From a candidate division WOR-1 bacterium RIFOXYB2_FULL_45_9 (GTDB lineage Bacteria; Margulisbacteria; WOR-1; O2-12-FULL-45-9; XYB2-FULL-48-7), in contig MEUD01000001.1 of the NCBI GenBank assembly GCA_001771575.1, forward strand, positions 1,489,277 through 1,553,276: 64,000 nt of DNA. Direction: 5' to 3'. Every line of letters begins with the position of its first letter. Positions within the stretch are counted from its first letter, which is position 1. The notes below the pieces were generated by a model. The model was not told where the DNA came from and did not search any database. It saw nothing but the letters and a program-made list of their open reading frames with translations. This document shows, in pieces, positions 1 to 64,000 of the stretch. A program made the translations under genes and the position numbers.

Positions 1-1
1 A

Positions 2-520
2 GCGACCCAGTCAATCAGCCCGGCCTATAAACGGAAGCCGAACCTAAAAATGGGGGAAGGGATCGCGGGCCTGGCCGCTCTTGAAAATACCCCGATCCAG
101 GTCTCGGATGTCCGCAAAGACCCAAGATACCTCAATCGCGAGCTCGCGAAAAAAGAAAAGCTCTGTTCTCTCCTTTCCGTTCCCATTTCCCTGAAAGGGA
201 AGGTCAAAGGGGTGATCAATTGCTACACTTCACAACCGCACCGTTTCAGCAAGGAAGAGATCAGCCTCCTCCAAACCGTTGCCAATCAGGCGGCGGTGGC
301 GATCGAAAATACCGAGTTGATGGTCGAGACCAAGGTTATTTATGAAGAACTGGAGACCAGAAAAATTGTCGAGCGGGCGAAAGATATTCTGATGAGAAAG
401 ATCGGCGCCTGCGGCAGTGAAGCGTTCCGCATGATCCAGAAGCAGAGCATGGACAACCGTAAGCCGATGAGAGAAGTGGCTGAAGCGATCATCCTGGCCG
501 AGAGTTTTCATAAAGTTTGA
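2..520 (+). CDS. GAF-ANTAR RNA-binding antiterminator, 5'-truncated by window edge
   Basis: The reading frame is open to the first base, so the N-terminus lies outside the window. The first ~105 visible residues look like a GAF sensor domain (SVPISLKGKVKGVINCY, then FSKEEISLLQTVANQAAVAIENTEL). The last ~60 residues are an ANTAR domain, recognisable by ETRKIVERAKDILM and AFRMIQKQSMDNRKPMREVA. ANTAR domains bind paired RNA hairpins with hexanucleotide loops and prevent transcription termination. No receiver domain is visible, so a small ligand bound by GAF, or a missing N-terminal domain, would be the input. The gene is followed after 122 bp by a glutamate-synthase-like gene whose leader carries a matching hairpin, which suggests control of nitrogen assimilation (inference). 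Confidence 0.88.
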   Translation, partial: ATQSISPAYKRKPNLKMGEGIAGLAALENTPIQVSDVRKDPRYLNRELAKKEKLCSLLSVPISLKGKVKGVINCYTSQPHRFSKEEISLLQTVANQAAVAIENTELMVETKVIYEELETRKIVERAKDILMRKIGACGSEAFRMIQKQSMDNRKPMREVAEAIILAESFHKV

Positions 521-540
521 CATTTATCCGGGTATTTAGT

Positions 541-587
541 AAAGTAGTTTTGCTGAACCTCATTTTTGCCTCGCACAAAGAAGTGCG
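541..587 (+). promoter_or_regulatory. Candidate ANTAR-binding leader hairpin
   Basis: A 5-bp stem CGCAC/GTGCG (572-576 with 583-587) closes a six-base loop AAAGAA with A at loop position 1 and G at position 4, the signature of ANTAR target hairpins. A weaker upstream partner may exist: AAAGTA (541-546), also A1/G4, flanked by only three mostly wobble pairs. A U-rich run (ATTTTTTAG near 620) lies downstream, but the terminator stem before it is weak (AACCT 556-560 could pair with AGGTT 612-616). It sits between the ANTAR gene and its presumed target. Confidence 0.55.
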
Positions 588-642
588 GCTTTGACGATGA
601 CGTCCTCTAGAAGGTTACATTTTTTAGAAGGAGTGTATACAA

Positions 643-2223
643 ATGGGTAATTTAATGCGTCCCAATGGCTCGACCGCGACCGATTCCAAGAACCGGATCT
701 CTGAAGTCGCTCCTTGTTCAGGCATTTGCTCGGTCTGTCTTGACGGCTGTGCCGGCAATTGCGAGGTTTTCCGTTCGTCACTGCGCGGGCGCGAAGTGAT
801 CTATCCCCAGCCTTACGGCAAGACCACTTCCGGCTCGACCAAGGATTATCCGGTCGACTATTCCCATCTCAATATCATGGGGACCGCGGTCGGCGCGGTC
901 GGCGTGGCTCCCGATCCGGACGTCGCCAAATTTCCCAACGTTAACGTTGAATCGGCGGTCGGTGCCCCCGGCAAGCCAAAGATCAAAATGAAAGCACCCG
1001 TCTTCACCGGCGCGCTCGGGTCGACCGATATCGCCCGGGTTAACTGGGAAGGGTTTGCCATCGGCGCGGCGATCTCCGGGATCATGATCGTGGTCGGAGA
1101 GAACGTCTGCGGCATGGACCCGAAATCAGAGATCAAGAACGGCCGGATCGTTCATTCTCCGGAACTGGAACGCAGGGTCAAGCTTTATCAAGAATGGAAA
1201 GGGGAATACGGCAATATCCTGGTCCAGTACAATGTTGAGGACGGGCGCCTTGGCGTGCCGGAATACGCTATTGAGAAGCTTGGCGCGGAAGTGATCGAGA
1301 TGAAATGGGGGCAAGGGGCCAAGGACATTGGCGGAGAAGTGAAATTGCCGACGATCGAGAGGGCTCTCCAGCTAAAATCCCGCGGCTATATCGTTGCTCC
1401 GGACCCGGAGGATAAAGCGATCGAAGAGGCTTATGAAGATGGGGCGATCAAAGAGTTTGAGCGCCATTCCCGCCTCGGGATGGTTTCCGAAGAAGGGTTT
1501 GCCGGCGAAGTCGCCCGCTTGCGCAAAGCGGGGGCAAAATACGTCACGCTCAAGACCGGCGCTTACCGGCCGGCCGATCTGGCCCGGGCGATCAAATTTT
1601 CTTCCGACCATCAGATCGACCTTCTCACCATTGATGGAGCGGGGGGTGGGACCGGGATGAGCCCCTGGCGGATGATGTGCGAATGGGGTATCCCGACGAT
1701 CTATCTGCAGGCGATGGCTTACGACATGTGCGAAAAACTGCGGGCCAAAGGGAAGTTTGTTCCCGATCTCGCGATCGCCGGCGGTTTCTCCCTGGAAGAC
1801 CATATTTTTAAGGCTATCGCCATGGGGGCGCCGTACGTTAAAGCGGTCTGCATGGGCCGGGCGACGATGATCCCGGGGATGGTCGGCAAGAACGTGGAGC
1901 AGTGGATCAAGGAAGGGAAGCTTCCCAACACCGTTTCCAAATATGGCAAAACCGCGGAAGAGATCTTCGTGAAATACGAAGAGCTCAAATCGATCTATGG
2001 CAAGGACTTCAAGCGGATCCCTCTGGGAGCGGTCGCGATGTACTCTTACGTCGACCGGCTGGCCACGGGCCTGCGCCAGTTCATGGCCGGAGAGAGAAAG
2101 TTCGCTCTCTCTTATCTGACCCGCGACGACATTGTCTCCCTGACCCAGGAATGCGCCCAGGTGACCGGCATTCCTTACGTCATGGACATTGACAAGCAGA
2201 TCGTTGACAAAATCCTGGCCTAA
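643..2223 (+). CDS. FMN-binding glutamate synthase-domain protein
   Basis: 526 residues covering the FMN/Fe-S synthase domain of glutamate synthase (PF01645 type), without the glutaminase domain of full-length GltB. The middle carries TLKTGAYRPADLARAIKF and the LTIDGAGGGTGMSPWRMM stretch, followed by IAGGFSLEDHIFKAIAMGA, typical of the FMN barrel. The N-terminus has five cysteines (C25, C29, C32, C36, C40) that could bind an Fe-S cluster. Such short forms occur in archaea and anaerobic bacteria and probably make glutamate from 2-oxoglutarate with a separate amidotransferase or ammonia source. An SD-like AGAAGGAG lies 9-10 nt before ATG. An intrinsic terminator follows directly. Expression may be controlled by the upstream ANTAR protein through the leader hairpin. 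Confidence 0.85.
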   Translation: MGNLMRPNGSTATDSKNRISEVAPCSGICSVCLDGCAGNCEVFRSSLRGREVIYPQPYGKTTSGSTKDYPVDYSHLNIMGTAVGAVGVAPDPDVAKFPNVNVESAVGAPGKPKIKMKAPVFTGALGSTDIARVNWEGFAIGAAISGIMIVVGENVCGMDPKSEIKNGRIVHSPELERRVKLYQEWKGEYGNILVQYNVEDGRLGVPEYAIEKLGAEVIEMKWGQGAKDIGGEVKLPTIERALQLKSRGYIVAPDPEDKAIEEAYEDGAIKEFERHSRLGMVSEEGFAGEVARLRKAGAKYVTLKTGAYRPADLARAIKFSSDHQIDLLTIDGAGGGTGMSPWRMMCEWGIPTIYLQAMAYDMCEKLRAKGKFVPDLAIAGGFSLEDHIFKAIAMGAPYVKAVCMGRATMIPGMVGKNVEQWIKEGKLPNTVSKYGKTAEEIFVKYEELKSIYGKDFKRIPLGAVAMYSYVDRLATGLRQFMAGERKFALSYLTRDDIVSLTQECAQVTGIPYVMDIDKQIVDKILA

Positions 2224-2237
2224 AAGTTGAGTGTTTT

Positions 2238-2272
2238 AAAAGGGCTCCGACGTTAAGTCGGGGCCCTTTTTG
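2238..2272 (+). terminator. Intrinsic terminator after glutamate synthase-like gene
   Basis: AAAAGGGCTCCGAC (2238-2251) pairs almost completely with 2257-2270 around the loop GTTAA. The 3' arm ends in a T-run. Confidence 0.9.
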
Positions 2273-2273
2273 T

Positions 2274-2302
2274 TTGAGCCTTACCCGTTAATTTGTTATT
2301 AT
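2274..2302 (+). promoter_or_regulatory. Promoter, leaderless type, for P-type ATPase
   Basis: TTGAGC (2274-2279), 17-bp spacer, TATTAT (2297-2302). The start codon begins 7 nt after the -10, so the transcript should start at or next to ATG. Confidence 0.55.
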
Positions 2303-2309
2303 TGCCTGA

Positions 2310-4841
2310 ATGGAAGAAGTCGACCTGCGGAATATTCAAGGGCTCTCGGAAAGAGAGGCCGTTGAAAAAGTAAAAAAAGAAGGATATAACGAGCTTCCTT
2401 CGCAAAAGCAACGCAACATCCTGCAAATTCTTTGGAACGTACTCCGCGAACCGATGCTGATGCTCCTGCTTGGAAGTGGTTTGATCTACATTATCCTCGG
2501 TGAATTAAAAGACGCATTAATGCTCCTGACCTTTGTTTTTGTCGTCATAGGGATTACTTTTTACCAGGAGCGGAAGACCGAACGGGCGTTGGAGGCCCTC
2601 CGCAACCTTTCTTCCCCCAGGGCATTAGTGATCCGCGGCGGGAACCAAAAAAGGATCCCGGGATGCGAGGTTGTGACTGATGATATTATCGTCTTGCGCG
2701 AAGGGGACCGGGTCCCGGCCGACTCTTATGTTATTTTTAATTCCAACTTAATGCTTGATGAGTCCCTCTTGACCGGGGAGGCGCTCTCGGTCTCTAAAAG
2801 CGAATGGGATGGAGCGAGCCATTCCAAACAAGCGGGCGGCGAAGGGCTTGCTTTCGTCTACTCCGGGACGATGATCGTCCAGGGGCATGGCCTGGGGAAA
2901 GTTTTCGCGACCGGCGCCAAGACCGAGATCGGCAAGATCGGTAAAGCGCTGGAATCGATCCGCGAAGAATCGACCCTCCTCCAAAAAGAAACGACCAAAA
3001 TCATAAAAACATTTGCCTTGGTCGGGTTGGTCCTTTGCGCAATCGTTGTGGTCGTTTATGGGTTGACCAGGGGGAGCTGGATTAATGGTTTCCTGGCCGG
3101 CTTGACCTTGAGCATGGCGATGCTGCCGGAAGAATTTTCCGTTGTTCTGTTGATCTTTTTGACCCTGGGAGCGTGGCGCCTTTCCAAGCGTCAGGTCTTG
3201 ACCCGCCAAATGCCGGCCATTGAAACGCTCGGGGCGGCGACCGTCCTTTGCGTTGATAAGACCGGAACCCTGACCCACAACAAAATGACCTTGAGCTCGT
3301 TGTTTGCCGATGGGCAGCACTGTGAAACCAAAGGGGTTGACATGCTCGACGAGAAATTTCACGATCTGCTCGAGTTTTCTCTGCTGGCGAGCCAGCGGGA
3401 CCCCTTTGATCCGATCGAAAAAGAGATAAAAACAAAAGGGGAGGCCTGGCTGACAAACACCGAACACCTCCATCACACCTGGAAATTGATCCGGGAATAC
3501 CCGCTCTCAAAACAACTTTTGGCCTTATCGCACGTCTGGGAATCGCCGGATAAGCAAAGCTACATTATCGCGACGAAAGGGGCGCCGGAGGCGATCGCCG
3601 ATCTTTGTCATTTTTCCGAAGTGCAGAAAGGCGAACTGACCAAAATCGTAACCGAGCTGGCCGATAAAGGGCTCCGTTTATTGGCGGTCGCCAAAGCTTC
3701 ATTCAATAAGACCTCCTTGCCCGATGGTCAGCATGATTTTGATTTTAAATACATCGGCTTGATCGGTTTTACCGATCCGGTCAGGGAAACTGTGCCGCCG
3801 GCCGTTAAAGAATGTTACGCCGCCGGCCTGCGGGTGATCATGATCACCGGAGATTATCCCGGGACCGCAAAATACATTGCCAGACAGATCGGTCTCCACA
3901 ATCCCGACGAGGTCATTACCGGCCAGGAATTGCTGACTATGGATCGTTTGGCACTGCAGGAACGGATCAAAGTGGTTAATATTTTCGCCCGGGTCGTGCC
4001 GGAACAGAAGTTTAATATTGTTAACGCTCTCAAGTTGAACAAAGAGGTCGTCGCGATGACCGGTGACGGTGTCAATGACGCTCCAGCGTTGAAATCAGCT
4101 CACATTGGAGTGGCTATGGGGGAGCGGGGGACAGATGTTGCCCGGGAATCGGCCGACATTGTCCTGCTGAACGACGACTTTTCTTCGATCGTTTCAGCGG
4201 TTAGAATGGGACGACGGATTTACGATAACCTAAAAAAAGCGGTCGCCTATATTTTTGCAGTCCACGTCCCGATCGCCGGGATGTCCTTGTTCCCGATCTT
4301 ATTTCAGTTGCCGATCGTCCTCTTGCCGGCCCATATCGCTTTTATGGAACTGATCATCGATCCCGCCTGCTCGACCGTCTTTGAAGCGGAGCCGGAAGAA
4401 GAAGAGATCATGCGGCGTCCTCCGCGTAAATTAAGTGACCGGCTTTTTGACCGGAGCGCTATGGTGATCAGTTTCCTTCAGGGCTTGAGTGTCTTGGCGG
4501 TCGTGATGATCGTCTTTTTATTGGCGCTCCATCTGGGAAAGAGCGAGAACGAAGCCCGCAGTTTGACTTTTGCCACCATGGTTTTTGCTAACCTGATGTT
4601 GATCTTGACCAATCTTTCCTGGACCCAAAACATTGCTTACGTGGTAAAAAAGAAAAACCATGCCCTTTGGTTGGTCGTTGCCGGCACTTTAGTTGCTCTG
4701 TTCCTGGTGCTTAACCTTCCTTTTCTTAGGGAGTTATTTCATTTTGAGGTCTTTCATCTTAATGATTATATAATTTCCCTCTTTGGCGGCGCCGCCAGCC
4801 TGATCTGGTTTGAAGCGCTGAAGATGCTGAACCGGAAATAG
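2310..4841 (+). CDS. P-type cation-transporting ATPase
   Basis: 843 residues with the standard order: actuator domain with TGE (155-157), M4 motif PEEFSVV (from 273), phosphorylation site DKTGT with Asp316, nucleotide-binding domain with KGAPEAI, hinge motif TGDGVNDAPALK, and six C-terminal membrane helices. The layout is of the P2 (Ca2+/Na+-type) group, but the M4 motif is PEEF rather than the PEGLP of SERCA-like pumps, so the ion cannot be named. No SD precedes the ATG, which lies 7 nt behind a -10 element. The gene stands alone between a terminator and the helicase promoter. Confidence 0.9.
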   Translation: MEEVDLRNIQGLSEREAVEKVKKEGYNELPSQKQRNILQILWNVLREPMLMLLLGSGLIYIILGELKDALMLLTFVFVVIGITFYQERKTERALEALRNLSSPRALVIRGGNQKRIPGCEVVTDDIIVLREGDRVPADSYVIFNSNLMLDESLLTGEALSVSKSEWDGASHSKQAGGEGLAFVYSGTMIVQGHGLGKVFATGAKTEIGKIGKALESIREESTLLQKETTKIIKTFALVGLVLCAIVVVVYGLTRGSWINGFLAGLTLSMAMLPEEFSVVLLIFLTLGAWRLSKRQVLTRQMPAIETLGAATVLCVDKTGTLTHNKMTLSSLFADGQHCETKGVDMLDEKFHDLLEFSLLASQRDPFDPIEKEIKTKGEAWLTNTEHLHHTWKLIREYPLSKQLLALSHVWESPDKQSYIIATKGAPEAIADLCHFSEVQKGELTKIVTELADKGLRLLAVAKASFNKTSLPDGQHDFDFKYIGLIGFTDPVRETVPPAVKECYAAGLRVIMITGDYPGTAKYIARQIGLHNPDEVITGQELLTMDRLALQERIKVVNIFARVVPEQKFNIVNALKLNKEVVAMTGDGVNDAPALKSAHIGVAMGERGTDVARESADIVLLNDDFSSIVSAVRMGRRIYDNLKKAVAYIFAVHVPIAGMSLFPILFQLPIVLLPAHIAFMELIIDPACSTVFEAEPEEEEIMRRPPRKLSDRLFDRSAMVISFLQGLSVLAVVMIVFLLALHLGKSENEARSLTFATMVFANLMLILTNLSWTQNIAYVVKKKNHALWLVVAGTLVALFLVLNLPFLRELFHFEVFHLNDYIISLFGGAASLIWFEALKMLNRK

Positions 4842-4850
4842 CGCGTATAT

Positions 4851-4879
4851 TTGATTATTAGGCGAAAAAGGACTACAAT
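4851..4879 (+). promoter_or_regulatory. Promoter, leaderless type, for DEAD-box helicase
   Basis: TTGATT (4851-4856), exactly 17 bp, TACAAT (4874-4879). ATG follows after 6 nt. Confidence 0.7.
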
Positions 4880-4885
4880 AGTGTT

Positions 4886-6256
4886 ATGAACAGTGAAAAT
4901 CAAACATTTTACGGCCTTGGCCTCGCTCCAAAGACTTTGGGGGTTTTAGAAAAACTTAAATTTACCTCCCCGACCCCGATCCAGCACAAAGCCATTCCGG
5001 TCGCGGTTGAAGGGAAAGACCTGGTGGGGATTGCCCAGACCGGGACCGGTAAAACCCTGGCCTTTGGTATCCCGATGATCCAGCGTCTGGCGACCGAACA
5101 GGGGAAAGGACTGATCCTGGTTCCGACCCGGGAATTAGCTCTCCAGGTTGAAGAAAGCCTCCGTCAATTTTGCCAGGCTTACAATGTCCGTCCGGTCGTC
5201 CTGATTGGTGGCGCCTCGATGGGACAACAGATCCAGGCGCTCCGCCGCCAGCCGCGAATTATCATCGCGACCCCCGGCCGGCTGATCGATCATCTTGGTC
5301 AAGGGAATGTTTACCTGGGCGATGCCCGGATCGTGGTCCTCGACGAAGCTGACCGGATGCTCGACATGGGTTTTGCCCCCCAGATCGAACAGGTACTGAA
5401 GACCGTTCCGCGCGAAAAGCAAACAATGCTTTTTTCAGCGACCATGCCGGTCGAGATCGTTCGGGTCGCTTCCAAATACATGAAACTGCCGATCCGGATC
5501 GAGGTTGCCCCTCCGGGGACCGCGGCCGAAAAGGTTTCCCAGGAAGTTTTTATTGTCAGAAAAGAAGCTAAGCTTCCCCTGCTTTGCAAGCTTTTAGAAC
5601 AATACCGGGGGACGGTCCTGGTTTTTTGCCGGACCAAAAGAGGGGCTTCCCGGGTGGCCCGCGACCTTCAGTCTAAACGTATCAATGCGATTGATATTCA
5701 TTCCGACCGCTCTCTGTTTCAGCGCCGCGAAGCGCTGGAAGGGTTTAAGCGGGGGAAATACCGGGTTTTGGTCGCGACTGACATTGCCGCTCGCGGCATA
5801 GACGTTAAAGGGATCGAACTGGTTGTTAATTACGACCTGCCGGATGACAGTGAGAACTATGTCCACCGGATCGGGCGGACCGCCCGGGCCGGCAGTGAGG
5901 GGAAGGCGATCTCGCTGGCGACCCCGGACCAGGAAAAAGAGTTTAGGACAATTGAACGAATGATGAAACTAAGCATTCCTATCGGCCGCCACCCCGAGAT
6001 CATAACTGAGGGCTTTGAGCGGGGAGGTTCATCTTCTCCGTCGCGGCACTTTCAGCCTCGCAGAGGCAATTCCCCGTCCCACAGGCCGCAGCGCCCGGCC
6101 AGACCGTCGTCAGGCTTCAGAAGGCCGCAAAATCAACCGGAGAGGCCAAGAGCCCCGCTTGCCGAAAAAAGGGAGTCGCCGCCAGCGAGCAAACCGCAAA
6201 AGTATGGGTTTGGGATCGATGATATCCTCGCGGCGATGAGAAAAGAAGGCAAGTAA
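4886..6256 (+). CDS. DEAD-box RNA helicase, RhlE-like
   Basis: 456 residues with all helicase motifs: AQTGTGKT (motif I), PTRELALQ (Ia), TPGR (Ib), DEAD in VLDEADRMLDMGF (II), SAT (III), then DIAARGID (V) and HRIGRTARAG (VI). The last ~80 residues are a low-complexity Arg/Pro/Ser-rich tail, typical of RhlE/DeaD-type helicases in which it aids RNA binding. It probably remodels RNA in ribosome assembly or mRNA decay. The ATG follows a good promoter by 6 nt, so the mRNA is probably leaderless. Confidence 0.93.
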   Translation: MNSENQTFYGLGLAPKTLGVLEKLKFTSPTPIQHKAIPVAVEGKDLVGIAQTGTGKTLAFGIPMIQRLATEQGKGLILVPTRELALQVEESLRQFCQAYNVRPVVLIGGASMGQQIQALRRQPRIIIATPGRLIDHLGQGNVYLGDARIVVLDEADRMLDMGFAPQIEQVLKTVPREKQTMLFSATMPVEIVRVASKYMKLPIRIEVAPPGTAAEKVSQEVFIVRKEAKLPLLCKLLEQYRGTVLVFCRTKRGASRVARDLQSKRINAIDIHSDRSLFQRREALEGFKRGKYRVLVATDIAARGIDVKGIELVVNYDLPDDSENYVHRIGRTARAGSEGKAISLATPDQEKEFRTIERMMKLSIPIGRHPEIITEGFERGGSSSPSRHFQPRRGNSPSHRPQRPARPSSGFRRPQNQPERPRAPLAEKRESPPASKPQKYGFGIDDILAAMRKEGK

Positions 6257-6295
6257 ACCAAGGCGATAAGCCGAAAGTTTATCAGGGGGGGCCGC

Positions 6296-6769
6296 ATGAA
6301 AAAAATATTTCTGATCGTATTACTTCTGGTCATTGCCTCCGCCGCGACGCATGCCAATACCGACCGTTACCGGATCTTCATGGAAAAAGCGGGATTTTGG
6401 GGGGGGAGTGCTTTTCTGATGGTTGATACCGAGACCGGCCAAAGCTGGAAATATACCGGACGGATGTGGGAGCCGATTCCCAGGATCGAAGAAGAGGCGA
6501 CCGGCAAGCCGGATATTTCGGTCGTTATGGCAAAGTACGAAGAAGAGATCAAAACCTTGAACCTCAAGCAAGTTGAAGAGATCAAGTTCATAAAAGCCAG
6601 GCATGAAAAAGAGATCGCTGACCTCAAGGCGAGGATCGCTCTGGTTCAGAAGCCAATAAGGGCAAAGCGGACAGCTTCTTATCAGCCGAGACAAATCAAA
6701 ATTAAAGCTATCAGTGAAACGGGAAATGATCCTGATGACGCACCGCCAGCCTGGTTGACCGAGGAATAG
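6296..6769 (+). CDS. Secreted coiled-coil protein of unknown function
   Basis: 157 residues. An N-terminal signal peptide (MKKIFLIVLLLVIASAATHA) is followed by a short segment with MVDTETGQSWKYTG, a pattern seen in many small periplasmic proteins, then a charged helix of ~45 residues (about 75-120) likely to form a coiled coil. The basic C-terminal part ends in DDAPPAWLTEE. A G-rich SD (AGGGGGGG) precedes ATG by 4-5 nt. I do not recognise the family. It follows the helicase by 39 bp and may be co-transcribed. Confidence 0.75.
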   Translation: MKKIFLIVLLLVIASAATHANTDRYRIFMEKAGFWGGSAFLMVDTETGQSWKYTGRMWEPIPRIEEEATGKPDISVVMAKYEEEIKTLNLKQVEEIKFIKARHEKEIADLKARIALVQKPIRAKRTASYQPRQIKIKAISETGNDPDDAPPAWLTEE

Positions 6770-6776
6770 ACGCAAG

Positions 6777-7121
6777 TCACTGTCTGGCTATAAATTCCGC
6801 CGCTTTTTCCACGCAGCCAAGGCAGGAGAGTTGACGTTTTTCTCTTATTTCCCGGCATTGCAGGGAACCAGCTTTTTCTAGAAACCAATTGTCGAACTCG
6901 GTTAATTTAGCCGGATCTTTCTTTTGCAGGAGATGCTTGGCCGCAAAATAAGCGCCACAAACCCCGCCAGGGGCCCTTCCTCCGCCGCAGGCCAGGAATT
7001 CTGCCACGAGCTTGTCATCATAGCCAAAGTGTTCCTGAAAGGCCTTAATGACCGACTGGGCGCAATTGAGGCGGGTGCTCCCTTTCCCCAAGTAATAGTT
7101 TTTCGCTTTATTGATCGGCAT
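6777..7121 (-). CDS. C_GCAxxG_C_C family (redox cysteine) protein
   Basis: 114 residues. NCAQSVIKAF, then ACGGGRAPGGVCGAYFAAKH and a C-terminal CREIREKRQLSCLGCV match the C_GCAxxG_C_C family, small cysteine proteins common in anaerobes and often linked to redox chemistry; their exact activity is not established. I chose ATG at 7121 over a longer in-frame option because an extended -10 (TGTTATAAT, 7129-7134 on the reverse strand) lies 7 nt upstream, giving a leaderless start, and because family similarity begins there. An intrinsic terminator immediately upstream shields this promoter from read-through. Confidence 0.8.
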   Translation of the reverse strand: MPINKAKNYYLGKGSTRLNCAQSVIKAFQEHFGYDDKLVAEFLACGGGRAPGGVCGAYFAAKHLLQKKDPAKLTEFDNWFLEKAGSLQCREIREKRQLSCLGCVEKAAEFIARQ

Positions 7122-7136
7122 AGAAGGTATTATAAC

Positions 7137-7164
7137 AAAAAACCCCTGAACAGGCTCAGGGGTT
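7137..7164 (-). terminator. Intrinsic terminator (minus strand)
   Basis: AACCCCTGA/TCAGGGGTT (7141-7149 with 7156-7164), loop of six, followed on the minus strand by TTTTTTG. No minus-strand protein gene lies upstream, so it ends some other short transcript. Confidence 0.75.
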
Positions 7165-7197
7165 AGTTTGTCTCGACAGAAGTGAAAAGGTATGTCT
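7137..7197 (-). ncRNA. Candidate small RNA ending at the 7137-7164 terminator
   Basis: On the minus strand TTGTCA (7227-7232) and a TATATG-like -10 (7205-7210, 16-bp spacer) could start a transcript near 7197 that ends at the intrinsic terminator, giving about 60 nt. No ORF and no recognised RNA family. The promoter overlaps a divergent TTGACA, so it may be coincidental. Confidence 0.3.
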
Positions 7198-7277
7198 TCG
7201 CTTCCATATATATATCGGCAGGTTTTTGACAAAAATTCACTTTATTTAATAATGTGTAAATGTGCTATCATTCCGTC

Positions 7278-7715
7278 ATGAGGTTGTGGAGTATTTACCC
7301 TAAATATCTCGACGCTAAGGGGCTGGTCGCTCTCTGGCGGGAAGCCTTGCTCGCCCAAAAAGTTTTATCCGGTAAAACCAAGGGTTATAAGCACCACCCC
7401 CAGCTTGTTCGTTTTCGTTGTTCGCGCCATCCAATAAAAGCGATCGGCGCGTATTTGTCGGTGATTCTGGCTGAAGGGGAGAGGAGGGGATATTCTTTTG
7501 ATCGGAGCAAGATACTGGCTCCATCGGGAAAACGTCTGATAATGACGGTTAACTCACAGCAAATAAAATATGAATATAACCACCTGGTAAAAAAGTTGAA
7601 AAAGCGGCTGGCGGAGGATTATAATACGAAATTGAAAAGGCCGCGACCTAATCCGGTTTTTAAAGTGATTCCGGGGGAAGTGGAAGTCTGGGAAATTAGG
7701 AGGGAAAAAACATGA
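7278..7715 (+). CDS. Pyrimidine-dimer DNA glycosylase (DenV/Pyr_excise family)
   Basis: 145 residues beginning MRLWSIYPKYLDAKGLVALW and continuing with EALLAQKVLSGKTKGYKHHP, the conserved start of the bacterial Pyr_excise (PF03013) proteins related to T4 endonuclease V. Members cut at UV-induced cyclobutane dimers, with the N-terminal region forming the active site. I use ATG 7278 rather than a start 18 nt earlier: TATCAT (7266-7271, with an upstream TG) ends 6 nt before it, and family members begin at this Met. A second possible promoter is TTGACA 7226-7231 with AATAAT 7248-7253. The last codons overlap tspO as ATGA. Confidence 0.82.
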   Translation: MRLWSIYPKYLDAKGLVALWREALLAQKVLSGKTKGYKHHPQLVRFRCSRHPIKAIGAYLSVILAEGERRGYSFDRSKILAPSGKRLIMTVNSQQIKYEYNHLVKKLKKRLAEDYNTKLKRPRPNPVFKVIPGEVEVWEIRREKT

Positions 7716-8185
7716 TGACCAGGATCTTTGGGATTATTATCGCGACAATTGTTTGTCTGGGGGCTGGTTTTTTAGGTTCTCTTGCTACAATGCCTTCAAT
7801 TCCAACCTGGTACGTGGCGCTTAATAAGCCTCCTTTTAATCCGCCAAACTGGCTTTTTGGTCCGGTCTGGATCATTCTTTATATAATGATGGGAATCGCC
7901 GCGTATCTGATCTTTGAAAAAGGGTGGGATAAAAAAGAGGTTAAGCTTTCCCTGATGCATTTTGGTTTTCAACTGGTTTTTAATGTCGCCTGGTCGATCG
8001 TCTTTTTCGGCCTCCATTCTCCCTGGGGGGCTTTTATTGTTATTGTTATCCTCTGGTTATTGATCCTCGAGACGATAATCAGGTTTGGCAAGCTTTCTAA
8101 ACCGGCCGCCTGGCTGTTAGTTCCCTACATACTTTGGGTCAGTTTTGCCTCGATCCTGAACTTAGCGGTGGCCTTGCTTAACTAA
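7712..8185 (+). CDS. tspO: TspO/MBR family membrane protein
   Basis: 157 residues with five predicted membrane helices and family signatures: PSIPTWYVALNKPPFNPPNW followed by FGPVWIILYIMMG in the first third, and NVAWSIVFFGLHSPWGAF in the middle. TspO proteins bind porphyrins and other tetrapyrroles and act in stress responses. An SD (AGGAGG) precedes the start and the gene overlaps the glycosylase stop, so the two are translationally coupled. Pairing of a photolesion repair enzyme with a porphyrin-binding protein would fit a light or oxidative stress role (inference). Confidence 0.9.
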   Translation: MMTRIFGIIIATIVCLGAGFLGSLATMPSIPTWYVALNKPPFNPPNWLFGPVWIILYIMMGIAAYLIFEKGWDKKEVKLSLMHFGFQLVFNVAWSIVFFGLHSPWGAFIVIVILWLLILETIIRFGKLSKPAAWLLVPYILWVSFASILNLAVALLN

Positions 8186-8289
8186 TATATATTATAGTTA
8201 TAATAAAGCCAAAAACAAGTGGTTGATGCTTGCTGTTTGATGCAATATTACCAAGCCCAATTACGATAATACTAATATAGGTAGTAGCT

Positions 8290-9327
8290 ATGACTAAAAT
8301 ACCATCATTGAGATCGTTAGTTAGAAATGCTGAGGCTGTAGCGCATTATTCAGGGAGACAGCCTTTGGTAAAACCAACTTTAGGGAAAGGTGTTTCATTG
8401 GGGAGATATACACTTGAAAAAAAGGTTGGTCAGGGTGGTTATGGACAGGTTTGGCAGGGGTTTGATCCTTCCGGAAAACAATATGCGTTAAAAATTGATA
8501 CATTACAGCTTGGATTTAATATTGATTGTACTGATAACACTGAATTTAATAATTTTTCCCAAGTCATGGCAACTGGTGGGCACTCTTCAATTATTAATTT
8601 TTACGGGCGAGAAGAATCATCGGGTCTTTCTTTTTGCGTATTAGAATATTTGGATAGGGGAGATCTCTCTAGAATCATTAAGAAGCATGGCGGGATCGAG
8701 CCATCAGGGTTGCCGCACTTATTGGCCTTAAAATATTTACGACAGATTACCAATGGGCTTGGGTTTTTGCATCAAATTGGGTTGATCCATAATGATATCA
8801 AACCAGACAATATCATGATGGATGAAAATGGAACACTAAAATTAATTGACCTAGGTGTGGCGAGTAGTTATCCAATAGGGATTCATGCAGGGACCCCTAA
8901 ATATTATTCCCCAGAAAAAGCAAAGATGTCTGAAATTGACCAAAGATCTGACATTTTTGCTCTTGGCATAACTTTTTTTATGATGATTTCTGGTCGACAT
9001 CCTTTTGCCGGCAATGGTGATAGTGAAGAGAGAATCCTCTCGAATATAAAAAATGAAAGAAGGCCATCATTGCAAATCTTTTCTCTTCCTAAAGAGATGC
9101 GTCAATTATTGCGTGGAATGCTTGCCCCTGATCTTGGCTCTAGGATAAATTCTTGTGACGATATTATTAGAATGATAGATCTTGCGGAAAAGTCTTTGCC
9201 AAATAAAGAGAGCGGTTGGCAAAAAGTGCTAGGTAAAATATTTGGTGTTGCGGATAGAATTATGTTTGGCCTCTATGCCCTTGTTGATAGAGCGAAAGCT
9301 GTAATCTTTAGGCCAGCCACGTTATAA
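8290..9327 (+). CDS. Hanks-type Ser/Thr protein kinase
   Basis: 345 residues. The glycine loop is GQGGYGQV (47-54), the ATP-anchoring lysine is K68 in YALKID, the catalytic loop is HNDIKPDN (D169), the metal-binding motif is DLG (187-189) instead of DFG, and the activation segment ends in SPE (207-209). HND in place of HRD makes this a non-RD kinase, usually less dependent on activation-loop phosphorylation. No membrane helix or sensor domain is visible. The gene is more AT-rich than its neighbours and poorer in GATC, suggesting later arrival. No clear SD is present. Confidence 0.9.
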   Translation: MTKIPSLRSLVRNAEAVAHYSGRQPLVKPTLGKGVSLGRYTLEKKVGQGGYGQVWQGFDPSGKQYALKIDTLQLGFNIDCTDNTEFNNFSQVMATGGHSSIINFYGREESSGLSFCVLEYLDRGDLSRIIKKHGGIEPSGLPHLLALKYLRQITNGLGFLHQIGLIHNDIKPDNIMMDENGTLKLIDLGVASSYPIGIHAGTPKYYSPEKAKMSEIDQRSDIFALGITFFMMISGRHPFAGNGDSEERILSNIKNERRPSLQIFSLPKEMRQLLRGMLAPDLGSRINSCDDIIRMIDLAEKSLPNKESGWQKVLGKIFGVADRIMFGLYALVDRAKAVIFRPATL

Positions 9328-9328
9328 T
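9323..9328 (+). promoter_or_regulatory. -10 element of queH
   Basis: Perfect TATAAT ending 6 nt before the queH ATG, located in the last codons and stop region of the kinase gene. It implies a leaderless queH mRNA. Confidence 0.6.
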
Positions 9329-9334
9329 ATCATT

Positions 9335-9901
9335 ATGAATGGGCTTCTTCTCAATGTCTGCTGTGCTCCGTGCGCTCTGCCGATCATTGATCATCTGCTT
9401 GCCGTTGAGCGTCTGCCCATTGGTTCTTTGGCGTTATATTTTTACGGGCCAAATATTTTTCCCGAAGCCGAATACTTGAAGAGGTTGGAAGAGACCAGGC
9501 GGATTGCCGTCCAGTACGGGCTTGAATTTGTTGAGGGAGGGTATGACCATAACAGCTGGCTGACTTATCTGAAAGAACGACTGGACGCCCCCTTGGAGAG
9601 TTACGGGGAAAATAGCGAGCGCTGTCAACTTTGCTTCAAATTTCGCTTATTGACCACCGCCGAATATGCCGCCGAAAATAATTTTCAGGAGTTTGCGACG
9701 ACCTTGAGCGTTAGCCGGTTTAAAGACACGACAGCGATCAATGACTTTGGTGAGGAGCTGGCCAGGGAATCTAAATTGAAATACCGAACTTTTCCGCTTG
9801 ATGCGGACGAGGCCCATAAAAAGGGACTAGAGCTATCGAGACAATATGGGGTTTATCGTCAGAAATATTGCGGGTGCGAGTTCAGTTTGCCACCCACATG
9901 A
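9335..9901 (+). CDS. queH: Epoxyqueuosine reductase QueH
   Basis: 188 residues with the QueH (DUF208) pattern: CCAPC near the start (residues 9-13), CQLCFKFRL in the middle, TTLSVSRFKD, and the terminal YCGCEFS. QueH performs the last step of queuosine synthesis, reducing epoxyqueuosine in tRNA anticodons, using Fe-S and other metal-bound cysteines; it is the non-homologous counterpart of QueG. The end overlaps the convergent bioD end by 20 bp. Confidence 0.93.
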   Translation: MNGLLLNVCCAPCALPIIDHLLAVERLPIGSLALYFYGPNIFPEAEYLKRLEETRRIAVQYGLEFVEGGYDHNSWLTYLKERLDAPLESYGENSERCQLCFKFRLLTTAEYAAENNFQEFATTLSVSRFKDTTAINDFGEELARESKLKYRTFPLDADEAHKKGLELSRQYGVYRQKYCGCEFSLPPT

Positions 9902-10490
9902 GCTTGCCGATCACCGGGACGCCGCTCAATTCTTCGATCATTTCAGCGTTGCTTTTTTCAGAAAGTTCTTTCCCCCGGAAGCTGTTCAGGATTATCCCCA
10001 TGATCTCGATCCCTTGTTCCCGCAAGGCGCTGACTGTTAATAGAGTATGATTGATGGTCCCCAGGCCGGCTCGGGCGACAATAATGGTCGGCAGTTTTAA
10101 GTCTTTGATCAGGTCAATGACGCAGTAGTTTTTGTTGATCGGAACAGCCACGCCGCCGACCCCTTCGACCAGGACCAGGTCGTGTTTTTTCTCCAGCTCC
10201 TTGAAGGCCGAGAATATTTTCTTAAGGTCGATCTTCTTTTTTTCCAGCCGGGCGGCGGGGAGTGGGGCGAGGGGATGCTTCAGGTGGATAGGGTTGATTA
10301 GGTGAATAGGGTCGTTTATTTTAAGCCTCTTTTTTAGAAGGAGAGCATCATTGTCCTTGGCTGGGCCGCAGGAGATCGGCTTCATAATCCCGACGTCGCT
10401 CCCCTGGCGGCGGAATTCCTCGGCCAGATATTGAGTAACGTAGGTCTTGCCTACGCCGGTATCAGTTCCCGTAATGAAGATGCCAGGCAT
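9882..10490 (-). CDS. bioD: ATP-dependent dethiobiotin synthetase
   Basis: 202 residues. P-loop GTDTGVGKT (residues 7-15), KPISCG and VEGVGGVAVPI are the ATP-, DAPA- and carbamate-handling motifs of BioD, which closes the ureido ring to give dethiobiotin. An SD (GAGGAG) lies just before ATG, inside the end of bioF, so bioF and bioD overlap by 40 bp. Third gene of the leftward bioB-bioF-bioD operon. Confidence 0.95.
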   Translation of the reverse strand: MPGIFITGTDTGVGKTYVTQYLAEEFRRQGSDVGIMKPISCGPAKDNDALLLKKRLKINDPIHLINPIHLKHPLAPLPAARLEKKKIDLKKIFSAFKELEKKHDLVLVEGVGGVAVPINKNYCVIDLIKDLKLPTIIVARAGLGTINHTLLTVSALREQGIEIMGIILNSFRGKELSEKSNAEMIEELSGVPVIGKLMWVAN

Positions 10491-11611
10491 TCGATCTCCT
10501 CCTTAGTGTGTTCACTGGTGATGGTGATCCGCAAGCGGGCTTCTCCATCCGGGACGGTTGGTGGGCGGATGGCGGAAACGAAAAAGCCCCGGTCAAAAAG
10601 CTGTTGTGAGACCCGCATCGTCCGCTCGTTGTTGCCGATGATTATTGGAAATATCGGGCTTTGCTGCTCCAAGGAACCGGAGGCTGAACGCCTCGGTTCC
10701 TTGGAAACCGCGACGTTTAGTCGCAGGTTTCCAAGAAGAGTGTTGGCCAAACAAATATTTTGTTGCAACCTCTTTTTTCTTCCCGGTTCCGTTTCGATCA
10801 CTTCCAAAGCGGCAAGAGCGGCGGCGCAAGCGCTGGGAGGAAGAGCGGTCGAATAAATATAACTGCGGGCCTTGTTCCGCAGAAAATCGATCAGTTTCGC
10901 GTCGCCGGCTATAAACCCGCCAAGACTGCCTAGCGCTTTGGATAAAGTTCCCATGATGATCTCGGGTTCACCGGGGAGTTCGACCACGCCGGTGGCGTGA
11001 GCGTAGTCGGCCATGGTGATGGCGTTATACTTTCTGGCCAGCTCGACTATCTCGGCTAGCAGGGCGAGATCGCCATCCATGCTGAAAACGATGTCAGTGA
11101 CGATTAACCGTTTTTTGAATTTGGCTGATCGTTTTAAGACTGCTTCCAGAGAAGCTAAGTCGCGGTGTTTATAAACTTGAAGCTTAGCTTTAGATAATCG
11201 ACAAGCGTCAATAATGCTCGCGTGGTTCAGCCGATCGATAATGATCGTGTCTTCTTCAGTTGTTAACGCGGTGATCGTTCCCAGATTGGCTTGGTAACCG
11301 GTCGGAAAGAGGGTGGCGGCTTCCCGGTTTTTATAAGCGGCCAGTTTTTTGGTCAGCCCTTCGTGATATTTTGTCCAGCCGCAGATCAGAGGGGAGCCGG
11401 TCGCCCCGGCGCCGAATTCCTTGAGAGCGATGGTGGCCCGTTCGATGACCTTTGGGTGATGGGCAAGGCCGAGATAATTATTGGAGCAGAAGTTCAGGAG
11501 CTTTTTGCCGTCAATTTCGATCAGCCGACCGGAGGTGTTTGCTGTTTTAACGGAGCGACGCAGTCCAGCTTGCTTCAGCTCAGCGAGTCCCTGGTCGATG
11601 AACTCTAGCAC
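10451..11611 (-). CDS. bioF: 8-amino-7-oxononanoate synthase
   Basis: 386 residues, a PLP-dependent alpha-oxoamine synthase: NNYLGLAHHP near the N-terminus, the PLP lysine in GTLSKALGSLGGF, and the conserved AIRPPTVPDGEARLRIT near the C-terminus. It condenses pimeloyl-ACP or -CoA with alanine. The start is GTG at 11611, overlapping the bioB stop by 7 bp. Odd feature: between LANTL and QQSPIFPIIIG the protein seems about a dozen residues longer than E. coli BioF (comparison from memory), and this stretch is encoded by two back-to-back 36-nt palindromes (10669-10735). Confidence 0.93.
   Translation of the reverse strand: MLEFIDQGLAELKQAGLRRSVKTANTSGRLIEIDGKKLLNFCSNNYLGLAHHPKVIERATIALKEFGAGATGSPLICGWTKYHEGLTKKLAAYKNREAATLFPTGYQANLGTITALTTEEDTIIIDRLNHASIIDACRLSKAKLQVYKHRDLASLEAVLKRSAKFKKRLIVTDIVFSMDGDLALLAEIVELARKYNAITMADYAHATGVVELPGEPEIIMGTLSKALGSLGGFIAGDAKLIDFLRNKARSYIYSTALPPSACAAALAALEVIETEPGRKKRLQQNICLANTLLGNLRLNVAVSKEPRRSASGSLEQQSPIFPIIIGNNERTMRVSQQLFDRGFFVSAIRPPTVPDGEARLRITITSEHTKEEIECLASSLRELIPA
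10669..10735. repeat. Pair of related 36-nt palindromes inside bioF
   Basis: 10669-10704 and 10700-10735 each fold into 15 bp with one bulged base and a 5-nt loop. Read in opposite orientations they match in plan: GGAA(A)CCG, a variable 4-bp segment with compensating changes (AGGC/GCCT versus CGAC/GTCG), loop GTTCA or GTTTA, then a bulge at the same place. They share CTTGG at their junction. They encode LGNLRLNVAVSK and KEPRRSASGSLE. Confidence 0.85.
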
Positions 11612-12594
11612 GTGGTTTTCTCGATTTCTAGGCCGAGCGCTTTGATCATGGCAAGGTCCTGCTCGGCCGATTGGCCGGACGTCGTTAAATAATTTCCTAC
11701 CAGGGTAACGTTTGCTCCGGCGATAAACATTAGCGGCTGGAGCTGACCGAGTGACTGTTCCCGTCCGCCGAAAAGCCCGATATCTTTGGTCGGCATAATA
11801 AAACGATAAGTCGCGATCAGGCGCAGAACCTCGAGCGGGGAGATCAACCGATGTTTGGCCGCCGCCGGGGTACCGGCGACCGGATTGAGAATATTGATCG
11901 GAACAGAATCGACGTCAAGTTCACGCAAGGCCATTGCCAGTTCTACTCTTTGTTTCAATGATTCTCCCAGATTAAAGATCCCGCCGGCGCAGACCGCTAC
12001 TCCTTCCGCTTTCGCGTTCTTGATCGTCTCGACCCGCTCGGCAAAGGTGTGGGTGGTGCAGACATTGGAGAAAAAACTTTCTGCCGCTTCAAGATTGTGA
12101 TGAAGCTTCTTCAGTCCAGCCGCTTTAAGTTGGCGAATAGTTGGCCGGTCCAGGATCCCAAGCGAGGCGCAGCGGTTCATTTTAGTTGTGTCGTTGATCA
12201 TTTTAAGGGCCCCCGAGATCTCGGCGATATCTTTTTCGGTGTTAACTCCTCGTCCTGATGTGACGATCGAAAAGCAGGTTGCTTGTTGCTCTTCTTCCGC
12301 TTTTTTGGCGGTCGCGGCGATCTCTTCGGCTGGGAGGAGGGGGTAGACCTCGGCGTTGGTCTGGTAATGTCCGGATTGAGCGCAGAAGGAGCAATTCTCA
12401 CTGCAGTGCCCCGATTTAGCATTAACGATCGAGCAGAGCCGGACCTTGTTCCCTTTAAAGCGCCGGCGCAAATGGTTGGCGGCGGCAAGGAGTTCGAACG
12501 TTTGCTCATCAGGGGTCGAGATCAGTTCCAGCGCTTCCGCTATAGCCAGCTTTTCCCCGCCAATTAGGCGATTCGCAAGAGATTGATGGTCCAT
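11605..12594 (-). CDS. bioB: Biotin synthase (radical SAM)
   Basis: 329 residues. The radical-SAM cluster motif CSENCSFC (in SGHCSENCSFCAQS) and the conserved NHNLE-type segment HHNLEAA identify BioB, which inserts sulfur into dethiobiotin. The start is taken as ATG 12594: TATAAT with a preceding TG (12601-12606, reverse strand) ends 6 nt upstream, and the protein then starts like family members. A longer reading frame would run into the neighbouring membrane-protein gene. First gene of the bio operon. Confidence 0.95.
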   Translation of the reverse strand: MDHQSLANRLIGGEKLAIAEALELISTPDEQTFELLAAANHLRRRFKGNKVRLCSIVNAKSGHCSENCSFCAQSGHYQTNAEVYPLLPAEEIAATAKKAEEEQQATCFSIVTSGRGVNTEKDIAEISGALKMINDTTKMNRCASLGILDRPTIRQLKAAGLKKLHHNLEAAESFFSNVCTTHTFAERVETIKNAKAEGVAVCAGGIFNLGESLKQRVELAMALRELDVDSVPINILNPVAGTPAAAKHRLISPLEVLRLIATYRFIMPTKDIGLFGGREQSLGQLQPLMFIAGANVTLVGNYLTTSGQSAEQDLAMIKALGLEIEKTTC

Positions 12595-12600
12595 AAAATA

Positions 12601-12606
12601 ATTATA
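12601..12606 (-). promoter_or_regulatory. -10 element of the bioBFD operon
   Basis: Extended -10 TGCTATAAT read on the minus strand, 6 nt before the bioB ATG. No convincing -35 or BirA-like operator was seen. Confidence 0.6.
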
Positions 12607-12613
12607 GCACCTT

Positions 12614-13645
12614 CTAAAACGCGTGGTTGTAATAGAAAGTGACAAAGCCACCTTCGGCGCCGATGCTGTAGTCTGCCCGTAAGATCATGGTTTGGAGATA
12701 TAGCCTGACCCCAACGCCATAATTGACCGCCCAGGAATTGAGATCAAAAAGGCCCGCCCGGTCGTAGACCCTGCCGCTGTCAAAAAGCAAAACCCCTCCC
12801 AGGGCCCAAATAATGGGGAAGCGATATTCCAGGTTGACCATGCTTGACCCATGTCCCCGGAAACGATACCAGGGGTAGCCGCGCAGATTGTCCCGACCGC
12901 CCAGGGTCGCGTATTCGTAGAGCGGGATCTTGTCTCCGCTTAATTGCGTGAGAGCCAGCCGGCCTGCCAGGGATTGATTGGCCAGGGGGAGAGGGAGCGT
13001 TCTGGTAAGTTCCCCCCTCCAGCGGACAAAACCGGCGGAGTTGAAGCCAAAGTCGATGGAATTGGCCAGTCCCCAGCCGGGGGCGGAAGGTTTATCCTCT
13101 TTTCCGTTAAGGAAAAAGCTCAGCACCTGGTAATTTCGCAGTTGATCTTCCATCTCCGGCGTGATCGGGTTGAGCTGGTTATTTATCTTGAAAAGCCGGT
13201 TGCTTGACGAATGGATCTTTAGGCCGAGCCGGAGCTGTTTGGTTACCGGCCTGGTCATGGCAAGTCGGAAATTGCCGTAATCATTATTATAGTTCGAGTA
13301 ATTTTGTGTTCCCATCCCCAGGCCATAGAAGCGGTCGTCAACCGCGGTCCCGACCGAGAGGGCCGCGTCGAAAGCGAGCGGCGATCCTGGAAAAGCTCCG
13401 GCCAGACTTATTTCCCTGGCGCCGCTGTCGACGAAATTAAAGTAAGCGTTAATCAATTCATCCCGCTGGAAAAGGTTGGCGCTGGCGCCAAACAAGCCGA
13501 CCATCGTGCCGATGGAAGAGTCATAAAAAGCGTAGGGGAAGACGTTGTATGAAAAGGCTTTTTCATCCGCCGATGCCGAAGGTTGCGCGAAGATCATCAG
13601 GCCGAGCAAGAGCAAGCAGGCCCGAAGCTTTTCTTGATAATTCAT
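12614..13645 (-). CDS. Omp85/BamA-type outer-membrane barrel protein
   Basis: 343 residues. After a signal peptide (about residues 1-26) the protein is made of alternating beta strands and carries LGGRDNLRGYPWYRFRG, the conserved loop-6 (V/I)RG(F/Y)-type motif of the bacterial surface antigen domain, plus a final aromatic strand FVTFYYNHAF. No POTRA repeats are present, so it resembles short barrel-only members rather than BamA itself. ATG 13645 is chosen over an upstream Met because TATAAT (13653-13658, reverse) lies 7 nt before it and a good signal peptide starts there. The gene lies between the two divergent bio gene sets. Confidence 0.85.
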   Translation of the reverse strand: MNYQEKLRACLLLLGLMIFAQPSASADEKAFSYNVFPYAFYDSSIGTMVGLFGASANLFQRDELINAYFNFVDSGAREISLAGAFPGSPLAFDAALSVGTAVDDRFYGLGMGTQNYSNYNNDYGNFRLAMTRPVTKQLRLGLKIHSSSNRLFKINNQLNPITPEMEDQLRNYQVLSFFLNGKEDKPSAPGWGLANSIDFGFNSAGFVRWRGELTRTLPLPLANQSLAGRLALTQLSGDKIPLYEYATLGGRDNLRGYPWYRFRGHGSSMVNLEYRFPIIWALGGVLLFDSGRVYDRAGLFDLNSWAVNYGVGVRLYLQTMILRADYSIGAEGGFVTFYYNHAF

Positions 13646-13652
13646 CTTAGAA

Positions 13653-13660
13653 ATTATAAC
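13653..13660. promoter_or_regulatory. Shared divergent -10 region
   Basis: ATTATAAC holds TATAAT on the minus strand (7 nt before the barrel gene) and TATAAC on the plus strand (9 nt before bioH). The two divergent starts overlap and should exclude each other. Confidence 0.5.
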
Positions 13661-13669
13661 ATAGAGGAT

Positions 13670-14308
13670 ATGGAAATCGTTTATTTGCATGGTTTTGCCA
13701 TCGGTCCGGGGATCTGGGAAGGTCAGGCGGACGGCGCCGCTCCGGAGCTTTGCTTTGAGGATCTTTCTCTTGAGGCGCGACGTTTGGCCGAAATGCTTCC
13801 GGCCGAATGTTGTTTGGTCGGTTGGTCGCTGGGAGGGATGCTGGCGGTTAGGACCGCCCTCCTGGCCCCGGCAAAGGTCGCGCGGCTGGTCCTGGTTTCC
13901 ACGACCCCTAAATTTTTGAACAATGACGGTTACGCGGCCGGCTTGCCCCCGGCATTATTAAAGCGATTGGCCAAGAAGATCCGGGACCATGGTCTGGGGC
14001 CATTTTACGACATGGTTTTTAAAGAAAGGGGACCGGTCGCTCCGCTTAGCCTTCCCCGCGATTCCGCGCTGAAGGAGCTATCAGAGCTTGCCCAGGTCGA
14101 CCTGCGCCAGGAAGCGAGCGAGCTTCGCTTGCCGACTTTGATCGTTCATGGAAGCGAGGACGAGATCTGTCTGCCGGCGGCGGCCGATCTGTTAAATACG
14201 ACCATTCCGGAGAGCAAACTGGCCGTTCTTAATGGGGTCGGCCATGCTCCCCAGGTAGAAGCACCGGACGATCTCCGCCGCCTGATCGCGGGATTTACCG
14301 ATGAATAA
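13670..14308 (+). CDS. bioH: Pimeloyl-ACP methyl ester esterase (BioH-like)
   Basis: 212-residue alpha/beta hydrolase with oxyanion segment YLHGFAIGPGIW, nucleophile Ser53 in GWSLGG, the acid in HGSEDEICLP and the histidine in GVGHAPQVEAP. The sequence and its 8-bp overlap with bioC argue for BioH, which frees pimeloyl-ACP from its methyl ester. It is shorter than E. coli BioH. ATG 13670 is preceded by GAGG and by TATAAC at 13655-13660. Confidence 0.85.
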   Translation: MEIVYLHGFAIGPGIWEGQADGAAPELCFEDLSLEARRLAEMLPAECCLVGWSLGGMLAVRTALLAPAKVARLVLVSTTPKFLNNDGYAAGLPPALLKRLAKKIRDHGLGPFYDMVFKERGPVAPLSLPRDSALKELSELAQVDLRQEASELRLPTLIVHGSEDEICLPAAADLLNTTIPESKLAVLNGVGHAPQVEAPDDLRRLIAGFTDE

Positions 14309-14999
14309 AGAATTGGTCCGCGCGAACTTTTCCCGCGGCGCGGCGGTGTACGACCATGAAGCGTTTTTGCAGAAGGAACTGGCGGACCAGCTACTGGCGA
14401 CGCTGGCTGATCTTTGTCCGACCCGGATCCTTGATCTGGGTTGCGGGACCGGCTACCTGACCCGTCGCCTGGCCGAGCGCTATCCCCGGGCTTTTGTCGT
14501 GGGGGTCGATCTTGCTCCCGGGATGATCGAAGCTGCCAGGCGCGGCCCTTTGCGAAGTGTTAAGTACCAGGTTGCCGACGCGGAGTGTTTTGACGAAGGC
14601 CGGTATGACCTGATTGTTGCCAACGCCGCCCTGCAGTGGATGGACCTACCCAGGGTCTTTAGTAATGTGCTAAAATTGCTCGATCCGGGGGGATGGTTTG
14701 TTTTTTCGACCTTTGGCCCCAGGACGCTTGAAGAGCTCAAGGCTTGCGGGTTTAGGGTCAATAACTTTCCCGCGCTTGACGCGATCGCCGAGCGGCTCGC
14801 CCCTTTTTCTAAAAAGCGTCTGCAAAGCGAAATGATCAAGCAAACTTTTCCCGGAGTTAGGGAACTGATCGCTCATTTGCGTTCAATTGGAGCGAACAGC
14901 CCGACGGTCCAAATTACCAGGCCGATAACGGCAAGCCGCCGTTTTCCGCGGCCATTTGCTGTGACCTATGAAGTGATCAGAGGAGTAGCTGTAAAATGA
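14301..14999 (+). CDS. bioC: Malonyl-ACP O-methyltransferase (BioC-like)
   Basis: 232 residues. NFSRGAAVYDHEAFLQKELA is the characteristic BioC start, followed by the SAM-binding ILDLGCGTGYLTRRLA and NAALQWMDL. BioC methylates malonyl-ACP so that fatty-acid synthesis can build the pimeloyl chain; BioH later removes the methyl group. The pair with bioBFD gives a complete late biotin route apart from bioA, which is not in the window. Confidence 0.9.
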   Translation: MNKELVRANFSRGAAVYDHEAFLQKELADQLLATLADLCPTRILDLGCGTGYLTRRLAERYPRAFVVGVDLAPGMIEAARRGPLRSVKYQVADAECFDEGRYDLIVANAALQWMDLPRVFSNVLKLLDPGGWFVFSTFGPRTLEELKACGFRVNNFPALDAIAERLAPFSKKRLQSEMIKQTFPGVRELIAHLRSIGANSPTVQITRPITASRRFPRPFAVTYEVIRGVAVK

Positions 15000-16369
15000 T
15001 AAAACGTCTCTACCATAAATTTAAAGAGCGGCGGGATTTGACCAGCGGGAGTATTTCCCGGAACATGTTTTTTCTGGCGACCCCGATGATCGTCAGCAAC
15101 CTTTTGCAGACGACCTTTGAGCTGATAAATATGTTCTGGGTTGGCCGGCTCGGCTCGACCGCTTTGGCGGCGGTGGCGATGAGCGGTTCGATCATCATGG
15201 TCGTGATGTTCATGATGATGGGCGTTGGCGTGGGGACGACCGCCATGGTCGCCCGGGCGATCGGGGCCAAAGAACACGCCCGCGCGGAACAGGTGGTCAA
15301 ACAATCGCTGGTCATCGCCCTGCTCGGTTCGCTTATCCTGGCGGTCCTTGGCTATATAATTTCCGCTCCTCTCCTGGAGCTTTTGGGGGCGACTCCGGAG
15401 GTCATGCCGCTGGGGGCGAGCTATATGCACATTACTTTTGCCGGGTCGTTCGTGATCTTTTTTATGTTCTTGATAATGGCGGTCTTGCAGGGGGCGGGGG
15501 ATACCATGACCCCGATGCTGATCCTCGCGTTTTCTCTCCTTCTCAACGTGGTCCTCGATCCGTTGTTGATCTTTGGGATCGGGCCTTTTCCCGAGCTGGG
15601 GGTTTCCGGCGCGGCCCTGGCGACGATCATTTCCCGGGGGGTCGGCTGTTTGATCGCTTTTGAGGTGATGATCCGCGGCCGCTCTCACATCCAGCTTAAA
15701 CTAAATAATTATGGGGTTGATGGGGCGATCATCAACCGGATCCTGATGATCGGTTTTCCCGCTTCGATCCAGATGACCCTGCGCGGTTTGATGGGGGTGG
15801 TCTTGATGTGGGTAGTGGCCGGGTTTGGCACCATGGCGGTCGCCGCTTACGGGATCGGGATCCGCTTGAGCATGCTTTTGATGATGCCCGGGTTTGCTCT
15901 GGGGATGGCCTCGGCGACCATGGTCGGCCACAACCTGGGAGCGAAAAAACCGGAGCGTGCGGTCTCTGCCGCCTGGACGGCGGTCCTATACTACGGCGCT
16001 TTTATGGCGGTCATGGGCTTGATCTTCTTTTTCTTTGGCGCTCCGTTGATCGCTTTTTTTGACCCTAATCCGGAGGTGGTCAAGATCGGCGCGGTTTTAA
16101 TGGCGATCCTTGGGATCGGTTGTCCCTTTATCGCGCTTGGTTTGATCCTTGATCGCTCGATCTCCGGAGCGGGGGACACCATGGTGACGATGATCAATAC
16201 TTTTCTTTCTCTCTGGATCATTCAGATCCCGCTGGCGATAGTCCTCTCGGAACAGATCGGGATCGGCATTAACGGGGTTTGGTACGCGGGATTGGTCGCG
16301 CAAGTCGTCCTGGCCGTTCTCAATCTTGGCTGGTTCCTGACCGGACGCTGGAAGCATAAGAAAGCCTAA
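14996..16369 (+). CDS. MATE family efflux transporter
   Basis: 457 residues, twelve hydrophobic helices in two homologous halves: FWVGRLGSTALAAVAMSGSI near the N-terminus and the repeated GAGDTM motif (in LQGAGDTMTPM and ISGAGDTMVTM). MATE proteins export organic cations in exchange for Na+ or H+. The start overlaps the bioC stop (ATGA), so it is translationally coupled to bioC; a role in biotin metabolism is not implied by the family. Confidence 0.93.
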   Translation: MIKRLYHKFKERRDLTSGSISRNMFFLATPMIVSNLLQTTFELINMFWVGRLGSTALAAVAMSGSIIMVVMFMMMGVGVGTTAMVARAIGAKEHARAEQVVKQSLVIALLGSLILAVLGYIISAPLLELLGATPEVMPLGASYMHITFAGSFVIFFMFLIMAVLQGAGDTMTPMLILAFSLLLNVVLDPLLIFGIGPFPELGVSGAALATIISRGVGCLIAFEVMIRGRSHIQLKLNNYGVDGAIINRILMIGFPASIQMTLRGLMGVVLMWVVAGFGTMAVAAYGIGIRLSMLLMMPGFALGMASATMVGHNLGAKKPERAVSAAWTAVLYYGAFMAVMGLIFFFFGAPLIAFFDPNPEVVKIGAVLMAILGIGCPFIALGLILDRSISGAGDTMVTMINTFLSLWIIQIPLAIVLSEQIGIGINGVWYAGLVAQVVLAVLNLGWFLTGRWKHKKA

Positions 16370-16382
16370 CTTTTTTCGTTGC

Positions 16383-16411
16383 TTGACCGCCGCCGCCGCC
16401 GGCTCTATACT
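16383..16411 (+). promoter_or_regulatory. Promoter of the kor-erythrin operon
   Basis: TTGACC (16383-16388), 17-bp GCC-rich spacer, TATACT (16406-16411). ATG follows after 7 nt, which decides the start codon of korA. Confidence 0.75.
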
Positions 16412-16418
16412 TTTTGAT

Positions 16419-18071
16419 ATGGAAAGCCTTTCGGTCTTTATTGGCGGTCGGGCGGGGGATGGGATCGATCAGGCGAGCCTGCTGATCGGCAAACTCCTTA
16501 ACCAATTTGGCTATTACATCTACATTTACCGCGATTATCCTTCACTCATTAGGGGTGGGCACACCTTTTCCATTGTCCGGGCGGCCCAGGCCAGGATCGG
16601 CGCCCACCGTCAAACGGTCGACGTGCTGTTGGCCTTAAACCAGGATTGCCTCGATAAACACAAAGATAAGCGCCACAGCCGGACGATCGTTGTTTATGAT
16701 TCTGATGTCGTAAAATCCGACGGATTGGGGATCCCGCTGACCTCCATGGTCAAAGAGGCGGGGGGGCCGGAGATCATGCGTAATACCGCTATGCTGGGGG
16801 CGCTGGCTAAAGTGCTTGGCCTGCCGTGGGAAAAGTTCGAAGCAATCGCCCGGGCGAATTTAAAAAAGGAGACCGAGCTAAATATCGCGCTGGCCAGAAA
16901 GGGTTATTCCGCCGCCGATATTTTTTATAAAATCGAAGCGCAAAACAAGCCTCCTCTTCCTATTTTGACCGGCAACGAGGCTCTGGCCCTTGGCCTCTCC
17001 GCCGCGGGGCTTGATGCTTATGTCGCTTACCCGATGACCCCTTCATCGACGATCCTTCATTTTTTGGCGGAGCATGCCGATGAGCTCAAGTTAAAAGTAA
17101 TCCATCCGGAAAGCGAGATCGCGGTGATCATGATGGCCCTTGGCTTCGCTTATGCCGGGCGGAGAGCGGCGGTCGGAACTTCCGGAGGCGGTTTTTGTTT
17201 GATGACCGAGGGATTAAGCTTTGCCGGAATGGCGGAGCTCCCGGTTGTGATCGTCCTGGGCCAGCGCCCCGGACCGAGCACCGGACTTCCCACCTATTCC
17301 AGCCAAACGGAACTGCTTTTTGCTCTCTGGAGCGGCCAGGGAGAGTTTTCCCGGCTGATCGTTGCTCCGGGAGACGCCGAAGAGGCGTATTACTGGAGTG
17401 GGGTGGCGCTCCGTCTCGCCTGGAAATACCAGCTTCCTGCGATCATTCTGACCGATAAAAATGTCGCCGAAGGGACCTATAATTTTGATCCAAAAGAGAT
17501 CAAGCAATTGCCCGAAGAGAGCCTCGACCTTTGGTCCGGGAGCGGCGAATACCTGCGCTATCAGGAGACCGCCAGCGGAGTTTCTCCTCTTGCCTTTCCG
17601 GGCGAGCCCGGCCGGGTGGTCAAGATCAACAGCTATGAGCACGAAGAAAATGGAACGACGACCGAAGACCGCCCGCTGACCAAAAAAATGCAGGAGAAAC
17701 GACTCCGCAAAGGGATCGCGCTGATAAAAGAGATCGAAGGGCTTGAGGCGGTCAAGGTCTACGGGCGGAAAGAGGCCAAAACAGCGGTTGTGTGCTGGGG
17801 ATCCGGCAAGCATCTTTGCGTTGAAGCGACGGAGAAGCTTGATGTCAGGGTCGTTATGCCTCTGGTCCTTTCTCCTCTGCCTTTGGTCCAGTTAAGGAGG
17901 GCGCTTGAAGGGACCCATCAAATAATTATTGTTGAAGACAATGCCACCGCCCAGCTCGCCCAGTTGCTCAAGCTGGGGGGGATCAAGGTGGATGCCGTGA
18001 TCTTAACTTACGATGGCCGGCCGGAAACGGTCGAACAGTTGGAAGAGAAGATCGCCAGAGGTGTGAGATGA
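16419..18071 (+). CDS. korA: 2-oxoacid:ferredoxin oxidoreductase, fused gamma-alpha subunit
   Basis: 550 residues from ATG 16419. Residues 1 to ~175 are the gamma domain (FIGGRAGDGIDQASLLIGKL, RGGHTFSIVRA). The rest is the alpha subunit with GNEALALGLSAAGLDAYVAY, PMTPSSTI and the thiamine-side VIHPESEIAVIMMALGFAYAG. This gamma-alpha fusion is typical of KorA-type enzymes that oxidise 2-oxoglutarate or related acids to acyl-CoA with ferredoxin. An alternative upstream ATG (16383) lies inside the -35 element and is rejected. Overlaps korB by 4 bp. Confidence 0.9.
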   Translation: MESLSVFIGGRAGDGIDQASLLIGKLLNQFGYYIYIYRDYPSLIRGGHTFSIVRAAQARIGAHRQTVDVLLALNQDCLDKHKDKRHSRTIVVYDSDVVKSDGLGIPLTSMVKEAGGPEIMRNTAMLGALAKVLGLPWEKFEAIARANLKKETELNIALARKGYSAADIFYKIEAQNKPPLPILTGNEALALGLSAAGLDAYVAYPMTPSSTILHFLAEHADELKLKVIHPESEIAVIMMALGFAYAGRRAAVGTSGGGFCLMTEGLSFAGMAELPVVIVLGQRPGPSTGLPTYSSQTELLFALWSGQGEFSRLIVAPGDAEEAYYWSGVALRLAWKYQLPAIILTDKNVAEGTYNFDPKEIKQLPEESLDLWSGSGEYLRYQETASGVSPLAFPGEPGRVVKINSYEHEENGTTTEDRPLTKKMQEKRLRKGIALIKEIEGLEAVKVYGRKEAKTAVVCWGSGKHLCVEATEKLDVRVVMPLVLSPLPLVQLRRALEGTHQIIIVEDNATAQLAQLLKLGGIKVDAVILTYDGRPETVEQLEEKIARGVR

Positions 18072-18901
18072 ACGAAGGCCAGACCCCGATCTTATGGTGT
18101 CCCGGCTGTGGTAATTTTGCCGTCTTAAATGTGATGCGGGAGGTCCTAACTGAACTGCAAGCTGAAGGAGTTCCCCTGGAGCAAGTGGTCCTGGCCGCCG
18201 GGATCGGCCAGCACGCGAAGATCGTTGATTACCTTAAGGTTAACAGTTTCTACGCCCTGCATGGACGGGCGGTTGCCGCCGCTGAAGGGATCAAGCTGGC
18301 CAACCCAAGATTGAAAGTGATCGTCTTTGTCGGCGATGGCGATTCTTACGGCGAGGGATTGGAGCATTTGATCTTTGCCGCTAAAAGGAATATTGACCTG
18401 ACCGTGGTGGTCCACAACAACCGGGTTTACGCGCTGACCACCGGCCAATACACGCCGACTTCACCGCTAGGGTATAAAGGACGCTCAACCCCGGAGGGAA
18501 CGCATGAGCACCCGCTCAATCCGCTCGAGCTTCTGCTTGCCGCCGGAGCCACATACCTGGCCCGAGGCTACAATGCTAAAACTGAACAGCTTAAACTGCT
18601 TCTTAAAGAAGCGATCCTTCATCCCGGCTTTGCCTTGATCGATCTGTTGCAGGTTTGCGTGACATTTTATAACCAGTACGATCATTACAACCAGCGGGGC
18701 TATGAGTTGACCGGGCATAACCACGCGGATTATAATGAAGCTCTCTCGAAGATCAAAGAATGGGATTATAATTCTGACGCCCGGATCGCGCTCGGTAAGT
18801 TTTATCAGGTGGAGCGGCCGACTTTTGATTCGTTCTTTAGGGGCGATAACAAGGTCGATCGTGAGCCTGTGATTAAAAAACTCTTTGAAAGGATGGTATA
18901 A
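18068..18901 (+). CDS. korB: 2-oxoacid:ferredoxin oxidoreductase beta subunit
   Basis: 277 residues. WCPGCGNFAVLNVM gives the N-terminal CxxC, LHGRAVAAAEGIKLANP and the thiamine-pyrophosphate motif GDGDSYGEG with a following NNRVYALTTGQ identify the beta subunit, which holds ThDP/Mg and the Fe-S cluster. Exact substrate is uncertain between 2-oxoglutarate and other 2-oxoacids. Starts inside the korA stop. Confidence 0.9.
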   Translation: MNEGQTPILWCPGCGNFAVLNVMREVLTELQAEGVPLEQVVLAAGIGQHAKIVDYLKVNSFYALHGRAVAAAEGIKLANPRLKVIVFVGDGDSYGEGLEHLIFAAKRNIDLTVVVHNNRVYALTTGQYTPTSPLGYKGRSTPEGTHEHPLNPLELLLAAGATYLARGYNAKTEQLKLLLKEAILHPGFALIDLLQVCVTFYNQYDHYNQRGYELTGHNHADYNEALSKIKEWDYNSDARIALGKFYQVERPTFDSFFRGDNKVDREPVIKKLFERMV

Positions 18902-18902
18902 A

Positions 18903-19391
18903 ATGAACAATTTGTCGGCTGAAGATGTGGTCACGATAGCGATCAAAATGGAAGATAATGGTGAAATGCTTTATCGTCGTTTGGCAAAAAAATATTCCGG
19001 CAGGGATATCGGGGAAATGTTCAATCAATTAGCGGAACAGGAGTTGATGCATAAAAGTTACTTTGAGGGATTGCTGTCGACTGTAAAGACAAGTCCGAAG
19101 GAGATCTGGTTTAAGCCCGATCTATTTGAGTTTTTAAAGGTTTTTGCCGGTGACTTTGTTTTTTTCCCGAATAATATGTTGTCTTTGGGTGCCACGGAGT
19201 TTAACAGCCTGGCCGAAGCCCTGACCTTCGCGATGTCAACCGAAAAGGACGCCGTCCTTTTTTACGGCGAACTAAAAAACATTTCCTCGGAAGACCAAAA
19301 GGCGGCTATTGAGAAAGTGATCGAACAAGAGAAGGCCCATTTTATTCTTCTGGCAAACGAGAAAAATAATCTGGTTAAATCCGGGGGATAA
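18903..19391 (+). CDS. Rubrerythrin-like ferritin-fold protein 1
   Basis: 162 residues. Two helix pairs carry KMEDNGEMLYRRLA with EQELMHKSYF and STEKDAVLFYGELK with EQEKAHFILL, that is, the E and ExxH ligands of a non-heme di-iron site. There is no rubredoxin domain, so it is an erythrin core only. Such proteins reduce peroxide or store metal in anaerobes. Directly after korB, one base from its stop. Confidence 0.82.
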   Translation: MNNLSAEDVVTIAIKMEDNGEMLYRRLAKKYSGRDIGEMFNQLAEQELMHKSYFEGLLSTVKTSPKEIWFKPDLFEFLKVFAGDFVFFPNNMLSLGATEFNSLAEALTFAMSTEKDAVLFYGELKNISSEDQKAAIEKVIEQEKAHFILLANEKNNLVKSGG

Positions 19392-19394
19392 TGA

Positions 19395-19844
19395 ATGACG
19401 GCTTTTTTTCACGCCGATGAGGTTTTGCGGGGAGCGATCAGGATCGAAGAGAATGGAGAGGCTCTTTATCGGGAATTAAGCGGCCAGACGGTCGACTTGT
19501 CCCTCAAAACGCTTTTTAGCTCATTGGCCGACCAGGAGGTGGAGCATCGGACGATCTTCATGGCGATGCTGGAGAAGATCGGCCGAAGCGATCTCCCGGA
19601 AAGCTATCCGGACGAATATTATGAGTACCTCAAGGCGTTTGCCGGAGAACATATATTTACCTCCGAACGGAAGGACCCGGTCGCTGGCCTGGCGATCGCC
19701 CTGCAAGCCGAGGTTGATTCCATCCTTTATTATTTGGAGCTTAGGACCCTGGTGCCGGATCAGGAGAGAAAAATTGTTGACCAGGTTATCGAAGAAGAGC
19801 GTCGCCACTATCTTCGCCTGCTCCGGGTCAAAGCAGGGAAGTGA
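19395..19844 (+). CDS. Rubrerythrin-like ferritin-fold protein 2
   Basis: 149 residues. RIEENGEALYRELS, DQEVEHRTIF, QAEVDSILYYLEL and EEERRHYLRLL give a second complete set of di-iron ligands. Similar overall plan to the preceding gene but divergent, so an old tandem duplication or two recruited paralogues. Its end overlaps the convergent DUF2156 gene by 17 bp. Confidence 0.82.
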   Translation: MTAFFHADEVLRGAIRIEENGEALYRELSGQTVDLSLKTLFSSLADQEVEHRTIFMAMLEKIGRSDLPESYPDEYYEYLKAFAGEHIFTSERKDPVAGLAIALQAEVDSILYYLELRTLVPDQERKIVDQVIEEERRHYLRLLRVKAGK

Positions 19845-20736
19845 TCCCGGGTTTTAGCCGGATCTCGTATTTCTTCTCGATCTTTTTCGGATGGTAGGAG
19901 AGTTTTGACTTGCGTAAGCCGGGGATTCCCAGGTCTTGCTCAAAATTGATCCGGGCGAATTTCGAGAACGCCTCTTTGCAGGCTTTTTGCCAGAGGGTTT
20001 GGGTCGCTCCCGGAGCGGTTGGGTCGCTATATTGAAAATGGGCGGTGACGGTGTTTGAGTTGAGCCGACTGCCGATCGCGAATGATTTTAATTCCCCCCC
20101 GGCCATGAGCCCTCCGCCGATCAGGCCCAATTCGTTAAAATGATCGAAGCTGTTCAAAATCGCCTGGCGCTGGGCGCCGTAAGCCAGTTTTTGAAAAAAA
20201 TGGGTCTCCTTGCGGGCGGCGAACCATTTTTCAAAAAGGGCGATAACGGCTGGTTTGAACGATTGGTCGATCGAAACATAAACATGGTCAGGATAAAGTT
20301 TGTCGAATCTTTTGACGTGGTTCCTCTTGCCGTCAAAATGTCCTCCTTTATATTCGGCCAGAGAGCTGGTCTCATAAAGGTAATCGTTTTGGCTCCGCAG
20401 GCAATGGGCGCGGATTTTATTTAATGGGAGCTGGCGCAGAAGCCGCTCTGAAATGCGGGAGAGCCGGCCCGTCTCTTTCAGACAGAGCTCGACGGTTTCC
20501 GGGATCATTTTGATGCCGATCGGCTCCAGAAAATAGGGGGTATCGCCGACCAGATGGACCTTGAGGCATAAATTATCGTTAATAAACGTATAGGCTCCGC
20601 GATCAAAATTATGCCAGATATAAAGGTTGGTTGCCGAAAGCTCGCAGATCTCCGGCTGATATCGGGTAAGATGCTCGCTGATCAGGGGGAGGTCGGATAG
20701 TTCGATCGATTTAAACGCCGGGAATTCAGGCCGCAT
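19828..20736 (-). CDS. DUF2156 (lysyltransferase C-terminal-like) protein
   Basis: 302 residues of the DUF2156/PF09924 group, an acyltransferase fold with tandem GNAT-like halves: SDLPLISEHLTRYQPEICEL, NLYIWHNF, a central KRNHVKRF and FEKWFAARKE, and the terminal NFEQDLGIPGLRKSKLSYHP. Related proteins transfer aminoacyl groups to lipids or act as soluble acyltransferases; the substrate here is unknown. Start ATG 20736 lies in the end of the upstream GNAT gene (11-bp overlap), so the two are co-translated. Confidence 0.78.
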   Translation of the reverse strand: MRPEFPAFKSIELSDLPLISEHLTRYQPEICELSATNLYIWHNFDRGAYTFINDNLCLKVHLVGDTPYFLEPIGIKMIPETVELCLKETGRLSRISERLLRQLPLNKIRAHCLRSQNDYLYETSSLAEYKGGHFDGKRNHVKRFDKLYPDHVYVSIDQSFKPAVIALFEKWFAARKETHFFQKLAYGAQRQAILNSFDHFNELGLIGGGLMAGGELKSFAIGSRLNSNTVTAHFQYSDPTAPGATQTLWQKACKEAFSKFARINFEQDLGIPGLRKSKLSYHPKKIEKKYEIRLKPGITSLL

Positions 20737-21139
20737 GACGCCTGACCATGCAGACGCAAAGGCTGGGGTGACAGCGATCACATTCCATTTTGTCTTTTTT
20801 GGGGAGGGTGGGGAGGGGGTCGGTTTCGCTAAAGCCAAAACGGCGGAAAAATTCCGGGATGATGGTGTAGAGGTAAACATCCTTTGTCATTTTGGCCAGG
20901 ACCTGGGCCAGGAGAAAACTGGCGACCCCCTGGTTCTGTTCCGCCGGTTTGAGGGCGAGCGAGCTCAAGAAAAAGAAGTCTTCATGTTCATCAAGCTTTA
21001 CCGCGCCGACGACCGATCCTCCCTTTTCCGCGACCTGGAAGTTCGTCCAGTCCTGGGCGGCGGTCGTTTCGTCGCACTCTAGAAGGATTTCTTTTATTGC
21101 CGGCAGGTCCTTGGGTCCGGCCGGTCGCGTCAAAACCAT
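20726..21139 (-). CDS. GNAT acetyltransferase with Cys-rich tail
   Basis: 137 residues. The GNAT core includes SSLALKPAEQNQGVASFLLA (acetyl-CoA loop) and the strand leading to FFRRFGFSETD. The C-terminal 20 residues contain CDRCHPSLCVC, a possible metal-binding tail not needed for the fold. A -10 element TAAAAT (21148-21153, reverse) lies 8 nt before ATG. Translationally coupled to the DUF2156 gene, so the two acyltransferases may act on one substrate. Confidence 0.8.
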   Translation of the reverse strand: MVLTRPAGPKDLPAIKEILLECDETTAAQDWTNFQVAEKGGSVVGAVKLDEHEDFFFLSSLALKPAEQNQGVASFLLAQVLAKMTKDVYLYTIIPEFFRRFGFSETDPLPTLPKKDKMECDRCHPSLCVCMVRRHAA

Positions 21140-21164
21140 AGAATGATATTTTATCAGAAACCGC

Positions 21165-21194
21165 TTGACAAAAGAAATGCATATATCGTAATAT
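21165..21194 (+). promoter_or_regulatory. Promoter of arsR-trx
   Basis: TTGACA (21165-21170), 18-bp spacer, TAATAT (21189-21194), within an AT-rich region of ATATAT repeats that could include an ArsR operator. ATG follows after 9 nt. Confidence 0.6.
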
Positions 21195-21203
21195 ATAGAT
21201 AAT

Positions 21204-21467
21204 ATGATTGCAGGTCAGACGGAAAAGAGAGCTGAATTATTGAAGGCATTGGGCCACCCGGCCCGTCTGGCGATCGTCAGGGGATTGCTGGGGAGCGAGT
21301 GCAACGTCAATAAAATGGTCAATGGGTTGGGGCTGCCGCAATCAACGGTCTCCCAGCACCTGAACGTTTTGAAGGCGGCCGGGGTCATTAAGGGTGAGAG
21401 GCGGGGGGTCAAGGTTTGTTATCGGGTGGTCGACCAGTTCGTCAAAAAGGTCCTGGAAATAAAATAG
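21204..21467 (+). CDS. ArsR family winged-helix repressor
   Basis: 87 residues. LLKALGHPARLAIVRGLLG, the helix-turn-helix GLPQSTVSQHLNVLKAAGVI and the wing GERRGVKVCYRVV identify an ArsR/SmtB repressor. The usual ELCVC metal site is reduced to SECNV, so with Cys at this position and another in VCYRV it may sense thiol redox state or another signal rather than metal. It lies 13 bp before a thioredoxin gene, which it probably regulates. Confidence 0.88.
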   Translation: MIAGQTEKRAELLKALGHPARLAIVRGLLGSECNVNKMVNGLGLPQSTVSQHLNVLKAAGVIKGERRGVKVCYRVVDQFVKKVLEIK

Positions 21468-21480
21468 GAGGCTGATGATT

Positions 21481-21801
21481 ATGGTAAAGGGGATTTCGGA
21501 TCAAGAGTTCGCGGTTGAAGTTGAGCAGGGTAAAGGGGTGGCTTTTGTCGATTTTTGGGCCCCCTGGTGCGGTCCTTGCCTGGCCATGGCCCCGATCTAC
21601 GAAAGCGCTTCGGCCAAATATCCGACGGCCAAATTTTTTAAGGTCAACACGACCGAGCACGTGGAAAAAGCCGGTGAATATGGAGTGACCGGTATCCCTT
21701 GCATTATCGTGTTCAAAGACGGTAAGGAGATCGACCGGTTAATTGGCATGCGCCCGGCTCCCGCTTTTGAAGCGGCGGTCAAAAAATTCCTTGAGGCTTA
21801 A
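21481..21801 (+). CDS. Thioredoxin
   Basis: 106 residues. FVDFWAPWCGPC holds the redox pair and TGIPCIIVF the cis-proline loop, with an extra Cys just after the cis-Pro. The start ATG 21481 is chosen over 21475 because the AGGAGG at 21466-21471 is then 9 nt upstream. It could be reduced by the TrxB encoded at 57.5-58.5 kb. Operon with the ArsR gene. Confidence 0.92.
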   Translation: MVKGISDQEFAVEVEQGKGVAFVDFWAPWCGPCLAMAPIYESASAKYPTAKFFKVNTTEHVEKAGEYGVTGIPCIIVFKDGKEIDRLIGMRPAPAFEAAVKKFLEA

Positions 21802-21998
21802 AAGAGCAATAAAAATAACCCGGCTAATCCGTGGAAGATCGCCAGAGTGACCGTCGCGTAAGCCAGCCGCCGGTGGATTTTGAGCGGAGCTTTCCTTAAA
21901 CCGGTAATAAAAGTAGTGATCAACAGAACAAGGGTGAAGATCCCTCCCCAGCCGATCAGCGGCAGTCCAAGAAATCGGGCGGTAATTAACTGTTCCAT
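21798..21998 (-). CDS. Small two-helix membrane protein
   Basis: 66 residues with two membrane segments (about 14-34 and 46-66) joined by a basic loop KAPLKIHRRLAY. Two histidines (in KIHRR and IFHGL) could ligate heme, as in small cytochrome-b-like domains, but this is speculative. It starts 2 bp after the nitroreductase stop and overlaps the thioredoxin stop. No family recognised. Confidence 0.6.
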   Translation of the reverse strand: MEQLITARFLGLPLIGWGGIFTLVLLITTFITGLRKAPLKIHRRLAYATVTLAIFHGLAGLFLLLF

Positions 21999-22000
21999 TT

Positions 22001-22564
22001 TTATGTTTTTCCGTATTTATTGCGAAAAGCAAATCGCTCTGGAGGCAATCTTGTCGGCCTGGTGGTCTCGTCTTCGATCTGATGTCCTTTTAGTCTGGGG
22101 CTGATCTCCGCCGCGTGTTTTCCGACGTTAACCAGCGTCAGCAGGGTGATCTCGGCGGGAACTCCAAGTATTTCTTTGGCCTTATTCTGGTCATAGCCGG
22201 CGATCGGATGGGCGACCAATCCCAATTCAGTCGCGCGATAGATCAGGGCCGCGGTCGCCATTCCTGTGTCAAACATATAGTATTCCCGTCCATCCTTCAT
22301 CTGGCAGTCGTCCTCTTTTCTACAGCAGACGGCGATGATCATAGACGCGTCAAAGGTCCATTCGTTCCCGGGCGACATGGCGGTTTTTACGGCGGCAAGC
22401 TGGCCCGGTTCAGAGACAAAGACGTAGCGCCAGGGCTGTTTATTGAAGCAAGAAGGGGCTAAGCCGGCGCATTCGGCAAGGTCGGAGATCAATTCATCGG
22501 TGATCGAAACCGCTTCCAGCGATCGATAGGCGCGTCGTGTTTTAATGGCTGATATTACGTCCAT
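22001..22564 (-). CDS. Nitroreductase family FMN oxidoreductase
   Basis: 187 residues. AIKTRRAYRSLEAVSI at the start, GLAPSCFNKQPWRYVFV and GMATAALIYRATELGL are typical of the nitroreductase fold. It would use NAD(P)H to reduce nitro compounds, quinones or a similar substrate. The contiguous small membrane protein suggests possible membrane association. Confidence 0.9.
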   Translation of the reverse strand: MDVISAIKTRRAYRSLEAVSITDELISDLAECAGLAPSCFNKQPWRYVFVSEPGQLAAVKTAMSPGNEWTFDASMIIAVCCRKEDDCQMKDGREYYMFDTGMATAALIYRATELGLVAHPIAGYDQNKAKEILGVPAEITLLTLVNVGKHAAEISPRLKGHQIEDETTRPTRLPPERFAFRNKYGKT

Positions 22565-22571
22565 TAACGCG

Positions 22572-22601
22572 AGTATAGTTCGGGCATTGGCGAGAAGTCA
22601 A
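22572..22601 (-). promoter_or_regulatory. Promoter of the nitroreductase gene
   Basis: On the minus strand TTGACT (22596-22601), 18 bp, TATACT (22572-22577); ATG 7 nt downstream. Confidence 0.7.
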
Positions 22602-22608
22602 GAGACCC

Positions 22609-22637
22609 TTGACTATTATTGGTTAACGGCCTAAAAT
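22609..22637 (+). promoter_or_regulatory. Promoter of the Met-rich membrane protein gene
   Basis: TTGACT (22609-22614), 17 bp, TAAAAT (22632-22637). Unlike most promoters here it leaves a ~30-nt leader with an SD (AGGAGGT) before ATG 22675. Confidence 0.65.
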
Positions 22638-22674
22638 TCCGACTGGTAAAAGATTTTGTTTTAGGAGGTAAGCT

Positions 22675-22992
22675 ATGGGAATATCATCGTTTTTGGTTAT
22701 TTGGTCCTTGCTTATGGCGCTTGTCTTGCTGGCGATCGGGTTCATTACCTGGGTTTTGGCGGTCAAAGAGTCGGGCTGGCTGAAAATCACCGGACAAATC
22801 ATCGCGGTGGTGATCGTGGTACTGACCCTCCTTCTCCTGGTCATTGGCAGCAGTTATCGCGATAAAATGCCTTATCGCGGAATGGGGAGCGGGATGATGA
22901 TGAAAAATGACGCCCCCTGCATGGACAAAGGTGAGATGAAAGGAATGATGCCAAAAGGCAAAATGACCGCTCCGATGAAAATGAACAAGTAA
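22675..22992 (+). CDS. Small membrane protein with Met-rich tail
   Basis: 105 residues. Two membrane helices (about 5-30 and 38-60) precede a C-terminal tail of about 40 residues holding some 14 methionines in clusters such as MGSGMMMK and MKGMMPKGKM, plus one Cys. Such Met-rich tails are known to bind Cu(I) or Ag(I) in periplasmic proteins, so copper handling is possible (inference). Strong SD. Monocistronic by spacing. Confidence 0.7.
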   Translation: MGISSFLVIWSLLMALVLLAIGFITWVLAVKESGWLKITGQIIAVVIVVLTLLLLVIGSSYRDKMPYRGMGSGMMMKNDAPCMDKGEMKGMMPKGKMTAPMKMNK

Positions 22993-23138
22993 ATATCGGT
23001 TGCTACTTGACAATAATTAATAATAGTAGATAATTATTCAGCCTTGGCCTAAAGTAAATATAAATAACCGGGAGGTGTCTTTTAGTAAAATCTGTGTTTA
23101 ATCCCAAAAAAATCTTAACAAAAGAGGTATTAGAGATC

Positions 23139-24329
23139 ATGTTTAAAAAAAGTTTGTATGTCTTGATAGGGATCGCGATCGTTGGGGTAGCAATGTTTGG
23201 CTGTTCGGCCACCTCGTCGTTTACTTCCAGCAAAGATCCAGGCGTCTTGGGTTCGTCTGAAGTGACGATGAGCGGCGCCGCCAGCTTTACCGGCGGCAAA
23301 GTCGAGGTCAACCTCTCGTCGTTGATCAAAGGAACGGGAGAAGTGTTGACCCTGGAAAAAGGACGATTTAACGTTTATGTCGGAAAAGACGGGGTTCCGA
23401 CCGTTGACTGGGGGAGCGTTGACTTTGCCATGCCGACCGATACCGATAAGCCGATCGATATGGTCTTTATCCTGGATAATACCGGGAGCATGGGAGGATC
23501 GATCACTGGCGCGATAAACAGCATTGTCGCTTTCTCCGCCTCGCTTGAAGCGGATAAAGTTGACGCTAAGTTCGCTCTGGTCACCTTCGGCGACAGCGCC
23601 CTCCATCCGACCCCGGCTGGCTATATCACCTCCGAAAGCTTTACCGACGCTTCCTATGTCAGGCCGATTCTTAATTTTACTGACGCCGCGACTTTAAAAA
23701 CGACTTTGGAAACCGTTCATGCCGATGCTGGAGGCGATGGTCCGGAAAATCCTCTGGATGCGATTATGCACGCCTATAATAATTTTACCTGGAGATCTGG
23801 AGCGCAGAAGGTCATTGTAGTGATAACGGACATTAACGGTCACCAAAATGTTGCAGGCGACACCTCTTCGGACAATAAATGCTTAACGTCAATTGAAGCG
23901 GTCGCTCTTAACCTGGCGGGGAAAGCGGTTGTCTACGCGGTCAGCCCGAATTATTCTACCGACCAGTCCCCATATTGCGATGTCCGGCGTTTAGCTGATG
24001 GATTGGGCGAAGGACGAGCTACCCCACTTAGCAATACCGGAGGAAAATGGGTCAACTTTAACACCAGTTACGATCTTACCGATCTGGGCATTTCCGCCGT
24101 GGTCAGCAAAGGATATAAGTTTACCTTTGACTACTCCTTTGCCGATGGGACCTGGTGGGTCCATATCCTCGTCGATACAGATGGCGATGGGGTGATGGAC
24201 AGCGAACTGCTGATCAAGATCATCGTCTCCGGCGGCACCGGAAGCTCGAGCATTAAGTCGGCGACCGTGGTTGAGTCCAGGCCGCTTTCAGAATCTGAAA
24301 TCATCAGGCTCCAAACGATAAAACAATAA
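23139..24329 (+). CDS. Lipoprotein with von Willebrand factor A domain
   Basis: 396 residues. A signal peptide ends in a lipobox (VGVAMFGC), so the mature protein is probably anchored by Cys22. A VWA domain starts near residue 104 with DMVFILDNTGSMGGS, the MIDAS metal site, and continues through KFALVTFGDS and VIVVITDINGHQN. The C-terminal part has FADGTWWVHILVDTDGDGVMDSE, with a possible calcium-binding DTDGDGVMD loop. Likely an adhesive or scaffolding surface protein. ATG 23139 is used because the signal peptide starts there; an in-frame ATG lies at 23094. A possible promoter is TTGACA at 23008-23013. Confidence 0.83.
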   Translation: MFKKSLYVLIGIAIVGVAMFGCSATSSFTSSKDPGVLGSSEVTMSGAASFTGGKVEVNLSSLIKGTGEVLTLEKGRFNVYVGKDGVPTVDWGSVDFAMPTDTDKPIDMVFILDNTGSMGGSITGAINSIVAFSASLEADKVDAKFALVTFGDSALHPTPAGYITSESFTDASYVRPILNFTDAATLKTTLETVHADAGGDGPENPLDAIMHAYNNFTWRSGAQKVIVVITDINGHQNVAGDTSSDNKCLTSIEAVALNLAGKAVVYAVSPNYSTDQSPYCDVRRLADGLGEGRATPLSNTGGKWVNFNTSYDLTDLGISAVVSKGYKFTFDYSFADGTWWVHILVDTDGDGVMDSELLIKIIVSGGTGSSSIKSATVVESRPLSESEIIRLQTIKQ

Positions 24330-24348
24330 GTTAGGTTTAGCTGGAGCG

Positions 24349-24382
24349 CAGGGCTCCCCGAAAGGGGAGCCCTGTTTTTTTT
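24349..24382 (+). terminator. Strong intrinsic terminator
   Basis: Perfect 11-bp stem CAGGGCTCCCC/GGGGAGCCCTG around GAAA, followed by eight T. It ends the VWA lipoprotein transcript. Confidence 0.95.
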
Positions 24383-24395
24383 GGGGTTGGGTTTT

Positions 24396-24424
24396 TTGAC
24401 GGTCTCTTTAGCGTGTGATATACT
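24396..24424 (+). promoter_or_regulatory. Promoter of ftsK
   Basis: TTGACG (24396-24401), 17 bp, TATACT (24419-24424); ATG 9 nt downstream, so essentially no leader. Confidence 0.7.
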
Positions 24425-24433
24425 CACTTTGAA

Positions 24434-26644
24434 ATGCCTCCAAAAAAAAGCAAGAAGGCCAAAGAAAACCAGATCCCATCCAAATTCAAACAAGATATCA
24501 TCGGCATCCTGCTAATTGCCCTCGCATTGATCATTTATATCTCCAACCAATCGTCGGCGACCGGCCTGGTCGGTCTTTATGTGATCAAAAAAGCGCTTCG
24601 ATCGGTGATGGGGGTTGGGATCTACATTCTTCCCTTATTTATTGCTTTATACGGTGTGATCATGCTCCTCCGCCACGAGATCAAGGAGCTGGCGGTCCGT
24701 TTGACCGGGCTTTTTGTCCTATTTTTAGTCTACATTACGACGGCGCAATTCATTGATCCCGCTTATTTTACCGGTTTGGCTGAATACCCGATTGTCCAGG
24801 GAGCGGGGGGGGCGGCCGGTTTTTTCTTCCGTTTTATCCTGGAGAAGACGGTTGGTTTAGCCGGTTCGTACATCCTTCTCTCGACTTTTGGGTTTATCGG
24901 CCTCCTTTTAATGTTCAATTTAACTTTTCAAAGCTTGATTGCTTTTATAATGGGATTGTTCCATTTTGAGAGCGAAGTAGGAAAAACAAAACCGACCCCC
25001 GCCAGGAGAGCGGCGGCCGATCCTCCCCCCCAGGCCAAGGAAGTCCCCACGGTTGTTACACAGATCTCTCTTCCTGAACAGGAAAACGAGCCGATAGAAG
25101 AGACGCGAAAGCCGGTACTAGAGTTCCCCATGCCCAAATACGATAATGAGACTGATACCAAAGAAGAAGAGACGGAAGATGAACGCAAGGAGTATTCTAA
25201 CTATAAACTCCCGCCGCTCGATTTACTGGAAGACCAGACTGCCAAAGAAAAGAAACAGGCGGATAAAATGAGAGAAACCACCGAAATGCGCAAGCATCTG
25301 CTGGAAGATGCCCTGCGAAGTTTTGGAGTCGGGGCGCATGTTGTTTCGATCTTTCAGGGGCCATCCGTTACCCGCTATGAGCTTCAGCCGGAGCCCGGGG
25401 TCAAGGTGAGCCGGATCGCGAACCTGGCCGACGATATTGCCCTTAACCTGGCCGCTTCGGGGGTGAGGATCGAAGCCCCAGTCCCAGGAAAATCGGTGGT
25501 CGGGATCGAGGTCCCCAACGCCATGACCACTACCGTCCGCCTGAAGGAGTTGGCCAAACAGAACGACTTTCGCAAAAACTCGTCTAAACTGTACATTACC
25601 ATCGGCAAAGACCTGGCCGGGGCCCCAATCTACGGCGACTTGGGGAAGATGCCTCACTTGCTGATTGCCGGCACTACCGGCTCCGGTAAAAGTGTTTTCG
25701 TCAATTCCCTGATCATGAGCATTCTCCTGCGGGCGCGACCGGATGAGGTCAAGATGCTGATGATCGACCCGAAAATGGTGGAACTCTCGATCTACGACGG
25801 GATCGCCCACCTGCTGGCGCCGGTAGTGACCGACGTTAGAAAAGCTTCCGCCACTTTGAAGACCTGGGTCATCTGGGAGATGGAGCGGCGCTATAAATTA
25901 TTTCACGATATGGGAGCGAGGAACCTCCAGGCTTATAACAATAAAGTTGACAAAGACCAGCGGCTTCCCTTTATCGTGGTGATCATCGACGAGCTGGCCG
26001 ACCTGATGATGGTGGCGGCCAATGAGGTCGAGGCGTCTATCTGCCGTATCGCGCAAATGGCCCGCGCCACCGGGATCCACCTGGTGGTCGCCACACAGCG
26101 TCCGTCGGTCGATGTTATCACCGGGTTGATCAAGGCGAACATTCCGTCGCGGGTCGCTTTCGCGGTCGCGACGCAAATTGATTCCCGCGTGATCTTAGAC
26201 AGTTCGGGGGCGGAGAAACTGCTCGGGCGGGGAGATATGCTCTATAACCCGATCGGAGCGATGAAGCCGACCCGGGTCCAGGGGTGTTTCCTGACCGACA
26301 AAGAGACCGAGCGGGTCCTGGAGTTTATCAAAAAGCAGGCCGATCCCGACTATCTTAAGGAGATCACCGAGATCGCCCCGCTGACCGAAGGGGAAAAGAG
26401 CGGCGAAGGAGGGGGGGGGGATGGCCGGGATGCGATGTTTGGCGATGTTGCCAAATTGATTGTCGAGACCCAGGTCGCCTCAACCTCGTATATTCAAAGA
26501 AAGTTTCGGATCGGTTATAACCGGGCGGCCCGGCTGATGGACGAGCTTCAGGCGGCCGGCATTGTCAGCGTTCCGGACGGCGAAGGAAAAGGGCGTCGTG
26601 TTTTGGCCTCCAGAGAGACTCTTTCCGGTATGGGTATTCAGTGA
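24434..26644 (+). CDS. ftsK: FtsK/SpoIIIE DNA translocase
   Basis: 736 residues. Four membrane helices in the first ~180 residues, an acidic and Pro-rich linker to ~275, then the RecA-like motor with Walker A GTTGSGKS (about 412-419) and Walker B VVIIDELADL (about 514), and a C-terminal winged-helix gamma domain (STSYIQRKFRIGYNRAARLM) that reads KOPS-type sequences. It pumps chromosome termini through the closing septum. The short linker is like SpoIIIE rather than E. coli FtsK. Its TGA overlaps the GTG of the next gene. Confidence 0.95.
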   Translation: MPPKKSKKAKENQIPSKFKQDIIGILLIALALIIYISNQSSATGLVGLYVIKKALRSVMGVGIYILPLFIALYGVIMLLRHEIKELAVRLTGLFVLFLVYITTAQFIDPAYFTGLAEYPIVQGAGGAAGFFFRFILEKTVGLAGSYILLSTFGFIGLLLMFNLTFQSLIAFIMGLFHFESEVGKTKPTPARRAAADPPPQAKEVPTVVTQISLPEQENEPIEETRKPVLEFPMPKYDNETDTKEEETEDERKEYSNYKLPPLDLLEDQTAKEKKQADKMRETTEMRKHLLEDALRSFGVGAHVVSIFQGPSVTRYELQPEPGVKVSRIANLADDIALNLAASGVRIEAPVPGKSVVGIEVPNAMTTTVRLKELAKQNDFRKNSSKLYITIGKDLAGAPIYGDLGKMPHLLIAGTTGSGKSVFVNSLIMSILLRARPDEVKMLMIDPKMVELSIYDGIAHLLAPVVTDVRKASATLKTWVIWEMERRYKLFHDMGARNLQAYNNKVDKDQRLPFIVVIIDELADLMMVAANEVEASICRIAQMARATGIHLVVATQRPSVDVITGLIKANIPSRVAFAVATQIDSRVILDSSGAEKLLGRGDMLYNPIGAMKPTRVQGCFLTDKETERVLEFIKKQADPDYLKEITEIAPLTEGEKSGEGGGGDGRDAMFGDVAKLIVETQVASTSYIQRKFRIGYNRAARLMDELQAAGIVSVPDGEGKGRRVLASRETLSGMGIQ

Positions 26645-27468
26645 GAAATTTTGGCCTCTGTCTTGCCCTTTGCCTTGCCCTCTGTCCCGCCATTGATGCC
26701 CTCCAGTATCCCCAACGGGTCATTTCCTGTACCCCCGCCTTGACCGAGATCCTTTTTGCCCTCAAGCTTGACCGGGAAATAATTGGCGTGACTACTAATT
26801 GCAACTATCCTCCGGCTGCCCTAAAGAAAGAAAAGATCGGCGGGTTTATGATCAACCTGGAAAAAGTTGCTTCGCTTAAACCGGATTTGGTGGCGGCGCA
26901 AGCGGACGCGCAAAAGAAGGAGATCGACAAGCTTGCCGCTCATGGTCTGCCGGTCTGGTCAAAAAACCTCCGCACGGCCAAAGAGATCTTTACCGCGATC
27001 GATGAGCTGGGGAAAGTTACCGGCCGGACTGCCGAAGCAAAGGCTCTTTTAAAGGGGATATATAAAGAGGTCGCCGGAACAAGGGCCCAGGTCAAACGTT
27101 CAGGCCGGAGCCGCCAAAAAGTAGTATTGATCGTCGGAATTGATCCGCTGATCGTGGTCGGCGGCGGGAATTTCATTAATGATCTTTTGGGTTGGGCCGG
27201 TGCCGACAATATTGCCGGAGCGAGCGCCGCCGCTTATCCCCAATTCAGCCACGAAAAATTAATCAAAGAAGATCCCGACGCGATCATTATACCTCAAGGC
27301 TTGGTCGGTCAGATAAATATGCGAGCCGACAGCCGCTGGCAAAAACTTCAAGCGGTCCGCCGGCGCAGAGTTCTCTACATCGACGCGGATATTGTTTCCA
27401 GGCCCGGGCCGCGGATCGCCCTGGCGGCAAAAACTATTGCCGATTATCTCTACCCTCCCAAATGGTAG
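26641..27468 (+). CDS. ABC importer binding protein, BtuF-like
   Basis: 275 residues with a signal peptide (about 1-20) and the helical-backbone binding-protein pattern RVISCTPALTEILFALKLDR, GVTTNCNYPPAA, GGFMINLEKVASLKPDLV. Best fit is BtuF (vitamin B12) but siderophore-binding proteins share these features. The start is GTG 26641, overlapping the ftsK stop. No cobalamin riboswitch is present, since the gene directly abuts ftsK. First of a three-gene importer. Confidence 0.85.
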   Translation: MRNFGLCLALCLALCPAIDALQYPQRVISCTPALTEILFALKLDREIIGVTTNCNYPPAALKKEKIGGFMINLEKVASLKPDLVAAQADAQKKEIDKLAAHGLPVWSKNLRTAKEIFTAIDELGKVTGRTAEAKALLKGIYKEVAGTRAQVKRSGRSRQKVVLIVGIDPLIVVGGGNFINDLLGWAGADNIAGASAAAYPQFSHEKLIKEDPDAIIIPQGLVGQINMRADSRWQKLQAVRRRRVLYIDADIVSRPGPRIALAAKTIADYLYPPKW

Positions 27469-27487
27469 TGTGGTAGAATTAGCCCGC

Positions 27488-28471
27488 ATGAAAAGGGCCC
27501 TCAATAAGAATCAGGCGGCAGCCGCGACGGTTATTATATTTTTACTGCTAATAATAGCGATCGTCGCTTCTTTTTACTTTGGTTCGGTCTATATTTCTCC
27601 CGAACGGCTCTTCAGCAGTGAGATCTTCTGGCAGATCCGCTTTCCCCGGATCATTCTGGCCGCTCTGGTCGGGAGCATGCTCGCTTTATCCGGCGTTGTT
27701 CTGCAGGGGGTTTTGCGCAATCCGTTGGCCGATCCTTACATCCTGGGCGTTTCGTCCGGCGGCGCGATCGGCGCCGCGATCGCCATCGCTTTTGGGATCA
27801 ACCTGGTGGTCTTTGGCATGAGCTCTGTGCCGGCCCTTGCTTTCTTCTTTTCGCTGATCGCCGTCCTGATCGTTTACCAGATCTCCAAGGTCAGCGGCCG
27901 GACCGCCCCGGAAACCCTGATTTTGGCCGGCGTGGCTATCTCCGCTTTTTGCGCCGCGATCTTAGCCTTGATCATTATCTTGACCGGAAACCTGGAGGCG
28001 ATCTATTTCTGGCTGTTGGGAAGCTTATCGTCGGCCAGTTGGACCCAGGTCTACACCGTTATCCCGTACGCCTTGATCGGCGGATTGGTCGCTTATTTCT
28101 TTTCCAAGGAGCTGAACGCTTTTTTACTTGGCGAAGAAATGGCCCTCTCCCTGGGGGTGGAGGTTGAGCGGGTCAAGATCATTTTGATCGCCGCCGCCTC
28201 CCTGATGACCGCCGCCGCGGTCTCCGTTTCCGGCTTGATCGGCTTTGTTGGGCTGATCGTGCCGCATTTTATCCGCCTTTTGATCGGTTCCAACCACCGG
28301 TTTTTGATCCCTTTATCGGTCTTGTCCGGCATGCTCCTTCTGGTAACGGCCGATGTTATCGCGAGGGTGGCAATTGCTCCGCTGGAGATCCCGATCGGAG
28401 TGGTCATGGCGCTGATCGGTTCTCCCTTCTTTCTTTATCTGCTCCGCCGGCGGCGGCGAGGTGAAAGATGA
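27488..28471 (+). CDS. ABC importer permease, BtuC/FecCD family
   Basis: 327 residues with about ten helices. GVVLQGVLRNPLADPYILGV, GGAIGAAIAIAFG and the coupling segment GLIGFVGLIVPHFIRLLIG are characteristic of the BtuC/FecCD group. ATG 27488 is preferred over a much earlier in-frame Met because a TAGAAT -10 lies 8 nt upstream and the hydrophobic core begins there. Overlaps the ATPase gene by 4 bp. Confidence 0.92.
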   Translation: MKRALNKNQAAAATVIIFLLLIIAIVASFYFGSVYISPERLFSSEIFWQIRFPRIILAALVGSMLALSGVVLQGVLRNPLADPYILGVSSGGAIGAAIAIAFGINLVVFGMSSVPALAFFFSLIAVLIVYQISKVSGRTAPETLILAGVAISAFCAAILALIIILTGNLEAIYFWLLGSLSSASWTQVYTVIPYALIGGLVAYFFSKELNAFLLGEEMALSLGVEVERVKIILIAAASLMTAAAVSVSGLIGFVGLIVPHFIRLLIGSNHRFLIPLSVLSGMLLLVTADVIARVAIAPLEIPIGVVMALIGSPFFLYLLRRRRRGER

Positions 28472-29235
28472 GCGCCCTGCGAATTGAAAATTTAACCTCC
28501 GGTTACGACCGGAAAAAACCGGTCGTCAAAGAATTGAACCTGGCGGTCAAAGAGGGTGAATTCGTCGGGATCGTCGGGCCGAACGGCTGTGGGAAAACGA
28601 CACTGCTGAAAACGATCATCGGGGTCATTAAGCCGTATTCAGGGAGCCTGGCGGTCGGTGGCCGCCTGGTCGAGCAGTTGAATCGCCGCGACCTGGCGAG
28701 AAAGATCGCCCTGGTCCCGCAGATGATGGAGCCGGTCGAAGGTTTTACCGTGGAAGATATGGTCCTGATGGGGCGCCTGCCATACCTGGAGCGCTTCGCT
28801 TTTGAATCGGCCGAAGATTATGAGGCAGTGGAGTGGGCGATCGAACAGCTTCGGATCGAGGAGCTGAAAGGGAGGATGGTCGACGAATTATCAGGCGGGG
28901 AATTCCAGCGGGTAATGATCGCCAGGGCGCTGGCCCAGGAGCCAAACCTGCTTCTGCTGGACGAGCCGATCTCGCATCTTGATATCCGCTATCAGGTTAA
29001 GATCTGCCGGCTGCTACGGCGCTTGCGGGCCCACTGCTCACTGCTGGCGACCTTCCACGACCTCAATCTGGCTTCCCGTTTCTGCACCAGACTGGTCCTG
29101 ATGAGCCGCGGCCGGATTGTGGCCGACGGTCCGCCCGCTGAAGTTGTGACGGCGGAAAATATTTGGAAGGTCTACCGGATCAAGGTTGACGTCAAGAAGA
29201 GCCACGAGAAAGTCCGCTATGTCCTTCTTCCGTAA
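28468..29235 (+). CDS. ABC importer ATPase, BtuD/FecE-like
   Basis: 255 residues. Walker A GPNGCGKTT, signature LSGGEFQRVMIARALAQ, Walker B LLLLDEPISHLD and the H-loop LATFHDL are intact. It powers the BtuC-like permease. Its end overlaps the next gene by 17 bp. Confidence 0.94.
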   Translation: MSALRIENLTSGYDRKKPVVKELNLAVKEGEFVGIVGPNGCGKTTLLKTIIGVIKPYSGSLAVGGRLVEQLNRRDLARKIALVPQMMEPVEGFTVEDMVLMGRLPYLERFAFESAEDYEAVEWAIEQLRIEELKGRMVDELSGGEFQRVMIARALAQEPNLLLLDEPISHLDIRYQVKICRLLRRLRAHCSLLATFHDLNLASRFCTRLVLMSRGRIVADGPPAEVVTAENIWKVYRIKVDVKKSHEKVRYVLLP

Positions 29236-31489
29236 TTTTTTCGGTAAACTTCGCGGTTTACCGGGGATATCCATTAATGATTGGTTGATCGTCCTTTTCT
29301 TTCTTGGGCTTGTCCTTATATTTTTTGCCAAGTTCTTGACGGGTGAAACGGTCTTTGCCTTTAAAGACCTTTCCCGCTATTTTTACCCGCTCCGTTATTT
29401 AATGGTCGAGCAGGTCAAATCGGGCCATTGGCCGCTCTGGAACCCGTATATTTACTGTGGCTATCCTCTCCTGGCCACGATGCAGGTTTGCTTTTTTTAT
29501 CCGTTGACCTTGATCTACTATCTTTTGCCGTTCGCGCTCGCTTTTAATTACTATATTATTTCGCATTATTTCCTGGCTGCTCTTTTTATGTATTTGCTCC
29601 TCCGCCATTATTATTTAACAAGAGGGGGGGCCGCGTTCGGAGGGATAGTTTTCGCTTTTTCCGGTTATTTGCTTTCTGTTTCCAACATGAACACCTCTCT
29701 CTCGGGGGTCATTTGGCTTCCGCTGGCCTTGTTGTTATGGGATCGAGCTATTAAAGGGGGAGGGATTGGGAACTATCTTGCCTTCTCGCTGGTTTCCGCC
29801 GTGATGCTCCTGGGCGGCGAGCCGACGATCATATATTTTTCTTACTGGTTATTTTTTGCTTATGGGCTGGTCTTTGCCCAAAAGAAACTATTGAGCCTGG
29901 TTGGTCTGGCGGGAGCCGGCTTGCTGACCGTTGGCCTCTGCGCCGTCCAGCTCTTCCCCTTTTTCGAACTGGCTAAATTTTCCGACCGGGTGGCGGCGAA
30001 CTATTTGTTGATCAGCTCGTCATCTTTTCCGCCGAGGGAGATCATTTCGCTGGTTTTTCCTTTTTTCTTCGGTAACCCGGGACAGTTTGGCGGGTACACC
30101 GACATTTTGCTCGGTTCGGTCCAGCAAAGCTGGCTCATCTCGCCGTATTTTGGGCTCCTTCCTCTTTTCTTTGTCTTTCTTACGGTCCGTTCCAACTTGA
30201 AGGGGGCCTTTTTTTGGGGAGCGGCGCTGGTTTCCCTGTTAATGGCTTTGGGCCATTACAGCTTTCTTTTTCCGCTCGCCTACAAGATAATCCCCGGTGT
30301 CTCCTTGATCCGTTATCCGGTGAAATATATGTTCATGGCCTCGTTCTCCTTTACTCTTTTGGCCGCCTTTGGCTTTGATCGTTTTTTGAGACTTATTGCC
30401 GATCCGGCGTGGACAAAAAAGCTGGTCAACGTCCTGCAGTTGATCGTCGGGGTTTGTTTGATCGCGGCGGTCGTTGTTTATCTCAATATCAATAATATCT
30501 TCTTTCTTTTGGCCGCGAAATATTCCCGGAGCATCCCGGCCTATTTTTTTAATCTTCTCTACAAGATCATAGAGTTCAATTCCCAATCTTTGTTTTTCAT
30601 GGTCGTTTACCTTGGGGCTTTGCTGATGATCGTTTCCCTTTTCGCCCGCGGATCGATCTCACGGCAATGGCTGATCGGCGCGGTTTTGCTGGTCACGGCC
30701 GCTGACCTGATGTCGAGCGGCGTGCCGGTCGCGCTTGGCGCGCCGCGGGAGGCTTTTACCGTCGAACCCCAGAGCTACAGACGGATAAAGGAGGCTAGCG
30801 GCCAGTGGCGGGTCTTTTTTACTCCGGAGCTTGAGCAGGACAATAAGACGATCTCCGGGGATGATTACGTTGAAGCGATGCTTAACGCCAAGGAGAATTT
30901 CGCCGCCAACTGGCACATCTTGTATCGATTGCAGAACTTCAGCGGCTATGAATCGATCAAGCCGGGAGGGCTTTACGTAGACTACTGGAACAGTTTTTCC
31001 GGTCCGCGGCTTGGGGGAAAACTTGGCCTTTTAAACTCCGCCAGCGTCCGCTATATCGCCTCCAGTAAACCGCTCGATCTCCCTGGATTGAAGCGGATCA
31101 GCCGGCGCCACGCCTGCGGGACCGACCTGATCCTTTATGAAAACAGAAGCGCTTTGCCCAAGGCTCGCTTTAGCGATGGGTTGGGGGAGGCTAAAATTAC
31201 CGCTTCCGACTTTGACCGGGTCGAGATTACGACCTCCCATCGGCTTGGCGGCAAGCTTATTTTGGCCGACCGCCATTATCCCGGCTGGCGGTGTTATGTC
31301 GACGGAAGAGAAACTTCAATTAACAAAACCGAAGGGTTTTTCCGCTCCTGCCTTGTCCCGGCTGGTAAACATCGGGTTGTCTATACATATCGGCCAAGGA
31401 GCTTTTTTTGGGGAGGGATGGTTAGCCTGGCGACCATGATCGGTATGCTCGCTTTGTTCATTAAAAATGGGGTGGACGACCGGAATTGA
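29219..31489 (+). CDS. YfhO-like multi-span membrane protein
   Basis: 756 residues. About 13 hydrophobic helices in the first 520 residues, including FKDLSRYFYPLRYLMVEQ and HWPLWNPYIYCGYPLLA, then a C-terminal extracytoplasmic domain ending in LADRHYPGWRCYVDGRE and LVPAGKHRVVYTYRP. This is the YfhO plan, GT-C-like membrane proteins associated with glycosylation of surface polymers. ATG 29219 is used. The last seven codons and stop lie inside the antisense of the tRNA-His gene. Confidence 0.8.
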   Translation: MSFFRNFFGKLRGLPGISINDWLIVLFFLGLVLIFFAKFLTGETVFAFKDLSRYFYPLRYLMVEQVKSGHWPLWNPYIYCGYPLLATMQVCFFYPLTLIYYLLPFALAFNYYIISHYFLAALFMYLLLRHYYLTRGGAAFGGIVFAFSGYLLSVSNMNTSLSGVIWLPLALLLWDRAIKGGGIGNYLAFSLVSAVMLLGGEPTIIYFSYWLFFAYGLVFAQKKLLSLVGLAGAGLLTVGLCAVQLFPFFELAKFSDRVAANYLLISSSSFPPREIISLVFPFFFGNPGQFGGYTDILLGSVQQSWLISPYFGLLPLFFVFLTVRSNLKGAFFWGAALVSLLMALGHYSFLFPLAYKIIPGVSLIRYPVKYMFMASFSFTLLAAFGFDRFLRLIADPAWTKKLVNVLQLIVGVCLIAAVVVYLNINNIFFLLAAKYSRSIPAYFFNLLYKIIEFNSQSLFFMVVYLGALLMIVSLFARGSISRQWLIGAVLLVTAADLMSSGVPVALGAPREAFTVEPQSYRRIKEASGQWRVFFTPELEQDNKTISGDDYVEAMLNAKENFAANWHILYRLQNFSGYESIKPGGLYVDYWNSFSGPRLGGKLGLLNSASVRYIASSKPLDLPGLKRISRRHACGTDLILYENRSALPKARFSDGLGEAKITASDFDRVEITTSHRLGGKLILADRHYPGWRCYVDGRETSINKTEGFFRSCLVPAGKHRVVYTYRPRSFFWGGMVSLATMIGMLALFIKNGVDDRN

Positions 31490-31546
31490 ACCGGCAACCC
31501 TCAGATCCACAATCTGATGCTCTAACCAAATTGAGCTACGCCCACC
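31468..31546 (-). tRNA. tRNA-His (GTG anticodon), CCA encoded
   Basis: The anticodon loop holds GTG; acceptor GTGGGCG pairs with CGTCCAC; an extra 5' G (31546) faces the C discriminator, the hallmark of tRNA-His. The 3' CCA is encoded. The 3' half overlaps the end of the convergent YfhO-like gene by 22 bp. Confidence 0.95.
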
Positions 31547-31607
31547 ACGCTGATCTGCCGTCTATTTAATAATACCACAGTTAATGTCGGATTTCACCGC
31601 CCTCGTC

Positions 31608-31636
31608 TTGACACGATCAGCCCGCTGGGGTAAGGT
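31608..31636 (+). promoter_or_regulatory. Promoter of the deoxyhypusine synthase-like gene
   Basis: Consensus TTGACA (31608-31613), 17 bp, TAAGGT (31631-31636); ATG 10 nt downstream. Confidence 0.6.
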
Positions 31637-31646
31637 CAAAGGTAGC

Positions 31647-32696
31647 ATGGATAAACGATTAAAAAAGCGCCTGCTGAAAGAGCGGGTCAAACAGGTCAGG
31701 ATCGGTAAAAAAACCACGGTCGCGGAATTGGTCGAAGCGATGGGGGAGATGTCGATCCAGGCCCGGAACATCGGCGAATGCGCCAGGGTCCTGGAGCGGA
31801 TCTACGCCGATAAGAAACGGCCGACCGTCATGCTTGGCCTGGCCGGGCCGCTGATCGCCGCCGGTCTGCGGCGGGTGATCAGGGACCTGGTCGTTATTGG
31901 CGCGGTCGACGTGATCGTTTCGACCGGGGCGATAATTTACCAGGACGTTTACGCCGCGCTGGGCCATGGCCATTTTCTCGGCACCCCTGACGCCGAAGAC
32001 AATACTCTGCGCGATCTGCGGATCGATCGGATCTACGACACTTACATTGACGAGGACGCGGTCTGGCGGACCGATCGTTATTGTGGAGAGGTTGCCGACA
32101 AAATGGCTCCCGGCAATTATTCCAGCCGCGCTTATCTCGAAGCGCTGGCCGACGCGATCAGCGATGAAGAATCCATCCTCTACCAGTGCCGCAAGCTCGG
32201 GGTGCCGGTCTTTTGCCCGGCCCTTAACGATTCGTCGATTGGCATCGGGTTGACCGAACACCGGGTCCGCTGTTTGAAGGAAGGGCGGGCGGGGATCGCC
32301 ATCGACTCGATCCAGGACAACCACGAACTGGTCCAGATCGTTGTGAAGTCCAAATCGACCGCCGCTTTTTACGTCGCGGGGGGCGTTCCCAAGAACTACA
32401 TTAACGACTCTATCGTCATGGGCTATATTTACGGCTTGGATCGCGGGCACGATTACGCTCTTCAGGTGACGACCGCGGTCACGGCCGATGGCGGCTTGTC
32501 GAGCTCGACCTTAAAAGAGGGGCGCTCCTGGGGAAAGATCAAAAAAGAAGCGAACGTGGCCATGGCCTGGGTTGAGCCGAGCGTCGCCCTTCCCTTGCTG
32601 GCCGGATACGTTATTGGGAAGGATCTGACCGCCGGCAGGACCCGCCTGCGATACGGCTGGGAGAGCGGGACATTAAAAAAACTGCGGCCTATTTAA
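31647..32696 (+). CDS. Deoxyhypusine synthase-family enzyme
   Basis: 349 residues. LGLAGPLIAAGLRRVIRDLV and the NAD-site VDVIVSTGAIIYQDVY at the N-terminal side, with the catalytic-lysine segment GRSWGKIKKEA near residue 310, match deoxyhypusine synthase. In bacteria such proteins do not usually modify eIF5A; several act as homospermidine synthases or in other polyamine routes, so the substrate is open. ATG 31647 is preferred because the promoter overlaps the longer frame. Ends 8 bp inside a convergent small gene. Confidence 0.82.
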   Translation: MDKRLKKRLLKERVKQVRIGKKTTVAELVEAMGEMSIQARNIGECARVLERIYADKKRPTVMLGLAGPLIAAGLRRVIRDLVVIGAVDVIVSTGAIIYQDVYAALGHGHFLGTPDAEDNTLRDLRIDRIYDTYIDEDAVWRTDRYCGEVADKMAPGNYSSRAYLEALADAISDEESILYQCRKLGVPVFCPALNDSSIGIGLTEHRVRCLKEGRAGIAIDSIQDNHELVQIVVKSKSTAAFYVAGGVPKNYINDSIVMGYIYGLDRGHDYALQVTTAVTADGGLSSSTLKEGRSWGKIKKEANVAMAWVEPSVALPLLAGYVIGKDLTAGRTRLRYGWESGTLKKLRPI

Positions 32697-32850
32697 GGTT
32701 TGACGAATGGAGCAGGCTGGAAACGATAAAGATCCCCGGCAGGATCAGCATGAAGAAGAGAGAAGCGGAAGGATTGGTCAACGTGTTCCCATAAAGCCAG
32801 GAGACGCCGGAGATCATTGTCGCCCCGATCCATAAATTATTTTTGTTCAT
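32689..32850 (-). CDS. Small membrane protein (53 aa)
   Basis: A short gene: MNKNNLWIGATMISGVSWLY starts it, and a second hydrophobic stretch (SLFFMLILPGIFIVSSLL) follows; it ends HSSNLK. An SD (GAGGGGG) sits 7 nt before ATG 32850. It lies 14 bp after the PLD-like gene, so it is probably the last gene of the carotenoid-PLD operon. Function unknown. Confidence 0.65.
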   Translation of the reverse strand: MNKNNLWIGATMISGVSWLYGNTLTNPSASLFFMLILPGIFIVSSLLHSSNLK

Positions 32851-32864
32851 AACGCGCCCCCTCA

Positions 32865-33392
32865 TTAACGAATAAATTTATCATAGTATAACACATCAAA
32901 TTCGCGATTAAAGGCTTGAACGATCTCTTCCCCTTTCAGGAAAATGGCGTTCTCGTAATTGTTCTTTTCGGCGTTATCGGTCCAATTGTACGAGCCGGTC
33001 ACCACTTCCCGCTCGTCGAAGACCGCGAACTTGTTGTGCATAATGCCGCGGCCTTTTCCCTTGGCGATCTTTATCTTGAGCCCCTTTTTCTGCAAATAGG
33101 CGATCTCCGAATGCTTCCCCCGGGATTGAGAGAGGTCGGCGACGATCCTGACGTCGACCCCCCGTTTCTTGGCCGACTCCAGCGCCCAGGCGATCTCGCC
33201 GGAAGTTAAACTGAAGATCGCGATCTTGATGCTTTTTTTTGAGAGATTGATCCGGGAGATGATCTTATCCCTGGTCCCGCCGTTGGGAGAAAAAGAGACC
33301 TGGATCGAATCGGCCGAAATGGCTGACGCCGGCTGGAGAGCGGCCGCGCCGATCAGGAGCAAAATAAAGAGGGCGGTGATGACCTTTTTCAT
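32865..33392 (-). CDS. Secreted PLD-superfamily nuclease/phospholipase
   Basis: 175 residues with a signal peptide (about 1-24) and one HKD motif: IMHNKFAVFD followed by VVTGSYNWTDNAEKNNYEN. Single-HKD proteins of this size resemble the Nuc endonuclease, which works as a dimer. Its ATG overlaps the lycopene cyclase stop (ATGA), but a good promoter also lies inside that gene. Possible DNA scavenging in the periplasm or outside (inference). Confidence 0.85.
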   Translation of the reverse strand: MKKVITALFILLLIGAAALQPASAISADSIQVSFSPNGGTRDKIISRINLSKKSIKIAIFSLTSGEIAWALESAKKRGVDVRIVADLSQSRGKHSEIAYLQKKGLKIKIAKGKGRGIMHNKFAVFDEREVVTGSYNWTDNAEKNNYENAIFLKGEEIVQAFNREFDVLYYDKFIR

Positions 33393-34075
33393 GGCCGTAT
33401 TTTACCTTGTTTTTGGTCGACCGCCAAATAAACAACCAAATAGAGAGTGAGGAGAAGAAAATTATAGACAAAGTCTTCGGCGGGAATGCTCAAGATCCTC
33501 CAGCCGATGATCGCCGAAGGCTTATAAATGACTACCGGTAGAGAGGTTAGGAAGTAATTAAAGACCAGGAAGAACATGAACGAGGCGGCCAGGTAGAGCC
33601 AGTAGAACAGGGAGGAGAAAAGGGTCCGCAAACGAAAAGCGGCGTAAACTAAAAATAGGCCGGTTGCGCCAAAGACCAGGGCGCTGTAATCCCGGCTCAA
33701 GAGCGAGAGGGAGGCCAGAAAAAAAAGGCCGGCCGCGCCTAAGATAACCTGACGGCTGAAGGGGACCGGGAAGTCGACGGAAAAATGACGGAGCGACTCA
33801 TAAATGAAAAGACAGCTAAAAGGGACCACCACAAAGAAAAGGACCTCTTCCAGCGGGAGGCCCAAAAAATAAATGGTGGAGACATAAGCCGGATTGAACC
33901 CCCAGTCGCCGCGCCCGGTGACCAGGATATCCCAGACGATAAAAGCTCCTCCGACGACCAGCGTGGCCGCCGCCCAGGACATAAGATGGCGCCGGAAATA
34001 ACTAAATTTGGGATGACAGGTAAGAAGGAGAGGGCCTAAGAGGATCAAGATGTCCAGGATTAAATAGAAGCTCAT
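33389..34075 (-). CDS. Lycopene cyclase-domain membrane protein (fused CrtYc/CrtYd type)
   Basis: 228 residues with about seven helices. Each half carries the cyclase signature, PLEEVLFFVVVPFSCLFIYE in the first and PAEDFVYNFLLLTLYLVVY in the second, matching fused forms of the heterodimeric cyclases CrtYc/CrtYd that close lycopene ends (beta or epsilon rings). Position directly after crtI-crtB supports this. Confidence 0.85.
   Translation of the reverse strand: MSFYLILDILILLGPLLLTCHPKFSYFRRHLMSWAAATLVVGGAFIVWDILVTGRGDWGFNPAYVSTIYFLGLPLEEVLFFVVVPFSCLFIYESLRHFSVDFPVPFSRQVILGAAGLFFLASLSLLSRDYSALVFGATGLFLVYAAFRLRTLFSSLFYWLYLAASFMFFLVFNYFLTSLPVVIYKPSAIIGWRILSIPAEDFVYNFLLLTLYLVVYLAVDQKQGKIRP
33399..33427 (-). 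promoter_or_regulatory. Internal promoter before the PLD-like gene
   Basis: Minus strand TTGGCG (33422-33427), 17 bp, TAAAAT (33399-33404); ATG 6 nt downstream. It would allow expression apart from the crt genes. Confidence 0.55.
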
Positions 34076-34914
34076 TTTGACCTCCTTGCGATAAGCGGGC
34101 AGGCGTTAAGGAGCGCCCGGCCAATGATCAGCCTCCTTGGCGGCTTGACCGTTTCTTTGAAAACGATCAGCGGGTCGAGGTCGATTTGCCTGGCGGTCCA
34201 GGCGTACATATCGGCCGCTGTCTTGATCGGGACGAAACAGCGCCAGGAGAGATAGCGGTAACCGGGGTCAGCTTCCGCCTGCCACTGACGGTAATAAGCG
34301 AGCTGGCCGCCGATGAAGGCGGCGAATCGTTCCGGCAGGCGGCGAGCCGCTCTTTCTTCCAGTGAATCCAGGCCGAATTTTTCCAGTTCAGAAGTTGGCA
34401 GATAGCGTCGCCCGAGCAACTGGTCTTCCCGAATATCCCGGATAAAATTGATGTACTGCATCGCTTTTCCCAGGGCCTTGGCCATAGGATAACTCTTTTC
34501 CGGCAAGCCTAAGATTGCCGCCATCATCAGGCCAACGACTTCCGCCGAGCCGTACATGTAATTTTCCGTCTCCTCCAGTGTGGCGTAGATCTTTTTATCC
34601 AGGTCTTGTTCCATGGCGGAGAGGAACGCGTCGATCCATTCCGGTCGGAAGCCTCTTTTGTCCGCCAGCTTGACGAACCAATCGATGACCGGATCTCCCG
34701 ATGGCAAGCCCCGCCGGGCGATCCGGTAGTTTTCCCGGAAAATAAGGAACCCACTCTTGTCTTGCGGGATCGCGTCGACAAAGTCGTCGGCCCGGCGGAC
34801 GAAGGCGTAAAGGGTGAAGACATCCTCCTTGACCTCCCGAGGGAAAAAGAGCGAACTGTAAAAATAGGTCCGGCTCCCTTTTTTGAATATGACGGTCTTC
34901 AGTTTATCGGGCAT
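34072..34914 (-). CDS. crtB: Phytoene/squalene synthase family protein
   Basis: 280 residues. Both Asp-rich motifs are visible: RRADDFVD near residue 40 and NFIRDIREDQLLGRRYLP near residue 155. It joins two geranylgeranyl diphosphates to phytoene. Overlaps both neighbours (4 and 11 bp) in the carotenoid operon. Confidence 0.93.
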   Translation of the reverse strand: MPDKLKTVIFKKGSRTYFYSSLFFPREVKEDVFTLYAFVRRADDFVDAIPQDKSGFLIFRENYRIARRGLPSGDPVIDWFVKLADKRGFRPEWIDAFLSAMEQDLDKKIYATLEETENYMYGSAEVVGLMMAAILGLPEKSYPMAKALGKAMQYINFIRDIREDQLLGRRYLPTSELEKFGLDSLEERAARRLPERFAAFIGGQLAYYRQWQAEADPGYRYLSWRCFVPIKTAADMYAWTARQIDLDPLIVFKETVKPPRRLIIGRALLNACPLIARRSK

Positions 34915-36379
34915 GGTTTTGGGCGATCTCGCGGCTGACGATCTGGGCGGAGATCAAGACCATGGGGAGTCCGATGCCGGGGTGGGTGTAACCGCCGGTA
35001 TAATATAGGTTGGAGATTTTTTTGCTTTGATGGCTGGGTCGGAAGACCGCGGTTTGAAAAAGGGTATGAGCGAGCCCCAGAGCGGTCCCTTTATAGGAGT
35101 TGTAAGCCTGGGTGAACGCTTTTTGGGCGAAGGTCTGTTGATAGACGATGTTTGGGCGGATCTCTTCTCCGGTTAATTTTTCAAGATGGGCGACCACCTG
35201 GTCAAAATACTTTTGCCTGATGAGCGGGGTGTCGACCAGTCCGGCCGCCACGGGGACCAGGACAAAGATGGTCTCTCCTCCCGGTGGAGCGACCAATGGG
35301 TCGGTTTTTGACGGACAGCTGACGTAATAGGAGAAATGCTCCGGCCAGGCCGGCTTGTCAAAGAGCGTTTTAAAATGCTCATCCCAGGAGGGGTCAAGAT
35401 ACAAATTGTGATGGTGAAGACCTGGTATTTTTTTATTTAACCCAATATACAGCAGAACGGCCGATGGTCCCATTTTCCGGCTTTCCCAATAGCGAGGAGG
35501 ATAGGAGACCGCCTCTTTTGCCAGCAGGGTCGTTTCGGCGTGCTGATAGTCGGCGTTGACCAGGACGATATCGGCGGGAAAAGTCCCTTTGTCGGTGACG
35601 ACGCCGGTCGCCTTTTTACCGTTGGTCTCGATCCGGGTGACGTTGTGTCCGCAGAGGATCCTGACTCCGAGCGACGCGCCGAGCTGGCAGAGCGCCTCCG
35701 GGACCGCTCCGATCCCGCTGTCGGGATACCAGACCCCAAGGCCGAAATCGACGTGCGACATTATTGAGTAAAGGGCCGGCGTGTTTCTTGGAGAGCCTCC
35801 CAGAAAAACGACCGTGTATTCCAGGATTTGCCGGAGCCGTTTCTCGGCAAAAAACCTTCTGACATAACGGTCGAGGCTTTCAAAAATATGAAGACGCGGC
35901 CCCTGGGAGATGATCCGCCAATTGAAAAAATCAAGCAGGGAATGGTATTCGCGCCCGATAAAATCTTTCATCGCGACATTATATTGATAAGCCGCGTTCT
36001 TGAGATACTGATCGAGCTTTTTTGCTCCTCCCGGTTCGAGTTGTTCAAAGAGCTTTCCGACCTTTTGCTGGTCGGCCGGAATATCATGGGCTTCGTCGCC
36101 GAAAAAGACCCGATAATTTGGGTCGAGCCTGCGCAGTTGGTAGTAATCGGAGGGGGTTTTGCCGAAGAGGGCGAAAAACTCTTCGAAAACTTCCGGCATC
36201 AGGTACCAGGAAGGGCCCAGGTCGAAAGTAAACCCGCCCGTTTTCATGACCCGGGCCCGGCCGCCGGGAGATGGGTTTTTTTCCAGTACGGTGACGGCGA
36301 ACCCGGATTTGGCCAGCAGGGCCGCCGCCGCCAGCCCGCCGCAACCAGCTCCGACGATAATGACCTCTTTTTTTGCCAT
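34904..36379 (-). CDS. crtI: Phytoene desaturase
   Basis: 491 residues. The FAD-binding start VIIVGAGCGGLAAAALLAKS is followed by PSPGGRARVMKTGGFTFDLG, and the C-terminal YYTGGYTHPGIGLPMVLIS is the CrtI signature. It converts phytoene to lycopene (or a related product) in FAD-dependent steps. First gene of the carotenoid operon. Confidence 0.95.
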   Translation of the reverse strand: MAKKEVIIVGAGCGGLAAAALLAKSGFAVTVLEKNPSPGGRARVMKTGGFTFDLGPSWYLMPEVFEEFFALFGKTPSDYYQLRRLDPNYRVFFGDEAHDIPADQQKVGKLFEQLEPGGAKKLDQYLKNAAYQYNVAMKDFIGREYHSLLDFFNWRIISQGPRLHIFESLDRYVRRFFAEKRLRQILEYTVVFLGGSPRNTPALYSIMSHVDFGLGVWYPDSGIGAVPEALCQLGASLGVRILCGHNVTRIETNGKKATGVVTDKGTFPADIVLVNADYQHAETTLLAKEAVSYPPRYWESRKMGPSAVLLYIGLNKKIPGLHHHNLYLDPSWDEHFKTLFDKPAWPEHFSYYVSCPSKTDPLVAPPGGETIFVLVPVAAGLVDTPLIRQKYFDQVVAHLEKLTGEEIRPNIVYQQTFAQKAFTQAYNSYKGTALGLAHTLFQTAVFRPSHQSKKISNLYYTGGYTHPGIGLPMVLISAQIVSREIAQNHAR

Positions 36380-36388
36380 GCTGGTCGA

Positions 36389-36417
36389 ATTTTACCGTAT
36401 TGGTTAGGCTTTGGCAA
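36389..36417 (-). promoter_or_regulatory. Promoter of the carotenoid operon
   Basis: Minus strand TTGCCA (36412-36417), 17 bp, TAAAAT (36389-36394); ATG 9 nt downstream. Confidence 0.6.
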
Positions 36418-36476
36418 ACGGTTGACAATGAGATAAATCGTAGTAGCATTATGGCAGTTGCCGGAGGAGGTAGACC

Positions 36477-37439
36477 ATGCCATTAGCTTTGCTTGATAAC
36501 GTGACCAAGAGTTATTCGCCAAAGGAAGCTCCCGCCCTAAAAAACGCCAATCTGGCGATTGAAGCCGGAGAATTGGTCCTGATCTATGGGCCGAACGGAG
36601 CGGGGAAGAGCACCCTCCTGCGCCTCCTTGGCGGCCTGGAGAAACCTACGGACGGCAAGATCTATTTGGACGGTAAAAATATTTCACGGCTCCGTTCCGA
36701 TCTGCTGGCGGAGGTCAGGCGGCGCGATCTTGGTTTTTTATCTCCGGAGGCCGACCTTATTCCAATCCTGACGGTTTTTGAGAACGTTGAATTGCCGCTC
36801 CAGCTCGCGAAAATAGGTAAAACCGGCGAGCGGCGGGAGAGGGTCAAGCAGATCCTGGAAGAACTTGGACTTGGCGGCTTAGCTGGGAAAAAACCAGCCG
36901 ATCTTTCTCCTCTTGAGCGGCAGAGAACGGCGCTGGCGGCGGCGGCGGTCAAGGCGCCGCTCCTGATCTTGGCTGATGAACCGACCGCTCGTCTCGACGT
37001 TAAATCGGCCCTCGAATTTCTGGCGAGCATTGTTGAGATCAACAAGAAAAGAAAAACCACTATTTTGGTCGCGGGGGATGATCTGGTCCTTTCCCGCTAC
37101 TTGCCCAGAGTGATCAAGCTTTATGGCGGTGTGATCGAGGGTGGAGAGGCCAAAATCGAGCCGCCAAAAGTCGCGCCGCCGGTCGACCTTGCCGCGGCCA
37201 AACCGAAACCGCCGGTCGTTATCGTTCCCGCCGCTCCACCGATAAAAATAATCCCGCCGGTCGACATTGCCGCGGCCAAACCCAAGCCGCCTGAACCGGA
37301 GGCCGAGAAAAAACCTGTTCCCGTCAAAACCATTCCGGAAAAGAGGGAAGAAGGGGTCCCGGTTTACGAGATCAAGCTTTCCGATCTGCAAAGTCCCCTG
37401 ATCAAACCGCCCGAAAACAGAGGGAAGGATGCTCTTTAG
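36477..37439 (+). CDS. ABC exporter ATPase with degenerate signature and Pro-rich tail
   Basis: 320 residues. Residues 1 to ~220 are a MacB/LolD-type ATPase: Walker A GPNGAGKST is intact, Walker B is LLILADEPT, but the signature is LSPLERQ instead of LSGGQ/E. The remaining ~100 residues are a tail of repeated PPVDLAAAKPKPP units, unusual for this family, which could span the cytoplasm or dock a partner. A strong SD (GGAGGAGG) precedes ATG. It begins a four-gene cluster with two FtsX-type permeases and a LolA-like protein. Confidence 0.85.
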   Translation: MPLALLDNVTKSYSPKEAPALKNANLAIEAGELVLIYGPNGAGKSTLLRLLGGLEKPTDGKIYLDGKNISRLRSDLLAEVRRRDLGFLSPEADLIPILTVFENVELPLQLAKIGKTGERRERVKQILEELGLGGLAGKKPADLSPLERQRTALAAAAVKAPLLILADEPTARLDVKSALEFLASIVEINKKRKTTILVAGDDLVLSRYLPRVIKLYGGVIEGGEAKIEPPKVAPPVDLAAAKPKPPVVIVPAAPPIKIIPPVDIAAAKPKPPEPEAEKKPVPVKTIPEKREEGVPVYEIKLSDLQSPLIKPPENRGKDAL

Positions 37440-38430
37440 ACTCGCGATCAGGCATCTGGCGAGCCGGCCCAGGTTTTTTCCGGTCGTTTCGCTGGCGATC
37501 GTCGTTGCCGGAGCCATTGTTGTCAATTGTTTTTTGGCCGATCTGGAACGGCGTTTGATCAAAGACGAGATCGACCTCCGTTTTAGCCACGTCAAGGTCC
37601 AGCCCAAGGAGTATGACGCCGCTGCTTATTCTCTCTCTAAATTGATCGTTTCTCCGGAGGCGGTGATCCAGGAGCTTTCCGGCCAAAAAAGAACGATTGG
37701 CGTCGCGCCGCGGGTCAAGTTTCGGGCCCTGCTGTCGACTGCCGGCGGCGATCTTCCGGTCGCGGTCAACGCGATCGATTCGGAGCGGGACGATCTGGTA
37801 TTTAAGCTTCAAGGGAAGGTTAAAACCGGACGCTATTTGGCGGGGAGCGAAGAAGCGGCCCTGCTGGGAAAAGAGCTGGCGACCGGACTTGGTCTGGCGG
37901 TCGGCGACCAGATCGATCTCTTAGCCCAGGGGAAAAACGGAGTTTATCATGAATTTTCTTTGTTGGTGAAGGGGGTCCTGGAAACGGGGGACAAGGAAAT
38001 AGACGGGGCTTCCATATTTGTTCCACTTGCCGTGGCCCAGGCCGGGCTCAATCTTGGGGATGGGGTGACGGAAATCTCTCTTCGCTTAAAAAATCCGGCC
38101 GATGCTCCGGCGGTAAAACTCGACCGCCTGGCGGTCAAATCATGGCAGGAAGAGATCAGCAAAACCGGATGGCTTGAGCAAGCCCGTTATTACATAACTT
38201 CGGGCTTTGCCGCCGCCCTGGGACTGATCGTTTTGATCGTCTCGGCCAATTATTTTCGGCTGGCCGGGATCAAGCGCCGGCAGGAATACGCTTACCTTAA
38301 GCGGTTGGGCTTCAAAAGCTGGGAATTCCTGATACTTGCCGCCTGGGAGCTATTTTTCATTTTAGGTTCAGGCATTATTCTGGGGTTATTATTGGGGGGA
38401 GTACTTTTAAAATGTTTGCGCTGGCTGTAA
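37429..38430 (+). CDS. FtsX-like ABC permease 1 (MacB/LolC-type)
   Basis: 333 residues: one N-terminal helix, a periplasmic domain of ~200 residues (VAPRVKFRALLS, GRYLAGSEEAALLGKELATG), then the C-terminal membrane part LGLIVLIVSANYFRLAGIKRR with KRLGFKSWEF. MacB-core domains of this form export or extract lipids, lipoproteins or peptides. It seems to lack the last helix of four-helix permeases. Overlaps both neighbours (11 and 19 bp). Confidence 0.8.
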   Translation: MLFRLAIRHLASRPRFFPVVSLAIVVAGAIVVNCFLADLERRLIKDEIDLRFSHVKVQPKEYDAAAYSLSKLIVSPEAVIQELSGQKRTIGVAPRVKFRALLSTAGGDLPVAVNAIDSERDDLVFKLQGKVKTGRYLAGSEEAALLGKELATGLGLAVGDQIDLLAQGKNGVYHEFSLLVKGVLETGDKEIDGASIFVPLAVAQAGLNLGDGVTEISLRLKNPADAPAVKLDRLAVKSWQEEISKTGWLEQARYYITSGFAAALGLIVLIVSANYFRLAGIKRRQEYAYLKRLGFKSWEFLILAAWELFFILGSGIILGLLLGGVLLKCLRWL

Positions 38431-39575
38431 AAAATATTCTCAATACTTTCCGGGGCTGGGTAGCCCTGCTTGGATTTTCGATCATGGTCGCGCTGGCGGT
38501 ACTTTCCTGGTCGCTGGTCAGGGAAATCTCGACCGGAGCGCTGAACAACATCGCCTATTACCGGAGCGGACATTTGCGCGTCGTCGACCGGCGGTTTAGC
38601 GACCAGCTTCTCCCGCTGAACAGGGCTTTTCCCAAATATCTGGAAGTCGAGAAGATCGCCGCGCAATATCCGGGGATCAAGGCTCAAGCGGAGCGGATCG
38701 AGGTCCGATTGCTTCTTCAGCACCAGGGGCGGAGCGCCCAGGCGCGGGGGATCGCGATCGATGCCATCAGGGAGCATCCACCCTGGCGGACCCTGGCCGG
38801 GCGTCAGGTTGGGGTCAGCGATAAAGAGCTGGTCATCGGCGCCAGGCTGGCCAAAAAGCTGGCGGTCGGCCTTAATGACACCCTGACGATCGTTACGCCG
38901 AACTCCCTGGGGTCGCTGGCGGTCTTTGATCTCAAGGTCGTCGGGATCTTTTCTTCCGGTTCGACCACTATTGACGAAAGTTATTTCTTTTTTCCTCTGG
39001 CGGCGGCGCAAAGCGCTTTTGACCTGAACGGCAAGGTTAGCGAAGTGGTCATTTACCTGCGGGACGCCAGGCTGGCGGGCGAGGCGGCCGAATTTATTAA
39101 CGCGGAGCTGGGGAGGGTCGCGCCGGGCCAATTCAAGGTCATTCCCTGGGAGAGGGATGAGGCGGTAGTATGGCTGGAAAAAGGGGAATTGATCGGCTGG
39201 CTGGTCGGCGGACTTTGCTTTTTCCTTGGCTGTACCATTATTTATAATTTTTTCTCCGCCGGAGTGGCGGGGCGCGATCCGGAGATCGCCGCGCTGAAAA
39301 GGCTTGGCGTAAAAAAGGGAGAAATGATCAGATTGCTGATCATTGAGGCGACGATCCTTGGCCTGTTGGCCGGAGCGATCGGCGGCCTAGTCGCTTACGT
39401 CGCGGCCCAGTTCTTGTCAGGACAGCAGATCTCGATCGGCTGGATGAACCTGCAGTATGTTCAAACCGAGATCGAGATCGGCCCGCGGCTTCCCGATCTA
39501 TTGAAGGGGATAGTGGGGAGCGTCTTATTTTCCTGGCTGGGAATTATTCTGCCGGCCTGGCGGGGGGTCAAATGA
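38412..39575 (+). CDS. FtsX-like ABC permease 2 (MacB/LolC-type)
   Basis: 387 residues. N-terminal helix, periplasmic MacB-core domain (AGRQVGVSDKELVIGARLA), then three C-terminal helices with EIAALKRLGVKKGEMIRLLI and IIEATILGLLAGAIGGLVAY. Together with permease 1 it would form a heteromeric membrane unit like LolC/LolE. Confidence 0.85.
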   Translation: MFALAVKNILNTFRGWVALLGFSIMVALAVLSWSLVREISTGALNNIAYYRSGHLRVVDRRFSDQLLPLNRAFPKYLEVEKIAAQYPGIKAQAERIEVRLLLQHQGRSAQARGIAIDAIREHPPWRTLAGRQVGVSDKELVIGARLAKKLAVGLNDTLTIVTPNSLGSLAVFDLKVVGIFSSGSTTIDESYFFFPLAAAQSAFDLNGKVSEVVIYLRDARLAGEAAEFINAELGRVAPGQFKVIPWERDEAVVWLEKGELIGWLVGGLCFFLGCTIIYNFFSAGVAGRDPEIAALKRLGVKKGEMIRLLIIEATILGLLAGAIGGLVAYVAAQFLSGQQISIGWMNLQYVQTEIEIGPRLPDLLKGIVGSVLFSWLGIILPAWRGVK

Positions 39576-40312
39576 AAAGGCTAGCCGCTATTGCTCTGTT
39601 AGTCCCGACGATTGCCCTGGCGGCTGTTATGTCGCCGGTAGAGAAGCTCCTGGGCTCCCTGGAGGCCAATTATGCCAGCCGGACCGCCGCCTTCTCAATG
39701 CGGCTGTTATATCATAATGGTGATGAGCAGAGGACCGCGGAGCTGGAGTTTTTCTCTTCCGGCGCCGACCGGTCGCTGATCACGGTCAAAAACCAGGGGG
39801 GGCGCTTTCTTAGGCTAGCCGACAAACTGCTGATCTATTCGCCTGCCGCCAATCGCCCGGTCAAGCTTTCCGGTCGGGTCTTTGAGCGGTCATTTATGGG
39901 TTCCGCTTTTAGCTTTGCCGACCTGATGCTGACGCCGTCATTTTCGGGGAGCTATACAGGACAGGCGGTGACCAGCGAAACGATCGGGATTGTTGTTCCC
40001 CAGGGGACGGGGGAGGCGGTTGAAAAGCGCGATTGTATAGTTGTCCAGATCGCTTCGCGGATGGGGCCCCTGGCATACCGGAGGGAGATCTGGATCGACC
40101 GGGAGATCAATATGGTGGTCAGGGAAAAGACCTACTCCCTTTCCGGACGGCATCTTAAGACGATCGAGTACGGGGATTTTCGCAAAGCTAAAAAACGTCT
40201 TTATCCCGCTTATCTCCGGGCCGAAGATCACGGACGTAGCGCTGTCAGCCTGCTTTTTGTCGATGTTGTCGAATTTGACAAGACCCTGCCGGCCGGGATT
40301 TTTAACCCATAA
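39572..40312 (+). CDS. Outer-membrane lipoprotein-sorting (LolA-like) protein
   Basis: 246 residues with a signal peptide (1 to ~18) and a LolA/LppX-like open-barrel pattern: SRTAAFSMRLLYHNGDEQRT, the central FMGSAFSFADLMLTP and REIWIDREINMVVREKTYS. This group is regularly encoded beside MacB/LolCDE-like ABC genes, as here, and is thought to carry a lipid or lipoprotein across the periplasm. Overlaps permease 2 by 4 bp. Confidence 0.8.
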   Translation: MKRLAAIALLVPTIALAAVMSPVEKLLGSLEANYASRTAAFSMRLLYHNGDEQRTAELEFFSSGADRSLITVKNQGGRFLRLADKLLIYSPAANRPVKLSGRVFERSFMGSAFSFADLMLTPSFSGSYTGQAVTSETIGIVVPQGTGEAVEKRDCIVVQIASRMGPLAYRREIWIDREINMVVREKTYSLSGRHLKTIEYGDFRKAKKRLYPAYLRAEDHGRSAVSLLFVDVVEFDKTLPAGIFNP

Positions 40313-40334
40313 AACCTGAAAGGAGCGATTTGCC

Positions 40335-40616
40335 ATGTTATCAATGACCGTTGTTCCGGGGAAAGATAAAGGGAAAGTTAAATTGTACACTTTAAGCACC
40401 TGCGTCTGGTGCAAAAAAGTAAAAAAGCTGTTAAATGAGCTGAAGGTCGCCTATGACTATGTCGATGTCGATCTTTTGGAAGAAGAGGCAAAGGCAGAAG
40501 CTAAGGAGGAGGTTGCTAAATTTAACCCGGCCTGTTCTTTTCCGACCCTGGTTTTAAATGACAAAAAATGCATAGTCGGGTTTGACGAAGGGAAGATCAA
40601 CCAGGAGCTTGGCTAA
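40335..40616 (+). CDS. Glutaredoxin-like thiol protein
   Basis: 93 residues. [19 protein letters not shown] holds a CxxC active site, FPTLVLND the cis-Pro strand, and there is an additional Cys in FNPACSFPT. The next gene is ferredoxin-thioredoxin-reductase-like and starts in its stop codon, so the glutaredoxin may be its electron acceptor (inference). Confidence 0.85.
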
Positions 40617-41110
40617 TGGCCGACCAGGGGAAGATCGAAGAGCTTTTTAATAAATTAAGCTCCGAGGCGGAAGCCGGCGGGTATCATCTTAATCCCGACA
40701 AGGATTTTACCAAGGAGCTGGTCAATGGCCTGCTGGTCAACGAAGAGCGCTACGGCTACCCGGCCTGTCCCTGCCGCCTGGCGAGCGGAAATAAAGCGGC
40801 TGACCTCGACATTATTTGTCCGTGCGACTATCGCGACCCCGACCTGACCGATTACGGCGCCTGCTATTGCGCTTTATACGTTTCCGACGAGGTCCTGGCC
40901 GGCAGGAAGAAGTTAGCCTCGATCCCGGAACGCCGGCTAGCTATCGAACCGCAAGCTGGATTGAAAGAAAAATCGGCGATCCTCCCGGAAAAGCTGGCTT
41001 TCCCGGTCTGGCGCTGTAAGGTTTGCGGTTATCTCTGCGCTCGCGAACAGCCGCCTGAAGTCTGCCCGATCTGCAAAGCGAAAAAAGAGCGGTTTGAGAA
41101 GTTCTTCTAA
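40616..41110 (+). CDS. FTR catalytic-chain-like protein fused to a rubredoxin-like domain
   Basis: 164 residues. The first ~105 residues carry the ferredoxin:thioredoxin reductase beta-chain pattern [28 protein letters not shown], with all Cys needed for the 4Fe-4S cluster and the disulfide. Residues ~130-164 add [20 protein letters not shown], a four-Cys rubredoxin-type knuckle as at the end of rubrerythrins. The fusion would let one polypeptide take electrons at the rubredoxin iron or cluster and reduce the adjacent glutaredoxin. Confidence 0.87.
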
Positions 41111-42060
41111 AGCTCCTCGGAAACTATGACCTGCAGTTCTTTGATCAGGGTGTTCCAATAGCGGGGAGTGCCGGTTTCGGGGAAGTTGCGGCCAAAGTCG
41201 TTCTCTTTTGATTGGGCCGCCAGCCAGGCGGCGTAATGGACGATCCTCATTCCCCGAAGGGCTGGGACCAGGCCCCAGCTTTCTTCGTCAAAGTCACGGA
41301 AAGTCTTATACCCTTTGACCAGCCAGGCGGCTTCCTTGGGAGAGTATTCCGGCTTATCGGGCAGAAGGAGCCAGAGGTCCTGGACCGCCGGACCAAGGGC
41401 GCAATCGTCAAAATCGATGATATAGATCCCTTCTCCGGGGCGGGAGATGAAATTCCCCTTATGGCAGTCACCATGGAGCAAGATCTTTTCTTCCCGGTCA
41501 AACAGCGGGTCGCTTTTACCGATCAGTTGTTCGACCGCGCTGGTTAAAGCTGGGACAAAATCAGGGAGAACAAAGCCTGTCTCCACTATGGTTTTGAGAT
41601 GGTTTTTGGTCACCACTTCGGGCCGCCAGGTGAGCCGTTTTGCCTCTTTTAGCTTCTCGCCAACCTGGTGGATCTTGGCGATCAGCCGGCCGATCGTTTG
41701 CCATCCTTCCTGGTCGAACTCGTCCATTGGCCGACCCCATTTTTTGGGAAAAATGGAGAAGTGGTACGGCCCATCATTGAATAAAGTTTCCTTATTAAAG
41801 ATAAGGGGGGTGATGATCGAGAGGTCATTTTCCTTTAGTTTGGCCAAAAAATCGTGTTCGGCCAGGATTGTTTCCCGGCTCCAGCGTCCTGGACGGTAGA
41901 ATTTAACGATCAGTCTGGCATTATCTTCTTGTTCAAGCTCATAAACCCGGTTGATGTAACTGTTTCGCCTGATACAGACATTGGTGAGGCTCTCTCCCAG
42001 AATGGCTTCAACGCTCTTAAAGATCCGCTCCGGGGTCAGTTCATGCCAGATACTTTCCAT
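41107..42060 (-). CDS. srkA: SrkA/RdoA-like protein kinase (APH fold)
   Basis: 317 residues. [10 protein letters not shown] is the catalytic loop and [17 protein letters not shown] the metal-binding segment, closely resembling YihE/SrkA, a stress-response kinase with a choline-kinase-like fold. An aminoglycoside or homoserine kinase is less likely because of the GPAVQDLW motif. -10 TAAGAT (42067-42072, reverse) lies 6 nt before ATG. Convergent 4-bp overlap with the FTR-like gene. Confidence 0.82.
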
Positions 42061-42151
42061 ACATCTATCTTACCAGATATATGAGGGAGTTGGAATGCAA
42101 GGAAATTTGGTATAAATACGATAAATATATGTAGGGAGAGAGAGGTTTCTA

Positions 42152-43126
42152 ATGAAAGAAATTGTCGAGACCATCGCGATAGATTATGCCCCGCTATGGC
42201 TGTCAAATATGCATTTTGTTTTGCCGCGGCCATCGAATGTTCGCCGGTATCATCTTAAAGGGCAAAACGATAAAACTATTTACCTTGATCTTCACCCACC
42301 CGCCAAATTAAAAGATAAGCATAAAACGATCATCATCCTCCCTGGCTGCGGCGGCAACTCGATCGACATGGTCAATATTGCCAGGCGTTTCAGCCGGGAC
42401 GGGTATCTGGCCTGGACGGTCGATTACGCGGTGGGGGACATTTACGGCGATGATTTTGACGATTACACCATCTCTGAACTGATCATTGAGATCAAGCTTA
42501 TAATTGATTTTGTTTACGAGCACGAGCTGGTCGACAAGGAGCATCTATATATCGCCGGGCATAGTTTTGGCGGTTTTTCCTCGGTCTTATATCTGGCCAG
42601 GAGCCGCGATCAGCGGATCAGTGCGGTGATCGGCATCTGTCCGGTCTTTGACGTCGTGGAGATTGGGTTTAATCACTTTTATAAGCTGGCCGATAACTTT
42701 TCCGGCTGGGGGCGCCTGCTAAAGCTAATTGTTAAAAGGGCAAAGAACAAGCTGAAAAAGCTGGTCTTTTTTATTTGGGGAGCGACCGGCAAGCTGTTTG
42801 TCATCAAAAAGAATGGCCGGTGGATGAGGTTGACCAGGAAGTTTATGAACGATATTGTCGAAGTGAACAATCACGACGCGGTCCTGCGGGACATTGCCCG
42901 CATTGAACAGCCCTGCCTTTTTCTTTACGGAGAGAACGATCCCTGGATCAGCGTTTCGAATGTCAAAGAGGTTTATAAAGATCATTCCGCCGGGCGGAAA
43001 GCGATCGGGGTGCTGGAAAAGGAAGGGCATTTGCCGATCGATGAGCTAGGCGCGGAAGAGATCTGCGAGCGGACCATTTCCTGGCTGGAGCATAATTATC
43101 ATTTAACTCCGCAAGTTACCTCTTAA
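42152..43126 (+). CDS. Alpha/beta hydrolase, dienelactone-hydrolase-like
   Basis: 324 residues. IIILPGCGGNSIDM forms the oxyanion loop, GHSFGGFSS the nucleophile elbow, LYGENDPWISV the acid and KEGHLPIDE the histidine. A helical insert of ~60 residues (about 175-235, rich in Lys and hydrophobics) may form a lid or bind membrane. Substrate unknown. An SD-like GGGAGAGAGAGG precedes ATG. Confidence 0.82.
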   Translation: MKEIVETIAIDYAPLWLSNMHFVLPRPSNVRRYHLKGQNDKTIYLDLHPPAKLKDKHKTIIILPGCGGNSIDMVNIARRFSRDGYLAWTVDYAVGDIYGDDFDDYTISELIIEIKLIIDFVYEHELVDKEHLYIAGHSFGGFSSVLYLARSRDQRISAVIGICPVFDVVEIGFNHFYKLADNFSGWGRLLKLIVKRAKNKLKKLVFFIWGATGKLFVIKKNGRWMRLTRKFMNDIVEVNNHDAVLRDIARIEQPCLFLYGENDPWISVSNVKEVYKDHSAGRKAIGVLEKEGHLPIDELGAEEICERTISWLEHNYHLTPQVTS

Positions 43127-43141
43127 GTTCTGATGTTCTTT

Positions 43142-44014
43142 TCATGGAGAAGGTTCGTAATCTTCAGGCAGTCCAAGCTTGGTCTTTAGTTTTTGGTTGT
43201 ATTCATGCGCCATCTTTGCCGCTTCTCCCGGGGAAACCAGATGATGGGACGGCGGGGTGTCGGTCGCCATAAAACCAAGGCCAAAAACACTGCCGACTAT
43301 TCCCAGGGTCAACAGGCCGATCTGGGTGTCGCCGGTGGTGAAGGCCCCGCCCAGCAGGCCCAGCACACCGATCAAACCGACAGCCGCGCCAATGCCGTAC
43401 TTGGTCGAATAAAAATCAGCTTCCTCCTGGTATTTTTTCAGCGCGTTGGTGTCGTTGACCAGAGTAGCGAACTGAACGTCCGATAACTGCTGAACTCCCC
43501 CCTGGATGATCTTCCAATCAGTTACTTCAGAAGCGGTAGACGACAGATTTGTCCAGCTGGACCCGAGGATCGAGTAGTAGCCGGGGAAGTAAGTGCTGCC
43601 GGTATAGGCCGAGCCGACGGTGTGCACGCTCTTGCTTAAAAGGATATCAAGCTTTTTATTTTTATATTCTTCCTGCTCCTTGTATTTGCTTTCCAGTAAT
43701 TTTTCTTTAATTTGTCCGGTATCCTTGATAAGGAGGGTGGTTGTTCCGTTGGGGGCGACATTCACAAGCTCGCTGAAAATGACCAGTCCATCCTTGACCG
43801 CCTTGACGTAATGGCTTCCCATCTCAACGCCGTATAATTCAGCCATGTCCTGTCCCTGCGATTTTTCATCCAGAAATATTTCGATCCCCTTAACTTCCGA
43901 AAAGATCTTTATTGTTCCGGTGTTGTCAGCGGCAAAAGCGGGTTGAGGTTGAAAAAAGAGACCGGCGAGGAAAAAACTAAGGACAAAAATGGATAGGAGG
44001 CGTTTTTTACGCAT
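43142..44014 (-). CDS. Secreted PEGA-like protein with membrane segment
   Basis: 290 residues. Signal peptide (1 to ~28, ending AFAAD), then GTIKIFSEVKGIEIFLDEKS and GSHYVKAVKDG, a PEGA-type surface beta-sandwich. A coiled region follows, then a hydrophobic pair of helices (IGAAVGLIGVLGLLGGAF and the next GLLTLGIVGSVFGLGFM) near residues 205-250. Function unknown; PEGA domains are often found on envelope proteins. SD AAGGAGTGA is clear. Confidence 0.7.
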   Translation of the reverse strand: MRKKRLLSIFVLSFFLAGLFFQPQPAFAADNTGTIKIFSEVKGIEIFLDEKSQGQDMAELYGVEMGSHYVKAVKDGLVIFSELVNVAPNGTTTLLIKDTGQIKEKLLESKYKEQEEYKNKKLDILLSKSVHTVGSAYTGSTYFPGYYSILGSSWTNLSSTASEVTDWKIIQGGVQQLSDVQFATLVNDTNALKKYQEEADFYSTKYGIGAAVGLIGVLGLLGGAFTTGDTQIGLLTLGIVGSVFGLGFMATDTPPSHHLVSPGEAAKMAHEYNQKLKTKLGLPEDYEPSP

Positions 44015-44107
44015 AATCAGGTCACTCCTTATTTCTTAGAAACCTATCAATGCCGGACAGACTTATACTCCAACCATTCTTTAGGGAGCAAGTGTTGGGC
44101 GGTTTAA

Positions 44108-44215
44108 TTAACCCTTGAGAGCCCGCTTCTCTCTCTTGATCGCCCGTTTTTCTTTAAGGGATAATTTTGCAACCTTTTTTACGTTCTTGTTTGCGCCCTG
44201 TTCTTTGTTAGCCAT
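44108..44215 (-). CDS. Very small basic protein (35 aa)
   Basis: ATG 44215 is preceded by GGAGTG at about 10 nt. The product starts MANKEQGANKNVKKVAKLS and ends in LKEKRAIKREKRALKG, 14 of 35 residues being Lys or Arg. Similar short KEKR-rich proteins are common in bacteria and uncharacterised. It might bind nucleic acid. The evidence is the SD, codon use and charge pattern only. Confidence 0.5.
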   Translation of the reverse strand: MANKEQGANKNVKKVAKLSLKEKRAIKREKRALKG

Positions 44216-44301
44216 GATATTTCTTCACTCCTTGTTTTGTCGAATCCGGTTTATTATACCCAACTAAATTGCGGCGGGCAAGGCGTTAATTTTTTTTGCG
44301 G

Positions 44302-45108
44302 TTATTTGAAATGACGGGCAAGGAAAACGGCCAGAACGGCGCCGGTTGCCGCGATCAGGGCGAGGGCGAACGGCCAGTGTATGGACAATAGTCCCGGAGA
44401 GCCCTGGACCAGCCCGGTGCTCCCCGAGGCGCTGATCAGGACCATGGCCGCGGTTTTGTCATAAATGGCGTGCATCAGGACGCAGGGGAGAATGTTACCG
44501 CTTAAAAAGAAAAGATAGGTGTAGGGAAAAGCGCCGATCGCCACGGCAATGACGGCGATAGTTGTCAGCAGGATCGGATCGCCGAGCCCAGCATTAAGGT
44601 AAATGAGATAATACGATGGGATATGCCAGAGACCCCAGACCAGGCCGGTGATGATTGTTGCCTGGAGCTTTCCTCGCTGGTCGGTAAGGGCGGGGAGGAG
44701 GTAGCCGCGCCAGCCGTATTCCTCTCCCAGGATGGCGGGGGTCATGGCGAGCGACATTGCCGCGAGGGAGATGGCAAATTCCCAACTGAACAGGGTGGAG
44801 AAGGCGTTAGGGTTGAATTTTCCCAGGCCGGTTATGACCGCGACCACGGCGACAAGCCCCAGCCAGAAGATCGGATAGAAGACGGCAAAAACCCACGACC
44901 AGAGCCCGGTGGGGCGGGTGAAGAGTTCCGCTTGTTTTTTAATGGGGTTTTTTCCAAAGAGAAAGAAGATCAGGGCGATCAGCGCCGGGACGTACATGTA
45001 ATAGCCGAGATAATTTTCGGGCAATAAGCCGGAGAAGAGGACATATTGCGTGACCCAGCTGACGAGCAGGACGGTGACGATAAAAAACCAGACGCGATTC
45101 TTGTTCAT
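44302..45108 (-). CDS. CPBP family intramembrane protease
   Basis: 268 residues, about eight helices. The conserved EExxxR motif appears as EEYGWRGYLLP and the second motif as WGLWHIPSYY, with a third histidine in VLMHAIYD. CPBP (Rce1/Abi) proteins cleave membrane or prenylated peptides, or protect bacteriocin producers. TAAAAT ends 7 nt before ATG and TTGACA lies 18 bp further on, so the start is firm. Confidence 0.9.
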   Translation of the reverse strand: MNKNRVWFFIVTVLLVSWVTQYVLFSGLLPENYLGYYMYVPALIALIFFLFGKNPIKKQAELFTRPTGLWSWVFAVFYPIFWLGLVAVVAVITGLGKFNPNAFSTLFSWEFAISLAAMSLAMTPAILGEEYGWRGYLLPALTDQRGKLQATIITGLVWGLWHIPSYYLIYLNAGLGDPILLTTIAVIAVAIGAFPYTYLFFLSGNILPCVLMHAIYDKTAAMVLISASGSTGLVQGSPGLLSIHWPFALALIAATGAVLAVFLARHFK

Positions 45109-45115
45109 CTAGTCG

Positions 45116-45145
45116 ATTTTAACCGCAGAAGAGTGGGAGTGTCAA
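45116..45145 (-). promoter_or_regulatory. Promoter of the CPBP protease gene
   Basis: Minus strand TTGACA (45140-45145), 18 bp, TAAAAT (45116-45121); ATG 7 nt downstream. It lies directly outside the left 36-bp inverted repeat. Confidence 0.7.
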
Positions 45146-45156
45146 TGGAAAAAATT

Positions 45157-45192
45157 GCCTCGACCCCTTTTTCATCAAACCATTCAGGGCCG
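45157..45192 (+). repeat. Left copy of 36-bp inverted repeat flanking the defence island
   Basis: Identical over 36 bp, in inverted orientation, to 51516-51551. It starts GCCTCGACCCC and ends CAGGGCCG. The two copies enclose the four defence genes. Confidence 0.95.
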
Positions 45193-45267
45193 GGCGATCA
45201 CTTTGATTATACCTAACACCATTCATGGTTGCAAGAAGAAGGACTTGCACAGAATGTAAACTTATCG

Positions 45268-45313
45268 AAGAAGCGATTTTTTCTCCCCCACACCCCCGAA
45301 AAAATCGCTTCTT
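45268..45313 (-). terminator. Terminator after the AAA ATPase gene (could act both ways)
   Basis: Perfect 16-bp stem (45268-45283 with 45298-45313, arms AAGAAGCGATTTTTTC and its complement) around a C-rich 14-nt loop. Confidence 0.8.
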
Positions 45314-45345
45314 AATATATTTTTCAAACAAGAATGGCTATTTTA

Positions 45346-47586
45346 TCACTTTGTTTGGGAAATACTTTCCACTAAATATGTATAATGCCTTTCGTCTTCC
45401 ACTTTCACTAGATCAATTAAGTCTTTCACAATACTTGGTGTTTCAGATAGTATAGATATATCGAAGTCTTGCATCCCACTCTCATATCGAGGATGCGAAT
45501 GAGTCTCAACAAACCGATGAATTCTTGTTTTCTTGACCGCATCATAATTGACGAGATCGAGTTTGGAGTATATATTGCCCTGTTTTGGAATCCTGAAGGC
45601 AAGGAAGCTATCAAGGAATTTTCTTGCAATATTTGGTATAGGATATATTTTTTCTAACTCTCTGTCGTTGTTTTCAGCAATATTATAAAGAACGCTGAAT
45701 AGGAAGTGATATTCAGATTCATAGTCAGTAAGCAATCTATCCAGCTTCACAATCGATGCTTTACGAATGCCAGAATCGGTGCTACATGTCATCATAAATA
45801 ATCGAGTATTCTTCTCCTTTAAATATTTAAACCAATTCCTCACTTGTCTAAAATAATCATAATTATGAGTCAAGATGAATATTTGGCCAGCATCTTTCAA
45901 TGCTTCTTTAATAAAGCTAAATGCTTGGAAAATGGCGCTTGAGTCTAGGCTTGAGACAGGATCGTCAATTACTACCACACCATTTTTTAGGTCGTAACCG
46001 TCTTCTTTCATTTTTGTTAAGAAATACACTATAGCAAGGGCGTTCTTTTCTCCTTCACATAGATTTCTTGCAGTTTCCCCGTTTCGAGTTATCTGATACC
46101 CCTCCTGCGCATCGGTTGCCTTAATCTGTATGTCACCCCTGCCTAAAAAAGCCTCTAAATCCTTATTAATATTTTGTGCGGGGATATGATGGCTAATCAA
46201 GTCCTCTTTAAGCTTCTTGATTTCACTCTCTTTTTCCTTGACTATTGAAGATATTCCAGAATATTCTTTCTCGGCAGTATCGCAGTCCGTTGTTAGGGAT
46301 TTATAAGTTGGCCAGTATTCGGCGATGAAATGTATTTCAAGCTGTTTTTTATCCTTGTTTATCTGATCCTCATAATTATCTGTTTTTGCATTGTGCCTAA
46401 TGATTATATCGTTGATCCTGGCTATAGGAGAGGGATCGACAAGTGCCAAATCTTTTATTGTTGATTGCAGAAATAGGTTCCTTCGTTTTTCGTCAATAAT
46501 AGAAATTAGTATGTCCAAGTTTGAATTGTAGCCATTGTTGACATTTTCCGCGTTGCTCTTTTCTGTTAAATACAAATCAGACAGATCATCATATAGGTTT
46601 GATGAGTCAGGCAAATATAGCTTAACTTTACGTTGCTCACACTTTACCCTAATATCTTGCAAGCACTGAAGGGTTCTTTGATATTCATCATTAAAGTGTT
46701 CTTCTAGCTCTGCAATACGTGCAACTGGTATCTTTTGGTTGCAAAAAGCGCATTCCTTAAGAGCCTTCTGCTTATGGATTGCCAATCCTTCTTCTACCCA
46801 TTTGCCAATATGCTCGTCAGATTTCAATTGTTCGATAACTTGTGAAACGACTTTTTTGGATACAACATCTCCCACTTCTTTGATAAGGGTTGAAATATCA
46901 TAATTTGGTACTTGTAAAAGACCAATTACAGGCTTGCTCGTTTGTAGTATGGATTTCTTAATGTTTGTTATTTTATCCGTTGACAGGGTCTGATCTTCGA
47001 CAGGGATATTATTCTTAGATAATTCATTAATCGCATTCTCAACATTTGGCTTTTCATAGTTCCTGTAGTTGTCATTTCTTGCGGTTGTAAGCGATATTTT
47101 GATTTCCCTTGCCGTGTTTGAGAGAGATTTCTCCTTGCTTTCTTTCGCCTTATTAAATAATATCTCTTTTGATAATCTGTCTTTTTCTAAAAGAGCAAGG
47201 TCGGCCTCTGATTGAATTATTTTTTCCTTATCTTCCTTGCTTTCTTTGCCAAGGAAAAATATTGGTTTTGGGCCGTTGTCGCAAAATACGCTATCCTCGA
47301 TAAAATCCCTGTTGAAAACCCGTATATGCCTAAATGCCAATAAATTGCTTTGATCAATAAAGGATCCATTGTCTAGCGCGAACTTATATTCAGGCTGTCT
47401 TTCAGGCTCTTCAAGATGGCCTAATTCAAATGTTCTCAGTAACCGTGAAAAAGATGTTTTGCCGGAACCATTCCATCCATAAATCAAATTGTATTTAGAA
47501 AACTCAGGCAATTCTGCTGTCGGCTTGAAATCAATAAAGGGGGGATAGCCCTTAATAGCTACTACTTTCTTGATCATGTTTTCCAT
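45346..47586 (-). CDS. AAA_13 / RloC-PrrC-like ATPase with zinc-hook motif
   Basis: 746 residues. Walker A is GWNGSGKT (about 34-41). Long coiled regions surround CAFC (in KECAFCNQKIP, about residue 280), a CxxC of the Rad50-style zinc hook known in RloC. The signature LCEGEKNALAIVYFL and Walker B VVVIDDPVSSLD lie near residues 505-545. The C-terminal part has RKFLDSFLAF and, about 35 residues on, RIHRFVETHSH, resembling in spacing the Arg-Glu-His triad of the PrrC anticodon nuclease but with Asp for Glu. It follows an R-M gene set, the usual place for PrrC/RloC. Likely a toxin-ATPase that guards the R-M system (inference). Confidence 0.8.
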   Translation of the reverse strand: MENMIKKVVAIKGYPPFIDFKPTAELPEFSKYNLIYGWNGSGKTSFSRLLRTFELGHLEEPERQPEYKFALDNGSFIDQSNLLAFRHIRVFNRDFIEDSVFCDNGPKPIFFLGKESKEDKEKIIQSEADLALLEKDRLSKEILFNKAKESKEKSLSNTAREIKISLTTARNDNYRNYEKPNVENAINELSKNNIPVEDQTLSTDKITNIKKSILQTSKPVIGLLQVPNYDISTLIKEVGDVVSKKVVSQVIEQLKSDEHIGKWVEEGLAIHKQKALKECAFCNQKIPVARIAELEEHFNDEYQRTLQCLQDIRVKCEQRKVKLYLPDSSNLYDDLSDLYLTEKSNAENVNNGYNSNLDILISIIDEKRRNLFLQSTIKDLALVDPSPIARINDIIIRHNAKTDNYEDQINKDKKQLEIHFIAEYWPTYKSLTTDCDTAEKEYSGISSIVKEKESEIKKLKEDLISHHIPAQNINKDLEAFLGRGDIQIKATDAQEGYQITRNGETARNLCEGEKNALAIVYFLTKMKEDGYDLKNGVVVIDDPVSSLDSSAIFQAFSFIKEALKDAGQIFILTHNYDYFRQVRNWFKYLKEKNTRLFMMTCSTDSGIRKASIVKLDRLLTDYESEYHFLFSVLYNIAENNDRELEKIYPIPNIARKFLDSFLAFRIPKQGNIYSKLDLVNYDAVKKTRIHRFVETHSHPRYESGMQDFDISILSETPSIVKDLIDLVKVEDERHYTYLVESISQTK

Positions 47587-47606
47587 GTTTATATCTCATA
47601 TATCTA

Positions 47607-49487
47607 TTACCATTGTTTTATCTTTTTACTTATCAATTTAAGCCATTCATTCGGAAGATCGGTTTTTAGCTGTAGTTCAATTAAGCTGTCTAATAAGCTT
47701 CTCAATTGGGTTGTATTAAAGCGTTCCTCGTCAAATATGGTTAATATATGCTTTATCTGATCTATTGTTAAAGGGACAATATTAACTTTCTGCCATTTAC
47801 CCTTGATGTGCTTAAGTTTCCTAAAGTACTCATTTGCTGTTTCAACATGAATAGATGGCGCAATAAATATGCCATAGACAGGCTTGTCATATTGTTCCAT
47901 AGTTTTAGCAACGTGTCTTGGCACCGGCTCTTCCTCTGCCCATTGATTTTCCCCAACTCTTAACGTTACTTCGCAAACAATAACATATTTATCATATTCA
48001 AATACCATGTCAGGTTTGCCGGACGCGGCATGGTGAATAGGATGCAACTCCTCATCTATTTTAAAATTCCTTGTTTCTGAAATATGATTTACAATACTAT
48101 CTATTGCTAGGAATAACCTCCAGGTAGTCCATTCTAAATATGCTGGTCTATAAGCATCTCCCCCAAGCAAACTACGATCTAATATCTTGTTGTAATAGCC
48201 TAGGATGTCTTTTATCATTTCGCTTGAGCTTTGGCTGAGATAATATTGCTCTTCTTTCGCTTTTAATATCTCGTTTTCGAGCTTTATTTGAATAGATTTA
48301 AGCGCGTTTATATCGCCAACAATTTTGATGTTGCTTAGCTTATTAACAGTTGTCTTGCTAATAATCGGCTTATAATGTTCAACCAATGTGCCTATGTTTC
48401 TGTGAATAAAATCAGTTTTATCCGATGGCAATTGAGGGGTGCTTGCCGAGTAATATTGCTCTAAATATGCCCCCTCATTGATGACTGCGAAATTATCAAT
48501 TATATGTTTTGCCAATAAACGCTTGTCTTCTTTTATCACTATCCTATCGCCGCTGATTGAGAGGAGTCCTGTTTTAGCAGTGTATCTAACGGTTGTGTCT
48601 GCATAATCAAAAAGCGTTCTGCCTTTTGTTTCGAGAAAGATGCCTGTTAGGGCAGAGATCGCGCCGGCCTTGTCATTGTTTTTAATTCTATCTGATATTT
48701 CCCTCTTTAAATCAGTTGCTCTTTTTGTCTTAGATCCTTTGCCCCCCTCAACTATTTCGCTCAGTAAACTAGCTAGCTTATCCCTATCAACAGCGTTAGA
48801 CCTATACAGCTTCTCATATTCATTGATTACGACTATTTTGTTGTCAATTTCCTTTTTGTATAGCAATTTTATAAGTTCTAATTTCTTTTTGTTAAATAAC
48901 TCCCTTTTCTTGACCTTCCCCTTTATTCCTGAGTATTGAGCTCTATATTCTATAATGCTACGCTTGCTTTGCTCAATATTGTCATTATTTATACAGGTTA
49001 TTACATACAAAGAAATCTCTTCTTTTGTAATGCCCTTGATGTTGGCCTCGTTTTCTAAGTCAAATAATAATTTCAGGACAACATAGAATGGATTGACATT
49101 AAAGCCCTTATATTCACTCCCGGATTCTATTGGAGAGGGTAAATGATACTTAATAAACTGTCTAAGGAATATTTCCTCTTCGTTCTCTGGATGATTAAGC
49201 AAGGCATTGCCGACATCAGTGATAATAACAGGGCCCTTCGATTTCCAAGCAATAGATAGACCTAGCTGATTAAAGCAGGCTGCCCATTTTCGCCCCGCAA
49301 TCTCACATGACGATTTTGATAAATCCCCAGAGTCAATAATGCGCTTTTTGGCAAGGAATTTGTAAAACTCATAATGTTCTTTTTCAGTAAATGGCTTTCC
49401 TTCGAAATGTTCTTTTAATACGCCCAGGCCCTCTCTTATTCTGTCTGGGTTCCGAATGGTCGTATTCCCTAAATTCCAGTGCTTCAT
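47607..49487 (-). CDS. AlwI-family type II restriction endonuclease
   Basis: 626 residues. The start WNLGNTTIRNPDRIREGLGVL is typical of AlwI-family (PF09491) enzymes. The PD-(D/E)xK-type core is visible at GKPDMVFEYDKYVIVCEVTL (Asp493, Glu506). Family members such as AlwI and BstNBI recognise short asymmetric sites (GGATC, GAGTC) and cut to one side. An asymmetric site needs two methylations, which fits the two adjacent methylases. Specificity cannot be read from sequence. Starts 2 bp after the methylase stop. Confidence 0.87.
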   Translation of the reverse strand: MKHWNLGNTTIRNPDRIREGLGVLKEHFEGKPFTEKEHYEFYKFLAKKRIIDSGDLSKSSCEIAGRKWAACFNQLGLSIAWKSKGPVIITDVGNALLNHPENEEEIFLRQFIKYHLPSPIESGSEYKGFNVNPFYVVLKLLFDLENEANIKGITKEEISLYVITCINNDNIEQSKRSIIEYRAQYSGIKGKVKKRELFNKKKLELIKLLYKKEIDNKIVVINEYEKLYRSNAVDRDKLASLLSEIVEGGKGSKTKRATDLKREISDRIKNNDKAGAISALTGIFLETKGRTLFDYADTTVRYTAKTGLLSISGDRIVIKEDKRLLAKHIIDNFAVINEGAYLEQYYSASTPQLPSDKTDFIHRNIGTLVEHYKPIISKTTVNKLSNIKIVGDINALKSIQIKLENEILKAKEEQYYLSQSSSEMIKDILGYYNKILDRSLLGGDAYRPAYLEWTTWRLFLAIDSIVNHISETRNFKIDEELHPIHHAASGKPDMVFEYDKYVIVCEVTLRVGENQWAEEEPVPRHVAKTMEQYDKPVYGIFIAPSIHVETANEYFRKLKHIKGKWQKVNIVPLTIDQIKHILTIFDEERFNTTQLRSLLDSLIELQLKTDLPNEWLKLISKKIKQW

Positions 49488-49489
49488 TA

Positions 49490-50527
49490 TTAGTTCTTCC
49501 CAATGAATAGGTATTCTTTCACTTTGCTATGTATTACTCGACCGTTCTGCGTCCCGGACGAATACTTATGATTAAACTCGGCAACCTCAACTTTTCTTTT
49601 GTGTTTTTTCATCATTTGAACCATTTCTTCTTGATTTGGTAAGGAATTTGAGGAATACGAGACAATTATTATCGAACGCTTAAAGGTTTCAAACAATTTA
49701 TCAAAAGCACTATATGTTGTATCAAGCGAATCAAATGGTGTGCGTATTTTGAATATCTTTTTGGTTTTTGTATTGTCATTGACCTTTACGTGTGACCAGT
49801 TTGTCATTAGTCCCTCAATAAAATGGTACCTTCTGCTATAGTCATTATCAGAATACTTTGAATAATAAGGGGGGTCGATATAAACTAGATCATAACCATT
49901 ATTTGTAAATGAAAATATGTCTTTATTAAATGACTTGTTGTCTCTCCCGTTGTCAAATACACAATTATTTATTATAGTTGCTGACTGGATAAAATGTTCA
50001 GTAAAAGATAGTTTTAGGTCTTTTCTCCCATCATTGTATCTCATCCCTGTATAAGTAAAGATCCCCCGTGGCCGTTTTTTGAGGCATGCCCGCGACAGGG
50101 CAGCAAGGGCTATAGCCTTCTTATTGCTCCCATTAAGCAGCTGAATATTGGCGTACGCTTGATCAAGAAATTTGTTTTCCTTGTCGTTAAAGTATAGTCC
50201 TTTAAAAGTGCGGGAAATAAAACCGTCATTATTTGTTTTATTATTGATAACTAGATCTATGTCCTGTTGGCTCAGCTTTTCCCTTTTATTCTCTATGGTC
50301 GCTTTAGAAGTGATATAGCAAGACTTTAACATGTCATTTGTGTGGACCTGCTTACCCATGGTTTTAAATAAATATCCTACACAGCCAGAGCCGCTAAAAG
50401 CATCTAAGACACTTTCCGCCTCTAACCCCTTCACATTGTCATAAATGAAATCCAGGAGCTTCTGTTTGCTCCCCATGAATCTTGTCCTGGGGTATTTATC
50501 TGTCTTTTCTTTAATGTGTTCGTTCAT
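49490..50527 (-). CDS. DNA adenine methylase, D12/Dam class (methylase 2)
   Basis: 345 residues. SAM motif SVLDAFSGSGCVGYLF (with a preceding RFMGSKQKLLDFI) and the catalytic DPPY in LVYIDPPYYSKYSDNDY. This divergent class is usual for the second methylase of type IIS systems. Overlaps the first methylase gene by 17 bp. Confidence 0.9.
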   Translation of the reverse strand: MNEHIKEKTDKYPRTRFMGSKQKLLDFIYDNVKGLEAESVLDAFSGSGCVGYLFKTMGKQVHTNDMLKSCYITSKATIENKREKLSQQDIDLVINNKTNNDGFISRTFKGLYFNDKENKFLDQAYANIQLLNGSNKKAIALAALSRACLKKRPRGIFTYTGMRYNDGRKDLKLSFTEHFIQSATIINNCVFDNGRDNKSFNKDIFSFTNNGYDLVYIDPPYYSKYSDNDYSRRYHFIEGLMTNWSHVKVNDNTKTKKIFKIRTPFDSLDTTYSAFDKLFETFKRSIIIVSYSSNSLPNQEEMVQMMKKHKRKVEVAEFNHKYSSGTQNGRVIHSKVKEYLFIGKN

Positions 50528-51353
50528 AATTATTAACTAAGATTTCTTTTACGAATCCCCTTTTGTTGTGATCGCTATTAATTAGCCTTTTTGCCCTTAC
50601 TGTGATTACAGTATACTCCGAATATAGGTTGGCGATGCATTCCGCGCTTGAATTACTTAAAAGCAGTTTGCACCCTCGCGCATCAAGTATTTTGAATAAA
50701 TGCGCAAGGCGTTTTTGCTGAATTATGTCAAACCCTTCTTTTGTATATCTTTTGAAATCAGAGTATTTCGAGATTGGATAATAAGGGGGGTCCAAATAAA
50801 CAAAATCGTCTTTGCGCGCATATTTCTGTAATATTTTATAATAATCACCGTAAAATATTTTAACATGCTGCAAATAGCGAGATGCTTGTTTTAAAGCTGA
50901 AACATTTACTATTTTTGGGTTTTTATACCCCCCAAAAGGGGTGTTGAATTGATTTTGCTTGTTTACTCGCCAAAGCCCATTAAAACAGGTTTTATTTAAG
51001 TAAATAAACCTTGATGCTCTTTCTATCTCAGATAGTATTTTAATGCTCTGTGATCTTATTTGATAAAAATAGTGTTTGTCGTTTTCGTGCTTATGTAAAT
51101 CTTCTATCAAAGAATCAACATTGTTTTTAACGGTTTTATAACAATTAATTAGTTCTTCGTTTAGATCGCTTATAATAGCTTTTCGTGGTTCTAATGCAAA
51201 TAATAATGCGCCCCCGCCAACAAAAGGCTCAATGTATCGATTATATTTTTGCGGTAAATGGTTGATAATCGTGCTTAATAATTGAGATTTACCGCCGGCC
51301 CATTTTAAAAATGGTTTTTGCTTAATTATTGGTTTCTTGTTTTTTGATTTCAT
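50511..51353 (-). CDS. Dam-like DNA adenine methylase (methylase 1)
   Basis: 280 residues in standard Dam order: FLKWAGGKSQLL, YIEPFVGGGALLF, then NKTCFNGLWRVN and DPPYYPIS. It would methylate adenine on one strand of the target. It is the first gene of the island operon, so methylation precedes the endonuclease, as expected when such a system enters a new host. The codon use is AT-rich like the rest of the island. Confidence 0.92.
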   Translation of the reverse strand: MKSKNKKPIIKQKPFLKWAGGKSQLLSTIINHLPQKYNRYIEPFVGGGALLFALEPRKAIISDLNEELINCYKTVKNNVDSLIEDLHKHENDKHYFYQIRSQSIKILSEIERASRFIYLNKTCFNGLWRVNKQNQFNTPFGGYKNPKIVNVSALKQASRYLQHVKIFYGDYYKILQKYARKDDFVYLDPPYYPISKYSDFKRYTKEGFDIIQQKRLAHLFKILDARGCKLLLSNSSAECIANLYSEYTVITVRAKRLINSDHNKRGFVKEILVNNYERTH

Positions 51354-51389
51354 ATCTTAAGAAGATTATTGTCTCTTTATATTGAGGTA

Positions 51390-51418
51390 ATCTTATCACT
51401 ATTTAAGAGCCTTATCAA
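51390..51418 (-). promoter_or_regulatory. Promoter of the R-M/ATPase operon
   Basis: Minus strand TTGATA (51413-51418), 17 bp, TAAGAT (51390-51395), leaving a ~30-nt leader before the dam-like ATG. No clear SD. Confidence 0.55.
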
Positions 51419-51435
51419 AAGAAGCAGGCCGCCCC

Positions 51436-51483
51436 CAGCGGGCGCGAATTTATTTGAGTGGGGGAAAATGTACGCGCCCGCTG
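51436..51483. repeat. 11-bp GC-rich inverted repeat
   Basis: CAGCGGGCGCG (51436-51446) and its exact complement (51473-51483), 26 nt apart, in the gap between the R-M operon and the recombinase element. It may be an operator, attachment arm or hairpin; no gene is seen between 51354 and 52046 apart from the remnant listed. Confidence 0.7.
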
Positions 51484-51515
51484 AGAGAGGGAGGGGAAAG
51501 ATAAGCGGGCTGGCG

Positions 51516-51551
51516 CGGCCCTGAATGGTTTGATGAAAAAGGGGTCGAGGC
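51516..51551 (-). repeat. Right copy of 36-bp inverted repeat
   Basis: Exact inverted copy of 45157-45192. Its last two bases (GC, 51550-51551) coincide with the left core of the recombinase element. Confidence 0.95.
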
Positions 51552-51790
51552 ATATTATTTTGACCGCAAACCTTTGCGAATGAGCGGCGACTTCGAGGCG
51601 CCGAATGGTGCCGAGAAGTCGCCGCATCTTTTAAACCGACCGCAAACTGATCTTCCGCCGCAGGGTCGCGCAGCGGGCCGGAGGCGGCATCGACGCTATC
51701 GGAATACAATATTGACTTCTATGCCTCTTTCGAATTAAATGCCACTTTTCGCTGTGCCTTTTTAATTCTTTTTCTCTTTCTCCAGCTTTT
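51552..51790 (-). pseudogene. Decayed 3' fragment of a serine recombinase gene
   Basis: Read on the minus strand it matches the 3' end of the recombinase at 52767-54224: both contain TATTCCGATAGCGTCGATGC, then a stretch of weaker similarity, and both end in AAAATAATATGC. The encoded YSDSVDAAS is shared. Upstream similarity extends to AAAAAGGCACA near 51765 with frameshifts. The catalytic part is missing. Confidence 0.75.
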
Positions 51791-51896
51791 CCATGATAGC
51801 ATTTTTTTCTTCTTTCCTGTCAAGGGGTCGCTTGCTGATATACATCATCTAATCCGCTAAACCTTCTAAGGTAGCTCGCGCCCCTCTGCTACGTCG

Positions 51897-51984
51897 GCAA
51901 AATATCATATTCGAAGTATCGAGTAATATTTTGCCTCCTCCGCGCCCTCCGCACATATGCTCGGCATCTAACTCGCATATGTGC
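51897..51984. repeat. Two inverted repeats upstream of the SLOG gene
   Basis: GCAAAATAT (51897-51905) pairs with 51926-51934, and GCACATATGC (51951-51960) pairs perfectly with 51975-51984 over a 14-nt spacer. Both lie in the leader region of the recombinase-element operon, so they could be operators or recombinase-binding sites. Confidence 0.7.
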
Positions 51985-52046
51985 TCCGGGTGACAGGAAG
52001 AAAAAAATGCTAGGTCCATTTCATCTTTTTTCAGGAGGTGGCCCAT

Positions 52047-52571
52047 ATGTCTCGTTTGGCTGGTTTCGTTGGTTCCCGCTCTCTGCCTGCTTCTTTTTCC
52101 CCGTTTGTTGCCTCTCTGGTCTCCGCGTTCCGGTCCCGTGGCTTTCTGGTGGCTTCCGGTGGCGCAGTCGGGGCTGATCAGTACGCCCTTTCCGCCCTGG
52201 TTGAGCAGGGGGCGTCTGCGTCCGGGGTGGTCTTCTCCGCCTGGTCTTCGGCTTCTGGGTTCCCTGTTTCGGTTCGGCCCTCGGTTGGGCGTTTTCTGGC
52301 CGCTGGCGGTCAGGTGGTTTGGGGATCGGCTTCTCCCGGTGCGCCCCGCCAGCAGGCGGTCTCCGCGCTCCTGGGGCGCAATCAGCGGCTTGTCTCTGCC
52401 TGCTCGTGCCTCGTTGCTTTCCTGCATGGTTCGTCCCGGGGCACGCTGTTCACGGTGCGTCAGGCAGTCCGGCGCGGCATCCCGGTTTATGTGTTTCTTT
52501 GCGGCGGCGGGGCATCATTGCCCGCTGATCTTGCCAGTCATTGCTTCGTTTTAACTAAGGAGGTGGTATAG
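52047..52571 (+). CDS. SLOG-domain (DprA/YpsA-like) protein
   Basis: 174 residues. GFVGSRSLPASF, VASGGAVGADQYALSALVEQ and LHGSSRGTLFTVRQAVRRGI follow the Rossmann-like SLOG fold, which binds nucleotides or nucleotide-like ligands (as in DprA and the LOG/TIR-SLOG defence proteins). ATG 52047 is used because AGGAGG (52033-52038) is 8 nt upstream; a GTG at 52038 overlaps the SD. Composition is unusual, rich in Ser, Ala and Gly, and GC/T-rich compared with its AT-rich neighbours. First gene of the three-gene element operon. Confidence 0.75.
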   Translation: MSRLAGFVGSRSLPASFSPFVASLVSAFRSRGFLVASGGAVGADQYALSALVEQGASASGVVFSAWSSASGFPVSVRPSVGRFLAAGGQVVWGSASPGAPRQQAVSALLGRNQRLVSACSCLVAFLHGSSRGTLFTVRQAVRRGIPVYVFLCGGGASLPADLASHCFVLTKEVV

Positions 52572-52572
52572 C

Positions 52573-52764
52573 ATGCCGTTTTATCCAATTCATCCCTGCT
52601 GTTATTGCAGTAAGAGGGAAGCTGGGCTTATCTGCAGCATGGCCCAAAAGGTCGAGTGCAGTGATTTCCTGGCTTACATTCAGAAGCTTAATAACATGAA
52701 TGCCCAGCAAGTTCTAATTAAAGAGCTTAAGTATCTATTATCCACAAATAAAGGGGGAAAATAA
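52573..52764 (+). CDS. Small Cys-rich protein
   Basis: 63 residues, MPFYPIHPCCYCSKREAGL with further Cys in LICSMAQ and VECSDF. Five or six cysteines and a His in 40 residues suggest a zinc knuckle; the rest is a helix (QQVLIKELKYLL). SD AAGGAGG lies in the end of the SLOG gene and its own end holds the SD of the recombinase, so the three are translated together. It could be a recombination directionality factor (inference). Confidence 0.65.
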   Translation: MPFYPIHPCCYCSKREAGLICSMAQKVECSDFLAYIQKLNNMNAQQVLIKELKYLLSTNKGGK

Positions 52765-52766
52765 TC

Positions 52767-54262
<1,496 letters not shown>

Positions 54263-54280
54263 CTAAAACATCGATACATA

Positions 54281-54364
54281 TGCCGAGGACAGGAGTTGAA
54301 CCTGCACGGGTGTTAACCCACTAGAACCTAAATCTAGCGTGTCTGCCAGTTCCACCACCTCGGC
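54281..54364 (-). tRNA. tRNA-Leu (TAG anticodon)
   Basis: Class II tRNA with long variable arm; acceptor GCCGAGG/CCTCGGC; anticodon stem CTAGA with loop containing TAG. No encoded CCA. Confidence 0.95.
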
Positions 54365-54376
54365 CAAACAAGAGAA

Positions 54377-54450
54377 CGGGCCCGAGAGGGATCGAACCTC
54401 CGACCTACGGATTAGAAATCCGTTGCTCTATCCAACTGAGCTACGGGCCC
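54377..54450 (-). tRNA. tRNA-Arg (TCT anticodon)
   Basis: Acceptor GGGCCCG/CGGGCCC, D-arm GCTC/GAGC, anticodon stem CGGAT with loop containing TCT, discriminator G. Confidence 0.95.
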
Positions 54451-54458
54451 TCAAGGTT

Positions 54459-54531
<73 letters not shown>

Positions 54532-54542
54532 AAACACCATCA

Positions 54543-56825
54543 TTATTTGCTGTAGTCAGTTTCAGGCCGGCGCAGGCTCAAGACGCCGTGCTTGGAATAC
54601 CAGATCGCGCCAAAGATCAAAAGGCCGGAGGCAATAATGCTGATGATCACCCCAACATCGGTTCGGTGGTAATGGATAATGATCGGCGCGGCCAGGAGCG
54701 AGACCAGGTTGATGACCTTGATCATTGGATTGAGCGCCGGACCGGCGGTATCTTTGAGCGGGTCGCCGACCGTGTCGCCGACAACGGAAGCTTTGTGGCA
54801 ATCCGAGCCTTTGCCGCCGTGCAAGCCGTCCTCGATCGTCTTCTTGGCGTTATCCCAGGCACCGCCGGCGGTCGCCATAAAGACCGCCAGTAATTGGCCG
54901 GAGAGGATCACGCCGGCCAGAAAGCCGCCCAGCGCTTCCACTTGCAGGACCATGCCGATAAAGATCGGGCTGACCACGGCGATCAGCGCCAGGCCGATCA
55001 GCTCTTTTTGTGCCGCTACGGTGCAGATATCGACCGCTTTTTTATAATCAGGTTTAACTTTTCCTTCCATCAAACCGGGGATGCGGAACTGCCGGCGGAC
55101 TTCGTCAACGATCAGCGAAGCCGCGCGAGCGACCGCGTTAATGATGAGGGCGGAGAACAAGCAGGGGATGGCGCCGCCGATCAGCAGGCCGATGAAAACG
55201 ATCGGGTCGGAGACCCTGATCCCGGTCGCGAGCAAACGCATCGCTTCGGGAACCCCCATCTGGGCCTGGACCTTGGTGACGTCAGTAATAAAGGAGCCGA
55301 AAAGGGAAACTGCCGCGATAACGGCGGAGCCGATGGCGATCCCCTTGGTGATCGCTTTGGTCGTATTGCCGACCGCGTCGAGCTCGGTCATGATCTTGCG
55401 GGCCTTTTCGTCCATGTGGGCCATCTCGCCGATGCCGTTGGCATTGTCGGCGATCGGGCCGAAGGAATCCATCGCCACGTTATTGCCGGTCAGGGTCAAC
55501 ATACCGATACCGGTCATTGCCACGCCGTAAAGGACAAAGACCACCGGCTGGCCCCAATAAATGACGATCGAAAGGAGAATGGTGACGGCAATGATCATGA
55601 ATTGCCAGGCGGATGATTCAAGTCCGATCGACATCCCCCGCAGGATCAAGGTCGCCGAGCCGGTCTTGGCTGAATGGGCGATCCCTTTGACCGGGCTATG
55701 TTTGGTATGCGTAAAATATTTGGTGACTTCATCGATGGCGATCGCCAGAGCGATACCGACGGCGACGGAAAGGAAAGCGCGCCATTCATGCATGTAGAAG
55801 AAAGCGACCAGCATGAAGGCGAAGACCGAAATGGCGGCTGAAGCGAAAAAGCCGCGGTTGATGCTGACCAGCGCGTCGCGATTCTTCTCGTCATCCTGTC
55901 CTTTGACCAGGTAAGTGCCGATAATGGAAGAGAGAACGCCGATCGCCCGAACGATCAATGGGAAAATGATCCATTTTAATTCACCGGTTATGGCGACCAG
56001 GGCCAACCCGAGGATCAAACCGGAAACAATGGTGACTTCGTATGATTCAAAGATATCGGCCGCCATACCGGCGCAATCGCCGACGTTGTCTCCAACCAGG
56101 TCGGCGATGACCGCGGCGTTCCTGGGATCGTCTTCCGGGATATCGTGCTCAACTTTGCCGACCAGGTCTGCCCCAACGTCAGCCGCTTTGGTGTAGATAC
56201 CGCCGCCAACCCTCATGAACAGGGCGAGCAGGGTGCCGCCGAAGCCGAAGCCCAAAAGGACGTCCGGCGAAGCGATGCCGAATATAATGAAGATGGCCGT
56301 GCCGCCCAAAAGCCCAAGGCCGTCGGTCAACATGCCGGTGATCGTCCCGGTCCGGTAAGCGATCTTCAGCGCTTCAGAGAAACTGCGGCGGGAAGCGGAA
56401 GCGACGCGGACGTTCCCTTCCACCGCCATGCGCATCCCGAACTGGCCGACCATCAAAGAGAAGATAGCGCCCATAACGAAAGCGGCCGCCCGTCCGATCC
56501 CGACGATAAAGGAGATCATGTTCGGGTCGATTCCGGCAAACCGATGGAGCGCTTCATCGCTTGGCGGAATTATGTAAACGGAAAAGAAAAGGACGAAGGT
56601 GAAGACGATGATCAGTGGGAGGATCGTCTTCAACTGGCGCTTAAGGTAAGCGTCGGCCCCTTCCTTGATACTGTTCCAGATCTCGATCATTACCGGAGTC
56701 CCCTTATCGTACGAGAGGATCTGGTGCCGGAGCATGATCGCGTAACCTAAACCGATGAACGAAACGAACAAGACCCCCCAGATAGCCATGACTTCAAACA
56801 ACGTCGCGCCAACTAAACTTGCCAT
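54543..56825 (-). CDS. hppA: Membrane-bound proton/sodium-translocating pyrophosphatase
   Basis: 760 residues and about 16 helices. The substrate-binding DVGADLVGKVEHDIPEDDPRN is followed by DNVGDCAGMAADIFES, and GNTTKA near residue 485 has Lys where K+-dependent enzymes have Ala, so the enzyme is predicted to be K+-independent. It couples pyrophosphate hydrolysis to H+ (or Na+) export and saves ATP in energy-limited anaerobes. Preceded by a promoter with a palindrome in its spacer and a ~85-nt leader; SD AAAGGTGG. Confidence 0.95.
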   Translation of the reverse strand: MASLVGATLFEVMAIWGVLFVSFIGLGYAIMLRHQILSYDKGTPVMIEIWNSIKEGADAYLKRQLKTILPLIIVFTFVLFFSVYIIPPSDEALHRFAGIDPNMISFIVGIGRAAAFVMGAIFSLMVGQFGMRMAVEGNVRVASASRRSFSEALKIAYRTGTITGMLTDGLGLLGGTAIFIIFGIASPDVLLGFGFGGTLLALFMRVGGGIYTKAADVGADLVGKVEHDIPEDDPRNAAVIADLVGDNVGDCAGMAADIFESYEVTIVSGLILGLALVAITGELKWIIFPLIVRAIGVLSSIIGTYLVKGQDDEKNRDALVSINRGFFASAAISVFAFMLVAFFYMHEWRAFLSVAVGIALAIAIDEVTKYFTHTKHSPVKGIAHSAKTGSATLILRGMSIGLESSAWQFMIIAVTILLSIVIYWGQPVVFVLYGVAMTGIGMLTLTGNNVAMDSFGPIADNANGIGEMAHMDEKARKIMTELDAVGNTTKAITKGIAIGSAVIAAVSLFGSFITDVTKVQAQMGVPEAMRLLATGIRVSDPIVFIGLLIGGAIPCLFSALIINAVARAASLIVDEVRRQFRIPGLMEGKVKPDYKKAVDICTVAAQKELIGLALIAVVSPIFIGMVLQVEALGGFLAGVILSGQLLAVFMATAGGAWDNAKKTIEDGLHGGKGSDCHKASVVGDTVGDPLKDTAGPALNPMIKVINLVSLLAAPIIIHYHRTDVGVIISIIASGLLIFGAIWYSKHGVLSLRRPETDYSK

Positions 56826-56908
56826 TTTACACTTCCACCTTTCTTTTTATTTTGTGGAAAAAACCAATAAACATGATCATCCACAAGTAGTTCTACAGCG
56901 GTGTTTTT

Positions 56909-56937
56909 ATGATACTCCAAACGGTTTGGTAAGTCAA
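56909..56937 (-). promoter_or_regulatory. hppA promoter with palindromic operator
   Basis: Minus strand TTGACT (56932-56937), 17 bp, TATCAT (56909-56914). The spacer holds a 13-bp palindrome CCAAAC-N-GTTTGG (56917-56929), well placed for a repressor. In the leader TTGTGGA and TCCACAA (56853-56886) could pair. Confidence 0.65.
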
Positions 56938-57018
56938 TAATAAAACATCGGGGGGATAGGACTTTACGCCTACGGCGGAGAACCTACGATACCTCATCAG
57001 CCACAAAGTGAGAATAAA

Positions 57019-57092
57019 TCGGGGAGACAGGATTTGAACCTGCGGCCTCCTGGTCCCAAACCAGGCGCTCTACCAAGCTAAGCTACTCCCCG
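57019..57092 (-). tRNA. tRNA-Pro (TGG anticodon)
   Basis: Acceptor CGGGGAG/CTCCCCG, anticodon stem CCTGG/CCAGG with TGG in the loop, T-arm GCAGG/CCTGT, discriminator A. The intact parent of the two broken copies to its right. Confidence 0.95.
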
Positions 57093-57156
57093 AAAATTTG
57101 AACCTACGACCTTCCCGGTCCGACCGGGACGCTCTACCAAGCTAAGCTACACCCCG
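57093..57156 (-). pseudogene. Truncated tRNA-Pro-like copy 1
   Basis: Acceptor 5' strand, D-arm and anticodon arm (stem TCCCG/CGGGA, loop GTCGGAC with CGG in anticodon position) are present. The sequence stops after the T-loop, so the 3' T-stem and 3' acceptor strand are missing. Shares an exact 35-bp segment (57107-57141) with copy 2. Confidence 0.8.
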
Positions 57157-57160
57157 ATGC

Positions 57161-57306
57161 TAACGTGAACCTATACGACCTTCCCGGTCCGACCGGGACG
57201 CTCTACCAAGTCCCGACTTATCAATTATATACAATGCAGAAAGTCGGGATCCCGATGATTCCATAATCATTATAACTAATGACCATCGGGACTAAGCTAC
57301 TCCCCG
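57161..57306 (-). pseudogene. tRNA-Pro-like copy 2, interrupted in the D-loop by 81 bp
   Basis: The parts of copy 1 are present (57176-57210 identical), but an 81-bp insertion (57211-57291) lies precisely between CTACCAAG and CTAAGCTAC, in the D-loop. The insertion is two hairpins, 57211-57249 (9-bp stem) and 57250-57291 (8-bp stem), both beginning TCCCGA and ending TCGGGA. The 3' part of the tRNA is missing. Confidence 0.8.
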
Positions 57307-57362
57307 GGGAAAAGAATTATGCTTAATCCTATCATTATCAATAGACGTGGTCAAACATGGCT

Positions 57363-57488
57363 AAAAAAAAGAGTGAAATTTTTACTGCTGGGGTACGATA
57401 AATAGGTGGCTGGAATATTCGTGACATGCTCGACCTGATCACCCTCACCGGGATCAACCTGCTAGACGGTATTTCAGCCTTTTCTGTA
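57363..57488 (-). ncRNA. Candidate structured noncoding RNA with own promoter and U-tract
   Basis: A consensus promoter (57495-57523) should start a transcript near 57488. It folds with GGCTG (57475-57479) pairing to CAGCC (57408-57412 on the plus strand as GGCTG) and an inner AATA/TATT helix, enclosing a hairpin with CCC-GGTGA-GGG. It ends at a run of eight U (57363-57370), though the stem before it is weak. About 125 nt, no ORF. I could not match it to SRP RNA, 6S, tmRNA or a riboswitch. The rest of 57303-57541 shows nothing else. Confidence 0.5.
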
Positions 57489-57494
57489 TATTAA

Positions 57495-57523
57495 AGTATA
57501 CCTCTTTTTTGCTGATTTGTCAA
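57495..57523 (-). promoter_or_regulatory. Promoter of the candidate noncoding RNA
   Basis: Minus strand TTGACA (57518-57523), 17 bp, TATACT (57495-57500), 20 bp after the trxB stop. One of the best promoter matches in the window, yet no protein gene follows. Confidence 0.75.
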
Positions 57524-57541
57524 GGAAAGGCGAGGATCGGG

Positions 57542-58513
57542 CTATTTCCCTTTTTCGATGAATTCCCTGGCAGAATTGGCGGCGATCGCCCCATCGGCCG
57601 TGGCGGTGACCACCTGACGAAGTGATTTGGCCCGAACATCGCCGGCGGCAAAGATCCCCGGCGCGGAAGTCTTCATGTTTTCATCGGTTATTATAAAACC
57701 GCGCTCATCAAGCTTGACCATTCCTTTGACCGCCTCAATATTTGGATGATAGCCGATGTAAACAAAAACCCCGTCGGTCGGCACGGTCAGTTTCTTCTTT
57801 GAGAGCAGGTCCCGGACCACGATCCCGTTAACGTTCTTGTCGCCGATGATCTCCTCGGCGGTCGAATTCCAATGAAAATAGATCTTGGGATGGCTTTGCG
57901 CTTTTTCGGCGACGATCCGGTCGGCCCGCAGTTTGTCGCGGCGGTGGATGATCGATACTTTGCCGGCATAACGGGTCAGGAACAAGGCCTCTTCCACCGC
58001 TGAATTGCCGCCGCCGACCACCACGACCGATTTGTCCTGGTAAAAAGCTCCGTCGCAAACCGCGCAGTAGGAGACCCCGCGTCCCGTAAAGGTCTCTTCG
58101 CCGGGGATGCCGAGCTTGGCCGGGTCGGAGCCGGTCGCGATAACGACCGTTTTGCCGAAATAGCTTTTGCCGTCGACGATGACTTCCCGGGAGCGCTTGC
58201 CGTTCTTGACCTGGACCGCTTTTCCCCAGACGATCGTCGGGGAGAGCTTCTTGACCTGGTTTTCCAGACGCTGGCCAAGCTCCTGGCCGGTGATCCCGTC
58301 CGGGAAACCGGGGTAGTTGTCGATCTTGTACGTGGTAGTGGCCAGTCCTCCCAGGATCATTTTTTCGACCAGCAGGGTGTTGAGCTTGGAACGGAGGGCG
58401 TAAAGGGCGGCCGTGAGGCCGGCCGGGCCGCCGCCGACGATGATCACGTCAAAGCTCTGATCTTCCTCAATAATGATCGCCTGCTGGGGTTTGGGCTGTG
58501 TTTTAATGACCAT
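57542..58513 (-). CDS. trxB: Thioredoxin reductase
   Basis: 323 residues. FAD-binding VIIVGGGPAGLTAALYAL, active site CAVC (in SYCAVCDGAFY), NAD(P)-binding VVVVGGGNSAVEEALFL and the terminal GIFAAGDVR. An N-terminal extension of ~20 residues (KTQPKPQQAII) precedes the fold. It starts 1 bp after the LptC/A-like stop. It would reduce the thioredoxin encoded at 21.5 kb. Confidence 0.95.
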   Translation of the reverse strand: MVIKTQPKPQQAIIIEEDQSFDVIIVGGGPAGLTAALYALRSKLNTLLVEKMILGGLATTTYKIDNYPGFPDGITGQELGQRLENQVKKLSPTIVWGKAVQVKNGKRSREVIVDGKSYFGKTVVIATGSDPAKLGIPGEETFTGRGVSYCAVCDGAFYQDKSVVVVGGGNSAVEEALFLTRYAGKVSIIHRRDKLRADRIVAEKAQSHPKIYFHWNSTAEEIIGDKNVNGIVVRDLLSKKKLTVPTDGVFVYIGYHPNIEAVKGMVKLDERGFIITDENMKTSAPGIFAAGDVRAKSLRQVVTATADGAIAANSAREFIEKGK

Positions 58514-58514
58514 G

Positions 58515-59519
58515 TTATTTGTTAATTACCAGTTTGCTTTTGCCAACCAGAGAGATTTTTTGATCCTTGAGAGAGACCATGACCTGATCGCTGGTCAGCT
58601 TGCTTCCCCCTTGCTCCGCCCGGGCGTTGCCGAAAAGGACGATCTTTTGGTCCTCGGTAAAGTAATCCGCTTTGTCCCCCCAGGCTTTAATGTCGCGAAA
58701 GTTGATGACGACCTCGCCGGAGAGCTTTAATTTCTTTTTCTGCTGGTAGTACTGGGCGGTTTTGGCGGTAACGGTCGCGTCCTGCCATTTGATCCTGGGA
58801 TTGCCGCTGGCGGTGAAGATGTCCTGGCGGCCGGTGATCTCAAACGATTCCGCTTCCAGCGTCACCGGGATCGATCCGGCCGGACCGATGACGATCCTGG
58901 GGGAGCCGCTCAATTCCATCTTTTTGAACTCAACGTCGCCGCTTAACGTCTCGGCGTAGGCGGCAGCGTCCCCTTTGTTCAGCATGATCCCTCCCTGACA
59001 AAAAAGCTTTTGGTCGGAGAGGCGCCAGCGGAGGTTCTTGGCCTTAAACCAGTAGCCAAGACCTTTTTTATATTCTTTGGGGAAAGAAAAGAAAGAGAAC
59101 TTGCCGGCCCGGATCGAGCTGACGAGCTGGTCGATCTTCCCTTCGGAAGCGGTGTCGTAGCCGACCGGATTATCGAGGAAGATCTCTTTTTTGTCTTTTT
59201 CCCAAAGAGCGGCAGGGGAGGAGAACTTTAAGGCCGGTTTTCCATTATTAAAAAAGGTCCCTTCAACGTTTTGCAGGGCGGCGAGGCCGGCGTTCTTATT
59301 AAGCATGCCGGTGTCGGCTTCGAGTTGCCAGTATTTGACGCCGTTGACCACTTCTTCGACGGTCACTTTTTTGAAGATCAGGTCGGCTTTTTTCTCTTGT
59401 TCCTTTAGCGAGTTGTAGATCCGTCCGGAAACATCCTCTTTAGGGACAAAAAGGGCCCAGTAAAATATCCAAAGGAAGAAGAGAGCGGCGATGACCGGCA
59501 GTAAAGTTTTAAATTTCAT
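58515..59519 (-). CDS. LPS transport protein, LptC-like with LptA/OstA-like C-terminus
   Basis: 334 residues. One N-terminal membrane anchor (about 5-25), an LptC-like jellyroll (VNGVKYWQLEADTGMLNKNA), then further strands with LKLSGEVVINFRDIKAWGDK and GSKLTSDQVMVSL of the LptA/OstA type. It would act as a longer bridge carrying lipopolysaccharide across the periplasm. It sits with heptose genes, in keeping with a role in LPS. Confidence 0.8.
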   Translation of the reverse strand: MKFKTLLPVIAALFFLWIFYWALFVPKEDVSGRIYNSLKEQEKKADLIFKKVTVEEVVNGVKYWQLEADTGMLNKNAGLAALQNVEGTFFNNGKPALKFSSPAALWEKDKKEIFLDNPVGYDTASEGKIDQLVSSIRAGKFSFFSFPKEYKKGLGYWFKAKNLRWRLSDQKLFCQGGIMLNKGDAAAYAETLSGDVEFKKMELSGSPRIVIGPAGSIPVTLEAESFEITGRQDIFTASGNPRIKWQDATVTAKTAQYYQQKKKLKLSGEVVINFRDIKAWGDKADYFTEDQKIVLFGNARAEQGGSKLTSDQVMVSLKDQKISLVGKSKLVINK

Positions 59520-59549
59520 AAAGTTTAGTTAACTCCCGAATAACCGCTT

Positions 59550-60218
59550 TTAATATCCCAAAGCCCTTAGTCTGACCGCCTCCATCGTTTCCAGAAACCC
59601 TTTCCATTTGTCCCCTTTTCGGTTGTACCCCTCGCCGAGCAGGAGGTGGAGGGCGGCGACGTTGCTGTCGATCTCCAGGCCTCTTTTGGTCACCGCCATG
59701 GCGGTGTCGGTCTCGTTAAGTTCTCCGTAGATCAGGGCTTGATAACCATAGCCCCAAACGTTGTTTGGGTCGATCTTGAGGACATTCTCAAGCTCCCGGA
59801 TCGCTTCTTTTTTCCGGTCGTTGAAGTAGTAGGCGAAAGCGAGGCGGAACCGGAGCCGCCAGTCGCTCGGACTGTCGGTCACTTTTTTCTCGTACATCTC
59901 AAGCCCTTTTTTCTTAAACGTCGGATCAAGCTCCACGGTCTTTTTGAGGTTGTTCCAGCCGTCTTGTAAATTGTTGGTGTAGGCCATGGTGATCGCCAGA
60001 TCGAAACGGGCGTGCGGATCGTTGGGGGCGGCGCTGACCGCGGCCTTTTTTTGGTCCAGCTCTTTTTGCAGTTCCGGGGTGATCCGCCAGGCGATTGACG
60101 GCAAAGCCGTCAATAATGTCAAATTAACAATGACCAATGTCAAATTGAGGCATCGCTTCGCGGTGTTATTTATAATATAAAAACCTTCATTTTTAATTTT
60201 TAATTTGTCATTTGTCAT
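59550..60218 (-). CDS. Secreted TPR-repeat protein with repeat-derived N-terminus
   Basis: 222 residues. Three or four TPR-like units follow residue ~50 (DPHARFDLAITMAYTNNLQD, DWRLRFRLAFAYYFNDRKKE, NNVWGYGYQALIYGELNETD). The first ~40 residues contain a hydrophobic segment LTLVIVNLTLLTALPSIAW that would serve as a signal or anchor. This N-terminus is encoded by a simple AT-rich repeat (60110-60218). The start overlaps the hldE stop as ATGA, with GGGAGG upstream. Confidence 0.78.
   Translation of the reverse strand: MTNDKLKIKNEGFYIINNTAKRCLNLTLVIVNLTLLTALPSIAWRITPELQKELDQKKAAVSAAPNDPHARFDLAITMAYTNNLQDGWNNLKKTVELDPTFKKKGLEMYEKKVTDSPSDWRLRFRLAFAYYFNDRKKEAIRELENVLKIDPNNVWGYGYQALIYGELNETDTAMAVTKRGLEIDSNVAALHLLLGEGYNRKGDKWKGFLETMEAVRLRALGY
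60110..60218. repeat. AT-rich repetitive stretch at the start of the TPR gene
   Basis: Variants of ATGTCAAATTAACAATG, ATGACAAATTAAAAATT and CAAATGACAAAT repeat here, on a lower-complexity background than neighbouring genes. The GATC and codon pattern of the host are absent. Confidence 0.6.
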
Positions 60219-61669
60219 TTCTTCCCTCCCAGTATTTTCGCGACGATGTTGGTTGTCGATCGGCCTTTGATCGGCGGAATAACGACGACTTTTCCGCCCA
60301 ATGACTCCACGATCTTTTTTTCCGGCAGATCGTCTATCTTGTAGTCTCCCCCCTTAACGTGGACATTGGGGGCGACCGCTTTGATCAGATTGTCCGGCCG
60401 GAGCTCGCTGAATATAATCACGTAATCGACGAATTCCAGCGAGGCGAGGATCTCCGCCCGCTCCATCTCCGAAACGTAAGGGCGGCTCGGTCCTTTGAGG
60501 GCGGCAACCGATTTGTCGCTGTTGACCCCGACGATCAGAACGTCGCCGAGTTTTTTGGCCTCCCGCAGATAGCGGACGTGCCCGAGATGGAGGATATCGA
60601 AACAGCCGTTGGTGAAGACCACCTTGACCCCTTCGTTCTTAAGGTTCCCGGCGATCGGCCCGATCTCCTGGCGGGTCTTGATCTTTTTGGTGATCGGTTC
60701 GTGCCCGGCCAGTGCTTCTTCCAGCTCTTCCCTGAAACAGGGGGCGGTCCCGATCTTGCCGACCACGACCGAGCCGGCGAAGTTGGAAAGCAGGGTCGCC
60801 TCTTTCAGCGAAGCGCCTGCCGACAAAGCCAGAGTAAGGGTGGCGATAACCGCGTCCCCCGCGCCGGTGATGTCAAAGACCTCCCGCGGCACGGCTGGAA
60901 AAGTTTTTGCTTCTTTGTTGTCCAGCAGGGTCATGCCGTCGCGTCCCCGGGTGATCAGGGCGTAGCGGCTTTTTGCTTTTTGCAGGATAATTTTTCCGGC
61001 GGCAAGGAGCGAAGCGTCGCTGTTAATGTCGATCCCGGAGGCGACGATCGCCTCCCGCAGGTTGGGAGTAATAATAGTAGAGCCGGCGTATTTGCCGTAG
61101 TCGCTTCCTTTCGGGTCGACCGCGATCGGCTTTTTATTGGCCCGGGCGAATTTTACCGCCGCCTGGCAGATCGTTTTGGTGACCAGCCCTTTTTCATAAT
61201 CGGAAATGATGACCGCGTCGACTCGGGGGATAAGCTCTCTTAACCGTTTGACGATCAGCTGGGTCAGGGCGGGGGAGAGGACCGACTTGTCTTCCCGGTC
61301 GACCCTGACGACGTGCTGTGAGGCGGCGATGATCCGTGATTTGAGGATCGTCGGCCGGACATCGTCCGAGATAACGTAATTGGTTGAGATGCCGAGCTTC
61401 TTTAGGGCGCTAAGGAGTTTTTCACCTGAACTGTCCCGGCCGATCAAGCCGATCAGATATGGGGTCCCTCCCAAAGCGGCGATATTGGCGGCGACGTTGC
61501 CGCACCCGCCGGGAACGTGGGTGGTTTTTTTGACGTCGGCGATTGGGACCGGCGCTTCGGGGGAGATCCGGGAAACGGTGCTCCAGATGTGCTCATCGAG
61601 CATCAGGTCTCCGATGATCAGGATCTTTTTGCCGGAAAAACCAGGGATATACTTTTTTAAATTATCCAC
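60215..61669 (-). CDS. hldE: Bifunctional heptose-7-phosphate kinase / ADP-heptose synthase
   Basis: 484 residues. The N-terminal half is a PfkB kinase (ILIIGDLMLDEHIWSTVSRI, the ITGAGDAVIATLTLALSAG active site). The C-terminal ~140 residues are a nucleotidyltransferase with FTNGCFDILHLGHVRYLREA. It makes the ADP-heptose precursor of LPS inner core. The start is GTG at 61669, 6 nt after AAGGAG. Confidence 0.95.
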   Translation of the reverse strand: MDNLKKYIPGFSGKKILIIGDLMLDEHIWSTVSRISPEAPVPIADVKKTTHVPGGCGNVAANIAALGGTPYLIGLIGRDSSGEKLLSALKKLGISTNYVISDDVRPTILKSRIIAASQHVVRVDREDKSVLSPALTQLIVKRLRELIPRVDAVIISDYEKGLVTKTICQAAVKFARANKKPIAVDPKGSDYGKYAGSTIITPNLREAIVASGIDINSDASLLAAGKIILQKAKSRYALITRGRDGMTLLDNKEAKTFPAVPREVFDITGAGDAVIATLTLALSAGASLKEATLLSNFAGSVVVGKIGTAPCFREELEEALAGHEPITKKIKTRQEIGPIAGNLKNEGVKVVFTNGCFDILHLGHVRYLREAKKLGDVLIVGVNSDKSVAALKGPSRPYVSEMERAEILASLEFVDYVIIFSELRPDNLIKAVAPNVHVKGGDYKIDDLPEKKIVESLGGKVVVIPPIKGRSTTNIVAKILGGKK

Positions 61670-61702
61670 AGCAAACTCCTTGTCGCGAGGTAGTTTATCA
61701 TA

Positions 61703-62266
61703 TTAATGGTCGATAATCCAAGCGGCCGCGTCGGCCAGGTCACTAGCGACGCGATCGGTCGGCCGTTCTAATTTATCCTTTGATTCGGTGCCAAGGCCGG
61801 TCAGGACCAGGACCGTTTTTACTCCGGCCCTTCGGCCCGCTTCAATGTCGCTTGGTTTATCGCCGATCATAAAAGAGCGGCCAAGGTCGATCCCCTTTTC
61901 TTTGGCCGCCCTTATGATCATGCCGGGGGAGGGTTTGCGGCATTCACATTCATCATTATATGGATATGTCCCATGTTCGGGGTGATGGGGGCAGTAATAG
62001 GAGCCGTCAATATGCGCGCCCCGGGCGAGCAGGAGCTTGTGCATCGTTTTATCGATCGTCTGGAGCAGGTCTTCAGAGAGGATCCCCCGGGCGATCCCTG
62101 ACTGATTGCTGATCACAATGACCAGAAAGCCGGCCTCGTTAAGCTTCTTGATCCCCTCGATCGCCCCCGGCAGGAATTCGATCTCTTTGGGATTGCTAAG
62201 ATAATGAACATCCTTAATGATGGTCCCGTCGCGGTCGAGAAAGACCGCCTGTTTTTGCTTTTCCAT
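61703..62266 (-). CDS. gmhB: Heptose-1,7-bisphosphate phosphatase
   Basis: 187 residues, HAD fold. FLDRDGTIIKD holds the nucleophile, CPHHPEHGTYPYNDECECRKP the zinc-binding insert, and FMIGDKPSDIEAG the last motif. It removes the 1-phosphate between the two HldE reactions. TATAAT ends 6 nt before ATG. Confidence 0.95.
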   Translation of the reverse strand: MEKQKQAVFLDRDGTIIKDVHYLSNPKEIEFLPGAIEGIKKLNEAGFLVIVISNQSGIARGILSEDLLQTIDKTMHKLLLARGAHIDGSYYCPHHPEHGTYPYNDECECRKPSPGMIIRAAKEKGIDLGRSFMIGDKPSDIEAGRRAGVKTVLVLTGLGTESKDKLERPTDRVASDLADAAAWIIDH

Positions 62267-62272
62267 TAACTT

Positions 62273-62301
62273 ATTATAGCATGACCCGATTGTGCTATAA
62301 T
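62273..62301. promoter_or_regulatory. Divergent extended -10 promoters of gmhB and recR
   Basis: Minus: TGCTATAAT (TATAAT 62273-62278), 6 nt from the gmhB ATG. Plus: TGCTATAAT (TATAAT 62296-62301), 9 nt from the recR ATG. The two sites are 17 bp apart. Confidence 0.7.
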
Positions 62302-62310
62302 AGCCGAACT

Positions 62311-62910
62311 ATGTACGCCGCTTCTCTGGCCAACATGATCAATGAACTGCAAAAGCTGCCTGGGATCGGGCCGAAGTCGGCCCAACGGCTTGCTTTTCAT
62401 CTGTTAGGTTGTACTGATAAAGGGATTGCCGACCTTTTGGGAGCGATTCGCCTGGCCAAGGAGAACATCCGCCACTGTTCGGTCTGCTTCAACATTACCG
62501 ATATCGACCCCTGCAAGTTATGTGCCGACACCAGCCGGGACAGCGGCGTTCTTTGCGTGGTCGGCGAACCAAAAGACCTGGTGGCGATCGAGCGTTCTGG
62601 TGTGTATAATGGCAAATACCATGTTTTGGGGGGAGTGATCTCCCCGTTGGATGGAATTGATCCCGAAAGCTTGAGGATCAAAGAACTCCTTGCCCGTCTC
62701 GGCAGGGAAGAGGTCAAGGAGATCGTCCTGGCGGTTAATTCGACGACCGAAGGAGAGGCGACCATTATTTATTTGACCCGGCTGATCAAGCCGCTGGGGA
62801 TCAAGTTGACCAGGATCGCTTATGGTCTTCCGGTTGGAGCGGACATGGATTACGCCGATCCGGCTACTCTTTATAAAGCCCTGGAAGGGCGAAGAGAGGT
62901 TGTTTCATGA
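62311..62910 (+). CDS. recR: Recombination mediator RecR
   Basis: 199 residues. Helix-hairpin-helix ELQKLPGIGPKSAQRLAFHL, the four-Cys zinc finger CSVCFNITDIDPCKLC and the Toprim domain (LCVVGEPKDLVAIE, later NSTTEGEATIIYL). It loads RecA with RecO. ATG 62311 is used, not an earlier in-frame Met at 62281, because the promoter lies between them. Confidence 0.95.
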   Translation: MYAASLANMINELQKLPGIGPKSAQRLAFHLLGCTDKGIADLLGAIRLAKENIRHCSVCFNITDIDPCKLCADTSRDSGVLCVVGEPKDLVAIERSGVYNGKYHVLGGVISPLDGIDPESLRIKELLARLGREEVKEIVLAVNSTTEGEATIIYLTRLIKPLGIKLTRIAYGLPVGADMDYADPATLYKALEGRREVVS

Positions 62911-63611
62911 TAAATATGCTGCGCTGGTATTGGAAAACGTGGTGGCAGGTCATGGCCAGGCCGATCTATTTTTACGTTAAACTGAAAGAAGAAAGCTGGA
63001 AAGAAAAGGCTTACTCGTTCTTTTTGGTCTCTGCCTGGCTGGTTGCCTTTGCCATGACCGCCGCGGTCTTTTTCTTTCAATATCTGCCGATCGGCGCGAC
63101 CCTGATCGAAGGTATCTCCGGATATAAACTGCTGGTGATCATGCCGGTCATGCTGACCCTGGCCTTTGTTTTCTTTCTGATCACCTTCTTTATTCTGGCC
63201 GGATTGCTGGTGGTTTCCCTGACCGCCGCGTTTTTCGCGCTGGCCTACCTTCTCCATTATATATACCTTGTCCTGGGAGGGCGGGGTAATGTAGAGCGGG
63301 CCCTGCAGGCTGTTTTTTACGGCTCCGCTTTTATAGTCGGCGCCTGGTTGATCGTGATCATCGCGTTTTTGACCCATTTTGGGTTTCTGTCGTTCGAGCT
63401 TTTCCGGGTAGGGTTTAATTTTATTTTTGTCCTGCTGATCGTTTACGCTTATGGTCTTTTGGCGGTGATCGGCCGCCGAGTTTACGGCGTGCCTAAGTGG
63501 AAAGCCTTCGCTGGCGCGCTGGTCCCATTTTTCTTGTTGTTGATTTTTGCGTTCGCGTTTGATAAAATCGGAATGGAAAGGTTGAAATCATGGATAACAC
63601 CGTTGAAATAA
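62907..63611 (+). CDS. Yip1-like membrane protein of unknown function
   Basis: 234 residues with five hydrophobic helices. The start MLRWYWKTWWQVMARPIYFY and the central helices resemble the Yip1/DUF1282 group, whose function in bacteria is not known. Overlaps recR (ATGA) and the porG start (22 bp). Confidence 0.65.
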   Translation: MINMLRWYWKTWWQVMARPIYFYVKLKEESWKEKAYSFFLVSAWLVAFAMTAAVFFFQYLPIGATLIEGISGYKLLVIMPVMLTLAFVFFLITFFILAGLLVVSLTAAFFALAYLLHYIYLVLGGRGNVERALQAVFYGSAFIVGAWLIVIIAFLTHFGFLSFELFRVGFNFIFVLLIVYAYGLLAVIGRRVYGVPKWKAFAGALVPFFLLLIFAFAFDKIGMERLKSWITPLK

Positions 63612-64000
63612 GATGGCATGGACGAGGGGGACAGGGGGCAAAGACCGCCGCGCTTCTCTTTGGAGAAGCCGCGATGTCGCTGGGTAAAAATATTCAGGCC
63701 TTCCCGGAATACGGACCGGAGCGGATGGGAGCCCCGGTTGCTTCGTTTAACCGGATCTCCAGCCAGCCGATCAATCTCCACTGTTCGATCACCAATCCGA
63801 GCCTGGTCGTGGTCCTTGACCCGACCCTGATGGGGAAGGTTGACGTGACTGATGGGATCCCTAAAGGGGGGGCGATCATTGTTAACACGATGATGAAGCC
63901 GGCGGAGATCAAAAAACAGCTTGGAGTGGCGGAGCTCAAGGTCTTTACCGTTGACGCTTCAGGTATTTCCAAAGAGACGATCGGCAGAGAGATCCCCAAT
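63590..64000 (+). CDS. porG: Pyruvate:ferredoxin oxidoreductase gamma subunit, 3'-truncated by window edge
   Basis: 137 residues are visible from ATG 63590. The sequence starts MDNTVEIRWHGRGGQGAKTA and continues with AFPEYGPERMGAPVASFNRI, diagnostic of PorG-type gamma subunits of pyruvate (or 2-oxoisovalerate) ferredoxin oxidoreductase. The delta, alpha and beta genes are expected downstream outside the window. AAAGG serves as SD 6 nt upstream; the start lies inside the preceding gene, in another frame. Confidence 0.9.
   Translation, partial: MDNTVEIRWHGRGGQGAKTAALLFGEAAMSLGKNIQAFPEYGPERMGAPVASFNRISSQPINLHCSITNPSLVVVLDPTLMGKVDVTDGIPKGGAIIVNTMMKPAEIKKQLGVAELKVFTVDASGISKETIGREIPN

What the first reader, a model, noticed from the sequence alone, without database searches (positions are those of the whole stretch)
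10669..10735. Two related 36-nt palindromes placed back to back inside the bioF coding sequence
Each palindrome has 15 paired bases, a single bulge at the same place and a GTTYA loop. They lie in opposite orientation and share 5 nt. The central 4 bp differ by compensating changes, which implies a family kept by base pairing. One 36-nt unit is a multiple of three and would add 12 residues, about the excess over E. coli BioF judged from memory. This recalls the in-frame Rickettsia palindromic elements.
Basis: partly seen in the sequence, partly recalled or inferred. Interest (0 to 1): 0.65.

Follow-up and report, generated by a model that had tools for sequence, protein, structure and literature searches.

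The report
REP-like hairpin dimer inside bioF
A pair of small mobile DNA hairpins, spread through genomes of the uncultured Saganbacteria (WOR-1) and linked to their own transposase, has landed inside a biotin-synthesis gene without breaking its reading frame, so that selfish DNA is now translated as part of an enzyme.

Summary
Window 10669-10735 holds two 36-nt hairpins (RNA fold z = -6.3). They belong to a dispersed family: 29 copies in this genome at E<=0.01, up to 91 in relatives. The family occurs in 29 of 31 WOR-1-class genomes and in 1 of 26 other genomes of the phylum. Twelve of 15 stem pairs show changes on both sides. The hairpins usually form divergent (-,+) dimers whose two halves almost never share an inner stem (1 of 59; 16 expected). 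Twelve of 13 transposases of one Y1 (IS200-like) clade carry a family hairpin at the 3' end, usually with an inverted one upstream, and hairpin loops differ between transposase lineages. So this is a REP/REPtron-like system, without the GTAG or CGTC tag. Many copies lie in frame in conserved proteins (BioF, IleRS, ValRS, MutS, GltB, a FAD oxidoreductase), using five reading frames. In bioF the insert is the whole dimer (66 nt, 22 residues), absent from most relatives, which carry nothing or other repeats there. Unexplained: the dimer is 92% identical between two bioF genes otherwise 62% identical.

The parts
10669..10704 (-). Hairpin E1: CCAAGGAACC-GAGGC-GTTCA-GCCTC-C-GGTTCCTTGG (loop at 10685-10689, extra base at 10679)
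   Evidence: 55.4 bits, E 2.4e-13 in the window; the model includes it
10700..10735 (+). Hairpin E2: CTTGGAAACC-GCGAC-GTTTA-GTCGC-A-GGTTTCCAAG (loop at 10715-10719, extra base at 10725)
   Evidence: 58.5 bits, E 2.9e-14 in the window; the model includes it
10669..10735 (.). (-,+) heterodimer; codes in frame for ...GNLRLNVAVSKEPRRSASGSLE... in BioF
10451..11611 (-). bioF (8-amino-7-oxononanoate synthase), open through the insert
   Evidence: PF00155 6.4e-56; BioF structures, e.g. 1bs0
9882..10490 (-). Neighbouring ORF, bioD-like (dethiobiotin synthetase), assigned by reading the sequence
   Evidence: not tested with a profile
11605..12651 (-). Neighbouring ORF, bioB-like (radical SAM, CSENCSFCAQS motif), assigned by reading the sequence
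   Evidence: not tested with a profile

Best explanation
The two palindromes are one non-autonomous, REP-like mobile unit: a heterodimer of hairpins in (-,+) orientation, of a family specific to Saganbacteria/WOR-1. The same hairpins bracket genes of one Y1 (HUH, IS200-like) transposase clade. Shown: the family, its covariation, the dimer rule, the transposase linkage, the in-frame copies in conserved proteins, and the lack of this insert in most relatives. Inferred: the Y1 enzyme recognises the hairpin in single-stranded DNA and copies or moves single hairpins or dimers to new sites. Copies that land in frame in a tolerant surface loop survive because five of the six frames of the element are open. 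In bioF the dimer sits in a length-variable segment just before the strand SPIFPIIIG and adds 22 residues without breaking the reading frame. Its role there is most likely none (tolerated selfish DNA).
For: Covariation: 12 of 15 pairs change on both sides, 275 such cells against 84 shuffled. Dimers: 58 of 65 neighbouring pairs are (-,+); identical inner stems in 1 of 59 dimers (16 expected) and 0 of 32 in one genome (8.6 expected). Transposase: 12 of 13 Y1 genes of the RKLWGR clade have a family hairpin at the 3' end, mostly with an inverted one upstream; none of 7 other Y1 genes does; loop type differs by Y1 lineage (GATATT in G000, TTCA/TTTA in G001/G021, ATTYA in G019). In frame: IleRS of this genome has a roughly 30-nt element absent from the congener and other relatives; the FAD oxidoreductase loop has a single hairpin, a dimer or nothing in different genomes; Pfam domains confirm the hosts. 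BioF.
Against: No transposition event or empty donor/target pair at the nucleotide level was seen for the bioF dimer. The only Y1 gene of this genome goes with the GATATT-loop subclass, not the GTTYA subclass of bioF, so the bioF copy may be immobile now. The Y1 proteins pass NCBIfam's IS200 cut-off but not its REP-transposase cut-off. No guide tetranucleotide was found. That the bioF site is a surface loop, and that the enzyme still works, were not tested.
Confidence: 0.86

Rival explanations
1. A member of the Rickettsia palindromic elements (RPE) or of the CGTC-tagged REPs.
For: Short hairpins, divergent dimers, in-frame insertion into unrelated proteins, several frames used; same behaviour as RPE-4/6 as described in PMC3733652.
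Against: No CGTC or GTAG at either foot above background in 223 elements; a dedicated Y1 transposase is linked, which CGTC REPs lack according to PMC3733652; restricted to WOR-1 as far as searched.
Confidence: 0.04
2. A functional RNA structure (attenuator, terminator or regulatory hairpin pair) of the bio operon that happens to lie in bioF.
For: Very stable fold in the bioF mRNA; the dimer is conserved in three bioF genes, at silent sites too.
Against: Same hairpins in dozens of unrelated genes and intergenic sites; absent from bioF of other family members; no T run after it; no Rfam match near it.
Confidence: 0.04
3. Ordinary protein-coding sequence whose codons form palindromes by chance.
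For: The segment is translated in frame.
Against: Fold z about -6; family of copies with compensating changes; peptide missing in relatives.
Confidence: 0.01
4. The family moves by other means (replication slippage, gene conversion, or another transposase) and the Y1 linkage only reflects Y1 elements using family hairpins as targets.
For: ISPpu9 is inserted into REPs (abstract of PMC8450116), so IS elements can use palindromes as targets; in G028 a dimer travels inside a larger repeated unit.
Against: Fixed position of the hairpin at the Y1 3' end in 12 of 13 genes, inverted hairpin upstream in most, and loop subclass differing by transposase lineage.
Confidence: 0.08

Closest known systems
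GTAG-tagged REPs, BIMEs/REPINs and their RAYT transposases (REPtrons)
   Same: 20-40-nt hairpins, inverted dimers, heterodimer preference, Y1 transposase gene flanked by the hairpins, lineage-specific hairpin types, some intragenic copies (PMC3733652, PMC6006769).
   Different: No GTAG/GTGG foot; the conserved part is core and loop (CCGMGRN-GTTYA) with outer arms that pair but are not conserved; transposase closer to the IS200 profile; candidate phylum outside the groups listed for GTAG repeats in PMC3733652.
Rickettsia palindromic elements (RPE-1, RPE-4, RPE-6) and CGTC-tagged REPs
   Same: In-frame insertion in many unrelated proteins, dimers coding for 20-30 residues, loops of 4-5 nt.
   Different: No CGTC terminus; dedicated transposase linked; different sequence and lineage.
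IS200/IS605-family insertion sequences and their non-autonomous derivatives
   Same: Y1 transposase of about 130-150 aa over the NCBIfam IS200 cut-off, hairpins near both ends.
   Different: The two end hairpins are inverted relative to each other as in REPINs; high-copy spread is of single hairpins and dimers rather than of whole elements.

Membership tests
GTAG-tagged REP / RAYT system | GT[AG]G tetranucleotide at the foot of the hairpin | tested here: not met
   GTAG 0 of 223; GTGG 9 in all (both sides) against about 4 expected, at no fixed place
GTAG-tagged REP / RAYT system | Y1 transposase gene flanked by the repeats in inverted orientation | tested here: met
   12 of 13 RKLWGR-clade Y1 genes have the 3' hairpin, most an inverted one upstream
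GTAG-tagged REP / RAYT system | Transposase matches the REP-associated tyrosine transposase profile | tested here: inconclusive
   45-57 bits against a cut-off of 80 for the clade tested; passes the IS200 model (cut-off 55)
GTAG-tagged REP / RAYT system | Multi-copy hairpins, often inverted dimers | tested here: met
GTAG-tagged REP / RAYT system | Transposase binds and cleaves the hairpin as single-stranded DNA | not testable with these tools
   needs an in vitro assay
Rickettsia palindromic elements / CGTC REPs | CGTC terminus at one end | tested here: not met
   at or below background
Rickettsia palindromic elements / CGTC REPs | In-frame insertion in unrelated protein genes | tested here: met
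Rickettsia palindromic elements / CGTC REPs | No associated transposase (as reported in PMC3733652 for CGTC REPs) | tested here: not met
IS200/IS605 family | Y1 (HUH) transposase | tested here: met
   PF01797, NF033573 over cut-off
IS200/IS605 family | Insertion 3' of a fixed tetra- or pentanucleotide without target duplication | not tested
   no clean empty site was aligned at nucleotide level

The most novel reading that the evidence does not exclude
Once inserted, the hairpins are kept as hairpins by a DNA-level process such as template-switch correction between the arms. Stems lengthen into flanking DNA, orthologous in-gene copies keep perfect pairing while their amino acids change, and silent sites stay frozen while the host gene diverges. 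A class of translated DNA would then be held by its fold rather than by its protein.
Probability: 0.2. Interest if true: 0.75.

Novelty: new variant of a known kind. Interest (0 to 1): 0.56.

Why it matters
In-frame palindromes were made known in Rickettsia, and the CGTC repeats to which RPE-4/6 belong were reported to lack a dedicated transposase. Here a comparable in-frame family comes with a physically linked Y1 transposase whose lineages go with different hairpin subtypes, so the mechanism of spreading into coding sequence becomes testable in vitro. It also documents a REP-like system, apparently undescribed, in a candidate phylum, and warns that short repeated peptides in Saganbacteria proteins (GNLRLNVAVS, KPATERRGF, GNRDVQSQVS, ETATFSRRF, KPRRSVAGF) are mobile DNA, not conserved motifs.

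Tried and rejected
A GTAG or CGTC tag was looked for and not found. A strict long-stem/short-stem rule for the two halves of a dimer was considered and dropped, since LL, LS and SS dimers all occur; the inner-stem difference rule held instead. Independent insertion of a common dimer at the same bioF site in G000/G001 and G010 looks unlikely, since the dimer junction occurs nowhere else in 31 genomes. The terminator-like hairpin at 2238-2270 (loop GTTAA) does not match the family model convincingly (11.9 bits, E 0.71). Viral contigs hold no copy of the pattern. No Rfam family matches. No held paper joins Saganbacteria with palindromic repeats, or Margulisbacteria/WOR-1 with repeats and transposases. 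A paper on protein-coding palindromes in Rickettsia (PMC186582) is not held.

Full report
What is there. The region 10669-10735 lies inside an intact ORF (10451-11611, - strand) that is bioF: PF00155 at 6e-56 and solved BioF/KBL/SPT chains as best structural relatives. It sits between bioD-like and bioB-like ORFs, which I assigned by reading the sequence only. Two hairpins of 36 nt overlap by 5 nt. Each has 15 pairs, one extra base on the 3' side after the fifth pair, and a GTTYA loop. The coding-strand RNA folds at -42.4 kcal/mol, z -6.35 against shuffles; the DNA gives z -6.2.

It is a family. A loose pattern found further copies in this 1.67-Mb genome with zero control hits. A covariance model built from nine copies finds 29 in this genome at E<=0.01 under stricter filters, 41 at E<=1, and up to 91 in relatives. 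Of the 31 genomes of the same class, 29 carry the family; of 26 other genomes of the phylum one has a single weak match (E 0.0065). Contig lengths identify some nameless genomes: G004 is the WOR-1 MAG RIFCSPHIGHO2_01_FULL_53_15 and G010 is CG08_land_8_20_14_0_20_45_16. Viral contigs have none.

It is kept by pairing. In 127 distinct aligned copies, 94% of cells are paired, 12 of 15 pairs have changes on both sides, and there are 275 doubly changed cells against 84 in shuffles; sliding the partner by one column collapses all measures. This alignment was fitted to the model, so it leans towards the structure. Independently, pairing continues past the conserved GGAAACC at well above chance out to about 10 positions beyond the CC/GG core, although letters there are not conserved. 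The outer arms are thus complementary but free in sequence.

Anatomy of the dispersed unit. Of 65 neighbouring pairs, 58 are (-,+), with the 5' ends facing inward. The two hairpins of a dimer almost never carry the same inner stem: 1 of 59 non-redundant dimers against 16 expected, and 0 of 32 in G019 against 8.6. The window dimer (GAGGC + GCGAC) obeys this rule and is the commonest combination in G019. PMC3733652 reports preferential heterodimers in most REP families, says this has no obvious explanation, and suggests protection from SbcCD-type cleavage.

A transposase goes with it. Y1 (PF01797) genes occur in 21 of 31 class genomes. Of 20 inspected, 13 belong to one supported clade (RKLWGR motif). 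Twelve of these have a family hairpin at the 3' end of the ORF, in some cases forming its last codons, and most have an inverted one upstream. None of the seven others does; some of those have their own unrelated hairpins. Loop type differs by lineage: GATATT around the only Y1 gene of this genome, TTCA/TTTA in G001 and G021, ATTYA in G019, GTTYA in the rest. GATATT copies are concentrated in this genus (11 in G000 and 5 in G001, one each in two other genomes). The proteins pass NCBIfam's IS200 model and fall below its REP-transposase cut-off. So this works like a REPtron, but the GTAG tag that defines classical REPs and the CGTC tag of the RPE-like ones are both absent. The enzyme-hairpin interaction itself is inferred.

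In-frame residence. Forty-four of 123 element clusters in the fetched loci lie within ORFs of at least 120 aa; these loci are not a random sample and some short ORFs may be spurious. Pfam confirms conserved hosts: BioF, IleRS, a FAD oxidoreductase, a GltD-like protein, MutS (two genomes), GltB, ValRS, an AMP-binding enzyme, two radical SAM families, UvrD and others. The element is open in five of six frames and all five are used. In IleRS this genome has about 10 residues (KPAIEHRGL...) where most relatives have a shorter loop and the congener has an unrelated four-residue stretch. One loop of the FAD oxidoreductase holds a single hairpin here, dimers (some decayed) in five other genomes of three families, and nothing in G018 and G030.

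BioF itself. Between the helix ending ...LQQN and the strand SPIFPIIIG, the window protein has 32 residues. G002, G005 and the G010 paralogue have 7-9; G019 has the canonical 19 or so. The palindrome-encoded 22 residues occur only in G000, its congener G001, and one BioF of G010. Other relatives hold a variant hairpin (G003) or other palindromic repeats such as CCCTCTCCCTCTGGGAGAGGG. The site is a tolerant hot spot, and the insert is the dimer, not one unit.

What remains odd. The G000 and G010 dimers are 61/66 identical while the rest of the gene is 668/1074 (62%). At fourfold sites the figures are 12/14 inside and 39/101 outside. The exact junction is found nowhere else in 31 genomes, so a common source is likely. 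Local transfer, mis-binning of the short G010 contig, or conservation by structure are all open.

Judgement. Best reading: tolerated insertion of a REP-like heterodimer of a WOR-1-specific, Y1-linked family. The kind of system is known; the family, its lineage, its lack of a tag and its linked transposase together with heavy in-frame use make it a new variant.

Noticed in passing
window 2238-2270: Strong hairpin AAAAGGGCTCCGAC-GTTAA-GTCGGGGCCCTTTT after an ORF and ending in a T run: probably an intrinsic terminator with a loop reminiscent of the family (11.9 bits, E 0.71).
   Followed up: partly
bioF site in L009, L011, L012, L013: The same BioF position in other family members carries a different palindromic repeat (CCCTCTCCCTCTGGGAGAGGG type), also in frame.
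   Followed up: partly
L241 (FAD oxidoreductase of G025); L162: A second palindrome (TGCCTGCCGGCAGGCAGG or close variant) is nested inside a family hairpin, in frame in L241.
   Followed up: no
L040, L045, L054, L055, L064, L080, L089, L137, L141: Genome G028 has many identical copies of a roughly 137-bp unit (GGTTCCTCAGC...TGTTAACC) that carries a family dimer as cargo; no Y1 gene was found in that genome.
   Followed up: partly
L222 (G003), L231 (G025): Other Y1 transposase clades in WOR-1 are flanked by their own perfect hairpins (TATTCCCCAC...; ATACCCACGAT...), suggesting several parallel hairpin-transposase systems.
   Followed up: no
window bioF, after residue 210 or so: The window BioF lacks about 11 residues after the D-x-AHATG motif that the congener has; BioF of G005, G006 and G010 are similarly short there.
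   Followed up: no
bioF of G000 and G010 (L006, L008): Dimer 92% identical at DNA level, silent sites included, while the rest of the gene is 62% identical.
   Followed up: partly
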